In this document: piece by piece, positions 1-35,965 of the stretch | Layout: every line of letters begins with the position of its first letter | How positions within the stretch are numbered: position 1 is the first letter of the stretch | Source: Minisyncoccota bacterium | GTDB lineage: Bacteria; Patescibacteriota; Minisyncoccia; 2-02-FULL-40-12; GWA2-44-9 | DNA length: 35,965 nucleotides | Assembly (NCBI GenBank): GCA_018062285.1 | Contig: JAGOSO010000003.1 | Coordinates: forward strand, 70,992-106,956 | Reading direction: 5' to 3' | Translations under genes and position numbers: made by a program | Notes under the pieces: model-generated | Seen by the model: only the letters and a program-made list of their open reading frames with translations | Databases searched by the model: none | What the model was told of the DNA's origin: nothing

Positions 1-783
1 GCTAACTTTATTTTAAAGAGTATTGCCAATGACCAAGTTGCGGCAACACCTTGGTATCAAATTCAGTGTAGAACTGGAACCTTGCTAGATATTACGTTGG
101 GTGGTGTTAGTCAGGCGCCTAATCAAAACCAAGACCCAGCGCCCAACCCAAACCCTGGACCCAACCCTGCCCCAAATCCAGTGCCGGGAACACCGGCCCA
201 GTGCACACAGTCCAGTCTTAATTTGTGCCAAGGGGATGGCTCTCAGGGTTGTGCAAACACAAGTTGCTCTCAGTATGCCTCCATGGTTACTGCTCAGGCT
301 GATGGGGTTGCTACGGCCAATGTCCTAAAGGCTTTCATGGAAACGGAATCCTCTTGTGAAATAAAGGCCCATAGCGATACATCGTTTGGTTTGATGGGGC
401 TTAAGCCAGCCACAGCCAATATTTATGCTTCCCGATGCGGTGTTTCTGCCGGTTCAGTTGATGGTGATTGGTTAATGGATCCAGCCAACGCAGAGAAAAG
501 TATTTGTATTGCTGCCAAATACATAGACGCCATATCCAAGAGTCAGTGTGGTACTGCCATTAGAAATATTTACGCTGGGTATAATGGGGGAGAGTCAGGT
601 GCTGGGAGTGCCTGTGCTCCAAGTATTAGTTGTAAGGGTGAGTCGAGTTGTTCTGGTGAGGCGGTAAGGCGCTGGGAGTGTTTGTATGATGATGCGGTTC
701 ACGCTACTTGCAATACTGGCTATGACCAAACTCGAAAAGGTGCAACAAGAGTTCAATTTTGCGCAACTAACCCAGGATTTTGA
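1..783 (+). CDS. Lytic transglycosylase (SLT fold), 5' end outside window
   Basis: The reading frame is open from base 1, so the N-terminus lies outside the window and the TTG at 82 is probably not the real start. The visible part has a short upstream segment, a Pro/Asn-rich linker (about bases 115-200) and a Cys-rich SLT-type domain. Family signatures are a METESS stretch with the likely catalytic Glu, GLMGLKPATA in place of the usual GLMQ stretch, and IYAGYNGG matching the YN-G signature. Such enzymes cleave peptidoglycan glycan strands; VirB1-like members open the wall for secretion systems. The gene ends 1 base before the next start and leads a run of VirB2/TrbC-like genes, which supports a VirB1-like role (inference). 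Several Cys pairs suggest an extracytoplasmic location. It ends on TGA. Confidence 0.8.
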   Translation, partial: ANFILKSIANDQVAATPWYQIQCRTGTLLDITLGGVSQAPNQNQDPAPNPNPGPNPAPNPVPGTPAQCTQSSLNLCQGDGSQGCANTSCSQYASMVTAQADGVATANVLKAFMETESSCEIKAHSDTSFGLMGLKPATANIYASRCGVSAGSVDGDWLMDPANAEKSICIAAKYIDAISKSQCGTAIRNIYAGYNGGESGAGSACAPSISCKGESSCSGEAVRRWECLYDDAVHATCNTGYDQTRKGATRVQFCATNPGF

Positions 784-784
784 T

Positions 785-1474
785 ATGAAAAAAATACTAA
801 TCATCATTGCTGTTATATTCGGGATAGTGTCTGTGGCTCAGGCTAACACTTCGAGCGGGGAAACATTCCACTATGTTTTTCATCTCTATTATGACGCCGG
901 TAAACTAAATACCGACAGAGACTTCAAATTTAAATACGATGTTATCCCTGGGGATTTTTCTCCCGATTCACTGGGTACCCAGTTTCCATATCATGCAGAG
1001 GTTGTGAACCTTCTGAACGAAACGGTGAGTCGTTTTGACTTTGATCCCAGGCAGGGTGATGTCAGTTTAAATAAAGGTAAAATATCAGTCAGCGCACCCT
1101 ATTTTGCCGACGGACAAAAAGTTATATTTTATGATAATCAAAATCAGTCAATCTTAACCGTGCCAGTTAGCGAGAGTTCTTTCTGTAACGACGATGGTAT
1201 TTGCAATGTCGACAAAGGAGAGGACTATTCTAATTGCTCCAAAGATTGCAAGAATTCTTTGCCGGTCCCATCCCAGCCGCCCCTCGATAATACAACCTCA
1301 GCAGGCGCTGGTGGGAGTATTTGGTCCAGTGTTTTGTATCTATTTGGCGGTTTGATTCTTGCTGGTCTTGCTTGGTGGTTTTATAAACGTCGCCAAAGAA
1401 CTAATAGCGCCAGTTTGCCAGACATTTCTTTACCCACACCCACGACTCCTACTAATACAGGTAATAACGTATAA
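785..1474 (+). CDS. Signal-peptide membrane protein with a Cys-rich motif
   Basis: I do not recognise the family. The ATG at 785 is preferred over an in-frame ATG at 686 because it gives a clear signal peptide (MKKILIIIAVIFGIVSVAQA) and removes the overlap with the transglycosylase. A weak AGGA lies about 8 bases upstream. The roughly 230-residue product has a beta-rich exported domain, then a compact CNDDGICN...CSKDC motif resembling the Cys/Asp/Gly-rich modules common in archaeal and CPR surface proteins. A short linker follows, then a C-terminal membrane helix ending in KRRQR. The predicted topology is therefore exported domain outside and a short basic tail inside. Its stop overlaps the next start (TAATG), so translational coupling within the pilin-like operon is likely. 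Confidence 0.7.
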   Translation: MKKILIIIAVIFGIVSVAQANTSSGETFHYVFHLYYDAGKLNTDRDFKFKYDVIPGDFSPDSLGTQFPYHAEVVNLLNETVSRFDFDPRQGDVSLNKGKISVSAPYFADGQKVIFYDNQNQSILTVPVSESSFCNDDGICNVDKGEDYSNCSKDCKNSLPVPSQPPLDNTTSAGAGGSIWSSVLYLFGGLILAGLAWWFYKRRQRTNSASLPDISLPTPTTPTNTGNNV

Positions 1475-3021
1475 TGTATTCAATGAAAAAAATAGTTAAA
1501 ATACTAACGTTGGGCCTATTTGTTTTTGGGGCCTTATTCTTTAGGGATGCTAAGGCTGAAACTTGTGTTTTAAAAACTGCCCAATGGGATAAGAGTAGCG
1601 CAGCCTCAAGAGAAGCTGTCGGCATTACTATCACCGGCACTGGGTGTGCTGGTTGGACTGTTGCTCTTAAGATTTATGATCCTTATAATTTTTGGCCAGA
1701 CAACGAGGTCGGTAATGGTACGGCGGTTTTTGGTTCAGACGACAAGGCTCGAAGCGGTTGGACAGTAGATCCTTGGCAGAGGGACCCGATATCTGGGAGC
1801 AGGTTTTATATTATAGCCCAAGCTGGTGCTGGTGCTGGTTCGACCATCGATTCGAGGGGAAACTCCATGGGCATCCTGAACGTTTCTGCTAGTGGCACAG
1901 GCAATGGTAACCCAACAATAACATTCGATCTTAATCCTAAGCAAATTGCGACAGCCAAGATTGATCTTGTTACTTATTCTTTTAAATTACACCTAGACAA
2001 GCCTGATGATTTTTTTGTGACCTGCACAGGGCGAGGGTCTCAGGGGAGCAGCTGGCAGGTCAAGAGAAAGATCGGTGGCGATACCACCTCTGTGGTTAGG
2101 AATGTTCCATTCAGGGCCGAATCTGGGAAAACAGATTATTCGTTTGATTTTGCTGAAAATTATAATTTCGGAGTGGATAATAGCTCCTATAGTTTTGTAG
2201 GTCAGATATTCTGTGGGGGAAGAAAAATATTAGAATCAGCTGCAGTTACCGTTAAGGTTGGAACACCGGCCTCTAATTGTGGCGGAGCTGGTCAGCCCGC
2301 ATGTTCAGTAGATGCAACAGCGCCGAAGAGTTATTCTTTTACTATCACTAACCCTTTGGCAGGTGGGCCAAATGACTTGTTTGATATCATAAATATTGTG
2401 ACTCAGTGGATAATTTATATCTCTGTTCCAATGGCCGTACTTTGGATCATGTGGGCGGGTTTCTTAATGTTGACTGCCGGTGGGACTCCAGCCAATTTTA
2501 ATAAAGGCAAGGATATCCTAAAGTATGTTGTTATTGGCTTAGCCATCATCTTTATCGGCAAAGGTTTTGTAAGTTTAATCATTAGTATCATTGAGCTTAG
2601 TGGTTCTACTCCGACCACGCAGACGCAAGATGGTGGAACTGGCGCACTTGGTGGTCCTAAGAGTATGGGCTGGACCTGTAGTAGTAACTCAGATTGCAAT
2701 TCCGGATTAAAATGCCAGAATACTATGTGCACGAGTGTTAATGGGAATATTGCGGGTGAGCCTTGTTTGGATAGCCAGTGTGCCCAGGGGTTGGCTTGTG
2801 ATAATTCCGGTTCAGCCCAAAAGATTATTGCTGGCAGAAAAGTAGGTAGTTGCTATCAAGCCTTGTGCCAACCCAAGGACCCATATCTATTTAGCCGTCC
2901 AGACGAATACCAAAGTGTGTGCGTAGATAAAACTGGCACTAGTACCCATTCTTGCGAAAAAACATGTGTCAGTGGGAGTAAGAAAGACTCAACCTGTTAC
3001 AGTAGCTTAGATTGTCAATAA
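1474..3021 (+). CDS. Large exported protein with VirB2/TrbC-like helices and Cys-rich tail
   Basis: This 515-residue protein starts at the ATG overlapping the previous stop; an ATG at 1483 (MKKIVKIL) is an alternative. A signal peptide covers residues 1-28. Residues 30-265 form a beta-rich exported region. Residues about 300-376 carry two hydrophobic helices joined by a short loop (TAGGTPANFNKGKDILK), the same plan as the three smaller proteins that follow and similar to VirB2/TrbC pilins. Residues about 395-515 are Cys-rich with CXXXSDC-like spacing, suggesting a disulfide-bonded surface domain. The family assignment comes from the helix-loop-helix pattern, not a search. A pilin-like core fused to two large exported domains is unusual, and it could be a tip or adhesin subunit rather than a major pilin (inference). 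Confidence 0.65.
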   Translation: MYSMKKIVKILTLGLFVFGALFFRDAKAETCVLKTAQWDKSSAASREAVGITITGTGCAGWTVALKIYDPYNFWPDNEVGNGTAVFGSDDKARSGWTVDPWQRDPISGSRFYIIAQAGAGAGSTIDSRGNSMGILNVSASGTGNGNPTITFDLNPKQIATAKIDLVTYSFKLHLDKPDDFFVTCTGRGSQGSSWQVKRKIGGDTTSVVRNVPFRAESGKTDYSFDFAENYNFGVDNSSYSFVGQIFCGGRKILESAAVTVKVGTPASNCGGAGQPACSVDATAPKSYSFTITNPLAGGPNDLFDIINIVTQWIIYISVPMAVLWIMWAGFLMLTAGGTPANFNKGKDILKYVVIGLAIIFIGKGFVSLIISIIELSGSTPTTQTQDGGTGALGGPKSMGWTCSSNSDCNSGLKCQNTMCTSVNGNIAGEPCLDSQCAQGLACDNSGSAQKIIAGRKVGSCYQALCQPKDPYLFSRPDEYQSVCVDKTGTSTHSCEKTCVSGSKKDSTCYSSLDCQ

Positions 3022-3026
3022 AAATA

Positions 3027-3452
3027 ATGAAAAAATATTACACAAAGTTATCGGCCTTGGTTTCCAGTCTGTATTTCTATGCTGTGCCAGTTTTGGCAAG
3101 CACACAGACTGATAGCGCTCTGGCAAATGCTCCGGGGGTAAATCTGACCATTCAAGGTTTGATGGGGATTGTGCAGGGTTTAGCTTGTTACTCGACTCAG
3201 CTGGTGACCATTGTTATGGTGGTGGTTATTGTCTGGTATGGTTTTCAGATGATGGCATCGCAAGGCAACCAAACAAAGTTTACAAACGCAAGGAAAAGTC
3301 TTGGGTATGCTGTTGTGGGCATGATCGTTATTCTAGGGGCCTACACAATCATCGCCACTGTCGCTAACACTGTCGTTGGTATAGGGGCTCAAGATTTATC
3401 CACCCGCTCTGCCACTTATACAAGGTATATTCCGTTAAATTGTTCGATTTAA
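3027..3452 (+). CDS. VirB2/TrbC-like pilin-type protein
   Basis: This is a small exported protein of 141 residues. The ATG at 3027 is preferred over the in-frame TTG at 3012, which lies inside the previous gene. No Shine-Dalgarno sequence is visible and the gene starts 5 bases after the preceding stop. A signal peptide ends near PVLAS. Two hydrophobic helices follow, separated by the polar loop QGNQTKFTNARKSLG, matching the VirB2/TrbC plan of a processed two-helix subunit. In type IV secretion systems such subunits form the pilus; in CPR genomes similar genes are often linked to pili or DNA uptake, but that role is inferred. It is one of four consecutive genes with this fold. Confidence 0.7.
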   Translation: MKKYYTKLSALVSSLYFYAVPVLASTQTDSALANAPGVNLTIQGLMGIVQGLACYSTQLVTIVMVVVIVWYGFQMMASQGNQTKFTNARKSLGYAVVGMIVILGAYTIIATVANTVVGIGAQDLSTRSATYTRYIPLNCSI

Positions 3453-3454
3453 AA

Positions 3455-3838
3455 ATGTTTAAAAATATAAAAAAATATTTTCTTGTTCCGCCAACCGTCG
3501 CTACTTTATTTTTTGTGGCCACTTCAGCTTTCGCTGCTTTGCCGGCCGGTAATGCTATTACTATCGACGACGTAAGTGGAATCATTGGTGTGATGACGAG
3601 GTTTCTTATCGCAACCAGTATGGTTTTTGCCGTGTTATTTATTGTTTTGAGTGGTATAATGTTTATGGTATCACAGGGTGACCCTGGCAAGTTTAAAGAG
3701 GCAAGAGCTCGTTTAAACAGTGCTATTTGGGGAGTGGCAGTAGTTTTGGCAACAGGGGTGATAATCAATACTGTTGCATCGTTGGTGGACCGTTCTTTTT
3801 TCTGTCAGATTAGTCTTTTGGGTATTTGTCTATATTAA
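3455..3838 (+). CDS. VirB2/TrbC-like pilin-type protein
   Basis: A 127-residue exported protein. The ATG at 3455, 2 bases after the previous stop, is chosen over the TTG at 3440 that overlaps the upstream gene. The signal peptide runs to about FVATSAFA. Two hydrophobic helices flank the loop SQGDPGKFKEARARLNSAIW, which closely parallels the loop of the preceding gene (SQGNQTKFTNARKSLG), so the two are likely paralogues. The C-terminus has two Cys residues (FFCQISLLGICLY). The likely role is a pilus or secretion-channel subunit, based on fold and neighbours only. Confidence 0.7.
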   Translation: MFKNIKKYFLVPPTVATLFFVATSAFAALPAGNAITIDDVSGIIGVMTRFLIATSMVFAVLFIVLSGIMFMVSQGDPGKFKEARARLNSAIWGVAVVLATGVIINTVASLVDRSFFCQISLLGICLY

Positions 3839-3846
3839 AAATGATT

Positions 3847-3895
3847 ATGAATAGAATTTATATATTAGTGAAAGGGGGTGGCTATGAATAGAATT
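3847..3895 (+). repeat. 12-bp direct repeat around the start of the last pilin-like gene
   Basis: ATGAATAGAATT occurs at 3847-3858 and again at 3884-3895, where it is the start of the following gene. The first copy opens a 14-codon frame that ends at a TAG inside the second copy. It may be the trace of a 37-bp duplication that created a new ribosome-binding site (GGGGG at 3874-3878), or a chance repeat. Confidence 0.4.
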
Positions 3896-4198
3896 AAAAA
3901 TTTAGCATACGCGGGGATTGCTTTGGTGCCCGCCGGCCTCCCTGTGACGGGAGCCCCAATAACATTGGCTGAAATCCAAGACAGAATCCAGCAGGTTGCC
4001 CAGTTCTTGATTGTTGTCAGTATGGTTATTGCTGTAATCATGATTGTTTACGGAGGCATCAGATACATGTTTGATTCTGACCCAAAGGTTGCAAAGGGTA
4101 TTATCAAAAATGGTTTGATTGGTGCTGCGGTTGTCCTTGCTGTCGGCGTACTTTTGCAGACAGTCGCTGGTCTAGTAACACGTCAGTTCTTTGGTTAA
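3884..4198 (+). CDS. VirB2/TrbC-like pilin-type protein
   Basis: A 104-residue two-helix protein. The ATG at 3884 is chosen over a GTG at 3878 because the purine run AAAGGGGG sits at proper distance upstream of the ATG and overlaps the GTG. The N-terminal stretch (IALVPAGLPVTGAP) is a weak signal sequence. The two hydrophobic helices are separated by YMFDSDPKVAKGIIKNG, again the short polar loop shared by the cluster. It is the shortest of the four pilin-like proteins and the last gene before a strong hairpin, so it probably closes the operon. The functional call rests on fold and context. Confidence 0.7.
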   Translation: MNRIKNLAYAGIALVPAGLPVTGAPITLAEIQDRIQQVAQFLIVVSMVIAVIMIVYGGIRYMFDSDPKVAKGIIKNGLIGAAVVLAVGVLLQTVAGLVTRQFFG

Positions 4199-4210
4199 AC
4201 CTTTTAACAC

Positions 4211-4258
4211 AAAGACAAACTAAAGATCGCCCAATGGGGCGATCTTTAGTTTGTCTTT
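4211..4258 (+). terminator. Strong intrinsic terminator ending the pilin-like operon
   Basis: A perfect 22-bp inverted repeat (arms 4211-4232 and 4237-4258) with the 4-base loop AATG. The GC core is GATCGCCC and the arm ends in a T-rich run. It begins 13 bases after the last pilin-like stop codon and separates that operon from the tRNA-Leu promoter. Confidence 0.85.
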
Positions 4259-4263
4259 TGAGG

Positions 4264-4292
4264 TTGAAAAAAAGACAAAAAATCTGTACACT
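4264..4292 (+). promoter_or_regulatory. Sigma-70 type promoter for tRNA-Leu
   Basis: TTGAAA (4264-4269), a 17-base spacer, then TACACT (4287-4292). The predicted start is about 4299, 11 bases before the mature tRNA. Confidence 0.7.
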
Positions 4293-4309
4293 AACTGAGC
4301 AAGTGGTTA

Positions 4310-4393
4310 GCCGAGGTGGCGAAATTGGCAGACGCGCCAGCCTTAGGAGCTGGTGGGAGCAATCCTGTGAGGGTTCAAATCCCTCCCTCGGCA
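4310..4393 (+). tRNA. tRNA-Leu (anticodon TAG)
   Basis: The cloverleaf is intact. The acceptor GCCGAGG pairs with CCTCGGC and the discriminator is A. The anticodon arm is CCAGC-loop CTTAGGA-GCTGG with TAG at 4344-4346. A long variable arm fits a class II tRNA, and the T-loop GGTTCAAAT is present. The 3' CCA is not encoded (ACA follows), so a CCA-adding enzyme is needed. Confidence 0.95.
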
Positions 4394-4413
4394 CAACGAA
4401 GTTTGGACGAAGA

Positions 4414-4461
4414 ATATCAATAATTAACGGCTCAATCAGTTGAGCCGTTAATTATTGATAT
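4414..4461. terminator. Bidirectional terminator between tRNA-Leu and the vanW-like gene
   Basis: A perfect 22-bp inverted repeat (4414-4435 and 4440-4461) with loop TCAG. Its right arm contains the last codons and the stop (4452-4454) of the convergent vanW-like gene, so one hairpin serves both directions. Confidence 0.8.
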
Positions 4462-5615
4462 GGGTTGGGCTCTGTCACGTAGAGTGCGGGGGACTTGTAC
4501 AGGGAGTCGAATCTGTGGCTACTGGTAGCCCCACTGACAAAGGTTATGTCACGCACAAAATAAGCTTTCATGGAGCCATCAGGTTTTTGGTCGTATTGAT
4601 GTGGCCCGTCAACTTTTACAACTCGACCGTCTGTTTTGCCATAGATTTCAAAGTTTATGTTTTTGCCAACTATGTGGGTCTGTATAAGGATTGGACCAGG
4701 GGTATCATTGGTAAAGCGGAGATCGCTTGAGCCTGGATAAATTGTGGCATCAAATCCCTGAGGCTCGTAGTAGTGGACAGGGAATGCGTGACCTCTGCGC
4801 TCGACAATGGGCAAGCCAGCAAATATGGCAGCACGAAAGAGTGTTGTGGAGACTTGGCAAACACCACCACCATATTCATATTCAATCTTATTGTTCTTGA
4901 TTACTTTTTCTGGCGCGTACCCTGTAGAAGCAACAACTTCTCCTAGGATAGTATTAAAAGAAAAAGTTTCTCCAGGTTTGATAATTAAACCATTGAATTT
5001 TTTAGAAGCAACTTTAATGTTTTGTATACGGGCTAGTGTCGATCCAGAAAAATTAGATTCGCCAATCGCCAGGCGATCGTCGACCCCAAGGGATCTTATT
5101 TTTTCTTCTGTGATTGATGGTTCGGTTTTTTTTGTAGTTAAGGTGATCTCTTTTTGGTTGGAGAGTATGGATTTTCTTATTTCTTGAGCAGAAGAAATAA
5201 CGTCTAGTTCTTCTCCTTCTTGTGCCTGGGATAAAATAACTGCTTTGCCGTTGTCGATTATAAATTTAGCGTCAACTGGGTTTTTTGAAAAAGAAGCAGA
5301 AACACCAGAAAGAAAAGCATCGAGGGCATCTGTAAAACGAACATCTTCTTTGCCTGTGTAACTGCGGATATATGGCTCTAGCCAATTTTGGATAGTTTTC
5401 TTTGGGATATTAAAAGTCTTATTTTCAATGTGAATTATGGCCCCACTTTCAGGGTATTTATTAATTGTTTCTGAAAAATTTTTAACTGCTATGTGTGGAG
5501 GGGGGTTTGCCGTTTTGAGATAGGCGATTACTCCCAGCGGGAAACAAATCAAAACAATTATCCCGGCCGCAATTAGCCGGGCAATAAGCACTCGAAAAGG
5601 GGAGGGGTGCTTCAT
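4452..5615 (-). CDS. VanW family protein
   Basis: This 387-residue protein has an N-terminal membrane helix (LIARLIAAGIIVLICFPLGVI), placing the rest outside the cytoplasm. The middle region resembles the PG_binding_4 type domain often found before VanW. The VanW domain is recognisable from GETFSFNTILGEV, YGGGVCQVSTTLFRAA and GHAFPVHYYEPQGFDATIYPG. VanW proteins were named from vancomycin-resistance clusters, but their biochemical role is poorly defined and a link to peptidoglycan is only presumed. The gene starts 8 bases after hsp20 and is last in a co-directional minus-strand series. No Shine-Dalgarno sequence is visible. Its stop codon lies inside a hairpin shared with tRNA-Leu. Confidence 0.9.
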   Translation of the reverse strand: MKHPSPFRVLIARLIAAGIIVLICFPLGVIAYLKTANPPPHIAVKNFSETINKYPESGAIIHIENKTFNIPKKTIQNWLEPYIRSYTGKEDVRFTDALDAFLSGVSASFSKNPVDAKFIIDNGKAVILSQAQEGEELDVISSAQEIRKSILSNQKEITLTTKKTEPSITEEKIRSLGVDDRLAIGESNFSGSTLARIQNIKVASKKFNGLIIKPGETFSFNTILGEVVASTGYAPEKVIKNNKIEYEYGGGVCQVSTTLFRAAIFAGLPIVERRGHAFPVHYYEPQGFDATIYPGSSDLRFTNDTPGPILIQTHIVGKNINFEIYGKTDGRVVKVDGPHQYDQKPDGSMKAYFVRDITFVSGATSSHRFDSLYKSPALYVTEPNPYQ

Positions 5616-5623
5616 TGGTGGAA

Positions 5624-6037
5624 TCAGTTAGAAATCTTTAATTTTTTTGTGCGGTTTTTTTCTAGTTTGGGAAGACGAATAGCAAGTATGCCATTTTTGT
5701 AGCTAGCTTTGGCACCTTCAGGGTCAACGTCGACAGGCAAAATAATGGCTCTTGAAAAAGCACCCCAGTAAAGTTCTCTGTGGAAAAAACCTTCATCTGA
5801 TATAACTTCTTCTGGTTTCCTTGTGCCTTTTATTGTTAGCATGTCTTTTGTGACTTGGATATCAATATCTTCGATCTTTGAACCAGCGATAGTAGACCTT
5901 ACAACAATATCATCTTCTGTTTGATAAACATCTACAGTAAGATGGCCCTCGTCTTTTGTTTTTGAAGGCTTTTTTGTGGCAGTTAGGGAGACCGGGCTAT
6001 CAGTTTCTTGATTGAAATCAGAGAAGAAGTCGTTCAT
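5624..6037 (-). CDS. Small heat shock protein, Hsp20/alpha-crystallin family
   Basis: A 137-residue protein with a short flexible N-terminus and a complete alpha-crystallin domain from about residue 32. The domain shows DVYQTEDDIVVRSTIAG, the GTRKPEE strand, FHRELYWGAFSRAIILP and the conserved ASYKNGILAIRLPK near the end (A-x-nnGvL motif). Small Hsps are ATP-independent holdases that oligomerise and bind unfolding proteins. The KNRTKKLKISN tail lacks a clear I-X-I/V anchor apart from LKI. It lies 8 bases before the vanW-like gene and 8 bases after the PrsW-like gene, so co-transcription is likely. No heat-shock operator was identified. Confidence 0.92.
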   Translation of the reverse strand: MNDFFSDFNQETDSPVSLTATKKPSKTKDEGHLTVDVYQTEDDIVVRSTIAGSKIEDIDIQVTKDMLTIKGTRKPEEVISDEGFFHRELYWGAFSRAIILPVDVDPEGAKASYKNGILAIRLPKLEKNRTKKLKISN

Positions 6038-6045
6038 GGTGTTTT

Positions 6046-6801
6046 TTATGTTATAGATATTTCTTTTTCTGTGGCTGCGGTTAGTTTGGGGATCGCATTT
6101 GGCGATCTATGCCTCATTCTAGCAAATAATAAAGAAACAAGTAACGCCATAACACACAGTGTGCCAACAGAGAAAAGTAGGCCGCCAATTTGGTTGTCGG
6201 AGCCCGCTAAAAATATGTTAAAAGTGAAATGGAATAAGGTTGAAACTAAAACACCGATAACCACAAGTTTTTTTCTATGGTCCTGGAAAAACCAGGACAG
6301 AGCCAGGAAGTAACCAAGAAGGCCAGAAGATAGGGCATGAAGAAGTGTCGCCCCGAGAGACCTAAGGGTCCACACAGTTACAGTGATACTGATTCCGTTT
6401 GGGATGGTTCTGAAAAGTACAAGAATGTTTTCAATTGCCGCGAACCCCAACCCAGCCATCATCATATAGATCATCGCATCAACAGGCTCATCAAACGACG
6501 AGTCATTTAAAGCGACAATCTTAACTGCGTAGTATTTTAAGAACTCCTCAACAAAGGCGGCCCACAAAAAGAACAATGATCCATCGACAATGAAGTAGTC
6601 AATGGGTCCCAAGCTACCAATACGAGAGAAGGCGAGTTGCAGAAGTATCGCTAGGGGTGAGATTATTATTCCCATCAAAAAAGTTTTGGTGAGTAAGTAT
6701 CGTGGTTCAGGGTGACAATCTTCTTTGAGAAATAAAAACATCCAGATTAAGCTGGGCAATAAACCAAGAGCAACTAATAATCCCGCCATAGCGAAAGGCA
6801 T
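6046..6801 (-). CDS. PrsW family intramembrane protease
   Basis: This polytopic membrane protein shows the PrsW pattern: ALGLLPSLIWMFLFLKEDCHPEP in the first helix region, EEFLKYYAVK, FAAIENILVL, a His-containing helix (LLHALSSGLLGYF) and HFTFNIF. These Glu/His residues are the presumed metal or catalytic residues of the family, whose founding member cleaves an anti-sigma factor. The substrate here is unknown. An upstream in-frame ATG at 6855 would add 18 residues. I prefer 6801 because TATAAT sits exactly 6 bases upstream (6813-6808), implying a leaderless message, and because the family pattern begins at that methionine. The 8-base spacing to hsp20 suggests an operon. Confidence 0.85.
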   Translation of the reverse strand: MPFAMAGLLVALGLLPSLIWMFLFLKEDCHPEPRYLLTKTFLMGIIISPLAILLQLAFSRIGSLGPIDYFIVDGSLFFLWAAFVEEFLKYYAVKIVALNDSSFDEPVDAMIYMMMAGLGFAAIENILVLFRTIPNGISITVTVWTLRSLGATLLHALSSGLLGYFLALSWFFQDHRKKLVVIGVLVSTLFHFTFNIFLAGSDNQIGGLLFSVGTLCVMALLVSLLFARMRHRSPNAIPKLTAATEKEISIT

Positions 6802-6874
6802 CACTCTATTATAAAGCTTTTTGCGGTAGATGGCGAGCAAACAAATAACACTCATAATAAAATCGACCCGCGTT

Positions 6875-6892
6875 AAAAGTCTGCTGACTTTT
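6875..6892 (-). terminator. Weak hairpin after valS
   Basis: AAAAGTC-TGCT-GACTTTT, a 7-bp A/T-rich stem between valS and the PrsW-like gene. It may be a weak terminator for valS and could also be chance; the GC core is short. Confidence 0.35.
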
Positions 6893-6942
6893 CCGCTCTA
6901 CCCTCGGCTACCCGCCTGCGACGGTCTATTTTGTTTTGAGTG

Positions 6943-9147
6943 CTATTTGCCTTGCGTCGGCCACGACTCTATCATGAGCAATTTCTTGTCTGATATTGGG
7001 AGCTTGGAGTAAATTTCTTCAGTAACGAAAGGCATGAATGGGTGGAGAATCTTGAGGCAGGTGACCAGGGTTTCAAAAAGCATTCTCTGGGCTGATTGCT
7101 TTGTTTTCATGTCTTCGCTTGAAAGCTTGGCTTTGCTTTCTTCTATTGTTTTGTCGGCAAAGGTGTGCCAGATATAGTGGTATATTTTCTCAGAAGCGAT
7201 ATAGAGTTTATATTCTTCGATTTCTTTTGTAATTTCGGTCACAAAATCACTTAACTCAGAAATAAGTTTTGCATCATCTTCTTTAAGATTTGCGGATTTA
7301 ATCTCGGATAAATCATCAGGCATACTCATCAGCACGAAGCGGGCAATATTCCAAAGCTTGTTGGCAAAGTTGCGGTAGCCCTTAACTCTTTGTAGGTCAA
7401 AGTTGCTGTCATTGCCCGGACCAATACCAACAACAACTGACATTCTTAGAGCATCGGCACCAAATTGCTTGATGACTTCGATCGGATCTACACCATTATC
7501 CAAAGATTTGGAGAATTTCTGGCCCTTGGCATCGCGCAGAATTCCATGAAGGTAAACTGTTTTGAAAGGAATTTCTCCCAACAGAAAACCACTCATCAAG
7601 ATCATTCTGGCTACCCAAAAAAATATAATCTCATACCCAGGATTCATTAAATCCGTCGGATGATACATTTTTAGGTCCGGTGCGTTTTCGTCTGGCCAGC
7701 CAAGAGTAGAGAATGTCCATAAGGCAGAAGAGAACCAGGTGTCTAATGTGTCTGGGTCTTGTTCCCAAGCATCTATGTCTTGTGGGGCATCAATACCAAC
7801 ATATAATTCTGTTGGATCTTCGCGCTTGTACCAAACCGGGATTCTGTGGCCATACCAAAGCTGGCGACTAATGTTCCAGTCACGTAGGTTGTTAATCCAA
7901 TTGAAATATATTTTTTCAAATCGATCGGGCATTATCGAAATCTGCTGACCAGAGACAGCCTTTTGCATGATTTCTTTTAGGGTTGTTTTCGCGCCACTGG
8001 CGATACCAGAGATAGAGGATTTTTTGATTTCAAATTCTTTGTTAACGGCAACAAACCATTGAATCTTTGGTAATGGTTCAATGGTTCCGCCAGAACGTTC
8101 AGCAACACTGATGTTCATTTCGGTGGCCTCTTCTTTTTCTAATAACCCCTGTTCTTTTAGCCAGGTGACAACTATCTCTCTGGCTTCTTTTGTTTTCTTG
8201 CCGGCAACCAACGGGCCAGCATTTTCGGTCATCTTGGCGTATTCGTTGATGACTTGAATCATGGGGAGGTTGTGTCTTTGGGCTATGTCGGCATCAATTA
8301 AGCTGTGGGCTGGGGTAACGCCAAGCGCCCCAGTTCCAAATTCTGGTTCAACAGAGTTGTCGGCAATAATTTTGACGTGAATTTTTGCTCCGGCAAATTC
8401 AAGATCATATTCTTTCCCAATGTATTCCTGGTAGCGCTTGTCGTCTGGATGAACTGCGACGGCCGTATCTCCAACTTTTGTTTCTGGGCGAGTGGTCGAA
8501 ATAGAAATAGGGAAGTCCTTAGAATATCTGAAAGTGTAAAGATTGGCCTTTTCTGGTCTGTGATTAACCTCGTCATCAGAGACAGATGTTTGGCCTTTGG
8601 GGTCCCAGTTAATAACGCGGAAACCGCGGTAGATTAAACCAGCGTCGTACATCCTCTTGAAAGCAACACGAACGGCAAGGTTGCGCTGCTCATCCATCGT
8701 GAAGGCTTCACGGCTCCAGTCTAATGATGTCCCCATCTGGCGAAGCTGACGTTGCATGGTGCCACGACTTTCGGCCACAAAGTCTTCAACTTTTTTAACA
8801 AAAGCTTCACGGCCAATATCGTGCCGGTTTTTACCATCTTCTTTGATGAGTATTTTTTCTACTTTGGTATTTGTGGCAATAGCAGCATGATCTGTCCCTG
8901 GAACCCAAAGAGTTTTCTTGCCACGCATTCTTTGGAAACGAACAATTGCATCCTGCAGAGAGTATTCTAGGGCATGACCAAGATGAAGAGTGCCTGTGGC
9001 ATTAGGGGGCGGGAGGGTAACAGTGAAGGTTTCTTTTCTGTCGCCAGGGAGATTGTCTGGATTAAAAAATCCGCTGTCTTCCCAGCGTTTATAGATGCCA
9101 TCTTCTACGTCGACAGCGTTATATGCTTTTGGTAATTCCTCGGCCAT
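6943..9147 (-). CDS. valS: Valine--tRNA ligase
   Basis: A class I synthetase that charges tRNA-Val in the cytoplasm. HLGH (residues 55-58, in the PPPNATGTLHLGHAL context typical of ValRS) is the HIGH motif and KFSKS (544-548) is the KMSKS motif. The editing (CP1) domain is present, with TTRPET and GTGALGVTPAHSLIDAD; the usual Asp after the conserved His is Ser here. The anticodon-binding helical domain follows. At 734 residues it is about 200 shorter than the E. coli enzyme. The sequence stops at a normal ValRS region (HPFMPFVTEEIY...ESWP), so the C-terminal coiled coil that contacts the tRNA elbow is absent. A TATACA element lies 5 bases before the ATG. It sits 32 bases downstream of tsaD. 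Confidence 0.97.
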   Translation of the reverse strand: MAEELPKAYNAVDVEDGIYKRWEDSGFFNPDNLPGDRKETFTVTLPPPNATGTLHLGHALEYSLQDAIVRFQRMRGKKTLWVPGTDHAAIATNTKVEKILIKEDGKNRHDIGREAFVKKVEDFVAESRGTMQRQLRQMGTSLDWSREAFTMDEQRNLAVRVAFKRMYDAGLIYRGFRVINWDPKGQTSVSDDEVNHRPEKANLYTFRYSKDFPISISTTRPETKVGDTAVAVHPDDKRYQEYIGKEYDLEFAGAKIHVKIIADNSVEPEFGTGALGVTPAHSLIDADIAQRHNLPMIQVINEYAKMTENAGPLVAGKKTKEAREIVVTWLKEQGLLEKEEATEMNISVAERSGGTIEPLPKIQWFVAVNKEFEIKKSSISGIASGAKTTLKEIMQKAVSGQQISIMPDRFEKIYFNWINNLRDWNISRQLWYGHRIPVWYKREDPTELYVGIDAPQDIDAWEQDPDTLDTWFSSALWTFSTLGWPDENAPDLKMYHPTDLMNPGYEIIFFWVARMILMSGFLLGEIPFKTVYLHGILRDAKGQKFSKSLDNGVDPIEVIKQFGADALRMSVVVGIGPGNDSNFDLQRVKGYRNFANKLWNIARFVLMSMPDDLSEIKSANLKEDDAKLISELSDFVTEITKEIEEYKLYIASEKIYHYIWHTFADKTIEESKAKLSSEDMKTKQSAQRMLFETLVTCLKILHPFMPFVTEEIYSKLPISDKKLLMIESWPTQGK

Positions 9148-9179
9148 TTATATGTATATACTACTACGTTTTAGGATTT

Positions 9180-10220
9180 TTAAAAGCTAAGGTTGGCCTG
9201 CATGTCTACGGATTCCCAATTTGAGTTGGTTGGATTTTTATGGTGCATAAAATATCCGGCTAGGGCGATCATTGAGGCATTGTCTCCAGTGTAAATTAAA
9301 GGCGGGCAAGAAAATTTAAAACCAGATTCTTCGGCGGATTTCTTGAGCTCGTTGCGTAGAAGTTTATTGGCCGAAACTCCACCAGAAAGGAATATACCAG
9401 AAACACCATTTTCTTTTCCGGCTTGAATGGTTTTTTTAATCAAAACATCGATGGCTGACTCTTGGAATGCGGCAGCGATATCTGATTTTGTTTGTTCGTC
9501 TAATTCAATATCCTTTTCTTTTAAGTCCCTGGTTAAATATAATACAGCTGTTTTTAAACCAGAGAAACTAAAATTGAAATCCTTGGAATGGAGCATGGGC
9601 CGGGGAAGGGGAAAACGCTTTGCATCGCCGTTTTCAGCCATTCTTGAAATTTCTGGTCCACCGGGATAACCCAAACCAAGAAGGCGAGCCACTTTATCAA
9701 AAGCCTCGCCAACAGCGTCATCCATTGTTTCGCCGATGACCTCAAAGCCTTCATAATCGTTCATTAGGACTAATTCTGTGTGACCACCAGAGACAATAAG
9801 GTTTAAGATTGGTAAATCCTTGCTTGCCCCGTCTTCGTTTAACCAGTTTGAATATATGTGGCCACGCATATGGTCGACCCCAACGAGAGGTTTGTCATGG
9901 GTCATGGCTAAGGTTTTGGCGAAAGAAATTCCAACTAAAAGAGCTGGTCCCAATCCTGGTCCATGGGTGACAGCGATCAAATCAATTTCTTTTTTAAAAT
10001 CAGAAATACCCGCTTCTTTTAAAGCCGTTTCAAAAACATGGCCGATGTTTTTCATGTGCTCACGAGCGGCGAGGTTGGGGACGACACCACCGAATTCCGC
10101 ATGAAGTTTTATTTGAGAAGAGACGATGTTTGCTCGTATTTTAATATCTTCCGGACCATTAATATCCAGCACAGATATGGCTGTTTCATCACACGACGTT
10201 TCGATTCCTAGGATAATCAT
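9180..10220 (-). CDS. tsaD: tRNA N6-adenosine threonylcarbamoyltransferase TsaD
   Basis: TsaD transfers threonylcarbamoyl from TC-AMP to A37 of ANN-decoding tRNAs, working with TsaB and TsaE. The 346-residue product matches the bacterial family length. It starts with LGIETSCDETA, carries VTHGPGLGPALLVG, the metal-binding HMRGH (His117 and His121), SGGHTELVL, SGGVSANKLLR, and a late GDNASMIA with the third metal ligand Asp. All catalytic signatures are intact. It is the first gene of a minus-strand series through valS to vanW. The genes for the partner proteins are not in the window. No Shine-Dalgarno sequence is seen before the ATG. Confidence 0.97.
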   Translation of the reverse strand: MIILGIETSCDETAISVLDINGPEDIKIRANIVSSQIKLHAEFGGVVPNLAAREHMKNIGHVFETALKEAGISDFKKEIDLIAVTHGPGLGPALLVGISFAKTLAMTHDKPLVGVDHMRGHIYSNWLNEDGASKDLPILNLIVSGGHTELVLMNDYEGFEVIGETMDDAVGEAFDKVARLLGLGYPGGPEISRMAENGDAKRFPLPRPMLHSKDFNFSFSGLKTAVLYLTRDLKEKDIELDEQTKSDIAAAFQESAIDVLIKKTIQAGKENGVSGIFLSGGVSANKLLRNELKKSAEESGFKFSCPPLIYTGDNASMIALAGYFMHHKNPTNSNWESVDMQANLSF

Positions 10221-10275
10221 CGAGGTTAAATATTAGCATTTTTACTGGGTTTTTTCAATTAATCATTGACGAGTG

Positions 10276-10284
10276 TGGTATAAT
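10276..10284 (+). promoter_or_regulatory. Extended -10 promoter of the 28-codon gene
   Basis: TGGTATAAT is a perfect TGnTATAAT element. The predicted start near 10291 gives a leader of about 18 bases containing AAGGAGGT (10295-10302). Confidence 0.65.
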
Positions 10285-10308
10285 TAAATCATATAAGGAG
10301 GTTTAATC

Positions 10309-10395
10309 ATGAAGAAGTGGATGTTGAGAGCAGTGGCCCATTGCAAAGAGGGTTGCTGTACCAAGGGAGGCGCTTATGGCGCCTCCCGATTTTAA
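10309..10395 (+). CDS. Small Cys-rich peptide, 28 residues, unknown
   Basis: I do not recognise this small gene, but its expression signals are strong: an extended -10 element, then AAGGAGGT fully complementary to 16S anti-SD, then ATG 6 bases later. The product is MKKWMLRAVAHCKEGCCTKG followed by GAYGASRF. It is basic and has an HCKEGCC cluster that could bind metal or form a disulfide (inference). The final codons lie inside a GC-rich hairpin that resembles a terminator, so the mRNA end and the coding end coincide. The DNA is more G+C-rich than the flanking tsaD and tRNA regions. Alternatives are a leader peptide or an sRNA with incidental coding potential. Confidence 0.55.
   Translation: MKKWMLRAVAHCKEGCCTKGGAYGASRF
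10365..10394 (+). terminator. Terminator overlapping the 3' end of the 28-codon gene
   Basis: GGGAGGCGC (10365-10373), loop TTATG, GCGCCTCCC (10379-10387), then GATTTT. The 9-bp stem is very GC-rich and the T-tract short. It overlaps codons 20-28 of the small gene. Confidence 0.65.
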
Positions 10396-10398
10396 CTC

Positions 10399-10427
10399 TT
10401 GAAAATAAGTATTTTTTGTGTCATACT
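10399..10427 (+). promoter_or_regulatory. Sigma-70 type promoter for tRNA-Glu
   Basis: TTGAAA (10399-10404), a 17-base spacer, then CATACT (10422-10427). The same -35 and spacing occur before tRNA-Leu. The predicted start is about 8 bases before the tRNA. Confidence 0.7.
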
Positions 10428-10441
10428 CTTGTAGTTATTTT

Positions 10442-10513
10442 GGCCCTATCGTCTAACGGTTAGGACAGCGGCTTTTCAAGCCGTCAATAGGGGTTCGATT
10501 CCCCTTAGGGCTG
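10442..10513 (+). tRNA. tRNA-Glu (anticodon TTC)
   Basis: The acceptor GGCCCTA pairs with TAGGGCT, with a G-U first pair. The anticodon loop TTTTCAA has TTC at 10475-10477, and the T-arm GGGGTTCGATTCCCC is intact. The discriminator is G. CCA is not encoded (GCA follows). Confidence 0.95.
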
Positions 10514-10520
10514 CAAGGTA

Positions 10521-10554
10521 ATAAAAACAAGACCATGAATGGTCTTGTTTTTAT
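10521..10554 (+). terminator. Intrinsic terminator after tRNA-Glu
   Basis: A 15-bp stem (10521-10535 with 10540-10554), loop TGAA, core AAGACCA/TGGTCTT, ending in a run of T. Confidence 0.85.
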
Positions 10555-10585
10555 TTATCAACGTAACAAAATTAAATGGTTATCG

Positions 10586-10591
10586 TATAAT
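10586..10591 (+). promoter_or_regulatory. -10 element upstream of the secreted helical protein
   Basis: TATAAT at 10586-10591, with a poor -35 (GTAACA at 10563-10568, 17-base spacing). The predicted leader is about 22 bases and has no Shine-Dalgarno sequence. Confidence 0.5.
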
Positions 10592-10619
10592 GGTTATACA
10601 AAATAAAATAACCAAATAA

Positions 10620-11072
10620 ATGAATACAAAACATGTCGTCGGGGGAGTGATAGCTCTGAGTGTGTTGGTGATGGGTGTTTCGGCTTTTGCGTCTGAGTCT
10701 AAGTCGGCAATGATTGGTAAGGGTAAAACCATTTCTCCAGCAGTAGTTTCTTGTGTTGCGACTGCTGTTGCTGGTCGTGAATCATCTTTGGCTTCGGCCC
10801 TATCTGTAAACCAAACAGCGATTCAGGTGGCCTATGGCGCTCGTGCTTCTGCTTTGGCAACGGCATACACTAAAACCACGGCCACTGACATAAAAGCTGG
10901 TGTGAAGAGTGCTTGGAGTGCGTTTAATGTTTCAGTTAGGTCTGCTGGAAAAAATTTGAAGACTGCTCAGAAATCAGCTTGGGCCACCTTTGAGAAAGCC
11001 TCTAAGGCTTGCAAAGACACCTCTGGTTTAACTGATAGTTCCGGTGTTTCTTCTGAGGTTTCTGGTCAGTAA
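10620..11072 (+). CDS. Secreted Ala/Ser-rich helical protein, unknown
   Basis: This 150-residue protein has a signal peptide (cleavage near VSAFAS) and a mature part made of long amphipathic Ala/Ser/Lys-rich helices. They contain repeated aromatic-Ala patterns such as VAYGARASALATAY, SAWSAFNVSVRSA and SAWATFEKASKAC, suggesting an internal heptad-like repeat or helical bundle. Only two Cys remain (VVSCVAT and KACKD), which could pair. I do not recognise the family; similar small exported helical proteins are common in CPR genomes, and their function is unknown. The gene has its own -10 element and ends in a 46-bp palindrome shared with rplT. The ATG at 10620 gives the complete signal peptide. 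Confidence 0.65.
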   Translation: MNTKHVVGGVIALSVLVMGVSAFASESKSAMIGKGKTISPAVVSCVATAVAGRESSLASALSVNQTAIQVAYGARASALATAYTKTTATDIKAGVKSAWSAFNVSVRSAGKNLKTAQKSAWATFEKASKACKDTSGLTDSSGVSSEVSGQ

Positions 11073-11117
11073 AGAATAACAAAAGACCTCCCGATCGGGA
11101 GGTCTTTTGTTATTCTT
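11072..11117. terminator. Bidirectional terminator between the secreted protein gene and rplT
   Basis: A perfect 46-bp palindrome centred on CCGATCGG, with GACCTCCC/GGGAGGTC arms. It starts on the last base of one stop codon and overlaps the stop codon of the convergent rplT (11116-11118). Confidence 0.85.
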
Positions 11118-11460
11118 ATTTAGCAGCGCTGAGGATGTTTTCGAAAACCTTTGGTTCGTTTTCTGCGAGGTCGGCGAGAATTTTTCGGTCGATTTGGATC
11201 TCGGCTTTCAAGAGTTGGTTGATAAGCTTGGAGTAGGTAGTGCCATTGGTTCTGGCAGCAGCATTAATCTTGATGGTCCAGAGGTTGCGCATGGTTCTTT
11301 TCTTCTTTTTGCGATCAGCAAATTGGAAACTCCAAGCGTGCAATAAAGCTTCTTTGGCTTGTCTGTATTTATTTTTACGTGTCCACAAGAAACCCTTGGT
11401 ATGTTCAAGTAATCGCTTGCGTCTTTTTGTGGCTCTTACGCCTCGTTTGACTCTTGGCAT
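11116..11460 (-). CDS. rplT: 50S ribosomal protein L20
   Basis: The 114 residues match the full family length. The N-terminus MPRVKRGVRATKRRKRLLEH and the segments GFLWTRKNKYRQAKEA and RTMRNLWTIKINAAAR are characteristic. L20 binds 23S rRNA domain I early in 50S assembly, and in several bacteria it represses its own operon. It is the last gene of infC-rpmI-rplT, the classical order, 10 bases after rpmI. No pheS/pheT follows as it does in some proteobacteria. There is no Shine-Dalgarno sequence. Confidence 0.97.
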   Translation of the reverse strand: MPRVKRGVRATKRRKRLLEHTKGFLWTRKNKYRQAKEALLHAWSFQFADRKKKKRTMRNLWTIKINAAARTNGTTYSKLINQLLKAEIQIDRKILADLAENEPKVFENILSAAK

Positions 11461-11470
11461 GATGGTTTAA

Positions 11471-11668
11471 TTAATTAAAAATTATAGCTTTTACTTTATC
11501 AATCAATTCGTGTGGTCCAACTTTGTCGCCACGTTTATTGCGAGTTTGATTGCCAGTAGCTTTTGAATTGAAATGGTTTTGGCCAGGAGGGCGCTTCATG
11601 ATTTTTCCTGTACCAGAAATCTTTATACGTTTTGCAAAAGATTTATTTGTTTTTCCTGTGAATGCCAT
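11471..11668 (-). CDS. rpmI: 50S ribosomal protein L35
   Basis: A 65-residue basic protein with the L35 signature: KTNKSFAKRIKISGTGKIMKR near the N-terminus and a Lys/Asn-rich middle. It forms part of the 50S subunit near L15 and 23S rRNA. It lies 1 base after infC and 10 bases before rplT in the conserved operon. The extreme C-terminus (KVKAIIFN) is less conserved. Translation is probably coupled to infC. Confidence 0.95.
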   Translation of the reverse strand: MAFTGKTNKSFAKRIKISGTGKIMKRPPGQNHFNSKATGNQTRNKRGDKVGPHELIDKVKAIIFN

Positions 11669-11669
11669 T

Positions 11670-12185
11670 TTATTTGATTTCTTTCTTTATTGTGATGACC
11701 CAGCCATATGGGCCTCGTTTGATTTGTTCTTGGATTGAATAGGGGACAGTAATGTTTGTAAGGAATTGTTCAAGCTTTTGTTTGCCCATCGGTGCGAGTG
11801 CTTTTTCGCGACCACGAAGAGTAAGTTCGAGTTTAACAATGTTTCCTTCATCTAAGAATTCCAGAGCTTTCTTGGCTTTGAAGGCCATGTCGTGGGCGCC
11901 GGTTTTGAAACCAACACGCACAGTCTTAAGCTCTACGCGTTGCTTTTTGGCACCGCCAGTTTTCTTTTCCTGTCTCTCTTTTTGATAAATGTACTTACCG
12001 TAGTCCATGATCTTTGTGATCGGTGGAACGGCATTTGGGCCGACTTCAACAAGGTCCAATTCACTGTCTCGAGCCAGTTGGAGAGCCTTCTGGATAGACA
12101 TGACACCGAGCTGTTTTCCTTCTGGGTCAATTACTTGAACTTCAAGGGCTCGGATCTGATTGTTTAGTTGAAGATGTTTAATCAA
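11670..12185 (-). CDS. infC: Translation initiation factor IF-3
   Basis: A 171-residue IF-3 with the N-domain (NNQIRALEVQVIDPEGKQLG...LDLVEV, ITKIMDYGKYIYQ), a linker (KERQEKKTGGAKKQRVELK) and the C-domain (VRVGFKTGAHDMAFKAKKAL...LTLRGREKA). IF-3 binds the 30S subunit and checks start-codon and initiator-tRNA pairing. No in-frame ATG exists between the upstream TGA and the conserved N-terminus. The only candidates are TTG at 12185 and the immediately following ATT (12182), so initiation must be at a non-canonical codon. This recalls the AUU start of E. coli infC, through which IF-3 controls its own level. It heads the infC-rpmI-rplT operon. Confidence 0.96.
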   Translation of the reverse strand: MIKHLQLNNQIRALEVQVIDPEGKQLGVMSIQKALQLARDSELDLVEVGPNAVPPITKIMDYGKYIYQKERQEKKTGGAKKQRVELKTVRVGFKTGAHDMAFKAKKALEFLDEGNIVKLELTLRGREKALAPMGKQKLEQFLTNITVPYSIQEQIKRGPYGWVITIKKEIK

Positions 12186-12277
12186 GCTGTATGATTTCGG
12201 TCAGTGCTTATAATAACACGGCTTATTATAAAACACAACCACTAAAGGGCTATCCTATTAATAAGGAGTAATTTTGA

Positions 12278-12307
12278 TTGACATTGGCCCTCGGCCGGGG
12301 ATATACT
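12278..12307 (+). promoter_or_regulatory. Consensus sigma-70 promoter of the basic G+C-rich gene
   Basis: TTGACA (12278-12283), an 18-base spacer, then TATACT (12302-12307). This is the best -35 box in the window. The predicted start is about 12314, giving a 33-base leader. Confidence 0.75.
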
Positions 12308-12346
12308 TGGCTCTCACGGTTTTGAACCAAAGGAGACAGGGCACCT

Positions 12347-12724
12347 ATGGGCAAATCGAAGGCAAAGTTGAAGGTGAAGAAGCCAACCGGCGATCGGGAT
12401 GGTGTGGTTGCAAAGCGGGCCTCCAAGCCTGTTCGCGTGAAAGCCAAGGGGGGGGATGGCGATACCCCCAAGAAAGTCAGTACGCTCGTCGATCGGGTGC
12501 GCCGTCGGAAGCGGGATGCTTTGCGGAAGCATCGTGTCAGTAAGGCCAATACCCCCAACGGCACGAATCTTCACGATATTGCCGAAGAGCCGCTGGACGA
12601 TATCCTTGCCGACAGTGGCGGGGGCGGCCTCACCATCAGTCTGACCATCACGGCTGGCCCCTCTCGACACCTCTCTGTCGACGATGGCTCCAGCGGAGAT
12701 TCTGGTCTTCCGAGCAAAGACTAG
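12347..12724 (+). CDS. Basic, low-complexity protein of unknown function
   Basis: This 125-residue product has a strongly basic N-terminal half (MGKSKAKLKVKKPTGDRDG..., VDRVRRRKRDALRKHRVSK) and an acidic, Gly/Ser-rich C-terminal half. It has no signal peptide or membrane helix. A histone-H1-like or RNA-binding role is possible from charge alone, but I do not recognise a family. The ATG is supported by AAAGGAGA (12329-12336) 10 bases upstream and a consensus promoter. The gene is a self-contained unit, with promoter, Shine-Dalgarno, frame and GC-rich terminator. Bases 12421-12480 are 60% G+C (36 of 60), against 40% for an argS line of equal length, suggesting different ancestry or selection. 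Overlapping frames in the region are shadows. Confidence 0.6.
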   Translation: MGKSKAKLKVKKPTGDRDGVVAKRASKPVRVKAKGGDGDTPKKVSTLVDRVRRRKRDALRKHRVSKANTPNGTNLHDIAEEPLDDILADSGGGGLTISLTITAGPSRHLSVDDGSSGDSGLPSKD

Positions 12725-12730
12725 GCCACA

Positions 12731-12766
12731 GAGCTGGGGTGCGCATGCGCACCCCAGCTCTAATTT
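12731..12766 (+). terminator. GC-rich terminator of the basic-protein gene
   Basis: A perfect 30-bp palindrome (12731-12760) centred on GCGCATGCGC with CTGGGG/CCCCAG arms, followed by TAATTT. It lies 7 bases after the stop codon. Confidence 0.8.
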
Positions 12767-12807
12767 ATTTCTTGTTTACTTTTATAATAACCAGTAGGAT
12801 TAATGGT

Positions 12808-13473
12808 ATGGAAATTAAAGTTCTCTATGAAGACAATCATTTGATTGCGGTGTATAAGCCAGCGGGGGTTTTGGTTCAGGCTGGAGAAGATGGTGGTCAC
12901 GATGATGATACTCTGTATTGGCAAGTAAAGCTTTTCATTAAAGAAAGAGATAATAAACCCGGAAATGTTTTTTTGGGTGTATTGCACCGATTAGACAGGA
13001 ATGTTTCAGGTGTGATCCTTTTCGCTAAGACCTCAAAGGGTGCTGCCAGATTATCTGAGCAAATCCGCGAACGAACTATTAAAAAAATTTACCATGCTGT
13101 TGTAATTGGCAAGCCCGAACCAGCGTCTGGAACGTTAGAGCACAATCTCAGCAAAGACCAGTCTTCAAAACAGTCCATGATTGACCCGGAAGGGGATATC
13201 GCCGTTTTGCATTATGAAACAATAAAATCAGGCAAAGATAATTCGTTGGTTCGGGTTGAGCTGGAGACCGGCCGGTTTCATCAGATAAGAATCCAGTTCT
13301 CAACTATCGGTCACCCAATTTTAGGGGACATGAAATACGGTGCACCAGAAATGCTGCCCGATAAATCCTTGGCCCTCTGTGCAACTGAGCTTCATTTTAA
13401 AACAGCCACTACAGACGAAGACGTAATGGTGTCTATTGATATACCCCAAGAATGGAGTATGTTTACTAAATGA
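12808..13473 (+). CDS. RluA family pseudouridine synthase
   Basis: This enzyme converts specific uridines in rRNA or tRNA to pseudouridine. The 221-residue product begins with the family pattern VLYEDNHLIAVYKPAGVLVQ and has the catalytic motif HRLDRNVSG (60-68) with nucleophile Asp63. ELETGRFHQIRIQFSTIGHPILGDMKYG follows as the conserved C-terminal motif. There is no S4 RNA-binding domain, as in RluA or TruC rather than RluC/RluD, so the target cannot be assigned. The ATG at 12808 is chosen over the ATG at 12739, which lies in the preceding terminator. TATAAT (12783-12788) and AGGA (12796-12799) precede it. It overlaps the next gene by ATGA. Confidence 0.93.
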   Translation: MEIKVLYEDNHLIAVYKPAGVLVQAGEDGGHDDDTLYWQVKLFIKERDNKPGNVFLGVLHRLDRNVSGVILFAKTSKGAARLSEQIRERTIKKIYHAVVIGKPEPASGTLEHNLSKDQSSKQSMIDPEGDIAVLHYETIKSGKDNSLVRVELETGRFHQIRIQFSTIGHPILGDMKYGAPEMLPDKSLALCATELHFKTATTDEDVMVSIDIPQEWSMFTK

Positions 13474-13727
13474 GTGATCTCTGGTTTCGTAGAAAATTAT
13501 ATGGTTGGGGTTGGTACCCTTTGACTTGGCAGGGCTGGCTTGTAATATTTATTTACGTTGGACTAGTTGCATTATTTTCACTTACGATTAATGAATCATC
13601 TCCTGCCAGAGAGGTTGTGTTTACTTTTATTTTTCCTGTCATGTTGCTAACAATAACTCTTATCAGGGTTTGCTACAAAAAAGGCGAGAAACCTCGTTGG
13701 CAGTGGGGTAAAAGGCTCGAAGATTAG
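13470..13727 (+). CDS. Small membrane protein, two helices, unknown
   Basis: An 85-residue protein starting at the ATG of an ATGA overlap with the pseudouridine synthase, so translation is probably coupled. It has a Trp/Arg-rich N-terminus (DLWFRRKLYGWGWYPLTWQG), two predicted membrane helices (about residues 22-41 and 48-68) and a basic C-terminus. I do not recognise a family. The aromatic WGWYPLTWQGW stretch resembles the N-termini of small uncharacterised membrane proteins in CPR genomes (from memory). Only 40 bases separate its stop from the tmRNA, and these hold the tmRNA promoter; I see no terminator. Confidence 0.65.
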   Translation: MSDLWFRRKLYGWGWYPLTWQGWLVIFIYVGLVALFSLTINESSPAREVVFTFIFPVMLLTITLIRVCYKKGEKPRWQWGKRLED

Positions 13728-13730
13728 GAC

Positions 13731-13759
13731 TTGATTTTTTGTGAAAATAGGAGTATAAT
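13731..13759 (+). promoter_or_regulatory. Sigma-70 type promoter for tmRNA
   Basis: TTGATT (13731-13736), a 17-base spacer, then TATAAT (13754-13759). The tmRNA 5' end (13768) is 9 bases beyond the -10 box. Confidence 0.8.
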
Positions 13760-13767
13760 ATAGACTT

Positions 13768-14127
13768 GGGGATGAAAGGCCTCGACATTGGTTCTTTCTA
13801 CAATTGACGCTGAGAGTGGATGATCGTTAACCACTTAAATTCCTCGATTAAAAATCTGTAACTGGCAATCAAAATACCAATTACGCTTTCGCCTAACCTA
13901 GTTAGGTAAGCCATTCTACCGCGATGCTCGCTAGCGGATTCTAGAGTGTCATTAGCGAACTTTAGCAGAACCGTTGTCCTTCCGAATTCTGCTGAAAAAT
14001 AGTAAGGGCTAGCGTGCGTTTATTTTGTTCATTTTTTAAGCGCCCGCGAAACAACAAATGAAATATTTCAGTACACGTCATTGCGGTAAACCTTTGGACG
14101 GCGGTTCAAATCCGCCCATCTCCACCA
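13768..14127 (+). ncRNA. ssrA: tmRNA (SsrA)
   Basis: A one-piece tmRNA of about 360 bases that rescues stalled ribosomes and tags the nascent protein. The 5' end GGGGATGAAAGGCCTCGACA is typical and pairs with CATCTCC before the encoded ACCA 3' end. The T-arm GGCGGTTCAAATCCGCC is at the 3' end. The tag frame can be read from the GGC resume codon at 13864: GNQNTNYAFA, then TAA at 13894-13896. The tag keeps the hydrophobic YAxA ending but has only one terminal Ala. The middle should hold pseudoknots, not traced here. smpB is convergent and 34 bases away, and a hairpin lies between. Confidence 0.95.
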
Positions 14128-14130
14128 AAA

Positions 14131-14160
14131 ATCAAAAATCGCCTTAAGGCGATTTTTGAT
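14131..14160. terminator. Bidirectional terminator between tmRNA and smpB
   Basis: A 13-bp perfect stem (ATCAAAAATCGCC and its complement) with loop TTAA. A-rich and T-rich flanks make it usable in both directions. It abuts the smpB stop at 14161. Confidence 0.85.
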
Positions 14161-14607
14161 TTAGTCCTCACTGAGTCCTCTTTGTTTTCGGCGGGCTGAG
14201 TCTTTGGTTTTTAGAGAGGCGCGTTTGTCGTATTTCTTTTTACCGCGGGCGATACCAATGAGGAGTTTTAATCTACCCTTGGCATCGTAAATTTTTAATG
14301 GAATTAAAGTTAAACCTTGCGACTGGGCCAAATCATTAATGACGTTGATTTGTTTTTTAGATAGTAAAAGAATTCGACTAGCAGTCGGATCAAAATCAGC
14401 CGGAGTGTTGTTGGCTTGATAGGGGGAGATGGTGGCACCAATAAGTTGTGGCCGGCCATTAACCATTTTCACAAATGAACCTTTGATTGAAGCTTTGCCA
14501 GCTTTGACGGCTTTGACTTCGTGACCCTTCAAAACCAAACCCGCCTCGATTGTCTCAAGAATCTCATAGTCAAACCCCGCCTTTGAATTGTTCACATATT
14601 CAGCCAT
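14161..14607 (-). CDS. smpB: SsrA-binding protein SmpB
   Basis: SmpB binds the tRNA-like domain of tmRNA and brings it to stalled ribosomes. The 148-residue protein has the family hallmarks: NSKAGFDYEILETIEAGLVLKG, HEVKAVKAGKASIKGSFV, SRILLLSKKQI, GLTLIPLKIYDAKGRLKLLIG and the basic C-terminal tail KKYDKRASLKTKDSARRKQRG that enters the mRNA channel. The ATG at 14607 is preceded by TATTAT with exactly 6 bases between, so the message may be leaderless. It is encoded next to and convergent with its RNA partner ssrA, a common arrangement. Confidence 0.97.
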   Translation of the reverse strand: MAEYVNNSKAGFDYEILETIEAGLVLKGHEVKAVKAGKASIKGSFVKMVNGRPQLIGATISPYQANNTPADFDPTASRILLLSKKQINVINDLAQSQGLTLIPLKIYDAKGRLKLLIGIARGKKKYDKRASLKTKDSARRKQRGLSED

Positions 14608-14637
14608 GAGGCTATAATACTTGGTTATTTAAAAAAC

Positions 14638-14665
14638 ATAAAGGACGCCTTTCGGCGTCCTTTAT
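14638..14665 (-). terminator. Terminator of the htrA-like gene
   Basis: ATAAAGGACGCC, loop TTTC, and the complementary arm to 14665. On the minus strand the stem is followed by an A/T-rich tract ending in TTTTTT. It lies 1 base past the htrA-like stop and before smpB. Confidence 0.75.
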
Positions 14666-14666
14666 C

Positions 14667-15734
14667 CTACTTACGTTCTTCGAGAATCGTTTTAACTTTC
14701 AATTCGGCACCGGCGCGGAGAATGGTGAGTTCGATTTCGTCACCAACTTTTAATTTCTTGAGGAGTTCGACTAAATCAGTGTCTTCAGGAATTTCTTCAT
14801 TGTTAACGTGGGTGATGATATCGTTTTCTTTTATACCGGCTCGGTCAGCAGGGGAACCAGGAATTACAGCGATAGAATTTGGGCGATGGTCACGAACAAC
14901 TAAAGCACCTTTGTCGCGCGGTAAATGATATTGGTTCTGGAATTTTTTGTTGAGTGGTAAGCAGAGTAAGCCCAAGAATGGTTTTACGATGCGACCAAAC
15001 TTGGCGATGTCTTCTAAGTCTTGTTTGGCCCAATTAATAGGAATAGCAAATCCTATGTTCTGTGCGCCAAAGATAATAGCGGTGTTGATGCCAATGGCTT
15101 CACCGTCCAAGTTGATTAACGGTCCGCCAGAATTTCCTTGGTTGATAGCAACGTCGGTTTGAAGAACGCCACGCAAGTGTTCCATTTCTCCATCAGTACC
15201 AAGAGCGGCAGAAATTGTTCGAGCCATACCAGAGATGATGCCCTTGGAAACACTGTTGCGGAATAAGCCCAAAGCATTACCGATGGCGATGACTGATTGG
15301 CCAAGTTCTAGACCTTCGGAGTTTCCAAGTTTAACGACTGGCAAATCAGTAGCTTCGATTTTAACAACTGCGATATCACTGACTGGATCACGAGCTACAA
15401 CTTTGGCTGGGTATTCTTTGCCATCATTTGTAACGACGGTGTAGTCAGCATCAATGTCATAGACAACGTGTTTGTTGGTGAGGATTAATCCATCGGCCTG
15501 AACAACGAATCCTGAGCCGCCACCGACTTTAACTTTCTCTCCATTTGTAGATGGTGCGCCTTCAGTTGGCGTCTGGTTCATCCCAAAAGGATTTGGGAAA
15601 GGCATCATTGGTAATGGCATATTGCCCTGAATCTGAGGCATGAACTTTGATATGACAATACTAACAACCCCCGGGTAAGCCTTCTTAACTGCTTCGATTG
15701 GTAACGCGTCGTATTGAGTTGAATTCATTTCCAT
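14667..15734 (-). CDS. HtrA/DegP-type serine protease with one PDZ domain
   Basis: A trypsin-like protease and quality-control enzyme of 355 residues. The catalytic triad is visible as His89 (LTNKHVV), Asp120 (DPVSDIAVVK) and Ser202 (GNSGGPL). One PDZ domain covers about residues 255-350, with GSPADRAGIKENDIITHVN. A Pro/Met-rich loop (about 35-60) replaces part of the usual N-terminal region. Neither a signal peptide nor a membrane anchor is visible, unlike most DegP/DegS proteins. No ATG, GTG or TTG lies between the upstream in-frame TGA and the ATG at 15734, so an N-terminal signal has not simply been missed. It may act in the cytoplasm or leave by another route. It lies between the Nudix gene and smpB, with its own terminator. 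Confidence 0.92.
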   Translation of the reverse strand: MEMNSTQYDALPIEAVKKAYPGVVSIVISKFMPQIQGNMPLPMMPFPNPFGMNQTPTEGAPSTNGEKVKVGGGSGFVVQADGLILTNKHVVYDIDADYTVVTNDGKEYPAKVVARDPVSDIAVVKIEATDLPVVKLGNSEGLELGQSVIAIGNALGLFRNSVSKGIISGMARTISAALGTDGEMEHLRGVLQTDVAINQGNSGGPLINLDGEAIGINTAIIFGAQNIGFAIPINWAKQDLEDIAKFGRIVKPFLGLLCLPLNKKFQNQYHLPRDKGALVVRDHRPNSIAVIPGSPADRAGIKENDIITHVNNEEIPEDTDLVELLKKLKVGDEIELTILRAGAELKVKTILEERK

Positions 15735-15775
15735 GAGGATAATATTAGCATAGGGATAAAAAATAGAAAGCCCGT

Positions 15776-16243
15776 TTATTCAACGGACTTTATTGTGTAG
15801 GACTCAACGGCGGTGTTGTCTTCGTTAAAGAAGAATTCACCCTCAAGCTTTTCTCCTTTTAGCACCCTTGGGAGCCAGTATTGGTCGTCTATCCACATTT
15901 TGTCGTAAGGGATGTCTTCGTTGCGGAACCACTGTGGTCTCATTTCTTCTGATTCTTGTGGTTCTCCAGACCATGTTGAGGTTGTAAAAACATGGGTATG
16001 GTAGATAGTGCCATCTTTGATATGGAAGATGAATTCGGCAACCTTGATAAGAAATGTTGTGTCAGGGATTGATACACCAATTTCTTCTTGCGTTTCACGA
16101 ATAGCACATTCTTCAATGGTTTCGCCTTGGTTCTGTTTCCCTCCAGCCCCATTCCATTTATTGGCGCCGAAACCACGCTTCTTCATGGCCAGAAGAGTCT
16201 CACCAGGCTTTGTTAAAAAACAAATTGTTGACTGATGTGTCAT
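15776..16243 (-). CDS. Nudix hydrolase, MutT/MTH1-like
   Basis: A 155-residue Nudix protein. The Nudix box, G35-x5-E41-x7-R49-E50-T-Q-E53-E54-I-G56, matches the consensus exactly and binds the catalytic metal. The preceding KWNGAGGK and GFGANKWNG resemble MTH1-type 8-oxo-dGTP hydrolases, so nucleotide-pool sanitation is a reasonable guess; substrate cannot be fixed from sequence. The central Trp-rich segment (STWSGEPQESEEMRPQWF) also fits MTH1. The ATG at 16243 is preferred to the TTG two codons upstream. It is divergent from argS, with about 80 bases between them. Confidence 0.92.
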   Translation of the reverse strand: MTHQSTICFLTKPGETLLAMKKRGFGANKWNGAGGKQNQGETIEECAIRETQEEIGVSIPDTTFLIKVAEFIFHIKDGTIYHTHVFTTSTWSGEPQESEEMRPQWFRNEDIPYDKMWIDDQYWLPRVLKGEKLEGEFFFNEDNTAVESYTIKSVE

Positions 16244-16309
16244 GATCAAGTTTTATCACATTGATTTATGACAGACAATACCATTAAAGCTAGATAAAAT
16301 ATTAATTTT

Positions 16310-16318
16310 TGGTATTAT
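16310..16318 (+). promoter_or_regulatory. Extended -10 element directly upstream of argS
   Basis: TGGTATTAT, 6 bases before the argS ATG. The predicted transcription start coincides with the start codon, so the message should be leaderless. Confidence 0.6.
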
Positions 16319-16324
16319 GGAGCC

Positions 16325-17989
16325 ATGTTTAATTCTCCGAGAAGTTCAATAAAGAAAGCACTACTAGAAATCACAGAAAGTGATTTTGATGTTTTGGTGC
16401 CGCCAGATTCTAAGTTGGGGGACTATTCTACTAATGTTGCTTTTATCTTGGCCAAGAAGGAAGGCAAGAAGCCAGCTGATGTTGCCAATGAATTAAGAGA
16501 AAAACTAGCCGGTGGTGTTTTGGGTTCAATGTTTGATATGCAGGTTGCCCCAAATGGATTTTTGAATTTTTATGCTAAGTCAGAATTTTTGCAGAATCAA
16601 TTGGGGGAGATAAGTAAGAATGAAACTTATGGCCGAACCACTGATGGTAAAGGTAAAAAGATTATCGTTGAGTATTCTTCTCCTAATATTGCCAAGCCAA
16701 TGCATGTTGGTCACTTACGTTCTAATATAATCGGCGACTCGCTGGGAAATATTTACGAAAAACTTGGCTTCGATGTTGTCCGCTGGAACTATCTTGGTGA
16801 TTGGGGGACTCAATTTGGAAAAGTCATAGCTGGTTACAAAAAATGGGGAGAAGGTAAAGAAGATTTTACCATGGGTGATTTATTGCAGTGGTATGTAAAA
16901 GCTGGTGCTGAATTGCCAGAAGAAGTTGGTGCTGAAGAATTTAAAAAATTAGAAAACGGTGATTCCGAAAATAGAAAGCTCTGGGAGAGAGTTCGAGAAA
17001 TTTCTATTGCTGAATTAAAAACAATTTATCAATCCCTAGGGACACGTTCCTTTGATGTCTATAAAGGTGAGAGCGACTATGAGCCTAAGCTCAAGCCATT
17101 AATAGAAGACTTGGAACAAAAAGGGTTTGCCAAGGAAAGTGAAGGGGCTTTGATTATTGATTTGGGCGAGATGACGCCAATGTTGTTGCGCAAATCAGAT
17201 GGTGCCACCTTGTATGCTACTCGCGACATCACTAGTTTGCAGGATCGCATCGAAAGCCATCATCCCGATAAAATTTTATACGTCGTAGCCAACCAGCAGG
17301 CATTACATTTTGAACAATTGTTTGCCGTGGCCAAAAAATTAGGTTGGGATAAATCCGAATTAACTCACGTTAAATTCGGAATGGTTTTGGGTGAAGATGG
17401 AAAGAAGTTGGCCACTCGAGAGGGGAAGGTTGTACCGCTGCAAGAAGTGATTGATAAAATTACTGAACTCGCCAAGCAAACTGTTTTGCAAAAGAACCCT
17501 GAATCAAAGAATGTGGACGAGGTGGCTCATGTCGTTGCTATTGGTGCATTAAAATACAACGACCTCAAACAGCATCCATATTCGGATATTGAATTTGATT
17601 GGAAGGCGATGTTGGATTTGTCTGGCAACAGTGGTCCTTACATTCAGTACACCTATGCTCGCTTGGCTAACATTTTAAATAAGGCCGGAAGTTTTGGTGA
17701 AGGTGATTTAAAATTATTAGTTGAACCAACTGAGCGAGCCATGATGCGCCAACTTTTGGATTACCCTTATGCCATCCAAGAATGTGCTGAACGTTATGCT
17801 CTGAATGGCCTCGCTCTCTATTTGTATGACTTGGCCCATCTCTCAAACCAATTCTATGAACTGGTCCATGTATTGGAAGATGAGGACACTTCTCGCCGTG
17901 ATGCCCGCTTGTTGCTCATCAAAACAGTTGCCCGTACTCTCAAAGACGGCCTCTCTGTATTAGGTATCCAAACCCTTGAAAGAATCTAG
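16325..17989 (+). CDS. argS: Arginine--tRNA ligase
   Basis: A class I synthetase for tRNA-Arg, 554 residues, near the usual length. The short N-terminal Add1 domain includes LGDYSTNVAF and APNGFLNF. HVGH (127-130) in SSPNIAKPMHVGHLRSNIIG is the HIGH motif, and NYLGDWGTQFGKVI is diagnostic for ArgRS. KKLATR (360-365) stands for KMSKS in the diverged form typical of ArgRS. The C-terminal DALR anticodon domain ends in LLIKTVARTLKDGLSVLGI. An extended -10 element lies 6 bases before the ATG. It is followed closely by ileS. Confidence 0.97.
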   Translation: MFNSPRSSIKKALLEITESDFDVLVPPDSKLGDYSTNVAFILAKKEGKKPADVANELREKLAGGVLGSMFDMQVAPNGFLNFYAKSEFLQNQLGEISKNETYGRTTDGKGKKIIVEYSSPNIAKPMHVGHLRSNIIGDSLGNIYEKLGFDVVRWNYLGDWGTQFGKVIAGYKKWGEGKEDFTMGDLLQWYVKAGAELPEEVGAEEFKKLENGDSENRKLWERVREISIAELKTIYQSLGTRSFDVYKGESDYEPKLKPLIEDLEQKGFAKESEGALIIDLGEMTPMLLRKSDGATLYATRDITSLQDRIESHHPDKILYVVANQQALHFEQLFAVAKKLGWDKSELTHVKFGMVLGEDGKKLATREGKVVPLQEVIDKITELAKQTVLQKNPESKNVDEVAHVVAIGALKYNDLKQHPYSDIEFDWKAMLDLSGNSGPYIQYTYARLANILNKAGSFGEGDLKLLVEPTERAMMRQLLDYPYAIQECAERYALNGLALYLYDLAHLSNQFYELVHVLEDEDTSRRDARLLLIKTVARTLKDGLSVLGIQTLERI

Positions 17990-18033
17990 GTTCTGATTGA
18001 ATAAGGCCACTATTTATTGTATAGTGAGTATCT

Positions 18034-21000
18034 ATGTATGACTTCAAAGAGACAGAGTCTAGAGTAAGTAAATTCTGGGCTGACCATTCTATTTTTGAAA
18101 AGTCACTCGAGCTTCGCCGGAAGGGGAAGCGTTTCGTGTTCTGGGAGGGCCCACCAACGGCCAATGGCTTGCCTCATACCGGCCATTTCTTAACTCGTAT
18201 TTATAAAGATGTTTACGGACGCTACAAAACCATGCGTGGCTTTTTCGTTTCTCGTAAAGCTGGCTGGGATACTCATGGTTTGCCAGTCGAAATCGAAATC
18301 GAAAAAGAATTAGGTTTCAATAATAAAAAGCAGGTTGAAGAATACGGTATTGCTAAATTTAATCGCAAGGCTCGCCAGAGTGTTTGGAAATATACTCACG
18401 AGTGGGAAGAGATGACACGCAAGATGGGTTTCTGGTTAGATCTCGATCACCCTTATGTTACCTACGAGAACAACTATATGGAATCGGTTTGGAGTATCTT
18501 GAAAACTGTTTCTGACAAAGGTTTGCTTTATCAGGCCCATAAAGTTGTTCCTTTCTGTGCCCGTTGCGGTACACCGCTTTCTGCCCACGAAGTTGCCCAG
18601 GGTTACAAAACCGTAAAAGATACATCGGTTTATTTGAAATTTAAAGTTAAGGATCAAGAAAATACTTTTATCTTGGCTTGGACAACCACACCATGGACCT
18701 TGCCTGGCAACGTCGCTTTGGCAGTTGGTGCAGAGGTGAATTATGTTTATGTTCAAAAAGATGGAGAAACTCTTATTCTCGCCAAAGACTTATTAGAAAA
18801 AATACTCGGTGAAGGTAACGCAATCGACAAAGAAGTTCCTGGTTCTGAATTAGTCGGCATGGAATACGAGTCATTGTTTGATGTTCCAGAATTAAAATCA
18901 GAAAATTCATACAAGGTTTATCCGGCCGACTTTGTAACCACCACTGATGGTACTGGTGTCGTCCACACTGCCGTGATGTACGGCGAAGACGATTATGTTT
19001 TAGGCACTAAATTAAATTTACCTAAGGTTCATACTGTTAACGAACAGGGCCATTTTATTGATTCAATTGGTGATGGCTTGGCAGGTAAGTATGTAAAAAG
19101 TAAGGGGACAGAAGATTTAATTATTGAAAAATTAAAAGAAAGAAATCAGTTATTTAAAGTTGAAGAATACGAACACGAATATCCATTCTGTTGGCGCTGC
19201 AACACGCCATTATTGTATTACGCTAAGACCGCTTGGTTTATCCGCACATCAGCCATCAACAAAGAATTGTTGGCCAACAATGCGACTGTAAATTGGAAAC
19301 CAGAACACGTTAAAGACGGACGCTTTGGCCAGTGGATTAAAGAAGGCCGAGATTGGACTCTTTCCCGTGAACGCTATTGGGGCACCCCATTACCAATTTG
19401 GGAATGTGTTCAGTGTGATCACAAAACAACAATAGGTTCGATCAAAGAATTAGAAAAATTATCAATCGGTCAGAAAAATACTTACTATGTGATGCGTCAT
19501 AGCTTAAGTACGCGTAATGAGGCAGGAACAAACATTGTAAGCTCGCACTTAGAATCAGACAAATACCATCTCACTGAAGAGGGTAAGGGGATGGTGGAAC
19601 GCTCTTTGGAGTTATTGAAACTGGATGGTGTTGATGCAATTTATTCCTCACCATTTTTACGTACAAAAGAAACTGCAGAAATTGCAGGTAAGGTGTTGCA
19701 TCATACTGTCGAGGTTGATGCGCGGTTGTCTGAGATTGATCGCCCAATTGAATTTGAGGGACAAACTCCAGCCGAAGGCATGGAAAAGGAAAGCGATGAA
19801 TCAATAAGAACACGACTCGCAGAATTTATTAAAGAGATAGAAACAAAACATAAAAATAAGAAAATTTTGATTGTTACGCACATGCGCCCGATGTATCTAT
19901 TGCAGGCGATTGCGGGTGGTTATTCTAGTGCAGAACTAAAAAATAAAGATGGTCTTAATTTTTCTTTGCCCAATCTTGCTGAAATAAGAAAATTAGAATG
20001 GCGCAATATTCCACGCAATGAATATGGTGAATTGGATTTGCACCGACCATTTATAGATGAGGTGGTTATTAAGTGTACTCAGTGTAAATCAAAGATGAGG
20101 AAGATCCCTGATTTGATTGACGTCTGGTTTGACTCTGGGGCAATGCCTTATGCTCAATGGCACTACCCATTCGAGAATAAAGATGTCTTCAAGAAACAAT
20201 TCCCAGCTGATTTCATCGTTGAGGGTATGGATCAAACTCGTGGTTGGTTCTGGTCTCTCTTGGGTATTGCAACCCTGCTCGGTTATGGCGCTCCATACAA
20301 AAACGTAATGGCTCTCGGTTTCACTCTGGATTCCAAAGGTGTTAAGGAATCAAAATCAAAAGGAAACTACGTTCCAATTCTTGAATTCATGGGTCAGCAT
20401 GGCTCTGATGTTTTGCGTTGGTATTTTGCTTCAACAATGACAGCTGGTGAGAATAAATCAGTTATTCCTCGCGAGATCGACGACAAATTAAAAGGTTTCT
20501 TCTTCACCCTTCAGAACTGTCTTCGCTTCTATGAATTGTATGCTGCTGAAGAAAAAGGAGAGATCGCCAAATTAACTACGCTCGATAAATGGTTGATGTC
20601 TCGTTTGTATCGAACAATAGATACTGTCACAAATAGCCTCGATACTTATGACGTTGTTGTTGCTGGCCGTGCCCTAGAGCAGTTTGTTGCCGAAGATTTA
20701 TCCAACTGGTGGTTGCGTCGTTCTCGCCGTCGGAAAGAAGCTTTACCATTGCTGCGCAGTGTCTTGATTGAAGTTTCAAAATTAATCGCGCCATTTACAC
20801 CATTCATGGCCGAAGATTCATATCGCCGTATGGGTGGAGAGTTAGAATCGGTCCATTTGGCTGATTGGCCAAAGGTCCAAAAGAAATATATCGATGACAA
20901 ACTCGAAGCTGAGATGGTTAATGCCCGTGCTGTTATCGCCGCAGGCTTAGCTGAACGTAAAAATAAACAATTCAAAGTTCGTCAGCCTTTATCTTCTGTC

Positions 21001-21399
21001 ACAATCAAAAACGGAAAGTTTAGTCGTGACCTTGAAGGTTTAATCAAAGAAGAATTAAACGTTAAGAAAGTTGAATACAACAAAGAACAGGAGACTGAAG
21101 TTGTTCTCGATCTTGTTTTAACTCCGGCTTTGACCCGCGAAGGTTATGCCCGCGAACTGATGCGTCAGATTCAAGACATGCGCAAAGAAGCCAAGTATCA
21201 AATGGATGAATCGGTTATGGTTGATTGGCACAGCGAAGACTCAGAAGTTGTTTCTGCTATTACTGAATGGTCCGATGCGATAAAAGCCGATACTGTCCTA
21301 AAGACCTTAGAACAAAAAGAAAAACATGGTCTCTACGACATCGAAAAAGAATCCGAGCTAGCTCCTAGTAAAAAGATTTGGTTAGGTATTAAGAAATAG
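18034..21399 (+). CDS. ileS: Isoleucine--tRNA ligase with embedded histidine-phosphatase domain
   Basis: A class I synthetase for tRNA-Ile, resembling the eukaryote-like IleRS type. HTGH (48-51) is the HIGH motif and KESKS (771-775) replaces KMSKS. The editing domain includes AWTTTPWTLPGNVALAVG and TGVVHTAVMYGEDDY. Unusually, residues about 483-656 are an insertion with all signatures of a histidine phosphatase: TYYVMRHSLSTRNE (R488, H489), SSPFLRTKETAE (R543), LSEID (E567) and IVTHMRP (H616). It sits between IGSIKELEKL and ELDLHRPFIDEV, next to the catalytic core. The frame is continuous with flanking IleRS on both sides. Total length is 1121 residues, about 946 without the insertion. TATAGT lies 8 bases before the ATG. 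recO starts 1 base after the stop. Confidence 0.96.
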   Translation: MYDFKETESRVSKFWADHSIFEKSLELRRKGKRFVFWEGPPTANGLPHTGHFLTRIYKDVYGRYKTMRGFFVSRKAGWDTHGLPVEIEIEKELGFNNKKQVEEYGIAKFNRKARQSVWKYTHEWEEMTRKMGFWLDLDHPYVTYENNYMESVWSILKTVSDKGLLYQAHKVVPFCARCGTPLSAHEVAQGYKTVKDTSVYLKFKVKDQENTFILAWTTTPWTLPGNVALAVGAEVNYVYVQKDGETLILAKDLLEKILGEGNAIDKEVPGSELVGMEYESLFDVPELKSENSYKVYPADFVTTTDGTGVVHTAVMYGEDDYVLGTKLNLPKVHTVNEQGHFIDSIGDGLAGKYVKSKGTEDLIIEKLKERNQLFKVEEYEHEYPFCWRCNTPLLYYAKTAWFIRTSAINKELLANNATVNWKPEHVKDGRFGQWIKEGRDWTLSRERYWGTPLPIWECVQCDHKTTIGSIKELEKLSIGQKNTYYVMRHSLSTRNEAGTNIVSSHLESDKYHLTEEGKGMVERSLELLKLDGVDAIYSSPFLRTKETAEIAGKVLHHTVEVDARLSEIDRPIEFEGQTPAEGMEKESDESIRTRLAEFIKEIETKHKNKKILIVTHMRPMYLLQAIAGGYSSAELKNKDGLNFSLPNLAEIRKLEWRNIPRNEYGELDLHRPFIDEVVIKCTQCKSKMRKIPDLIDVWFDSGAMPYAQWHYPFENKDVFKKQFPADFIVEGMDQTRGWFWSLLGIATLLGYGAPYKNVMALGFTLDSKGVKESKSKGNYVPILEFMGQHGSDVLRWYFASTMTAGENKSVIPREIDDKLKGFFFTLQNCLRFYELYAAEEKGEIAKLTTLDKWLMSRLYRTIDTVTNSLDTYDVVVAGRALEQFVAEDLSNWWLRRSRRRKEALPLLRSVLIEVSKLIAPFTPFMAEDSYRRMGGELESVHLADWPKVQKKYIDDKLEAEMVNARAVIAAGLAERKNKQFKVRQPLSSVTIKNGKFSRDLEGLIKEELNVKKVEYNKEQETEVVLDLVLTPALTREGYARELMRQIQDMRKEAKYQMDESVMVDWHSEDSEVVSAITEWSDAIKADTVLKTLEQKEKHGLYDIEKESELAPSKKIWLGIKK

Positions 21400-21400
21400 A

Positions 21401-22120
21401 ATGCGAACCAAGGCGATCGTGATTAGAAAACAGCAGGCGAATGAGTTTGATCAGATCGTTACTTTGTATTCAGAGGATTTTGGGACTATGCGAGCGATGG
21501 CGAGAGGAATCTGTCGGCCAACTTCGGTACAATCGATGCATTTGGAATTATTAAACGCTGTTGAGTTTGAGGTGATTCACGGCAAAGCCTTGCCGATTAT
21601 TTCTTCGGCGGTCATGAGCCATCAGTACAATGGAATAAAAGAATCGTTGCCTAAGCTGGCAGCGGTGCAATTTTTCACAGAAGTTTTGGATAAGATTGCT
21701 TTTGAAAACGAAAAAGATACAAATCTTTGGAATTTTTTTAATGCAATGTTGGTTGATTTTGACACATTCGCAGAGGCCGAGACTTTATCTTTATTCAGAA
21801 AACACCAAGCCAACTTTTTGAGAGTTTTAGGCTATGCACCTCAGATTGATAGATGTGTTGTTTGTTCTGTTGATCCACAAACTGGTCCAGAGAGAATGGT
21901 GGCTTTGAGTACTGAGTTGGGTGGAGTGATGTGTTCTGATTGTTTTTTGGCTGGCGGGAAAGGAATTTTATTTGATAAGACTGATTTGGGTCTACTGAGT
22001 GGCGCACCGTCTGCAATGCCCGTGTCTGTAAGTAGACATTCCGCCCTAGATACTTTTTTTGAATTTACTGTTGGACGGAAGATCTCCTCTCTCAGTTTTC
22101 TTTACCAAGTTATAAAATGA
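21401..22120 (+). CDS. recO: DNA repair protein RecO
   Basis: RecO loads RecA at ssDNA gaps with RecR. The 239-residue protein has the N-terminal OB fold (MRTKAIVIRKQQANEFDQIVTLYSEDFGTMRAMARGI, the typical opening), a helical domain, and a zinc-finger with Cys152, Cys155, Cys178 and Cys181 (CVVC and CSDC). The length matches the family. It begins 1 base after the ileS stop with no Shine-Dalgarno sequence of its own, so translational coupling to ileS is likely. It ends with TGA. Confidence 0.93.
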   Translation: MRTKAIVIRKQQANEFDQIVTLYSEDFGTMRAMARGICRPTSVQSMHLELLNAVEFEVIHGKALPIISSAVMSHQYNGIKESLPKLAAVQFFTEVLDKIAFENEKDTNLWNFFNAMLVDFDTFAEAETLSLFRKHQANFLRVLGYAPQIDRCVVCSVDPQTGPERMVALSTELGGVMCSDCFLAGGKGILFDKTDLGLLSGAPSAMPVSVSRHSALDTFFEFTVGRKISSLSFLYQVIK

Positions 22121-22126
22121 TATAAT
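22118..22126 (+). promoter_or_regulatory. Extended -10 element of the repeat membrane protein gene
   Basis: TGATATAAT, a perfect TGnTATAAT that overlaps the recO stop codon. Five bases separate it from the ATG, so the message should be leaderless. Confidence 0.6.
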
Positions 22127-22131
22127 AAGCT

Positions 22132-23943
22132 ATGGCTGATTTTACTCAAACACCGCTTAATCCGACACCAGTTACGCCTCCGGCAATGTCACCAGTTGCG
22201 TCTTTGGTTAGTCAGCCCCATATGTCCAAAAAAATCTTTAAATGGCTTATAGGCCTTGCTGTTGTTTTGGGAGTTATTAGTGTTTTGCTTTTTTATTTTG
22301 GGGGTTCTTCGTTTACTGAAAGTGGTGTCATTTTAAAAATAGATGGACCAACTCAAGCATCAGTGGGCGACGAGGTTATTTACAAGGTTCACTACGAAAA
22401 TACAACCAAGACGACCTTAAACAATTTTAAACTTTCTTTTACGTATCCACCCAATTCGGCCGTCATCAAAGACGGACAAGTCGTTACTGATAGTGGAAAC
22501 GTGCAAACTGTTAGCGAACCGGATTTGGCTCCAGGACAATCAAGAGATGAAGAGTTCCACGCTTTCCTGGTTGGCGATAGGGGGAACATAAAGGTTGCTT
22601 TGGTTAAGATTAATTTTAATGCAGGTACTATAAAATCAAGCTTCGAAAAAAGTGCCCAGCTTTCAACTACAATTTCTGATGTGCCAGTATCTGTTACGTT
22701 GGTTGGCCCACCAACCTCAGTTTCTGGCCAGCTAGTTACTTACTATCTGGATTATAGGAATCAGTCACAAGATGATATTTCAGACTTGAGATTGTCTGTT
22801 GACTATCCTGATGGATTTAAGGTTTCAAAAATAACACCAACGGCCACAACTGGTAACTCTCTCTGGAGTTTGCCCAACGTGGCTAAGGGTAATGGCGCAA
22901 GAATTATAATCCAGGGGACATTGTCGGGCAGAGAAGGTGATTCGAAGTCTTTTAATGCCACCCTCCAGCGCAATGTAAATGGAACATATGTTGATTATGA
23001 AAAAACTTCAGCCACAACCTTAATCTCTTCTCCGTTGCTAGACTTGGACACTACAATAAATGGAGACTCAAATTATATTTCTCATGCTGGGGACACCTTG
23101 CAGTACACTGTTCGCTATACCAACACATCCAATTTCACTTTTACTGGTTTGACTTTGAGTGCCAAGCTGAGTGGAGCAATGTATGATTTTTCTTCTGTTG
23201 AGCCACGTGGGGGATTCTTCGATGCCTCAACAGGAACAATTACCTGGAATTCTACAGTTGTATCGGCCTTTGATTCTTTGCAGCCTCGAGCGACTGGTAC
23301 TGTTAATTTTACAGTAAAATTGAAACAAATTTCTGGGTCTGGTTCGAGTAACACCTTGGCGCATTCTGTTATTACTTTAGCAACAGATAATGTTCCGGAC
23401 GCAGTTAGTGTAGATCGTATTGTCGTTAGCAATGATATCTTAACCAAGATAACCAGCCAGCCGACTTTCAGCGAGAAGATGTACTATAAAGATTCTGCCC
23501 TTGGTTCATCTGGTGCGATGCCGCCTCAATCTGGCAAGAGTACAACTTTTACAGTTCATTGGGTTGTTACAAATCCGGGCAATGGTTTATCTGGTGCAAA
23601 AATCGTGGCTACCTTGCCACAAGGTGTGACTTGGAAAAATGTTGTGAGTGTTAACGGCACTCAGACTCCGCCACCAGCCTTTAATAAAAACACATCTCAA
23701 GTCACTTGGAATATCGGCAGCCTGCCTTACGGAGTTGGTATTAGTGGTACTCCAGCCTACGAGCTAGTGTTTCAAGTTGGTGTGACCCCATCAGCGACTC
23801 AAGTTGGTTTGCCGGCTCCTGTTATCACCGCCGCATCATTATCTGGTGTAGATAGTTTCACTAAACAAAATATTGCTGTTTCCAATCTTGATTTAAATAC
23901 CAATTCCACGGTTGACAGGCCCGGTGAAGGAACAGTACAATAA
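22132..23943 (+). CDS. Membrane-anchored protein with repeated Ig-like/DUF11-type domains
   Basis: A 603-residue protein with a Pro/Thr-rich cytoplasmic N-terminus, one membrane helix (about 36-57, KWLIGLAVVLGVISVLLFYF) and a long extracytoplasmic part. The latter is about four or five beta-sandwich repeats, recognisable by recurring GDEVIYKVHYENTTKTTLNN, GQLVTYYLDYRNQSQDDISD and GDTLQYTVRYTNTSNFTFTG. These match the DUF11/CARDB-type pattern in which a conserved Y-x-N-x-s recurs. Such proteins are usually surface structures or spacers; no enzymatic motif is seen. The ATG follows an extended -10 element by 5 bases. The glyS start lies 7 bases after its stop. Confidence 0.75.
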   Translation: MADFTQTPLNPTPVTPPAMSPVASLVSQPHMSKKIFKWLIGLAVVLGVISVLLFYFGGSSFTESGVILKIDGPTQASVGDEVIYKVHYENTTKTTLNNFKLSFTYPPNSAVIKDGQVVTDSGNVQTVSEPDLAPGQSRDEEFHAFLVGDRGNIKVALVKINFNAGTIKSSFEKSAQLSTTISDVPVSVTLVGPPTSVSGQLVTYYLDYRNQSQDDISDLRLSVDYPDGFKVSKITPTATTGNSLWSLPNVAKGNGARIIIQGTLSGREGDSKSFNATLQRNVNGTYVDYEKTSATTLISSPLLDLDTTINGDSNYISHAGDTLQYTVRYTNTSNFTFTGLTLSAKLSGAMYDFSSVEPRGGFFDASTGTITWNSTVVSAFDSLQPRATGTVNFTVKLKQISGSGSSNTLAHSVITLATDNVPDAVSVDRIVVSNDILTKITSQPTFSEKMYYKDSALGSSGAMPPQSGKSTTFTVHWVVTNPGNGLSGAKIVATLPQGVTWKNVVSVNGTQTPPPAFNKNTSQVTWNIGSLPYGVGISGTPAYELVFQVGVTPSATQVGLPAPVITAASLSGVDSFTKQNIAVSNLDLNTNSTVDRPGEGTVQ

Positions 23944-23950
23944 CACTCTG

Positions 23951-25246
23951 ATGATCGAAAAAAATAATCTCGAAAAATTAGTTGCTCTAGCCAAACGCAG
24001 AGGTTTTGTTTTCCCTGGGTCTGAGATCTATGGTGGTCTTTCCGGTTTCTATGATTTTGGTCCATTGGGAGTAGAGATGAAAAACAATTTGAAAACTTTG
24101 TGGTGGAAATGGATGACCAAAGAACACGAAGACATTGTTGGTATTGATGGCGCAATCATCACTAACCCTAAGGTCTGGGAAGCCAGCGGTCATATCAAGA
24201 GTTTTGTTGACCCTTTGGTTGAATGCAAAAAGTGCCATCACCGTTTTAAGGCCGATGATATTGAGGGCGACAAGTGTCCTGATTGCGGTGGTCCATTAAC
24301 GGAGCCTAAGGTTTTTAATACTTTGGTGCCAACAAGATTGGGCGTAATTGAAGATGAAAAGATAGAAGCCTACTTAAGAGGGGAAGCCTGCCAGACAATT
24401 TATTTGAACTATAAAAATGTGCTGGACTCAACTAGAGTAAAGGTTCCTTTTGGTATCTGCCAAATCGGTAAGGCTTTTAGAAACGAAGTTACTCCTGGAA
24501 ACTTTTTATACAGACAAAGAGAGTTTGAACAATGGGATCTACAATGGTTCTGTCATCCTTCTGAAATGGAGAAATGGTTTGAGTATTGGAAACAAGAAAG
24601 AATGAACTGGTTCAAGAGTATTTTTACTCATCCGGAAAATCTAGGTTTCTATAAACATGAAAAATTGGCTCATTATGCTAAGCAGGCTTTTGATATTGAA
24701 TACACAGCTTCTCCGATCGGGAAAGAAATGGAAGGTGTTCACTGGCGCGGGGATTGGGACTTGTCTCGGCATGCTGAATATTCTGGTCAAGATTTGAGCT
24801 ATACCGATCCAGAAACAAATGAAAAGTTTGTTCCAAATATCATCGAAACCTCAGGTGGTGTCGATAGGACCTTTTTGTTCTTGATGCTTGATGCATACAC
24901 CGAAGAAGAAGAGCGTGTTGTCTTAAAGCTGAATCCAAAAATTGCTCCATACAAAGTGGCCGTTTTCCCATTGTTAAAGAACAAACCAGAATTAGTTGAG
25001 AAAGCCCGTGGCGTTTATAACGAACTCAAAAAACATTTTAACGTGGCTTGGGATGATCGTGGCAACATTGGTAAACGCTATTTTGCTCAGGACGAAATCG
25101 GTACACCATATTGTGTCACCGTTGATTTTGATACTCTAGAAAAAGAAGGGGACACCGTTACTATCCGCGACCGCGACACCATGAAGCAGGAACGCATCGC
25201 CATTTCTGAACTCAAAGACTACATCCAAAAGTCCCTCGAAAAGTAA
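23951..25246 (+). CDS. glyS: Glycine--tRNA ligase, single-chain dimeric type
   Basis: This class II synthetase is the alpha-2 (eukaryote/archaea/Firmicutes-like) form, not the bacterial alpha-2-beta-2 form. The 431-residue product starts at ATG 23951; an upstream in-frame start at 23912 lies inside the previous gene. It contains GFVFPGSEIYGGLSGFYDFGPLG, a zinc ribbon (CKKCHHRF...CPDC), motif 2 (GKAFRNEVTPGNFLYRQREFEQ), motif 3 (SGGVDRTFLFLMLDAY) and the anticodon-binding domain (APYKVAVFPLLKN...YFAQDEIGTPYCVTVDF). Seven bases separate it from the preceding gene, so it is probably co-transcribed. A hairpin follows. Confidence 0.96.
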   Translation: MIEKNNLEKLVALAKRRGFVFPGSEIYGGLSGFYDFGPLGVEMKNNLKTLWWKWMTKEHEDIVGIDGAIITNPKVWEASGHIKSFVDPLVECKKCHHRFKADDIEGDKCPDCGGPLTEPKVFNTLVPTRLGVIEDEKIEAYLRGEACQTIYLNYKNVLDSTRVKVPFGICQIGKAFRNEVTPGNFLYRQREFEQWDLQWFCHPSEMEKWFEYWKQERMNWFKSIFTHPENLGFYKHEKLAHYAKQAFDIEYTASPIGKEMEGVHWRGDWDLSRHAEYSGQDLSYTDPETNEKFVPNIIETSGGVDRTFLFLMLDAYTEEEERVVLKLNPKIAPYKVAVFPLLKNKPELVEKARGVYNELKKHFNVAWDDRGNIGKRYFAQDEIGTPYCVTVDFDTLEKEGDTVTIRDRDTMKQERIAISELKDYIQKSLEK

Positions 25247-25256
25247 TTATTTTATA

Positions 25257-25296
25257 GAAATTAAAAAACTTCACTACCTTGAAGTTTTTTAATTTC
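25257..25296 (+). terminator. Terminator after glyS
   Basis: A 17-bp stem (25257-25273 with 25280-25296), loop CTACCT, mostly A/T with core ACTTCA/TGAAGT and an internal run of six T. It ends just before the promoter region of the next cassette. Confidence 0.75.
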
Positions 25297-25331
25297 GTGG
25301 TATCGTATACCAAATAAGGAGGTCTTTGACA

Positions 25332-25883
25332 ATGGCGGTTTTGGGAAACTGGCGGGAAAAATATCCTCAATTACCAACACTTCTTGCAAATACAGTGGCC
25401 AGCAAAGTGATCCAGATTATCAAGAAGGATTTTCTGGATCTTGGTTTTTCTAGCCCTGGCGTTGCCAAGAAGATTAAGTCTTGGCCCAAATCCATGCAAC
25501 AGGTGGCCGAGTGGGTGTTCCACATTTTGAGTGGGGCAGTGCGGAGCACGCCCCAACGGACACACCCAGTTGCCATCATCATTCAAGAATCTTTCGCTGA
25601 TTCTTTGACTCAGTGTGGGGTCAAGATAAACGAAATTTCTTCTGAAGACCACGAGGAGATGGAAGAAATCGTTAACGAGGCATTGCCGGTGGTTCGATCC
25701 AATTTTCAGAAGACAGCGAAAGAGGACCGAGATTTCAGAGAAACAACGGACACGATCCTCGGTACAAAGAGTGACTGGAATATTTTGCTCAGAGATGCCA
25801 ATGAGTACGTTCTGAGAGCGAAAAATTTGATCGAAGAAAAACGTGCGGCCAGAAGGCTTCGTGGATTCAGGAGGTTCGTATGA
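25332..25883 (+). CDS. Unknown soluble protein, first gene of a two-gene cassette
   Basis: A 183-residue, mostly helical protein with no signal peptide or membrane helix and no family I recognise. It is Arg/Lys-rich at the C-terminus (EEKRAARRLRGFRRF). The ATG at 25332 is supported by AAGGAGGT (25316-25323), a perfect Shine-Dalgarno sequence at 8 bases; the TTG at 25326 overlaps that spacing. Its stop overlaps the next start (ATGA), so the two are co-translated and may interact. Parts of the DNA are clearly richer in G+C than the flanking synthetase genes (bases 25501-25560 are 38 of 60), suggesting a different origin. Confidence 0.7.
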   Translation: MAVLGNWREKYPQLPTLLANTVASKVIQIIKKDFLDLGFSSPGVAKKIKSWPKSMQQVAEWVFHILSGAVRSTPQRTHPVAIIIQESFADSLTQCGVKINEISSEDHEEMEEIVNEALPVVRSNFQKTAKEDRDFRETTDTILGTKSDWNILLRDANEYVLRAKNLIEEKRAARRLRGFRRFV

Positions 25884-27397
25884 TCCCGCAGTTAACTAGG
25901 TTGTTTTTCTCTTCTGTTCGGACCGGAGCTGTATGGGTTACGGATGCATTCGTTCGAGAATGCGAAGCCGTAGTTCGGGCTGGGGTTCGGATGATTATCT
26001 CTTTTGCCATTGCCCTTGTTCTCATTAGAGCAAGCGTGGCGTGGGATAGTCCGATTCTGATGGCTATCGGTGTTTTTGTTGGTGCCATCGGTGGACTGTA
26101 TTTCCTTGTTCGTTCTTCGCCTTCACGCTTTGTGTTGAGGCTGGCTTCAAGGTTCTCTATCGAAGCCCAGAAAGAGATCAACAATTTTTCATCCATGGTT
26201 TTCATTGTCGTTGTGGTGTTGTTCTATTTGATGATGGAACAGGCTCAACGTCAGCCGAAAATCCTGTATGCCCTTTTGGGGTTATTGTTCATGTTTTTTG
26301 TGGGTATCGTTTTGCCGGGTGAAACCCAGTCGATGCTCAGCTTCAAGAAGTGGTTCCGCTTTCTTCTTTCTGCCTGCGTTATTTCCTTGATGGCTTTGAC
26401 TGTTCTGCCTGAGTCGGTGGCCGATAGGGTTTTCAGTAGTCATTGGCTGGAACAGCGAACCGGTACAATTGCTATCGAGATTCCATTTTTGGTTGATTCT
26501 CAGGACCGAATCATTGATTCATCCACTGGTCAGCCGATGGAATTTTTTGAGAGAGTCTACAGCAAAGGGGAACAGCCCAAAGCCTTAAAGGGCTGGACTC
26601 TGGATGAGCGAGGGAACTATCACCTCTATAAGTGGTTCGACAAGCAAGGCAATGCCAACGAGTTGGGGGATGAGATTCAACCCATCACTCGGGCGAAGAT
26701 CAAAGATATTGTTTCTCTGGCCAAACAAGCTGCTGCCAGAAAGTTGGCGGAAGAGAAAAAGACTGCCGACGAACAGAAGGCAAAGTCTGACGCTGAAGCA
26801 GTTCAGCAAAAAGCCAAAGAAGACGAAGAGGCCAAGAAATACGAAGAAAAAGAAAAGATAATCAATGACATGGTGGCAGTTCAGCGCCAAGAGCAAGAAA
26901 AGGTTAATGCTGCTGCCAGAGAACAGCTGTATAATCCAGTGCTTGTTCCAGCAGTGCTTCTTCCGCCAATTGATTCCTGGAATTTGGATAGCATGATTTA
27001 CGCTAAGCCGGGCATACCGTTTATGTTCGACAAGTCTGCGGTTGAGCCAGACAAGTCTTTCATTGTCTTGAAGGTTGTTAAGGTCGATAACGCTCCTGAA
27101 AAAGGGAAGTATTTGTTGACCATCCAGCCCTGGACTGTCATAACCGAGAATGGTCATCACGACATCACCTCGTTCACCAGTAGGATTGAACTGACGGTGA
27201 GTAAGGAACAGGCAGATATCACTCGAAGAATTATGCCTACTCGTAATCCTTCCCCCAACAGTAAGTTGTCCGGAGTTATTTTTGATGCTGTCTCCGGTGG
27301 CATTTATACGGTTGTGTCACGGGGCAAAAGATTCCAGCTCATTACTGGCACATCCATCCCGCCGATAAAGTTCAAGCCGATACTTCAGAGGAAGTAG
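25880..27397 (+). CDS. Unknown membrane protein with coiled coil, second cassette gene
   Basis: A 505-residue protein with four or five predicted membrane helices in the first 190 residues (for example ISFAIALVLIRASVAW, VFIVVVVLFYLMME, ILYALLGLLFMFFVGIVL and FLLSACVISLMALTVL). After a soluble region, a Lys/Glu/Ala-rich coiled coil (about residues 285-350) is followed by a beta-rich C-terminal domain. I do not recognise a family. The helices-coil-beta layout recalls membrane-anchored assembly or partition factors, but nothing proves it. Translation is coupled to the preceding gene through ATGA, and a GC-rich terminator closes the unit. Confidence 0.7.
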   Translation: MIPQLTRLFFSSVRTGAVWVTDAFVRECEAVVRAGVRMIISFAIALVLIRASVAWDSPILMAIGVFVGAIGGLYFLVRSSPSRFVLRLASRFSIEAQKEINNFSSMVFIVVVVLFYLMMEQAQRQPKILYALLGLLFMFFVGIVLPGETQSMLSFKKWFRFLLSACVISLMALTVLPESVADRVFSSHWLEQRTGTIAIEIPFLVDSQDRIIDSSTGQPMEFFERVYSKGEQPKALKGWTLDERGNYHLYKWFDKQGNANELGDEIQPITRAKIKDIVSLAKQAAARKLAEEKKTADEQKAKSDAEAVQQKAKEDEEAKKYEEKEKIINDMVAVQRQEQEKVNAAAREQLYNPVLVPAVLLPPIDSWNLDSMIYAKPGIPFMFDKSAVEPDKSFIVLKVVKVDNAPEKGKYLLTIQPWTVITENGHHDITSFTSRIELTVSKEQADITRRIMPTRNPSPNSKLSGVIFDAVSGGIYTVVSRGKRFQLITGTSIPPIKFKPILQRK

Positions 27398-27413
27398 TTC
27401 GCTGACAGTTTTT

Positions 27414-27443
27414 TGGCCCGCTTTTCCAGCGGGCCTCTTTTTA
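27414..27443 (+). terminator. Terminator of the two-gene cassette
   Basis: GGCCCGCT (27414-27421), a 5-base loop, AGCGGGCC (27427-27434), then TCTTTTTAT. A classical GC stem with T-tract. Confidence 0.9.
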
Positions 27444-27477
27444 TCTCCAAACCATGTTGTGTTAATAATTTTTACGG

Positions 27478-27483
27478 TATAAT
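27478..27483 (+). promoter_or_regulatory. -10 element of the next small gene
   Basis: TATAAT, 11 bases before the ATG at 27495 and 2 before the ATG at 27486. The predicted start (about 27490) favours 27495. Confidence 0.5.
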
Positions 27484-27494
27484 GAATGCATCAC

Positions 27495-27944
27495 ATGAAA
27501 TTAAACATTCACCCTCATTTTACTAAAGCAGTTATTGGATACATTCTTTTAGTTTTGATTGCTTCTGTTGGTATTTGGGTTTATGTTGCTAAATTTAAAT
27601 ACAATAAGACTGCCAAAGAATTACCACCCCCAAATTTTAAAGTCAGTGAGTACTCAGTGAGTGGAAAAGTCTCAGTGGTAAAAGGCTTTGATATAACCGT
27701 TAATGTGCCTCGAGTAATGGTGGGTGATAATGGAAATTATGTCTTGAGCGAAGATAAGGTTTTCGCCCTTAATCCAAACACAAAAATTTATCTAGTTTCT
27801 AGGGTGGGGGACAAGATTGTCAAAAAAGCCGGAACAATAAAAGACATTGTGTCTGGTAAAAATGTCACTATTTACTCGTGGGAAGACATGGCCCACCTTG
27901 ATAAATTCGGCATTTCTCATGTAGACGTCACCGCTACTAAATAA
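27495..27944 (+). CDS. Single-helix membrane-anchored protein, unknown
   Basis: A 149-residue protein with a short basic cytoplasmic tail (MKLNIHPHFTK), one membrane helix (AVIGYILLVLIASVGIWVYVA) and an extracytoplasmic beta-rich domain (SVSGKVSVVKGFDITVNVPR...VFALNPNTKIYLVSR...IVSGKNVTIYS). The pattern of a short beta strand, TKI and GKNVTIY recalls small OB-like domains found in CPR and archaeal exported proteins, but I cannot name the family. The start at 27495 is preferred over 27486, which lies only 2 bases from the -10 box. It has its own promoter and is flanked by hairpins on both sides. Confidence 0.65.
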   Translation: MKLNIHPHFTKAVIGYILLVLIASVGIWVYVAKFKYNKTAKELPPPNFKVSEYSVSGKVSVVKGFDITVNVPRVMVGDNGNYVLSEDKVFALNPNTKIYLVSRVGDKIVKKAGTIKDIVSGKNVTIYSWEDMAHLDKFGISHVDVTATK

Positions 27945-27968
27945 TCGCCAAAAACCGAGAAAAAGCAG

Positions 27969-27994
27969 AATAGGGGCCAAGATTGGCCCCTATT
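27969..27994 (+). terminator. Hairpin after the single-helix protein gene
   Basis: AATAGGGGCCAA (27969-27980) and TTGGCCCCTATT (27983-27994) with a tight GA centre, followed by GACTTTTCC. The T-tract is weak, and the -35 box of the next promoter overlaps the right arm. Confidence 0.7.
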
Positions 27995-28021
27995 GACTTT
28001 TCCAAAAAAGAAGTGTATAAG
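27993..28021 (+). promoter_or_regulatory. Sigma-70 type promoter of the lipoprotein-like gene
   Basis: TTGACT (27993-27998), a 17-base spacer, then TATAAG (28016-28021). The predicted start near 28028 coincides with an ATG opening a 14-codon frame. The leader also holds a small hairpin, TTGCCA-TGG-TGGCAA (28042-28056). Confidence 0.75.
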
Positions 28022-28093
28022 TAAAATATGACAGTTAAGGTTTGCCATGGTGGCAATCGGCCAGCTGTTTAACAACTTCAGTAGGAGAAGGTT

Positions 28094-28768
28094 ATGAAGA
28101 ACATCGCCCGCGTACTTTCGCATTTGGCCTTGGCGGCGTTGATGGTTCTCACCTTCGACGCATGTGGCCACAATCCCAACCCAAACGTGCCCGATCCGAT
28201 CCCGACAGTGGCACCGATTGTGATGAGCCCGTCTGGGACCGTGCCTGTTTTCACCGGAGCGACACAGGTGTTCACGGTCAGTGGTGGCGACGAGAAAACC
28301 TACAGTTCGACGGTATCCCCGTCGAATGGTGGCTCGGCTGTCCAACAGGGCAAGACTATTGTCCTGACGGCTGGCACGACGGCTGGCACATTCAGCCTGA
28401 CTGTTTCCTCTGGTGACAAGACTGTCACGGTGGCTTTCACGGTAGTCGTTGTTCGGACGAATAGTGTCACGTTCGTTTCGTCTGACCCGGCCCCGAGCAA
28501 CACGCCCATCACAGCCGCTACTTTTGTGGCTAATTATACGACAGCAGAAGACGGGCTGAAAATGAGAGTCCTCTTCTACGGCTCGAATGGCTCTCTCGTT
28601 GGGTCTAACAACTTGAATAACCCAGTACTTGGAGCATCTGGGCAAGTCTCCATTCAGGCAGCAGCATCCACTGGAGCTACTGATTTCCTGGATTTCGTTA
28701 TCTACCGTGAAGGGGTCGGGGAAATTCAGCACTTCCGTTACCAGATGCACTATGTCTGGGGTAAGTAA
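28094..28768 (+). CDS. Exported lipoprotein-like protein with Ig-like region
   Basis: A 224-residue exported protein. The signal peptide ends near MVLTFDACGHNPNP, an approximate lipobox (the Phe at -3 is atypical), then a Pro-rich spacer. The mature part is a Thr/Ser/Val-rich beta-sandwich, with repeated GTVPVFTGATQVFTVSGG and TAGTFSLTVSSGDKTVTV strands suggesting one or two Ig-like domains. It may be a surface protein of unknown target. AGGAG (28083-28087) lies 6 bases before the ATG. Bases 28141-28200 are 34 of 60 G+C, unlike the AT-rich neighbours. It is a monocistronic unit with a good promoter and a long terminator. The minus-strand reading frame over the same bases is a shadow. Confidence 0.65.
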   Translation: MKNIARVLSHLALAALMVLTFDACGHNPNPNVPDPIPTVAPIVMSPSGTVPVFTGATQVFTVSGGDEKTYSSTVSPSNGGSAVQQGKTIVLTAGTTAGTFSLTVSSGDKTVTVAFTVVVVRTNSVTFVSSDPAPSNTPITAATFVANYTTAEDGLKMRVLFYGSNGSLVGSNNLNNPVLGASGQVSIQAAASTGATDFLDFVIYREGVGEIQHFRYQMHYVWGK

Positions 28769-28771
28769 TAC

Positions 28772-28820
28772 ACCCAGTCTTCCAAATCACCATTTGGTGG
28801 TTCGGAAGACTGGGTCTTTT
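28772..28820 (+). terminator. Terminator of the lipoprotein-like gene
   Basis: ACCCAGTCTTCC (28772-28783) pairs with 28804-28815; the enclosed bases can form a smaller ACCA/TGGT hairpin. CTTTTT follows. Confidence 0.85.
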
Positions 28821-28829
28821 TAATTCTTG

Positions 28830-28838
28830 TGATATAAT
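28830..28838 (+). promoter_or_regulatory. Extended -10 element of the large surface protein gene
   Basis: TGATATAAT, with 6 bases before the ATG at 28845. The predicted start coincides with the start codon, so the message should be leaderless. Confidence 0.6.
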
Positions 28839-28844
28839 GTGGGT

Positions 28845-31514
28845 ATGGTTGAGAGACTAAAATATCTCTTACTTTACTCCTCTGCGATTGTTTTTGGTTT
28901 GTCTTTTTTTACGCAAAATACTGGAGCTTATGTTCCTGGGTATGGCTGTACTTATGATCAAGGGTGTTTGATTGGTCCTGTTTTTGATACAGACATTAAT
29001 GCCAGCCCCTCTACGGCTGATAGTTCTGTCCAATTTAATGTCTTCGGTATTACGGGCCAGTTCTTGGATTTTTGTCCCAATGAGATTGGCAACGGGGGGA
29101 AGGGGTATGTTACTGCTTTTAGGCATCTCGAAAATAATCAAGCAATCATCACTGATAGTGATATTCCTAGCTTGATAGGTCAAACAATTGGCGTTTCGTA
29201 CAGTGGTGGAGCATATGGTTCATGTCCAACAGCGCCAGACCCAAGTTATTTAGGCTCGTATAGTAAGGGTGCCCCCGTTAATTTTAATGGAAATGGGGTT
29301 TTTGATTCTTCAGGCTTTCCTAATGGCGATCATTATGTTGCTGTAAGGATTACTGATGACACATTTTCTGATCAAACAAATGAGCAGGTCATTCCTTTTG
29401 CTGTCAATCATCCTTCTACTCCTTCAGGCACAGTTTGTATAAGCTCAAATACTTCAACCCACATAGACACCTCTGGTCCAAGTGGTTACTCAGACGATGT
29501 TACTGGTGACGCCGGCTATACGTGCCATGGTGGGTCTGATGTCGGGGACTATACGGCAACAGGCAGTTCTATTGGTGGGTATAATGGCCCATCTTATTAT
29601 CCATCCCAAACTCAAACGCTAAGCGATGGCGGAACAATTTATTTCGATTTAACTTATTCTCAAATTCCCAATGATCCGCTTACTGTATCTTTGAGTGTTG
29701 ATAGTGTTTGTGGTGACGATGCCTACTATACACCAAGCTGGACTTCTAATGGGGATAGCTTCGAAATTTATTACCGTAGGTGGAGTGGTGGGGCATGGAA
29801 TTATGTAGACACTGTTTCGGGAAGTCCTTATGGCGCAATCAGGTTATCAAAGGGGACAACCTATTATTTTTATGTTCTAGCCAAAAAGAGTGGATCAAGC
29901 GATATGGCAAGTAATGTTGTTGATGGTGTGACTTGTGCTGTGCCGACTGTGAGTATTTCAGCAAATCCAGCGACTGTTGCTTATGGAGCAGCTTCAACCC
30001 TGACTTGGTCTCCATCTGATGCTGGTATTTGTACTGCTTCTGGCGATTGGAGTGGCGGGAAGAATGCTGGTGGTGATAGTGAATCAACTGGTGCATTAAC
30101 CAGTGCCAAGACGTACACAATCACCTGTACCGACGCTTGGGATGGGTATGGTGCATCTGATTCGGTAACAGTAAATGTCGGTGCCCCTATTTATGGTTGT
30201 ACTGATCCAGCCGCATCGAATTATAACGCTTCAGCCAATATTGATAACGGATCTTGTACGTATGTTTGTCCGCCACCATCAAGCGAAGAGACTGGTTGCG
30301 ATTCTCCGGCAAATGCTTGCGGGCAGACAGCAAGTGGTACAAAAACAAGATCAAGGACATGTAATACCAGTAATGGGACGTATGGCGATTGGAGTGGATA
30401 CAGTTCATGTTCTGCGTCAACCCCAGCTAATACCTGTACACCAACTGCAACCATTACCGCTGATTCAAACACTGTTGGCTATAACGGTTCAACTACAATT
30501 CGATGGAACTGCGATAATAGTAGCGCAGGGACTGTGCCAGGAATTGGTTCGGGTGTTAGTGGTTATGGCGGGACTGGTGGCTTAACTTCAAATACAACAT
30601 ATACATTAACCTGCAATGGTTATAATGGTTCAAATACAACTGCCAGCACAACGGTGTCTGTCTCTGGTCCAACATGTTCTATTAATGCCAATGGTGTAAG
30701 TGGCCCGATTACTGTGCCTTGGAATAGTAACGTCACCATAAATTGGTCTTCTACTAATGCTGGGTCCGGCACAGTTACTCCACCAGGTTGGTCTGGTACT
30801 TCTGGCTCGCAAACGACAGGAAACATTACGACTCCAGGAACCTATGTTTACACAGCCACCTTTAGTGGCAACGGGACAGCGTCATGTAATGAATTTGTAA
30901 CAGTTAGTCCACCGGTACCAATTTTGCTTGGTGCTCCTACATATTCTCCTCCTGATTATTGCTCCGTTGGCCCTGGTGGAACTATCTCTTGGGGATACTC
31001 TGATCCATCGGGTAGCCCACAGACTGCTTATGAGGTAAAAATTGGGGGATGGAGTTCTGGAAAAATTAATTCTTCTTCTCACGTATATTCATTCCCTAAT
31101 GGCACCTTGTCTTTTGGTCAAACTTACAACAATACAGAAGTGAGAGTTTGGAATTCATACGATCAGGTGTCAGATTGGTCGTCTTATGTGGCAAGTTATT
31201 CAACTCCGCCTTATGCCTATCCTGAAGTTGAGCCACCATATCAATTCACTTGGGCCACGACACCACGACCTCAACAGAATAAGCCTATTCAGTTTTATGC
31301 CAATAGTCTGTTTAGTTCCGGAGGGCAATGGTTGTGGAATTTTGGAGATGGGGGAACTTCTTCTGCCGAAAATCCATCTCACACATACGCTGCAATTGGT
31401 GCTTATAATGTAACTCTTACTGCAACTGATGCTGCCAATCAAAGTTGCCCTTACACCCAGTCCGTTAATATCCAGAAGCCAATTCCGGTTATTAAAGAAG
31501 TTGCACCAAAATAA
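28845..31514 (+). CDS. Large secreted surface protein with Ig-like, Cys-rich and PKD modules
   Basis: An 889-residue exported protein. A signal peptide (about 1-29) is followed by beta-rich modules, two similar Ig-like segments (for example SISANPATVAYGAASTLTW and TITADSNTVGYNGSTTIRW), a YGCTDPAASNYNASANIDNG motif known from many bacterial surface proteins, a Cys-rich TSP1-like stretch (ASGTKTRSRTC...WSGYSSC), and a PKD domain near the end (WLWNFGDGGTSSAENPSHTY). No C-terminal helix, LPXTG or other anchor is visible, so it may be released or held by other proteins. A role in attachment is typical for such proteins, but here it is inferred. The start at 28845 is chosen over GTG 28839 because of the promoter spacing. 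Confidence 0.8.
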   Translation: MVERLKYLLLYSSAIVFGLSFFTQNTGAYVPGYGCTYDQGCLIGPVFDTDINASPSTADSSVQFNVFGITGQFLDFCPNEIGNGGKGYVTAFRHLENNQAIITDSDIPSLIGQTIGVSYSGGAYGSCPTAPDPSYLGSYSKGAPVNFNGNGVFDSSGFPNGDHYVAVRITDDTFSDQTNEQVIPFAVNHPSTPSGTVCISSNTSTHIDTSGPSGYSDDVTGDAGYTCHGGSDVGDYTATGSSIGGYNGPSYYPSQTQTLSDGGTIYFDLTYSQIPNDPLTVSLSVDSVCGDDAYYTPSWTSNGDSFEIYYRRWSGGAWNYVDTVSGSPYGAIRLSKGTTYYFYVLAKKSGSSDMASNVVDGVTCAVPTVSISANPATVAYGAASTLTWSPSDAGICTASGDWSGGKNAGGDSESTGALTSAKTYTITCTDAWDGYGASDSVTVNVGAPIYGCTDPAASNYNASANIDNGSCTYVCPPPSSEETGCDSPANACGQTASGTKTRSRTCNTSNGTYGDWSGYSSCSASTPANTCTPTATITADSNTVGYNGSTTIRWNCDNSSAGTVPGIGSGVSGYGGTGGLTSNTTYTLTCNGYNGSNTTASTTVSVSGPTCSINANGVSGPITVPWNSNVTINWSSTNAGSGTVTPPGWSGTSGSQTTGNITTPGTYVYTATFSGNGTASCNEFVTVSPPVPILLGAPTYSPPDYCSVGPGGTISWGYSDPSGSPQTAYEVKIGGWSSGKINSSSHVYSFPNGTLSFGQTYNNTEVRVWNSYDQVSDWSSYVASYSTPPYAYPEVEPPYQFTWATTPRPQQNKPIQFYANSLFSSGGQWLWNFGDGGTSSAENPSHTYAAIGAYNVTLTATDAANQSCPYTQSVNIQKPIPVIKEVAPK

Positions 31515-31527
31515 AATAAGGATTAGT

Positions 31528-31561
31528 CTAAAAACCCGCTTGAGTTTGTGCGGGTTTTTAG
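31528..31561 (+). terminator. Terminator after the large surface protein gene
   Basis: CTAAAAACCCGC (31528-31539) pairs with GCGGGTTTTTAG (31550-31561); the loop is 10 bases. Strong GC core and T-run. Confidence 0.88.
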
Positions 31562-31577
31562 TTACCATTTACTGGCT

Positions 31578-32084
31578 ATGAGCGAAAATCACCCATTACC
31601 AAAACATGTTGTAAGGATAAAAAAGTTAAGGTCTTTGTTGGCTATTGTCGAGAATGCGGTTAAAGACGGGGACAATTATCTCTTCAGGAATTTATATGCC
31701 GACGAAGATGGGCAAGAGATAGACATTTTGGAGAATGGCAGAAATTCTTGTGGTGTTTTTGTATCGTGGATTTTATTGACTCTCGGTCTTATTAAGAGCC
31801 CTCACGCCACAGTGCATGCCACTGAAAAAGATATGCTAGATAGTGGTTGGTTTGAAGTAAAAGAATTAGAGCCTGGTGCAGTTATAGTTTGGGAAAAGAG
31901 GGAGGGGGCGATGTTTGATGGGGAAAGAATCCCAAAAGAGCACATAGGTTTTTATGTTGGAAACAATGCGGCGATTAGTAATGATTCAAAAAAAACCGGT
32001 TTCCCTTGGTCTCATCATGTTACTTATGACGGCACCAGAAATGTTGAGAAAATTTATTGGCATAATGATTTAGATAACGGTTAA
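31578..32084 (+). CDS. NlpC/P60 or CHAP-like cysteine peptidase (putative)
   Basis: A 168-residue cytosolic-looking protein (no signal peptide). NSCGVFVSWIL places Cys58 in the position of the NlpC/P60 or CHAP catalytic Cys. KEHIGFYVGNN places His122 in the G-x-H-x-G-Y/F-Y-V-G context of the catalytic His, and the late SHHV segment adds further His residues. These motifs suggest an amidase or peptidase acting on peptide bonds of wall or other substrates, but the family call is moderate. An upstream in-frame start at 31548 lies in the terminator and is unlikely. The next gene begins immediately after its stop and is also a putative cysteine peptidase. Confidence 0.6.
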   Translation: MSENHPLPKHVVRIKKLRSLLAIVENAVKDGDNYLFRNLYADEDGQEIDILENGRNSCGVFVSWILLTLGLIKSPHATVHATEKDMLDSGWFEVKELEPGAVIVWEKREGAMFDGERIPKEHIGFYVGNNAAISNDSKKTGFPWSHHVTYDGTRNVEKIYWHNDLDNG

Positions 32085-32159
32085 ATGAACGATATAAAAA
32101 TTGATGTTCCAATCTCTGACCAGCACGATAAAACCCACGAAGAGTCGTGGGCTTATTGA
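32085..32159 (+). other. 24-codon upstream part of a split C39-like peptidase
   Basis: The ATG directly follows the previous stop. The frame reads MNDIKIDVPISDQHDKTHEE, then SWAY and TGA (32157-32159), and continues in the same frame into the C39-like gene at 32160. The IDVP...Q segment matches the normal N-terminus of C39-like peptidases, including the oxyanion-hole Gln. It could therefore be the broken first part of one gene, or the start of a protein made by stop-codon readthrough. Confidence 0.55.
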
Positions 32160-32639
32160 ATGTGTGCGCCTTGCTCTCTGTGGATGTTGATTAAGCACCA
32201 TGATTTAAGTTTAGTGTTATCCCCACTAGAACTACGGGACAAACTCCTTGCCAAGAATGGATATTTGGAAAATATTGGCTTCAAACACCGTGCTCTGGCT
32301 GAAATGGGTCAAGAATATGGTTTGCCATTAACTTTTGCAAAGAAGTTTTTTTATACACCAGAAGAAAAAGAGGTTGGTATGAAAATAATAAACAATAATG
32401 TTTTGGCAGGTCATCCCGTAATTGTTTCTGTTTATTACCAATTAAATCCTGCCAAGGGTGGGCACATGGTTGTGGTTCATGGCGTTCAAGAATTCAGTGG
32501 TCAAACCATTGGTTATTATATCCAAGACCCCGATTCTTCGTTCCAGGGTCATAACTATTTCCTTCCGCGTGAGCAATTCCTTGCAGGTTGGCGAGGGGGA
32601 TTAATCTATCAAGAGATAGCAGGCAATCCCGCTCCCTAG
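32160..32639 (+). CDS. C39-like cysteine peptidase, N-terminally interrupted
   Basis: This 159-residue frame is the core of a peptidase C39-like (papain-fold) protein. CAPCSLWML aligns with the usual CGPxSLxM, so the catalytic Cys is Cys2; His102 (GGHMVVVHG) and Asp123 (IQDPDSS) complete the triad. As read from the ATG, the protein would lack the first strand and the oxyanion Gln, which are encoded just upstream in frame beyond a TGA. It is either a disrupted gene, expressed by readthrough, or begins at this ATG by TGAATG coupling. No signal peptide is present. It lies next to another putative cysteine peptidase. Confidence 0.65.
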   Translation: MCAPCSLWMLIKHHDLSLVLSPLELRDKLLAKNGYLENIGFKHRALAEMGQEYGLPLTFAKKFFYTPEEKEVGMKIINNNVLAGHPVIVSVYYQLNPAKGGHMVVVHGVQEFSGQTIGYYIQDPDSSFQGHNYFLPREQFLAGWRGGLIYQEIAGNPAP

Positions 32640-32700
32640 TCGCCAGCTCTTTCAATCTTTGTCAAATTATGGTAGATTTTCACTACCCAAATTTATATTT

Positions 32701-32777
32701 GGGGATGTAGCTCAATTGGTTAGAGCGCTTCCCTGTCACGGAAGAGGTTGCGGGTTCGAGTCCCGTCATTCCCGCCA
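32701..32777 (+). tRNA. tRNA-Asp (anticodon GTC)
   Basis: The acceptor GGGGATG pairs with CATTCCC, with one G-U pair. The anticodon loop CTGTCAC has GTC at 32735-32737 and the T-arm GCGGGTTCGAGTCCCGT is intact. The discriminator is G and the 3' CCA is encoded (32775-32777), unlike the other two tRNAs here. Confidence 0.95.
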
Positions 32778-32781
32778 TATC

Positions 32782-33201
32782 ATGCTTCGTCCAATGCCCA
32801 CCATTCTCGGTATCGGAATACTCGCGGGAGTAGCGCTTGGTTTTTTGACGAATGCCCTCAATCCATTAGATGTCAGTGGAAGCATAAGGTTTTTATTTTT
32901 GACTTCGGTTGGTATTTTTATTGTTAGCTTGGTGACCGCTATTTTCTATGCAGTATCAGTGGCCTGGCATGAAGAAGGGCGTTATTTTTTATCAAAGTTT
33001 TTTGGACCAGAACTACCTTATTTTAAGGCTAATTTTAGGAGGGCTTTCTTGGTCGTAGTTTTGGGCCTAGCTCTATTTACATTGCGACGCTCAGGTTCTT
33101 TTACTCTTGATTTTGCGGGTGGCGCAACCGCAATTATTCTTATCATGGAAACATTATTTTCGGCTCACGATAAACACATAGAAGCTGTTTCTGACAATTA
33201 A
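32782..33201 (+). CDS. Small polytopic membrane protein, unknown
   Basis: A 139-residue protein that begins 4 bases after the tRNA-Asp CCA end; longer in-frame starts would run through the tRNA and are rejected. It has about four hydrophobic helices (ILGIGILAGVALGFLTNA, FLFLTSVGIFIVSLVTAIFYAV, AFLVVVLGLALFTL, GGATAIILIMETLF) and no catalytic motif I recognise. Transcription probably shares the tRNA promoter. pheS starts 18 bases after its stop. Function unknown. Confidence 0.65.
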   Translation: MLRPMPTILGIGILAGVALGFLTNALNPLDVSGSIRFLFLTSVGIFIVSLVTAIFYAVSVAWHEEGRYFLSKFFGPELPYFKANFRRAFLVVVLGLALFTLRRSGSFTLDFAGGATAIILIMETLFSAHDKHIEAVSDN

Positions 33202-33219
33202 AATATTAATCTCAACATC

Positions 33220-34374
33220 ATGAACATATCCATAGCAGGAGACGACAAGTTGGTAGAAGTTCTTTCCAAAAGAACTGACGCAGAAGCTCGAAGGATGGAA
33301 AGGTTTTTGGCTATGCCTGATTTGTCTCGCCAAGAAGGCAGCCCTATTTTTGAGATCGTGCATCGTATTTTAAGCCAGCCTAATTTTAAAGATTTCGATG
33401 TTATCACCACACCGGAAATCGTTCGAGCAGATATGAGTTTTGATTTGTTCGATTTCCCAGCCGATCACCCCGCTCGTTCCAAGTCAGACACTTATTATGT
33501 AGATGATAATAATATTTTGCGTACCCACACGACAGTAATGTGGAATTATTATCTCGCCCAAGAAGACGTAAAAAAAAGAATGGCCGAGAATAAGCCGGTA
33601 GGGTCATTCTCTTACGGCAAGGTTTATCGTAAGGACGAAATCGATCGTAACCATATGAACGTTTTCCATCAGATGGACGGCTGGTATCTCGCCCCAAAAG
33701 ATCAGCAACAAATCGGTGCCCCAGAATTAGAAAAAGTTTTAACTGATATTGCTAAGGCGGTTTTCGGTCCTGATGTTAAATACAGGTTCAACCCAGACAC
33801 ATTCCCTTACACTGATCCATCCCTAGAGATGGAGATTGAAGTGACTCGTTCAATTGGGGGAGTGGTAGAAACAAAATGGGTTGAGGTCTTGGGCTCTGGC
33901 GTTGTAAAAGGAAAGGTTCTGGAAAATCACGGCGTAGATTCCACCAAGTGGAATGGCTGGGCTTTCGGCTTCGGATTAGAACGCTTGGCGATTATCTCTA
34001 TGGAGCTTCCAGATATTCGTTTGCTTTGGTCTCAGGACGAAAGAGTGAAGAAGCAATTGGTTCTAGGTACTCACTACAAAGAAGTCTCAAAGTATCCGCC
34101 GATTGTTCGCGATATTTCTTTTGTGGTTCATAAAGATTTCGTTCCTAATAATTATTTTGATTTGATTCGTGATATTGGCGGGGACTTGGTTGAAGAAGTT
34201 CAATTGATTGATAAATATGAAAATGCTTCAAAATTCGGACCAGATAAAATTAGCTATACTTACAGAATTACTTATCGCTCAACAGAAAGGACTCTTCAAA
34301 CAGAAGAGATAGATCCTATCCAGCAAGAGGTCTACGATCGCACCAAGAAGGAGTTTGATGCAGAAGTTCGCTAG
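33220..34374 (+). CDS. pheS: Phenylalanine--tRNA ligase, single-chain form with FDX-ACB domain
   Basis: A class II synthetase for tRNA-Phe. The catalytic core is PheS-like: TTPEIV and HPARSKSDTYYV, motif 2 YGKVYRKDEIDRNHMNVFHQ, MEIEVTRSI and motif 3 GFGLERLAIISMELPDIRLL. From about residue 290 it continues in frame into an FDX-ACB anticodon-binding domain (KYPPIVRDISFVVHKDFV ... YTYRITYRSTERTLQTEEID), which in bacteria normally ends the separate PheT subunit. This PheS core plus FDX-ACB layout is that of the monomeric mitochondrial enzyme. The bacterial PheS N-terminal coiled coil is missing. No pheT follows: a terminator and gyrB come next. At 384 residues it is somewhat shorter than human FARS2. 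Confidence 0.95.
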   Translation: MNISIAGDDKLVEVLSKRTDAEARRMERFLAMPDLSRQEGSPIFEIVHRILSQPNFKDFDVITTPEIVRADMSFDLFDFPADHPARSKSDTYYVDDNNILRTHTTVMWNYYLAQEDVKKRMAENKPVGSFSYGKVYRKDEIDRNHMNVFHQMDGWYLAPKDQQQIGAPELEKVLTDIAKAVFGPDVKYRFNPDTFPYTDPSLEMEIEVTRSIGGVVETKWVEVLGSGVVKGKVLENHGVDSTKWNGWAFGFGLERLAIISMELPDIRLLWSQDERVKKQLVLGTHYKEVSKYPPIVRDISFVVHKDFVPNNYFDLIRDIGGDLVEEVQLIDKYENASKFGPDKISYTYRITYRSTERTLQTEEIDPIQQEVYDRTKKEFDAEVR

Positions 34375-34376
34375 CT

Positions 34377-34407
34377 CCAAAAACCGGCATATTGAGCCGG
34401 TTTTTGG
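34377..34407 (+). terminator. Terminator after pheS
   Basis: CCAAAAACCGGC (34377-34388) pairs with GCCGGTTTTTGG (34396-34407); the loop is 7 bases. It begins 2 bases after the pheS stop. Confidence 0.88.
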
Positions 34408-34452
34408 TTGTGTTTTTGTGGGCAATTCAGGGTTGATTTACTGGCGCCAAAA

Positions 34453-34466
34453 TGCTAAAATAGGAG
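34453..34466 (+). promoter_or_regulatory. Extended -10 element and AGGAG before gyrB
   Basis: TGCTAAAAT (34453-34461) fits an extended -10 element, with a predicted start about 7 bases before the ATG. AGGAG (34462-34466) lies 8 bases before the ATG and would serve as a Shine-Dalgarno sequence only if transcription began further upstream. Confidence 0.5.
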
Positions 34467-34471
34467 TATAA

Positions 34472-35965
<1,494 letters not shown>

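Follow-up and report, generated by a model that had tools for sequence, protein, structure and literature searches.

A histidine-phosphatase domain inside or beside the isoleucyl-tRNA synthetase of Patescibacteria and its possible role at isoleucine charging

Why should an essential synthetase carry a phosphatase in the middle of its chain? The question is raised by a stretch of 35,965 nucleotides from a Minisyncoccota bacterium (contig JAGOSO010000003.1), called the window here in its whole length, in which the isoleucyl-tRNA synthetase (IleRS) contains a branch-1 histidine-phosphatase (HP) domain. Aminoacyl-tRNA synthetases (aaRSs) often acquire extra domains, and an aaRS with an additional enzyme domain is already known (e.g., ileS_w_GNAT). 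The IleRS/HP partnership appears to be undescribed, since no published account of it was found in the open-access literature searched. The answer preferred here, to which a probability of about one half is given, is that this PhoE/CobC-like HP of Patescibacteria is a dedicated partner of IleRS that clears a phosphorylated by-product or an inhibitory ligand related to charging. The observations that bear on it are the architecture of the protein, the conservation of its catalytic residues, the occurrence of two interchangeable layouts and the additional insertions in valyl-tRNA synthetase (ValRS).

The ileS gene of the window and the site of the insert

The features of the locus, all on the forward strand, are as follows.

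16325..17989, +, argS, directly upstream of ileS
18034..21399, +, ileS, type-2-like IleRS with inserted phosphatase, 1121 aa in a single continuous frame
19405..19416, +, flank WECVQC on the upstream side of the insert, with the first CxxC pair (C458, C461) of the second zinc-binding module
19480..20001, +, branch-1 HP domain, residues 483–656 of IleRS
19495..19500, +, R488-H489, with H489 the predicted phospho-acceptor; RHS in the window, RHG in most relatives
19660..19662, +, Arg543, predicted catalytic residue, invariant
19732..19734, +, Glu567, predicted acid/base; relatives have E or D here
19879..19881, +, His616, predicted second catalytic His, invariant in IleRS inserts
20074..20085, +, flank IKCTQC on the downstream side of the insert, with the second CxxC pair (C681, C684) of the same zinc module
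21401..22120, +, recO, directly downstream of ileS

The identity of the host protein is clear. The open reading frame scores 855 bits on the ileS equivalog profile TIGR00392 (cut-off 621), bears the HIGH motif as PHTGH near residues 47–51 and has an editing domain at residues 190–384 that matches solved IleRS editing domains. No second IleRS is encoded in the genome, which measures 712 kb and has a completeness rating of 100%; the other matches to IleRS are ValRS- and LeuRS-like frames with 23–28% identity over parts of their length and 50% in one short stretch. The full-length model is confident (pLDDT 90, pTM 0.80), and the best solved match is Priestia megaterium IleRS2 (33% identity and TM 0.73–0.79 with 8c8v). 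The catalytic core, editing domain, zinc module and anticodon domain are shared with the type-2 IleRSs (P. megaterium IleRS2, 8c8u/8c8v; Thermus, 1ile). These known structures have no phosphatase, whereas the window IleRS has about 190 residues in the linker of the zinc module. A separate peculiarity of the protein is its KMSKS motif, which reads KESKS (residues 771–775, positions 20344–20358) through replacement of Met772 by Glu; the consensus of relatives is KMSKS, and both lysines are invariant in 42 aligned relatives.

In the Pfam analysis, the tRNA-synt_1 match is split and flanks a His_Phos_1 (PF00300) match at residues 485–641, whose score of 76.3 bits (cut-off 21.7; E = 3.2e-21) is far beyond chance. 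Compared with insert-free IleRSs, the extra sequence is estimated to span about residues 477–664. The original prediction had described an HP domain with Arg488, His489, Arg543, Glu567 and His616, in one frame with IleRS and located between the segments IGSIKEL and LHRPFID, and both profiles and the residue positions agree with that description. The CxxC pairs in WECVQC and IKCTQC form what we take to be the second zinc-binding module of type-2 IleRSs (cf. Thermus IleRS). They align to 8c8u, and the cysteines of the second pair are present in 50 of 52 aligned IleRSs. The HP domain thus lengthens the linker between two pairs that remain conserved, at a site beside the catalytic core. In insert-free close relatives (G018 from the window's own family, G039 from its order and many in the class), the profile segments that flank the insert are directly consecutive, and insert-free IleRSs are mostly about 950–1000 residues long. 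The site had first been taken for the CP2 domain of LeuRS; in the light of PMC9424281 it is called the second zinc module here.

A misjoin confined to this assembly had been considered in the original prediction. The same architecture occurs with continuous frames in dozens of independently assembled relatives, which refutes an assembly or gene-prediction artefact and leaves it a negligible chance.

Conservation and fold of the phosphatase domain

The model of the HP domain (pLDDT 91, pTM 0.89) predicts the alpha/beta/alpha fold of HPs, and its best matches in the PDB are HPs, namely phosphoserine phosphatase, PhoE and CobC (TM up to 0.76, normalized by query). The fold and the catalytic residues are common to the window HP and to PhoE, phosphoserine phosphatase 1 and CobC (1h2e, 4ij5, 6e4b; PF00300). 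Unlike these enzymes, the window HP is inserted in a tRNA synthetase, or in relatives coupled to one, and in IleRS-type HPs the second His tends to be followed by an HGDPL-like stretch. None of the NCBIfam equivalog cut-offs for HP enzymes (CobC, dPGM, PspA, SixA) was reached by the window HP; the best score was that of dPGM_arch (58.0 bits vs. 225), with CobC at 39.7 vs. 162.9 bits and SixA at 22.8 vs. 74.5 bits. Other known fusions are comparable only in part. The ileS_w_GNAT family (NF040702) likewise joins an extra enzyme domain to IleRS, but this is an acetyltransferase; the window IleRS scores 288 bits on that profile (cut-off 1999), with no GNAT match. Mycobacterial MutT1 (Nudix-HP) and the RNase H/acid phosphatase PRK07238 also combine a branch-1 HP with an enzyme that acts on nucleotides or nucleic acids, but their fusions are terminal, while the window HP is internal to the synthetase.

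Not one of the 77 aligned IleRS inserts or the 19 separate IleRS-type HPs departs from Arg488, His489, Arg543 and His616, and an acidic residue, E or D, occupies position 567 throughout both sets. These four residues stay fixed while the identity of the domain to the window copy drops to approximately 27–35%. Where dN/dS could be computed (genus and nearest relative), it was about 0.05–0.15 with dS near saturation, pointing to purifying selection. The window's own copy has drifted: it reads RHS through G490S (Gly in 91% of IleRS inserts), has Pro for the usual Gly at 571 and is weak-scoring, most relatives reaching about 80–145 bits on PF00300. The reading as a dead domain is rejected on the conservation of the catalytic residues, despite the drift of the window copy. 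Loss of the catalytic His and Arg in relatives, the second sequence-level condition that would have gone against the original prediction, is likewise not observed, and the HP is probably an active phosphatase, as judged from sequence.

Distribution, the second layout and insertions in ValRS

The original prediction allowed for similar annotations in CPR genomes and proposed a search for such proteins. The insert proved to be widespread, mostly placed within the second zinc-finger linker and with both His conserved in IleRS inserts. A PF00300 match was found in frames longer than 1000 residues in at least 19 of the 28 genomes that belong to the window's family and at least 33 of the 45 in its order, with fragmentary cases besides; those retrieved proved to be IleRSs by similarity or profile. 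The class was sampled by 136 genomes outside the window's order. IleRS and HP share one frame in 85 of them, 14 lack the insert in ileS but have an IleRS-type HP gene upstream of it at a distance of no more than 2 kb (all of these layouts verified), a candidate HP is on a different contig in 4, and about a quarter (33) have neither layout. In the rest of the phylum, the HP is absent from most sampled genomes and present in several families. Carriers named in the records include Candidatus Yanofskybacteria, Wolfebacteria, Nomurabacteria, Staskawiczbacteria (as a separate gene) and Peregrinibacteria. None of the 63 IleRS frames among the non-CPR-like loci listed in the genome-contig scan had the HP. 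One contig labelled Spirochaetia (L068) groups with a Wolfebacteria IleRS insert and is thus probably mis-binned.

The separate genes are informative. Those that score best on the insert profile (141–216 bits) mostly share a strand with an insert-free ileS and immediately precede it. Of 16 distinct adjacent loci, 10 have the HP gene abutting or overlapping ileS, for example with the HP stop and the ileS start overlapping as ATGA (L228); the spacing in another (L081) is 6 nt. The gene order is argS-hp-ileS in 13 of the 16, and the window has argS-ileS with the HP inside. On the HP tree, the inserted and the adjacent HPs fall together and are separated from the other HPs with a support of 90, and the IleRS hosts of the two layouts are interleaved on the IleRS tree, where the adjacent state needs 12 changes; the layout was thus switched, or loci were exchanged, repeatedly. 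Insert and separate gene therefore substitute for one another through such switching or locus exchange. This swap, as read from gene order and trees, is the best evidence for the HP working with IleRS as opposed to a passive insertion, and it suggests so in a way that could not be seen from the window alone, which adds to the support for the original interpretation. Frames split at the insert (L067, L165/L182) had been read as fissions; this was rejected, as the proteins end in runs of X that mark an assembly gap (checked for L067).

HP domains also occur in ValRS. Eight frames of the class are ValRSs with an HP between the equivalent CxxC pairs, and these HPs group apart from the IleRS inserts. 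Outside the class, two further ValRS inserts (L148, L149) and one double insert (L146) were found. The ValRS inserts retain the four catalytic residues except for L148, which has lost the second His and falls among IleRS inserts on the tree. A single origin of the IleRS and ValRS HPs is less likely than separate origins, although the test does not reject it (AU p 0.10), so that independent insertion into ValRS is favored but unproven. One stand-alone gene for a ValRS-group HP (L205/L256) does not adjoin valS. The ValRS gene of the window genome is also within the window:

6943..9147, −, valS, 734 aa

The only PF00300 matches of this genome are the ileS insert and a stand-alone C12 gene, so its ValRS has no insert. 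This ValRS is short; its best profile matches stop near position 700–715 of about 860, so that the C-terminal part appears to be absent.

Further architectures were met. IleRSs of the Peregrinibacteria type (L078, L080, L144, L145) have tandem HPs, the second of which groups with ValRS inserts in three of the four. A 1451-residue IleRS (L147, 2138–6490, −) contains a GNAT insert and an HP, the latter between the catalytic core and the anticodon domain, a site unlike all others seen. Outside the synthetases, a D-2-hydroxyacid dehydrogenase is fused to a C-terminal histidine phosphatase in two loci (L159, 2988–4643, −; L160, 2764–4413, −).

Possible roles of the phosphatase

That a catalytically intact phosphatase is kept in an enzyme as essential as a synthetase over a large radiation of bacteria, swaps with a coupled gene and recurs in ValRS points to a conserved function. 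In the proposed mechanism, phosphate would be transferred through a phospho-His489 intermediate, with Arg488 and Arg543 binding the phosphate, Glu567 acting as acid/base and His616 assisting. Co-produced with IleRS, the HP might clear a phosphorylated by-product or inhibitory ligand where isoleucine is charged, and in some lineages the same clearing might take place at valine charging. A first guess for the substrate would be an adenine nucleotide, a diadenosine polyphosphate (ApnA) or an alarmone; the genome encodes a RelA_SpoT-domain protein, which makes an alarmone possible. Precedents for HP-type enzymes that touch nucleotides or phospho-proteins are mycobacterial MutT1 (Nudix-HP) and SixA (PMC11784022, PMC12934123). 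Hydrolysis of pyrophosphate is unlikely, since a separate inorganic pyrophosphatase is encoded elsewhere in the genome (PF00719, 2.1e-55). Of the original interpretation, the intact domain, its catalytic residues and its spread in CPR have thus stood, and the suggestion of pyrophosphate as a substrate has been weakened. The HP is not required for charging as such, given the 33 class genomes and the majority of other sampled Patescibacteria with neither layout. Stated more specifically, patescibacterial IleRS, and ValRS in some lineages, may tentatively be credited with a third built-in activity in addition to synthesis and editing, a phosphatase for a charging-related ligand (nucleotide, alarmone or blocked tRNA end) that would also be workable as a separate, co-expressed protein. 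If this were true, translation would include a quality-control or signalling step that has so far gone undescribed. His489, His616 and the separate-gene versions (L081, L228) offer a handle on the ligand that matters at isoleucine charging in bacteria with minimal genomes.

Specificity in PhoE-like phosphatases is often broad, which counts against a dedicated partner. A general housekeeping phosphatase could be kept in or beside ileS simply because an essential, well-expressed gene ensures a steady supply, and its substrate would then be an ordinary metabolite. Its nearest solved relatives (PhoE, phosphoserine phosphatase, CobC) fit such a role, as does the fact that the insert is the sole PF00300 protein in several genomes (G007, G009, G017 and others). 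This explanation is nevertheless rather unlikely in view of the repeated association with ileS in two layouts, the insertions at the equivalent site of the paralogue ValRS, the tandem HPs in some IleRSs and the additional stand-alone HPs that other genomes hold alongside the insert. The catalytic residues, among the few invariant positions of a diverging domain, and the ability of a separate gene to replace the insert speak against a structural spacer whose fold would serve stability, dimerization or tRNA contact with catalysis irrelevant. It is very improbable, even though the domain sits in a linker, the remaining IleRS is intact and insert-free homologues exist in the same family.

More specific substrates can also be envisaged. 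The HP might remove phosphate or pyrophosphate from the 3′ CCA end of a tRNA that has been blocked there by a toxin such as a toxic small alarmone synthetase (toxSAS). The placement of the insert beside the catalytic core would suit such a rescue, and the genome's RelA_SpoT-domain protein adjoins another HP gene, but this protein is at most a candidate toxin, and we know of no HP that acts on tRNA ends. There is a precedent for the damage itself, as toxSAS enzymes prevent aminoacylation by pyrophosphorylating the CCA end of tRNAs (PMC11559606). Restriction to isoleucine and valine would be left unexplained, and the pI values (medians of 6.9 for inserted, 8.6 for adjacent and 6.2 for other HPs) do not mark the domain as notably basic, so the idea of a strongly basic, tRNA-facing surface was abandoned. 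Rescue of tRNA ends is accordingly regarded as improbable. A phospho-protein phosphatase that undoes a phosphorylation placed on IleRS or one of its partners, for instance by a HipA-like kinase, would have a parallel in the HP SixA, which acts on the phospho-protein Ndk (PMC12934123). Both the kinase and the phosphosite would be hypothetical, and there is little chance that this is the explanation. Clearing of a charging-related ligand by a dedicated IleRS partner is the reading retained.

Two other loci of the window genome deserve mention. The window encodes a single-chain PheRS of 384 residues (33220–34374, +), with a class II core and a C-terminal FDX-ACB domain as in the mitochondrial monomeric type. 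A search of the genome for pheT gave nothing above the cut-off, the best match being the FDX-ACB part of this protein; the usual PheRS of two subunits may therefore be missing from this cell. Elsewhere (G000:C12; L235, 5069–6782), the RelA_SpoT-domain protein (349 residues, distantly YjbM-like) is encoded 118 bp upstream of the stand-alone HP, in which RHG is changed to VHG. Two Nudix-like genes are nearby, and HPs very similar to this stand-alone HP occur in other genera (L197–L200).

What the first reader, a model, noticed from the sequence alone, without database searches (positions are those of the whole stretch)
33220..34374. Mitochondrial-type single-chain PheRS in a bacterium
Seen: a PheS-like catalytic core with motifs 2 and 3 runs in frame into an FDX-ACB domain, which ends at the stop codon; no N-terminal coiled coil and no pheT follow. 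Known: bacterial PheRS is normally (PheS)2(PheT)2, with FDX-ACB at the PheT C-terminus, whereas mitochondrial FARS2 is a monomer with just this domain pair. Inference: this organism may use a monomeric PheRS without the beta-subunit editing domain, which would imply lower Tyr/Phe discrimination. Relation to the mitochondrial enzyme could be shared ancestry or convergent reduction.
Basis: partly seen in the sequence, partly recalled or inferred. Interest (0 to 1): 0.72.

Follow-up and report, generated by a model that had tools for sequence, protein, structure and literature searches.

The report
Mitochondrial-style single-chain PheRS in Patescibacteria
This ultra-small bacterium seems to attach phenylalanine to its tRNA with one short enzyme built like the mitochondrial one, instead of the usual four-part bacterial enzyme with a proofreading site, and related bacteria appear to have swapped one version for the other repeatedly, in one pair at exactly the same spot in the chromosome.

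Summary
Window 33220-34374 encodes a 384-residue protein: a PheS-type catalytic core joined to an FDX-ACB domain that ends at the stop. The 712-kb genome (rated 100% complete) has no other PheS-like gene, no PheT and no B3/B4 editing domain, but has tRNA-Phe(GAA). This is a family, not an oddity: 40 of 133 genomes sampled from the class carry it, and 39 of these 40 lack PheT. In one genus the gene sits exactly where a sister species has pheS-pheT, with colinear flanks up to gyrB. Gene-tree conflicts within genera point to horizontal transfer. The structure model matches human FARS2 over both domains (Z 37). The FDX-ACB domain resembles that of FARS2 (43% identity) more than that of PheT, but the core tree does not settle the origin. 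All 106 distinct sequences replace a pocket Gln, conserved in PheS and FARS2, by Trp, and the pocket Glu by Asp or Gly. "Lower Tyr discrimination" is therefore not a safe inference. Monomeric state and activity are untested.

The parts
33220..34374 (+). Single-chain phenylalanyl-tRNA synthetase gene (384 aa)
   Evidence: family alignment A1; HMM of A1 687 bits in own genome
33388..34056 (+). Class II catalytic core (PF01409), residues 57-279
   Evidence: E=5.7e-55
34087..34371 (+). FDX-ACB anticodon-binding domain (PF03147), residues 290-384
   Evidence: E=4.6e-23, model 1-94 of 94
33520..33543 (+). Pocket strip R101-W108 (RTHTTVMW): W108 stands where PheS and FARS2 have Gln; T104 is Asp in a subgroup
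   Evidence: W 106 of 106 single-chain, Q 35 of 35 PheS and FARS2
33664..33681 (+). Motif 2 strip F149-G154 (FHQMDG): D153 stands where PheS and FARS2 have Glu; Gly in the subgroup with Asp104
   Evidence: D 80, G 26 of 106; E in 34 of 35 PheS and FARS2
33802..33822 (+). F195-S201 (FPYTDPS): aromatic wall of the Phe pocket; Tyr197 where PheS has Phe
   Evidence: F195 in 105 of 106; Y197 in 97 of 106
33958..33969 (+). W247-G250 (WAFG) of motif 3 with Ala248, the Ala conserved in all PheS rows
   Evidence: A248 in 104 of 106 (the other two rows have X or a gap)
34377..34407 (+). Terminator-like hairpin (12 pairs, T-rich tail) directly after the stop codon
34475..35965 (+). gyrB (cut by the window end): conserved neighbour of both the single-chain gene and pheST

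Best explanation
The gene encodes the cell's only phenylalanyl-tRNA synthetase: one chain whose PheS-type core activates Phe and whose FDX-ACB domain reaches the GAA anticodon, as in mitochondrial FARS2. It has displaced the PheS-PheT heterotetramer, and with it the B3/B4 editing site. In Patescibacteria the pheST operon often lies directly upstream of gyrB, and the one-gene form is found in that same place; the most likely route is horizontal transfer followed by recombination through the flanks, repeated in many lineages. Shown by computation: architecture, absence of PheT/B3-B4, mutual exclusion, same-site exchange in one genus, conflicting gene tree, conserved but rebuilt pocket. Inferred: that it charges tRNA-Phe alone, that it works as a monomer, that recombination through gyrB caused the exchanges, and that the W108 and D/G153 changes compensate for lost editing by excluding Phe analogues such as m-Tyr.
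For: Only PF01409 gene in the genome; no B5 or B3_4; TIGR00472 only at the FDX-ACB and a separate small ORF. tRNA-Phe GAA present with G1-C72 and A73. Class sample: single-chain in 40 of 133 genomes, weakest 489 bits against 162 for the best ordinary PheS; 39 of the 40 without B3_4. Phylum sample: 26 of 286, none of them among the 249 with B5. Same-site exchange: G386 and G287, genus g249, flanks 84-86% nucleotide identity. gyrB in the held stretch for 79 of 106 distinct single-chain proteins, and beside 18 of 30 class PheT loci. Transfer: 6 of 10 multi-row families are not one clade. Structure: pLDDT 91.7; Z 37.1 to FARS2 over 352 residues. Pocket counts.
Against: No experiment. One genome (G318) has both forms, though its pheST lies on a 4.4-kb contig that may be a binning error. 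The genomes compared are metagenome bins or drafts. P0001 falls below the curated cut-offs of pheS_mito (229.8 of 258.35) and of every other PheRS equivalog. The loss of the Glu and Gln of the canonical pocket could also mean a changed substrate. 27 of 106 distinct proteins show no gyrB in the held stretch, 17 of them with at least 1 kb held on both sides. The same-site exchange was examined in one genus only, and its direction is not known.
Confidence: 0.82

Rival explanations
1. The protein is not a PheRS but a SrmL-like ligase of unknown substrate (NCBIfam NF051887), and the true PheRS was missed.
For: NF051887 is the top NCBIfam model by bits for P0001 (247.2); the D in FHQxD is shared with SrmL, and both lack the pocket Gln.
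Against: Below the NF051887 cut-off of 300, whereas the SrmL-type proteins tested reach 423-524. SrmL has His where P0001 keeps Phe195. The one match over the cut-off in the phylum sample (G143) is in a genome that also has an ordinary PheS and a B5 domain, as an extra gene should be. P0001 is the only PF01409 gene in its genome, and the family replaces pheST.
Confidence: 0.05
2. Convergent reduction: a patescibacterial PheS fused to the C-terminal domain of its own PheT, independent of mitochondria.
For: FARS2 placement is unresolved in the joined tree (AU p 0.52 and 0.43 for two alternatives); pheST and the single-chain gene share a locus; other patescibacteria show step-wise reduced PheRS.
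Against: The single-chain core is one clade outside all 35 PheS rows, not nested among patescibacterial PheS (98% SH-aLRT). Its FDX-ACB is nearer FARS2 (42.9%) than PheT (29.6%), and FARS2 FDX-ACB is nearer the family (42.9%) than PheT (26.0%); grouping 99/98.
Confidence: 0.3
3. The beta subunit exists but was lost from the assembly or is too divergent to detect.
For: Draft genome of 14 contigs.
Against: Genome rated 100% complete; B3_4 absent in 39 of 40 single-chain genomes of the class sample, while present in 88 of the 93 others; the gene already carries a PheT-type anticodon-binding domain.
Confidence: 0.03
4. The enzyme is backed by a free-standing deacylase that edits in trans, so fidelity is as in other bacteria.
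For: Free-standing editing proteins are known for other synthetases (recalled).
Against: No B3_4 protein of any length in the genome or in 39 of the 40 single-chain genomes. Other deacylase families were not searched.
Confidence: 0.1

Closest known systems
Mitochondrial PheRS (FARS2, PheRS-M)
   Same: Single chain, class II core plus C-terminal FDX-ACB, no PheT, no editing domain; model aligns over 352 residues at 36% identity, Z 37.1; nearest FDX-ACB.
   Different: Encoded in bacteria as the only PheRS; pocket Gln and Glu of FARS2 are Trp and Asp/Gly; P0001 and two of three relatives tested fall below the TIGR00469 cut-off, one (L196) exceeds it at 260.8 bits.
Bacterial PheRS (PheS2-PheT2)
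   Same: Same catalytic core and the same FDX-ACB domain type; shares the gyrB-adjacent locus in Patescibacteria.
   Different: No coiled coil, no beta subunit, no B3/B4 editing site, one gene of 1.2 kb instead of about 3.1 kb.
SrmL, PheS-related ligase of unknown function (NF051887)
   Same: Single chain core plus FDX-ACB-like tail; Asp after HQ in motif 2; no pocket Gln.
   Different: SrmL rows have His where P0001 has Phe195 and occur on plasmids, in a huge phage and in a genome with a normal PheS; P0001 is below the SrmL cut-off.

Membership tests
Mitochondrial-type PheRS (PheRS-M / FARS2) | PheS-type core and FDX-ACB in one chain, ending with FDX-ACB | tested here: met
Mitochondrial-type PheRS (PheRS-M / FARS2) | No partner PheT and no B3/B4 editing domain | tested here: met
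Mitochondrial-type PheRS (PheRS-M / FARS2) | Score over the TIGR00469 pheS_mito cut-off (258.35 bits) | tested here: not met
   P0001 229.8; L205 244.5 and L202 244.8 also below, L196 260.8 above
Mitochondrial-type PheRS (PheRS-M / FARS2) | Same two-domain fold and domain arrangement | tested here: met
   Z 37.1, rmsd 2.8, 352 residues to 3cmq; prediction only
Mitochondrial-type PheRS (PheRS-M / FARS2) | Common descent with FARS2 | tested here: inconclusive
   FDX-ACB 99/98 for, core and joined data unresolved; one eukaryotic sequence only
Mitochondrial-type PheRS (PheRS-M / FARS2) | Active monomer | not testable with these tools
   needs purified protein
Bacterial PheRS alpha subunit (PheS) | N-terminal coiled coil and a PheT partner | tested here: not met
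Bacterial PheRS alpha subunit (PheS) | Score over the TIGR00468 cut-off (237.45 bits) | tested here: not met
   166 bits
SrmL (NF051887) | Score over the cut-off of 300 bits | tested here: not met
   247.2 bits

The most novel reading that the evidence does not exclude
Single-chain PheRS arose once, outside the PheS-PheT line. The patescibacterial family and the mitochondrial enzyme of eukaryotes are two branches of it, so the unsettled source of FARS2 is this bacterial line or a shared donor.
Probability: 0.25. Interest if true: 0.85.

Novelty: new variant of a known kind. Interest (0 to 1): 0.72.

Why it matters
PheRS is described as having three forms, with the single chain confined to mitochondria (passages of PMC3275996; passages of PMC10810186 and PMC11580382 list PheRS-M as the mitochondrial-like family). 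A bacterial single-chain form as the sole enzyme would break that rule, give the mitochondrial enzyme bacterial relatives against which its origin can be tested, and show natural, repeated loss of an editing domain that protects E. coli from m-Tyr (PMC4066437, abstract and section 8). Because sister species carry either form at one locus, the cost and benefit of editing can be compared in similar backgrounds. I found no paper reporting it in nine full-text searches of an open-licence library; most subscription papers and all bioRxiv preprints are missing from that library.

Tried and rejected
PheT missed by the search: rejected; the weak second TIGR00472 match in the own genome is a separate 110-aa OB-fold-like ORF. 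Viral or plasmid origin: tblastn of plasmids and phages found no place covering 80% of the query, and the IMG/VR scan with A1 found no relative. SrmL membership: rejected on score, residue and context. FARS2 nested inside the family: suggested by FDX-ACB alone, not by the joined data, where the family is one clade at 100/99. The Fisher value for positions 104 and 153 is not used as evidence of many events: on the 54-row tree the change happened once. Promoter-like sites near the gene were no more than in shuffles. The B5 search alone could overstate PheT loss, so B3_4 and TIGR00472 were added. VIA-align rows of PylRS and SepRS (Z about 20) are read as the common class II fold.

Full report
What is there. 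The ORF at 33220-34374 (+) encodes 384 residues. Pfam finds the PheS-type class II core at residues 57-279 (E=5.7e-55) and FDX-ACB at residues 290-384 (E=4.6e-23), the latter over the whole model and up to the last residue. A hairpin with a T-rich tail follows the stop (34377-34407), then gyrB. Two short helices stand where PheS has its coiled coil. The genome (711,705 bases, 14 contigs, rated 100% complete) has one PF01409 match, no B5, no B3_4, and a TIGR00472 match only at this FDX-ACB and at a 110-aa stand-alone ORF. tRNA-Phe(GAA) is present, with G1-C72 and A73, elements that yeast and human mitochondrial PheRS use (PMC4394434, passages).

It is a family with a clean distribution. In 133 genomes of the class, 40 hold a homologue scoring at least 489 bits against the family model; the next best match in any genome is 162 bits and is ordinary PheS. 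Two of the 40 are split over contig ends (G086, G350) and two more stop at one (G295, G331). Of the 40, 39 have no B3_4 domain; 89 of 133 genomes have it, G318 being the only one with both forms. Of the 93 genomes without the single-chain gene, five lack B3_4 (G325, G356, G357, G177, G367). In 286 genomes of the phylum, 26 have single-chain-like matches (NF051887 208-260 bits, open frame 321-410 aa), and none of the 26 is among the 249 genomes with B5. Seven of the 26 are also in the class sample; of the 19 others, 14 were fetched and score 597-688 bits against the family model, and five rest on NF051887 alone. Together that is 59 genomes, one of which also has PheT.

Replacement at one locus. 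Twelve families of the class sample hold both forms (f3, f9, f132, f133, f142, f148, f150, f151, f159, f163, f166, f173; for f3 the PheT form is the truncated one of G177), and one genus, g249, has two genomes of each. In g249, G386 (L205) carries the single-chain gene exactly where G287 (L206) carries pheS-pheT. The neighbours are the same on both sides: a 149-aa ORF (87% identity) and two further ORFs upstream, then gyrB (95%), a 180-aa ORF (98%) and a 483-aa ORF (89%) downstream (I take these two for nusG and gatB from their sequence, by recall). Nucleotide identity of the flanks is 84-86%. The upstream block runs about 30 bases past the likely start codon, so that both proteins begin MAVEN, and the downstream block starts within the first bases of gyrB. 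pheT is also followed by gyrB in G401, and in 18 of the 30 class PheT loci that were held with 1.5 kb flanks; in 0 of 6 loci outside the phylum, which were held with about 1 kb downstream. Among 106 distinct single-chain proteins, gyrB lies downstream on the same strand in 63 and upstream on the other strand in 16; 27 show none in the held stretch, 10 of these with under 1 kb on one side. The tree of 54 single-chain proteins breaks 6 of 10 multi-row families, with well-supported branches, and splits genera g6, g286 and g295. I read this as horizontal transfer, in at least one case by allelic exchange through the flanks. The direction of the g249 exchange is not known, and binning errors could add false cases.

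Fold and pocket. The AlphaFold model (pLDDT 91.7, pTM 0.88) aligns with human FARS2 over 352 residues (Z 37.1, rmsd 2.8, 36% identity), against Z 20-25 over 220-232 residues for bacterial PheS. Key pocket positions were counted across 106 distinct family members, 35 PheS, FARS2 and 4 SrmL-like rows. Ala248 and Phe195 of the Phe site are kept. Gln, present in 35 of 35 PheS and in FARS2, is Trp108 in 106 of 106. Glu, in 34 of 35 PheS and in FARS2, is Asp153 in 80 and Gly in 26. The 26 Gly forms all have Asp at position 104, where 79 of the 80 Asp153 forms have Thr; one member (L046) has both acids. On the 54-row tree this is a single event. In FARS2, Gln124 and Glu159 hold the meta-OH of m-Tyr (PMC3275996, passages); that these are the two positions above is my reading of the alignment. 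E. coli PheRS discriminates Phe from m-Tyr only 35-fold at activation and relies on editing; yeast mitochondrial PheRS lacks editing and makes m-Tyr-tRNA (PMC4066437, section 8). Hence the idea that the family, lacking editing, refuses m-Tyr in the synthetic site. This is inference; the same changes could have other causes, and no coordinates were available to me to measure the pocket.

Origin. The core places the family (98% SH-aLRT) and PheS (99%) as separate groups, with FARS2 on a long branch beside PheS (84%). The FDX-ACB tree joins FARS2 and the family at 99/98, and mean identities agree: FARS2 to family 42.9%, FARS2 to PheT 26.0%, family to PheT 29.6%; but holding FARS2 with PheT costs only 0.45 log units, which I put down to the long SrmL branch. 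In the core, FARS2 is 38.6% identical to the family and 37.0% to PheS. The joined data leave three placements open (80/21 for FARS2 with PheS-PheT; AU p 0.52 and 0.43 for the two others). One eukaryotic sequence is too few. I hold shared ancestry likelier than convergent fusion, at roughly 60 to 30.

Comparison with what is known. By architecture and fold it works like mitochondrial PheRS. By curated scores it belongs to no named family: P0001 is under the cut-offs of pheS_mito, SrmL and pheS, while one relative, from G318, passes pheS_mito. Published classifications seen in passages name a mitochondrial-like form and two tetrameric forms (PMC3275996, PMC10810186, PMC11580382); a CPR study of TyrRS and TrpRS notes missing B2 domains in CPR PheT but not this enzyme in the passages I saw (PMC5370408); a protein-family study of CPR clusters PheS with PheT without comment on single chains in the passages I saw (PMC6744442).

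Noticed in passing
L204 2336-4251 (G177) and L210 2553-4622 (G367): A different reduction of PheRS: a 246-255 aa PheS without N-terminal extension beside a 392-426 aa PheT that keeps B5, the catalytic-like domain and FDX-ACB but has no B3/B4 editing domain.
   Followed up: partly
G318: C2 1290-4392 and C57 1577-2686 (L197, L196): Only genome of 133 with both pheST and the single-chain gene; pheST lies on a 4.4-kb contig, so coexistence and binning error cannot be told apart.
   Followed up: partly
L157 3986-5065 (uncultured phage LR745206, 634,780 bases): A huge phage encodes a 359-aa SrmL-type protein, over the NF051887 cut-off (423.4 bits); function unknown.
   Followed up: partly
L155 3830-4948 and L156 3818-4930: Plasmids of Glutamicibacter and Azotobacter carry SrmL-type proteins annotated as hypothetical, 40-43% identical to the one in patescibacterial genome G143.
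   Followed up: partly
L075-L104 and further places: Most PheT of this class match the bacterial model only from about position 158, so they seem to lack the N-terminal part with the OB-fold domain.
   Followed up: no
L003 1486-1818 (G000 contig C12): Stand-alone 110-aa ORF resembling the OB-fold tRNA-binding domain of PheT.
   Followed up: no
window 28839-31514: 891-aa predicted protein with PKD and Ig-like matches.
   Followed up: no
window 31548-32639: Two small ORFs: 31548-32084 with a weak TIGR02594 match, and 32160-32639 with a Peptidase_C39_2 match, next to tRNA-Asp at 32701-32777.
   Followed up: no
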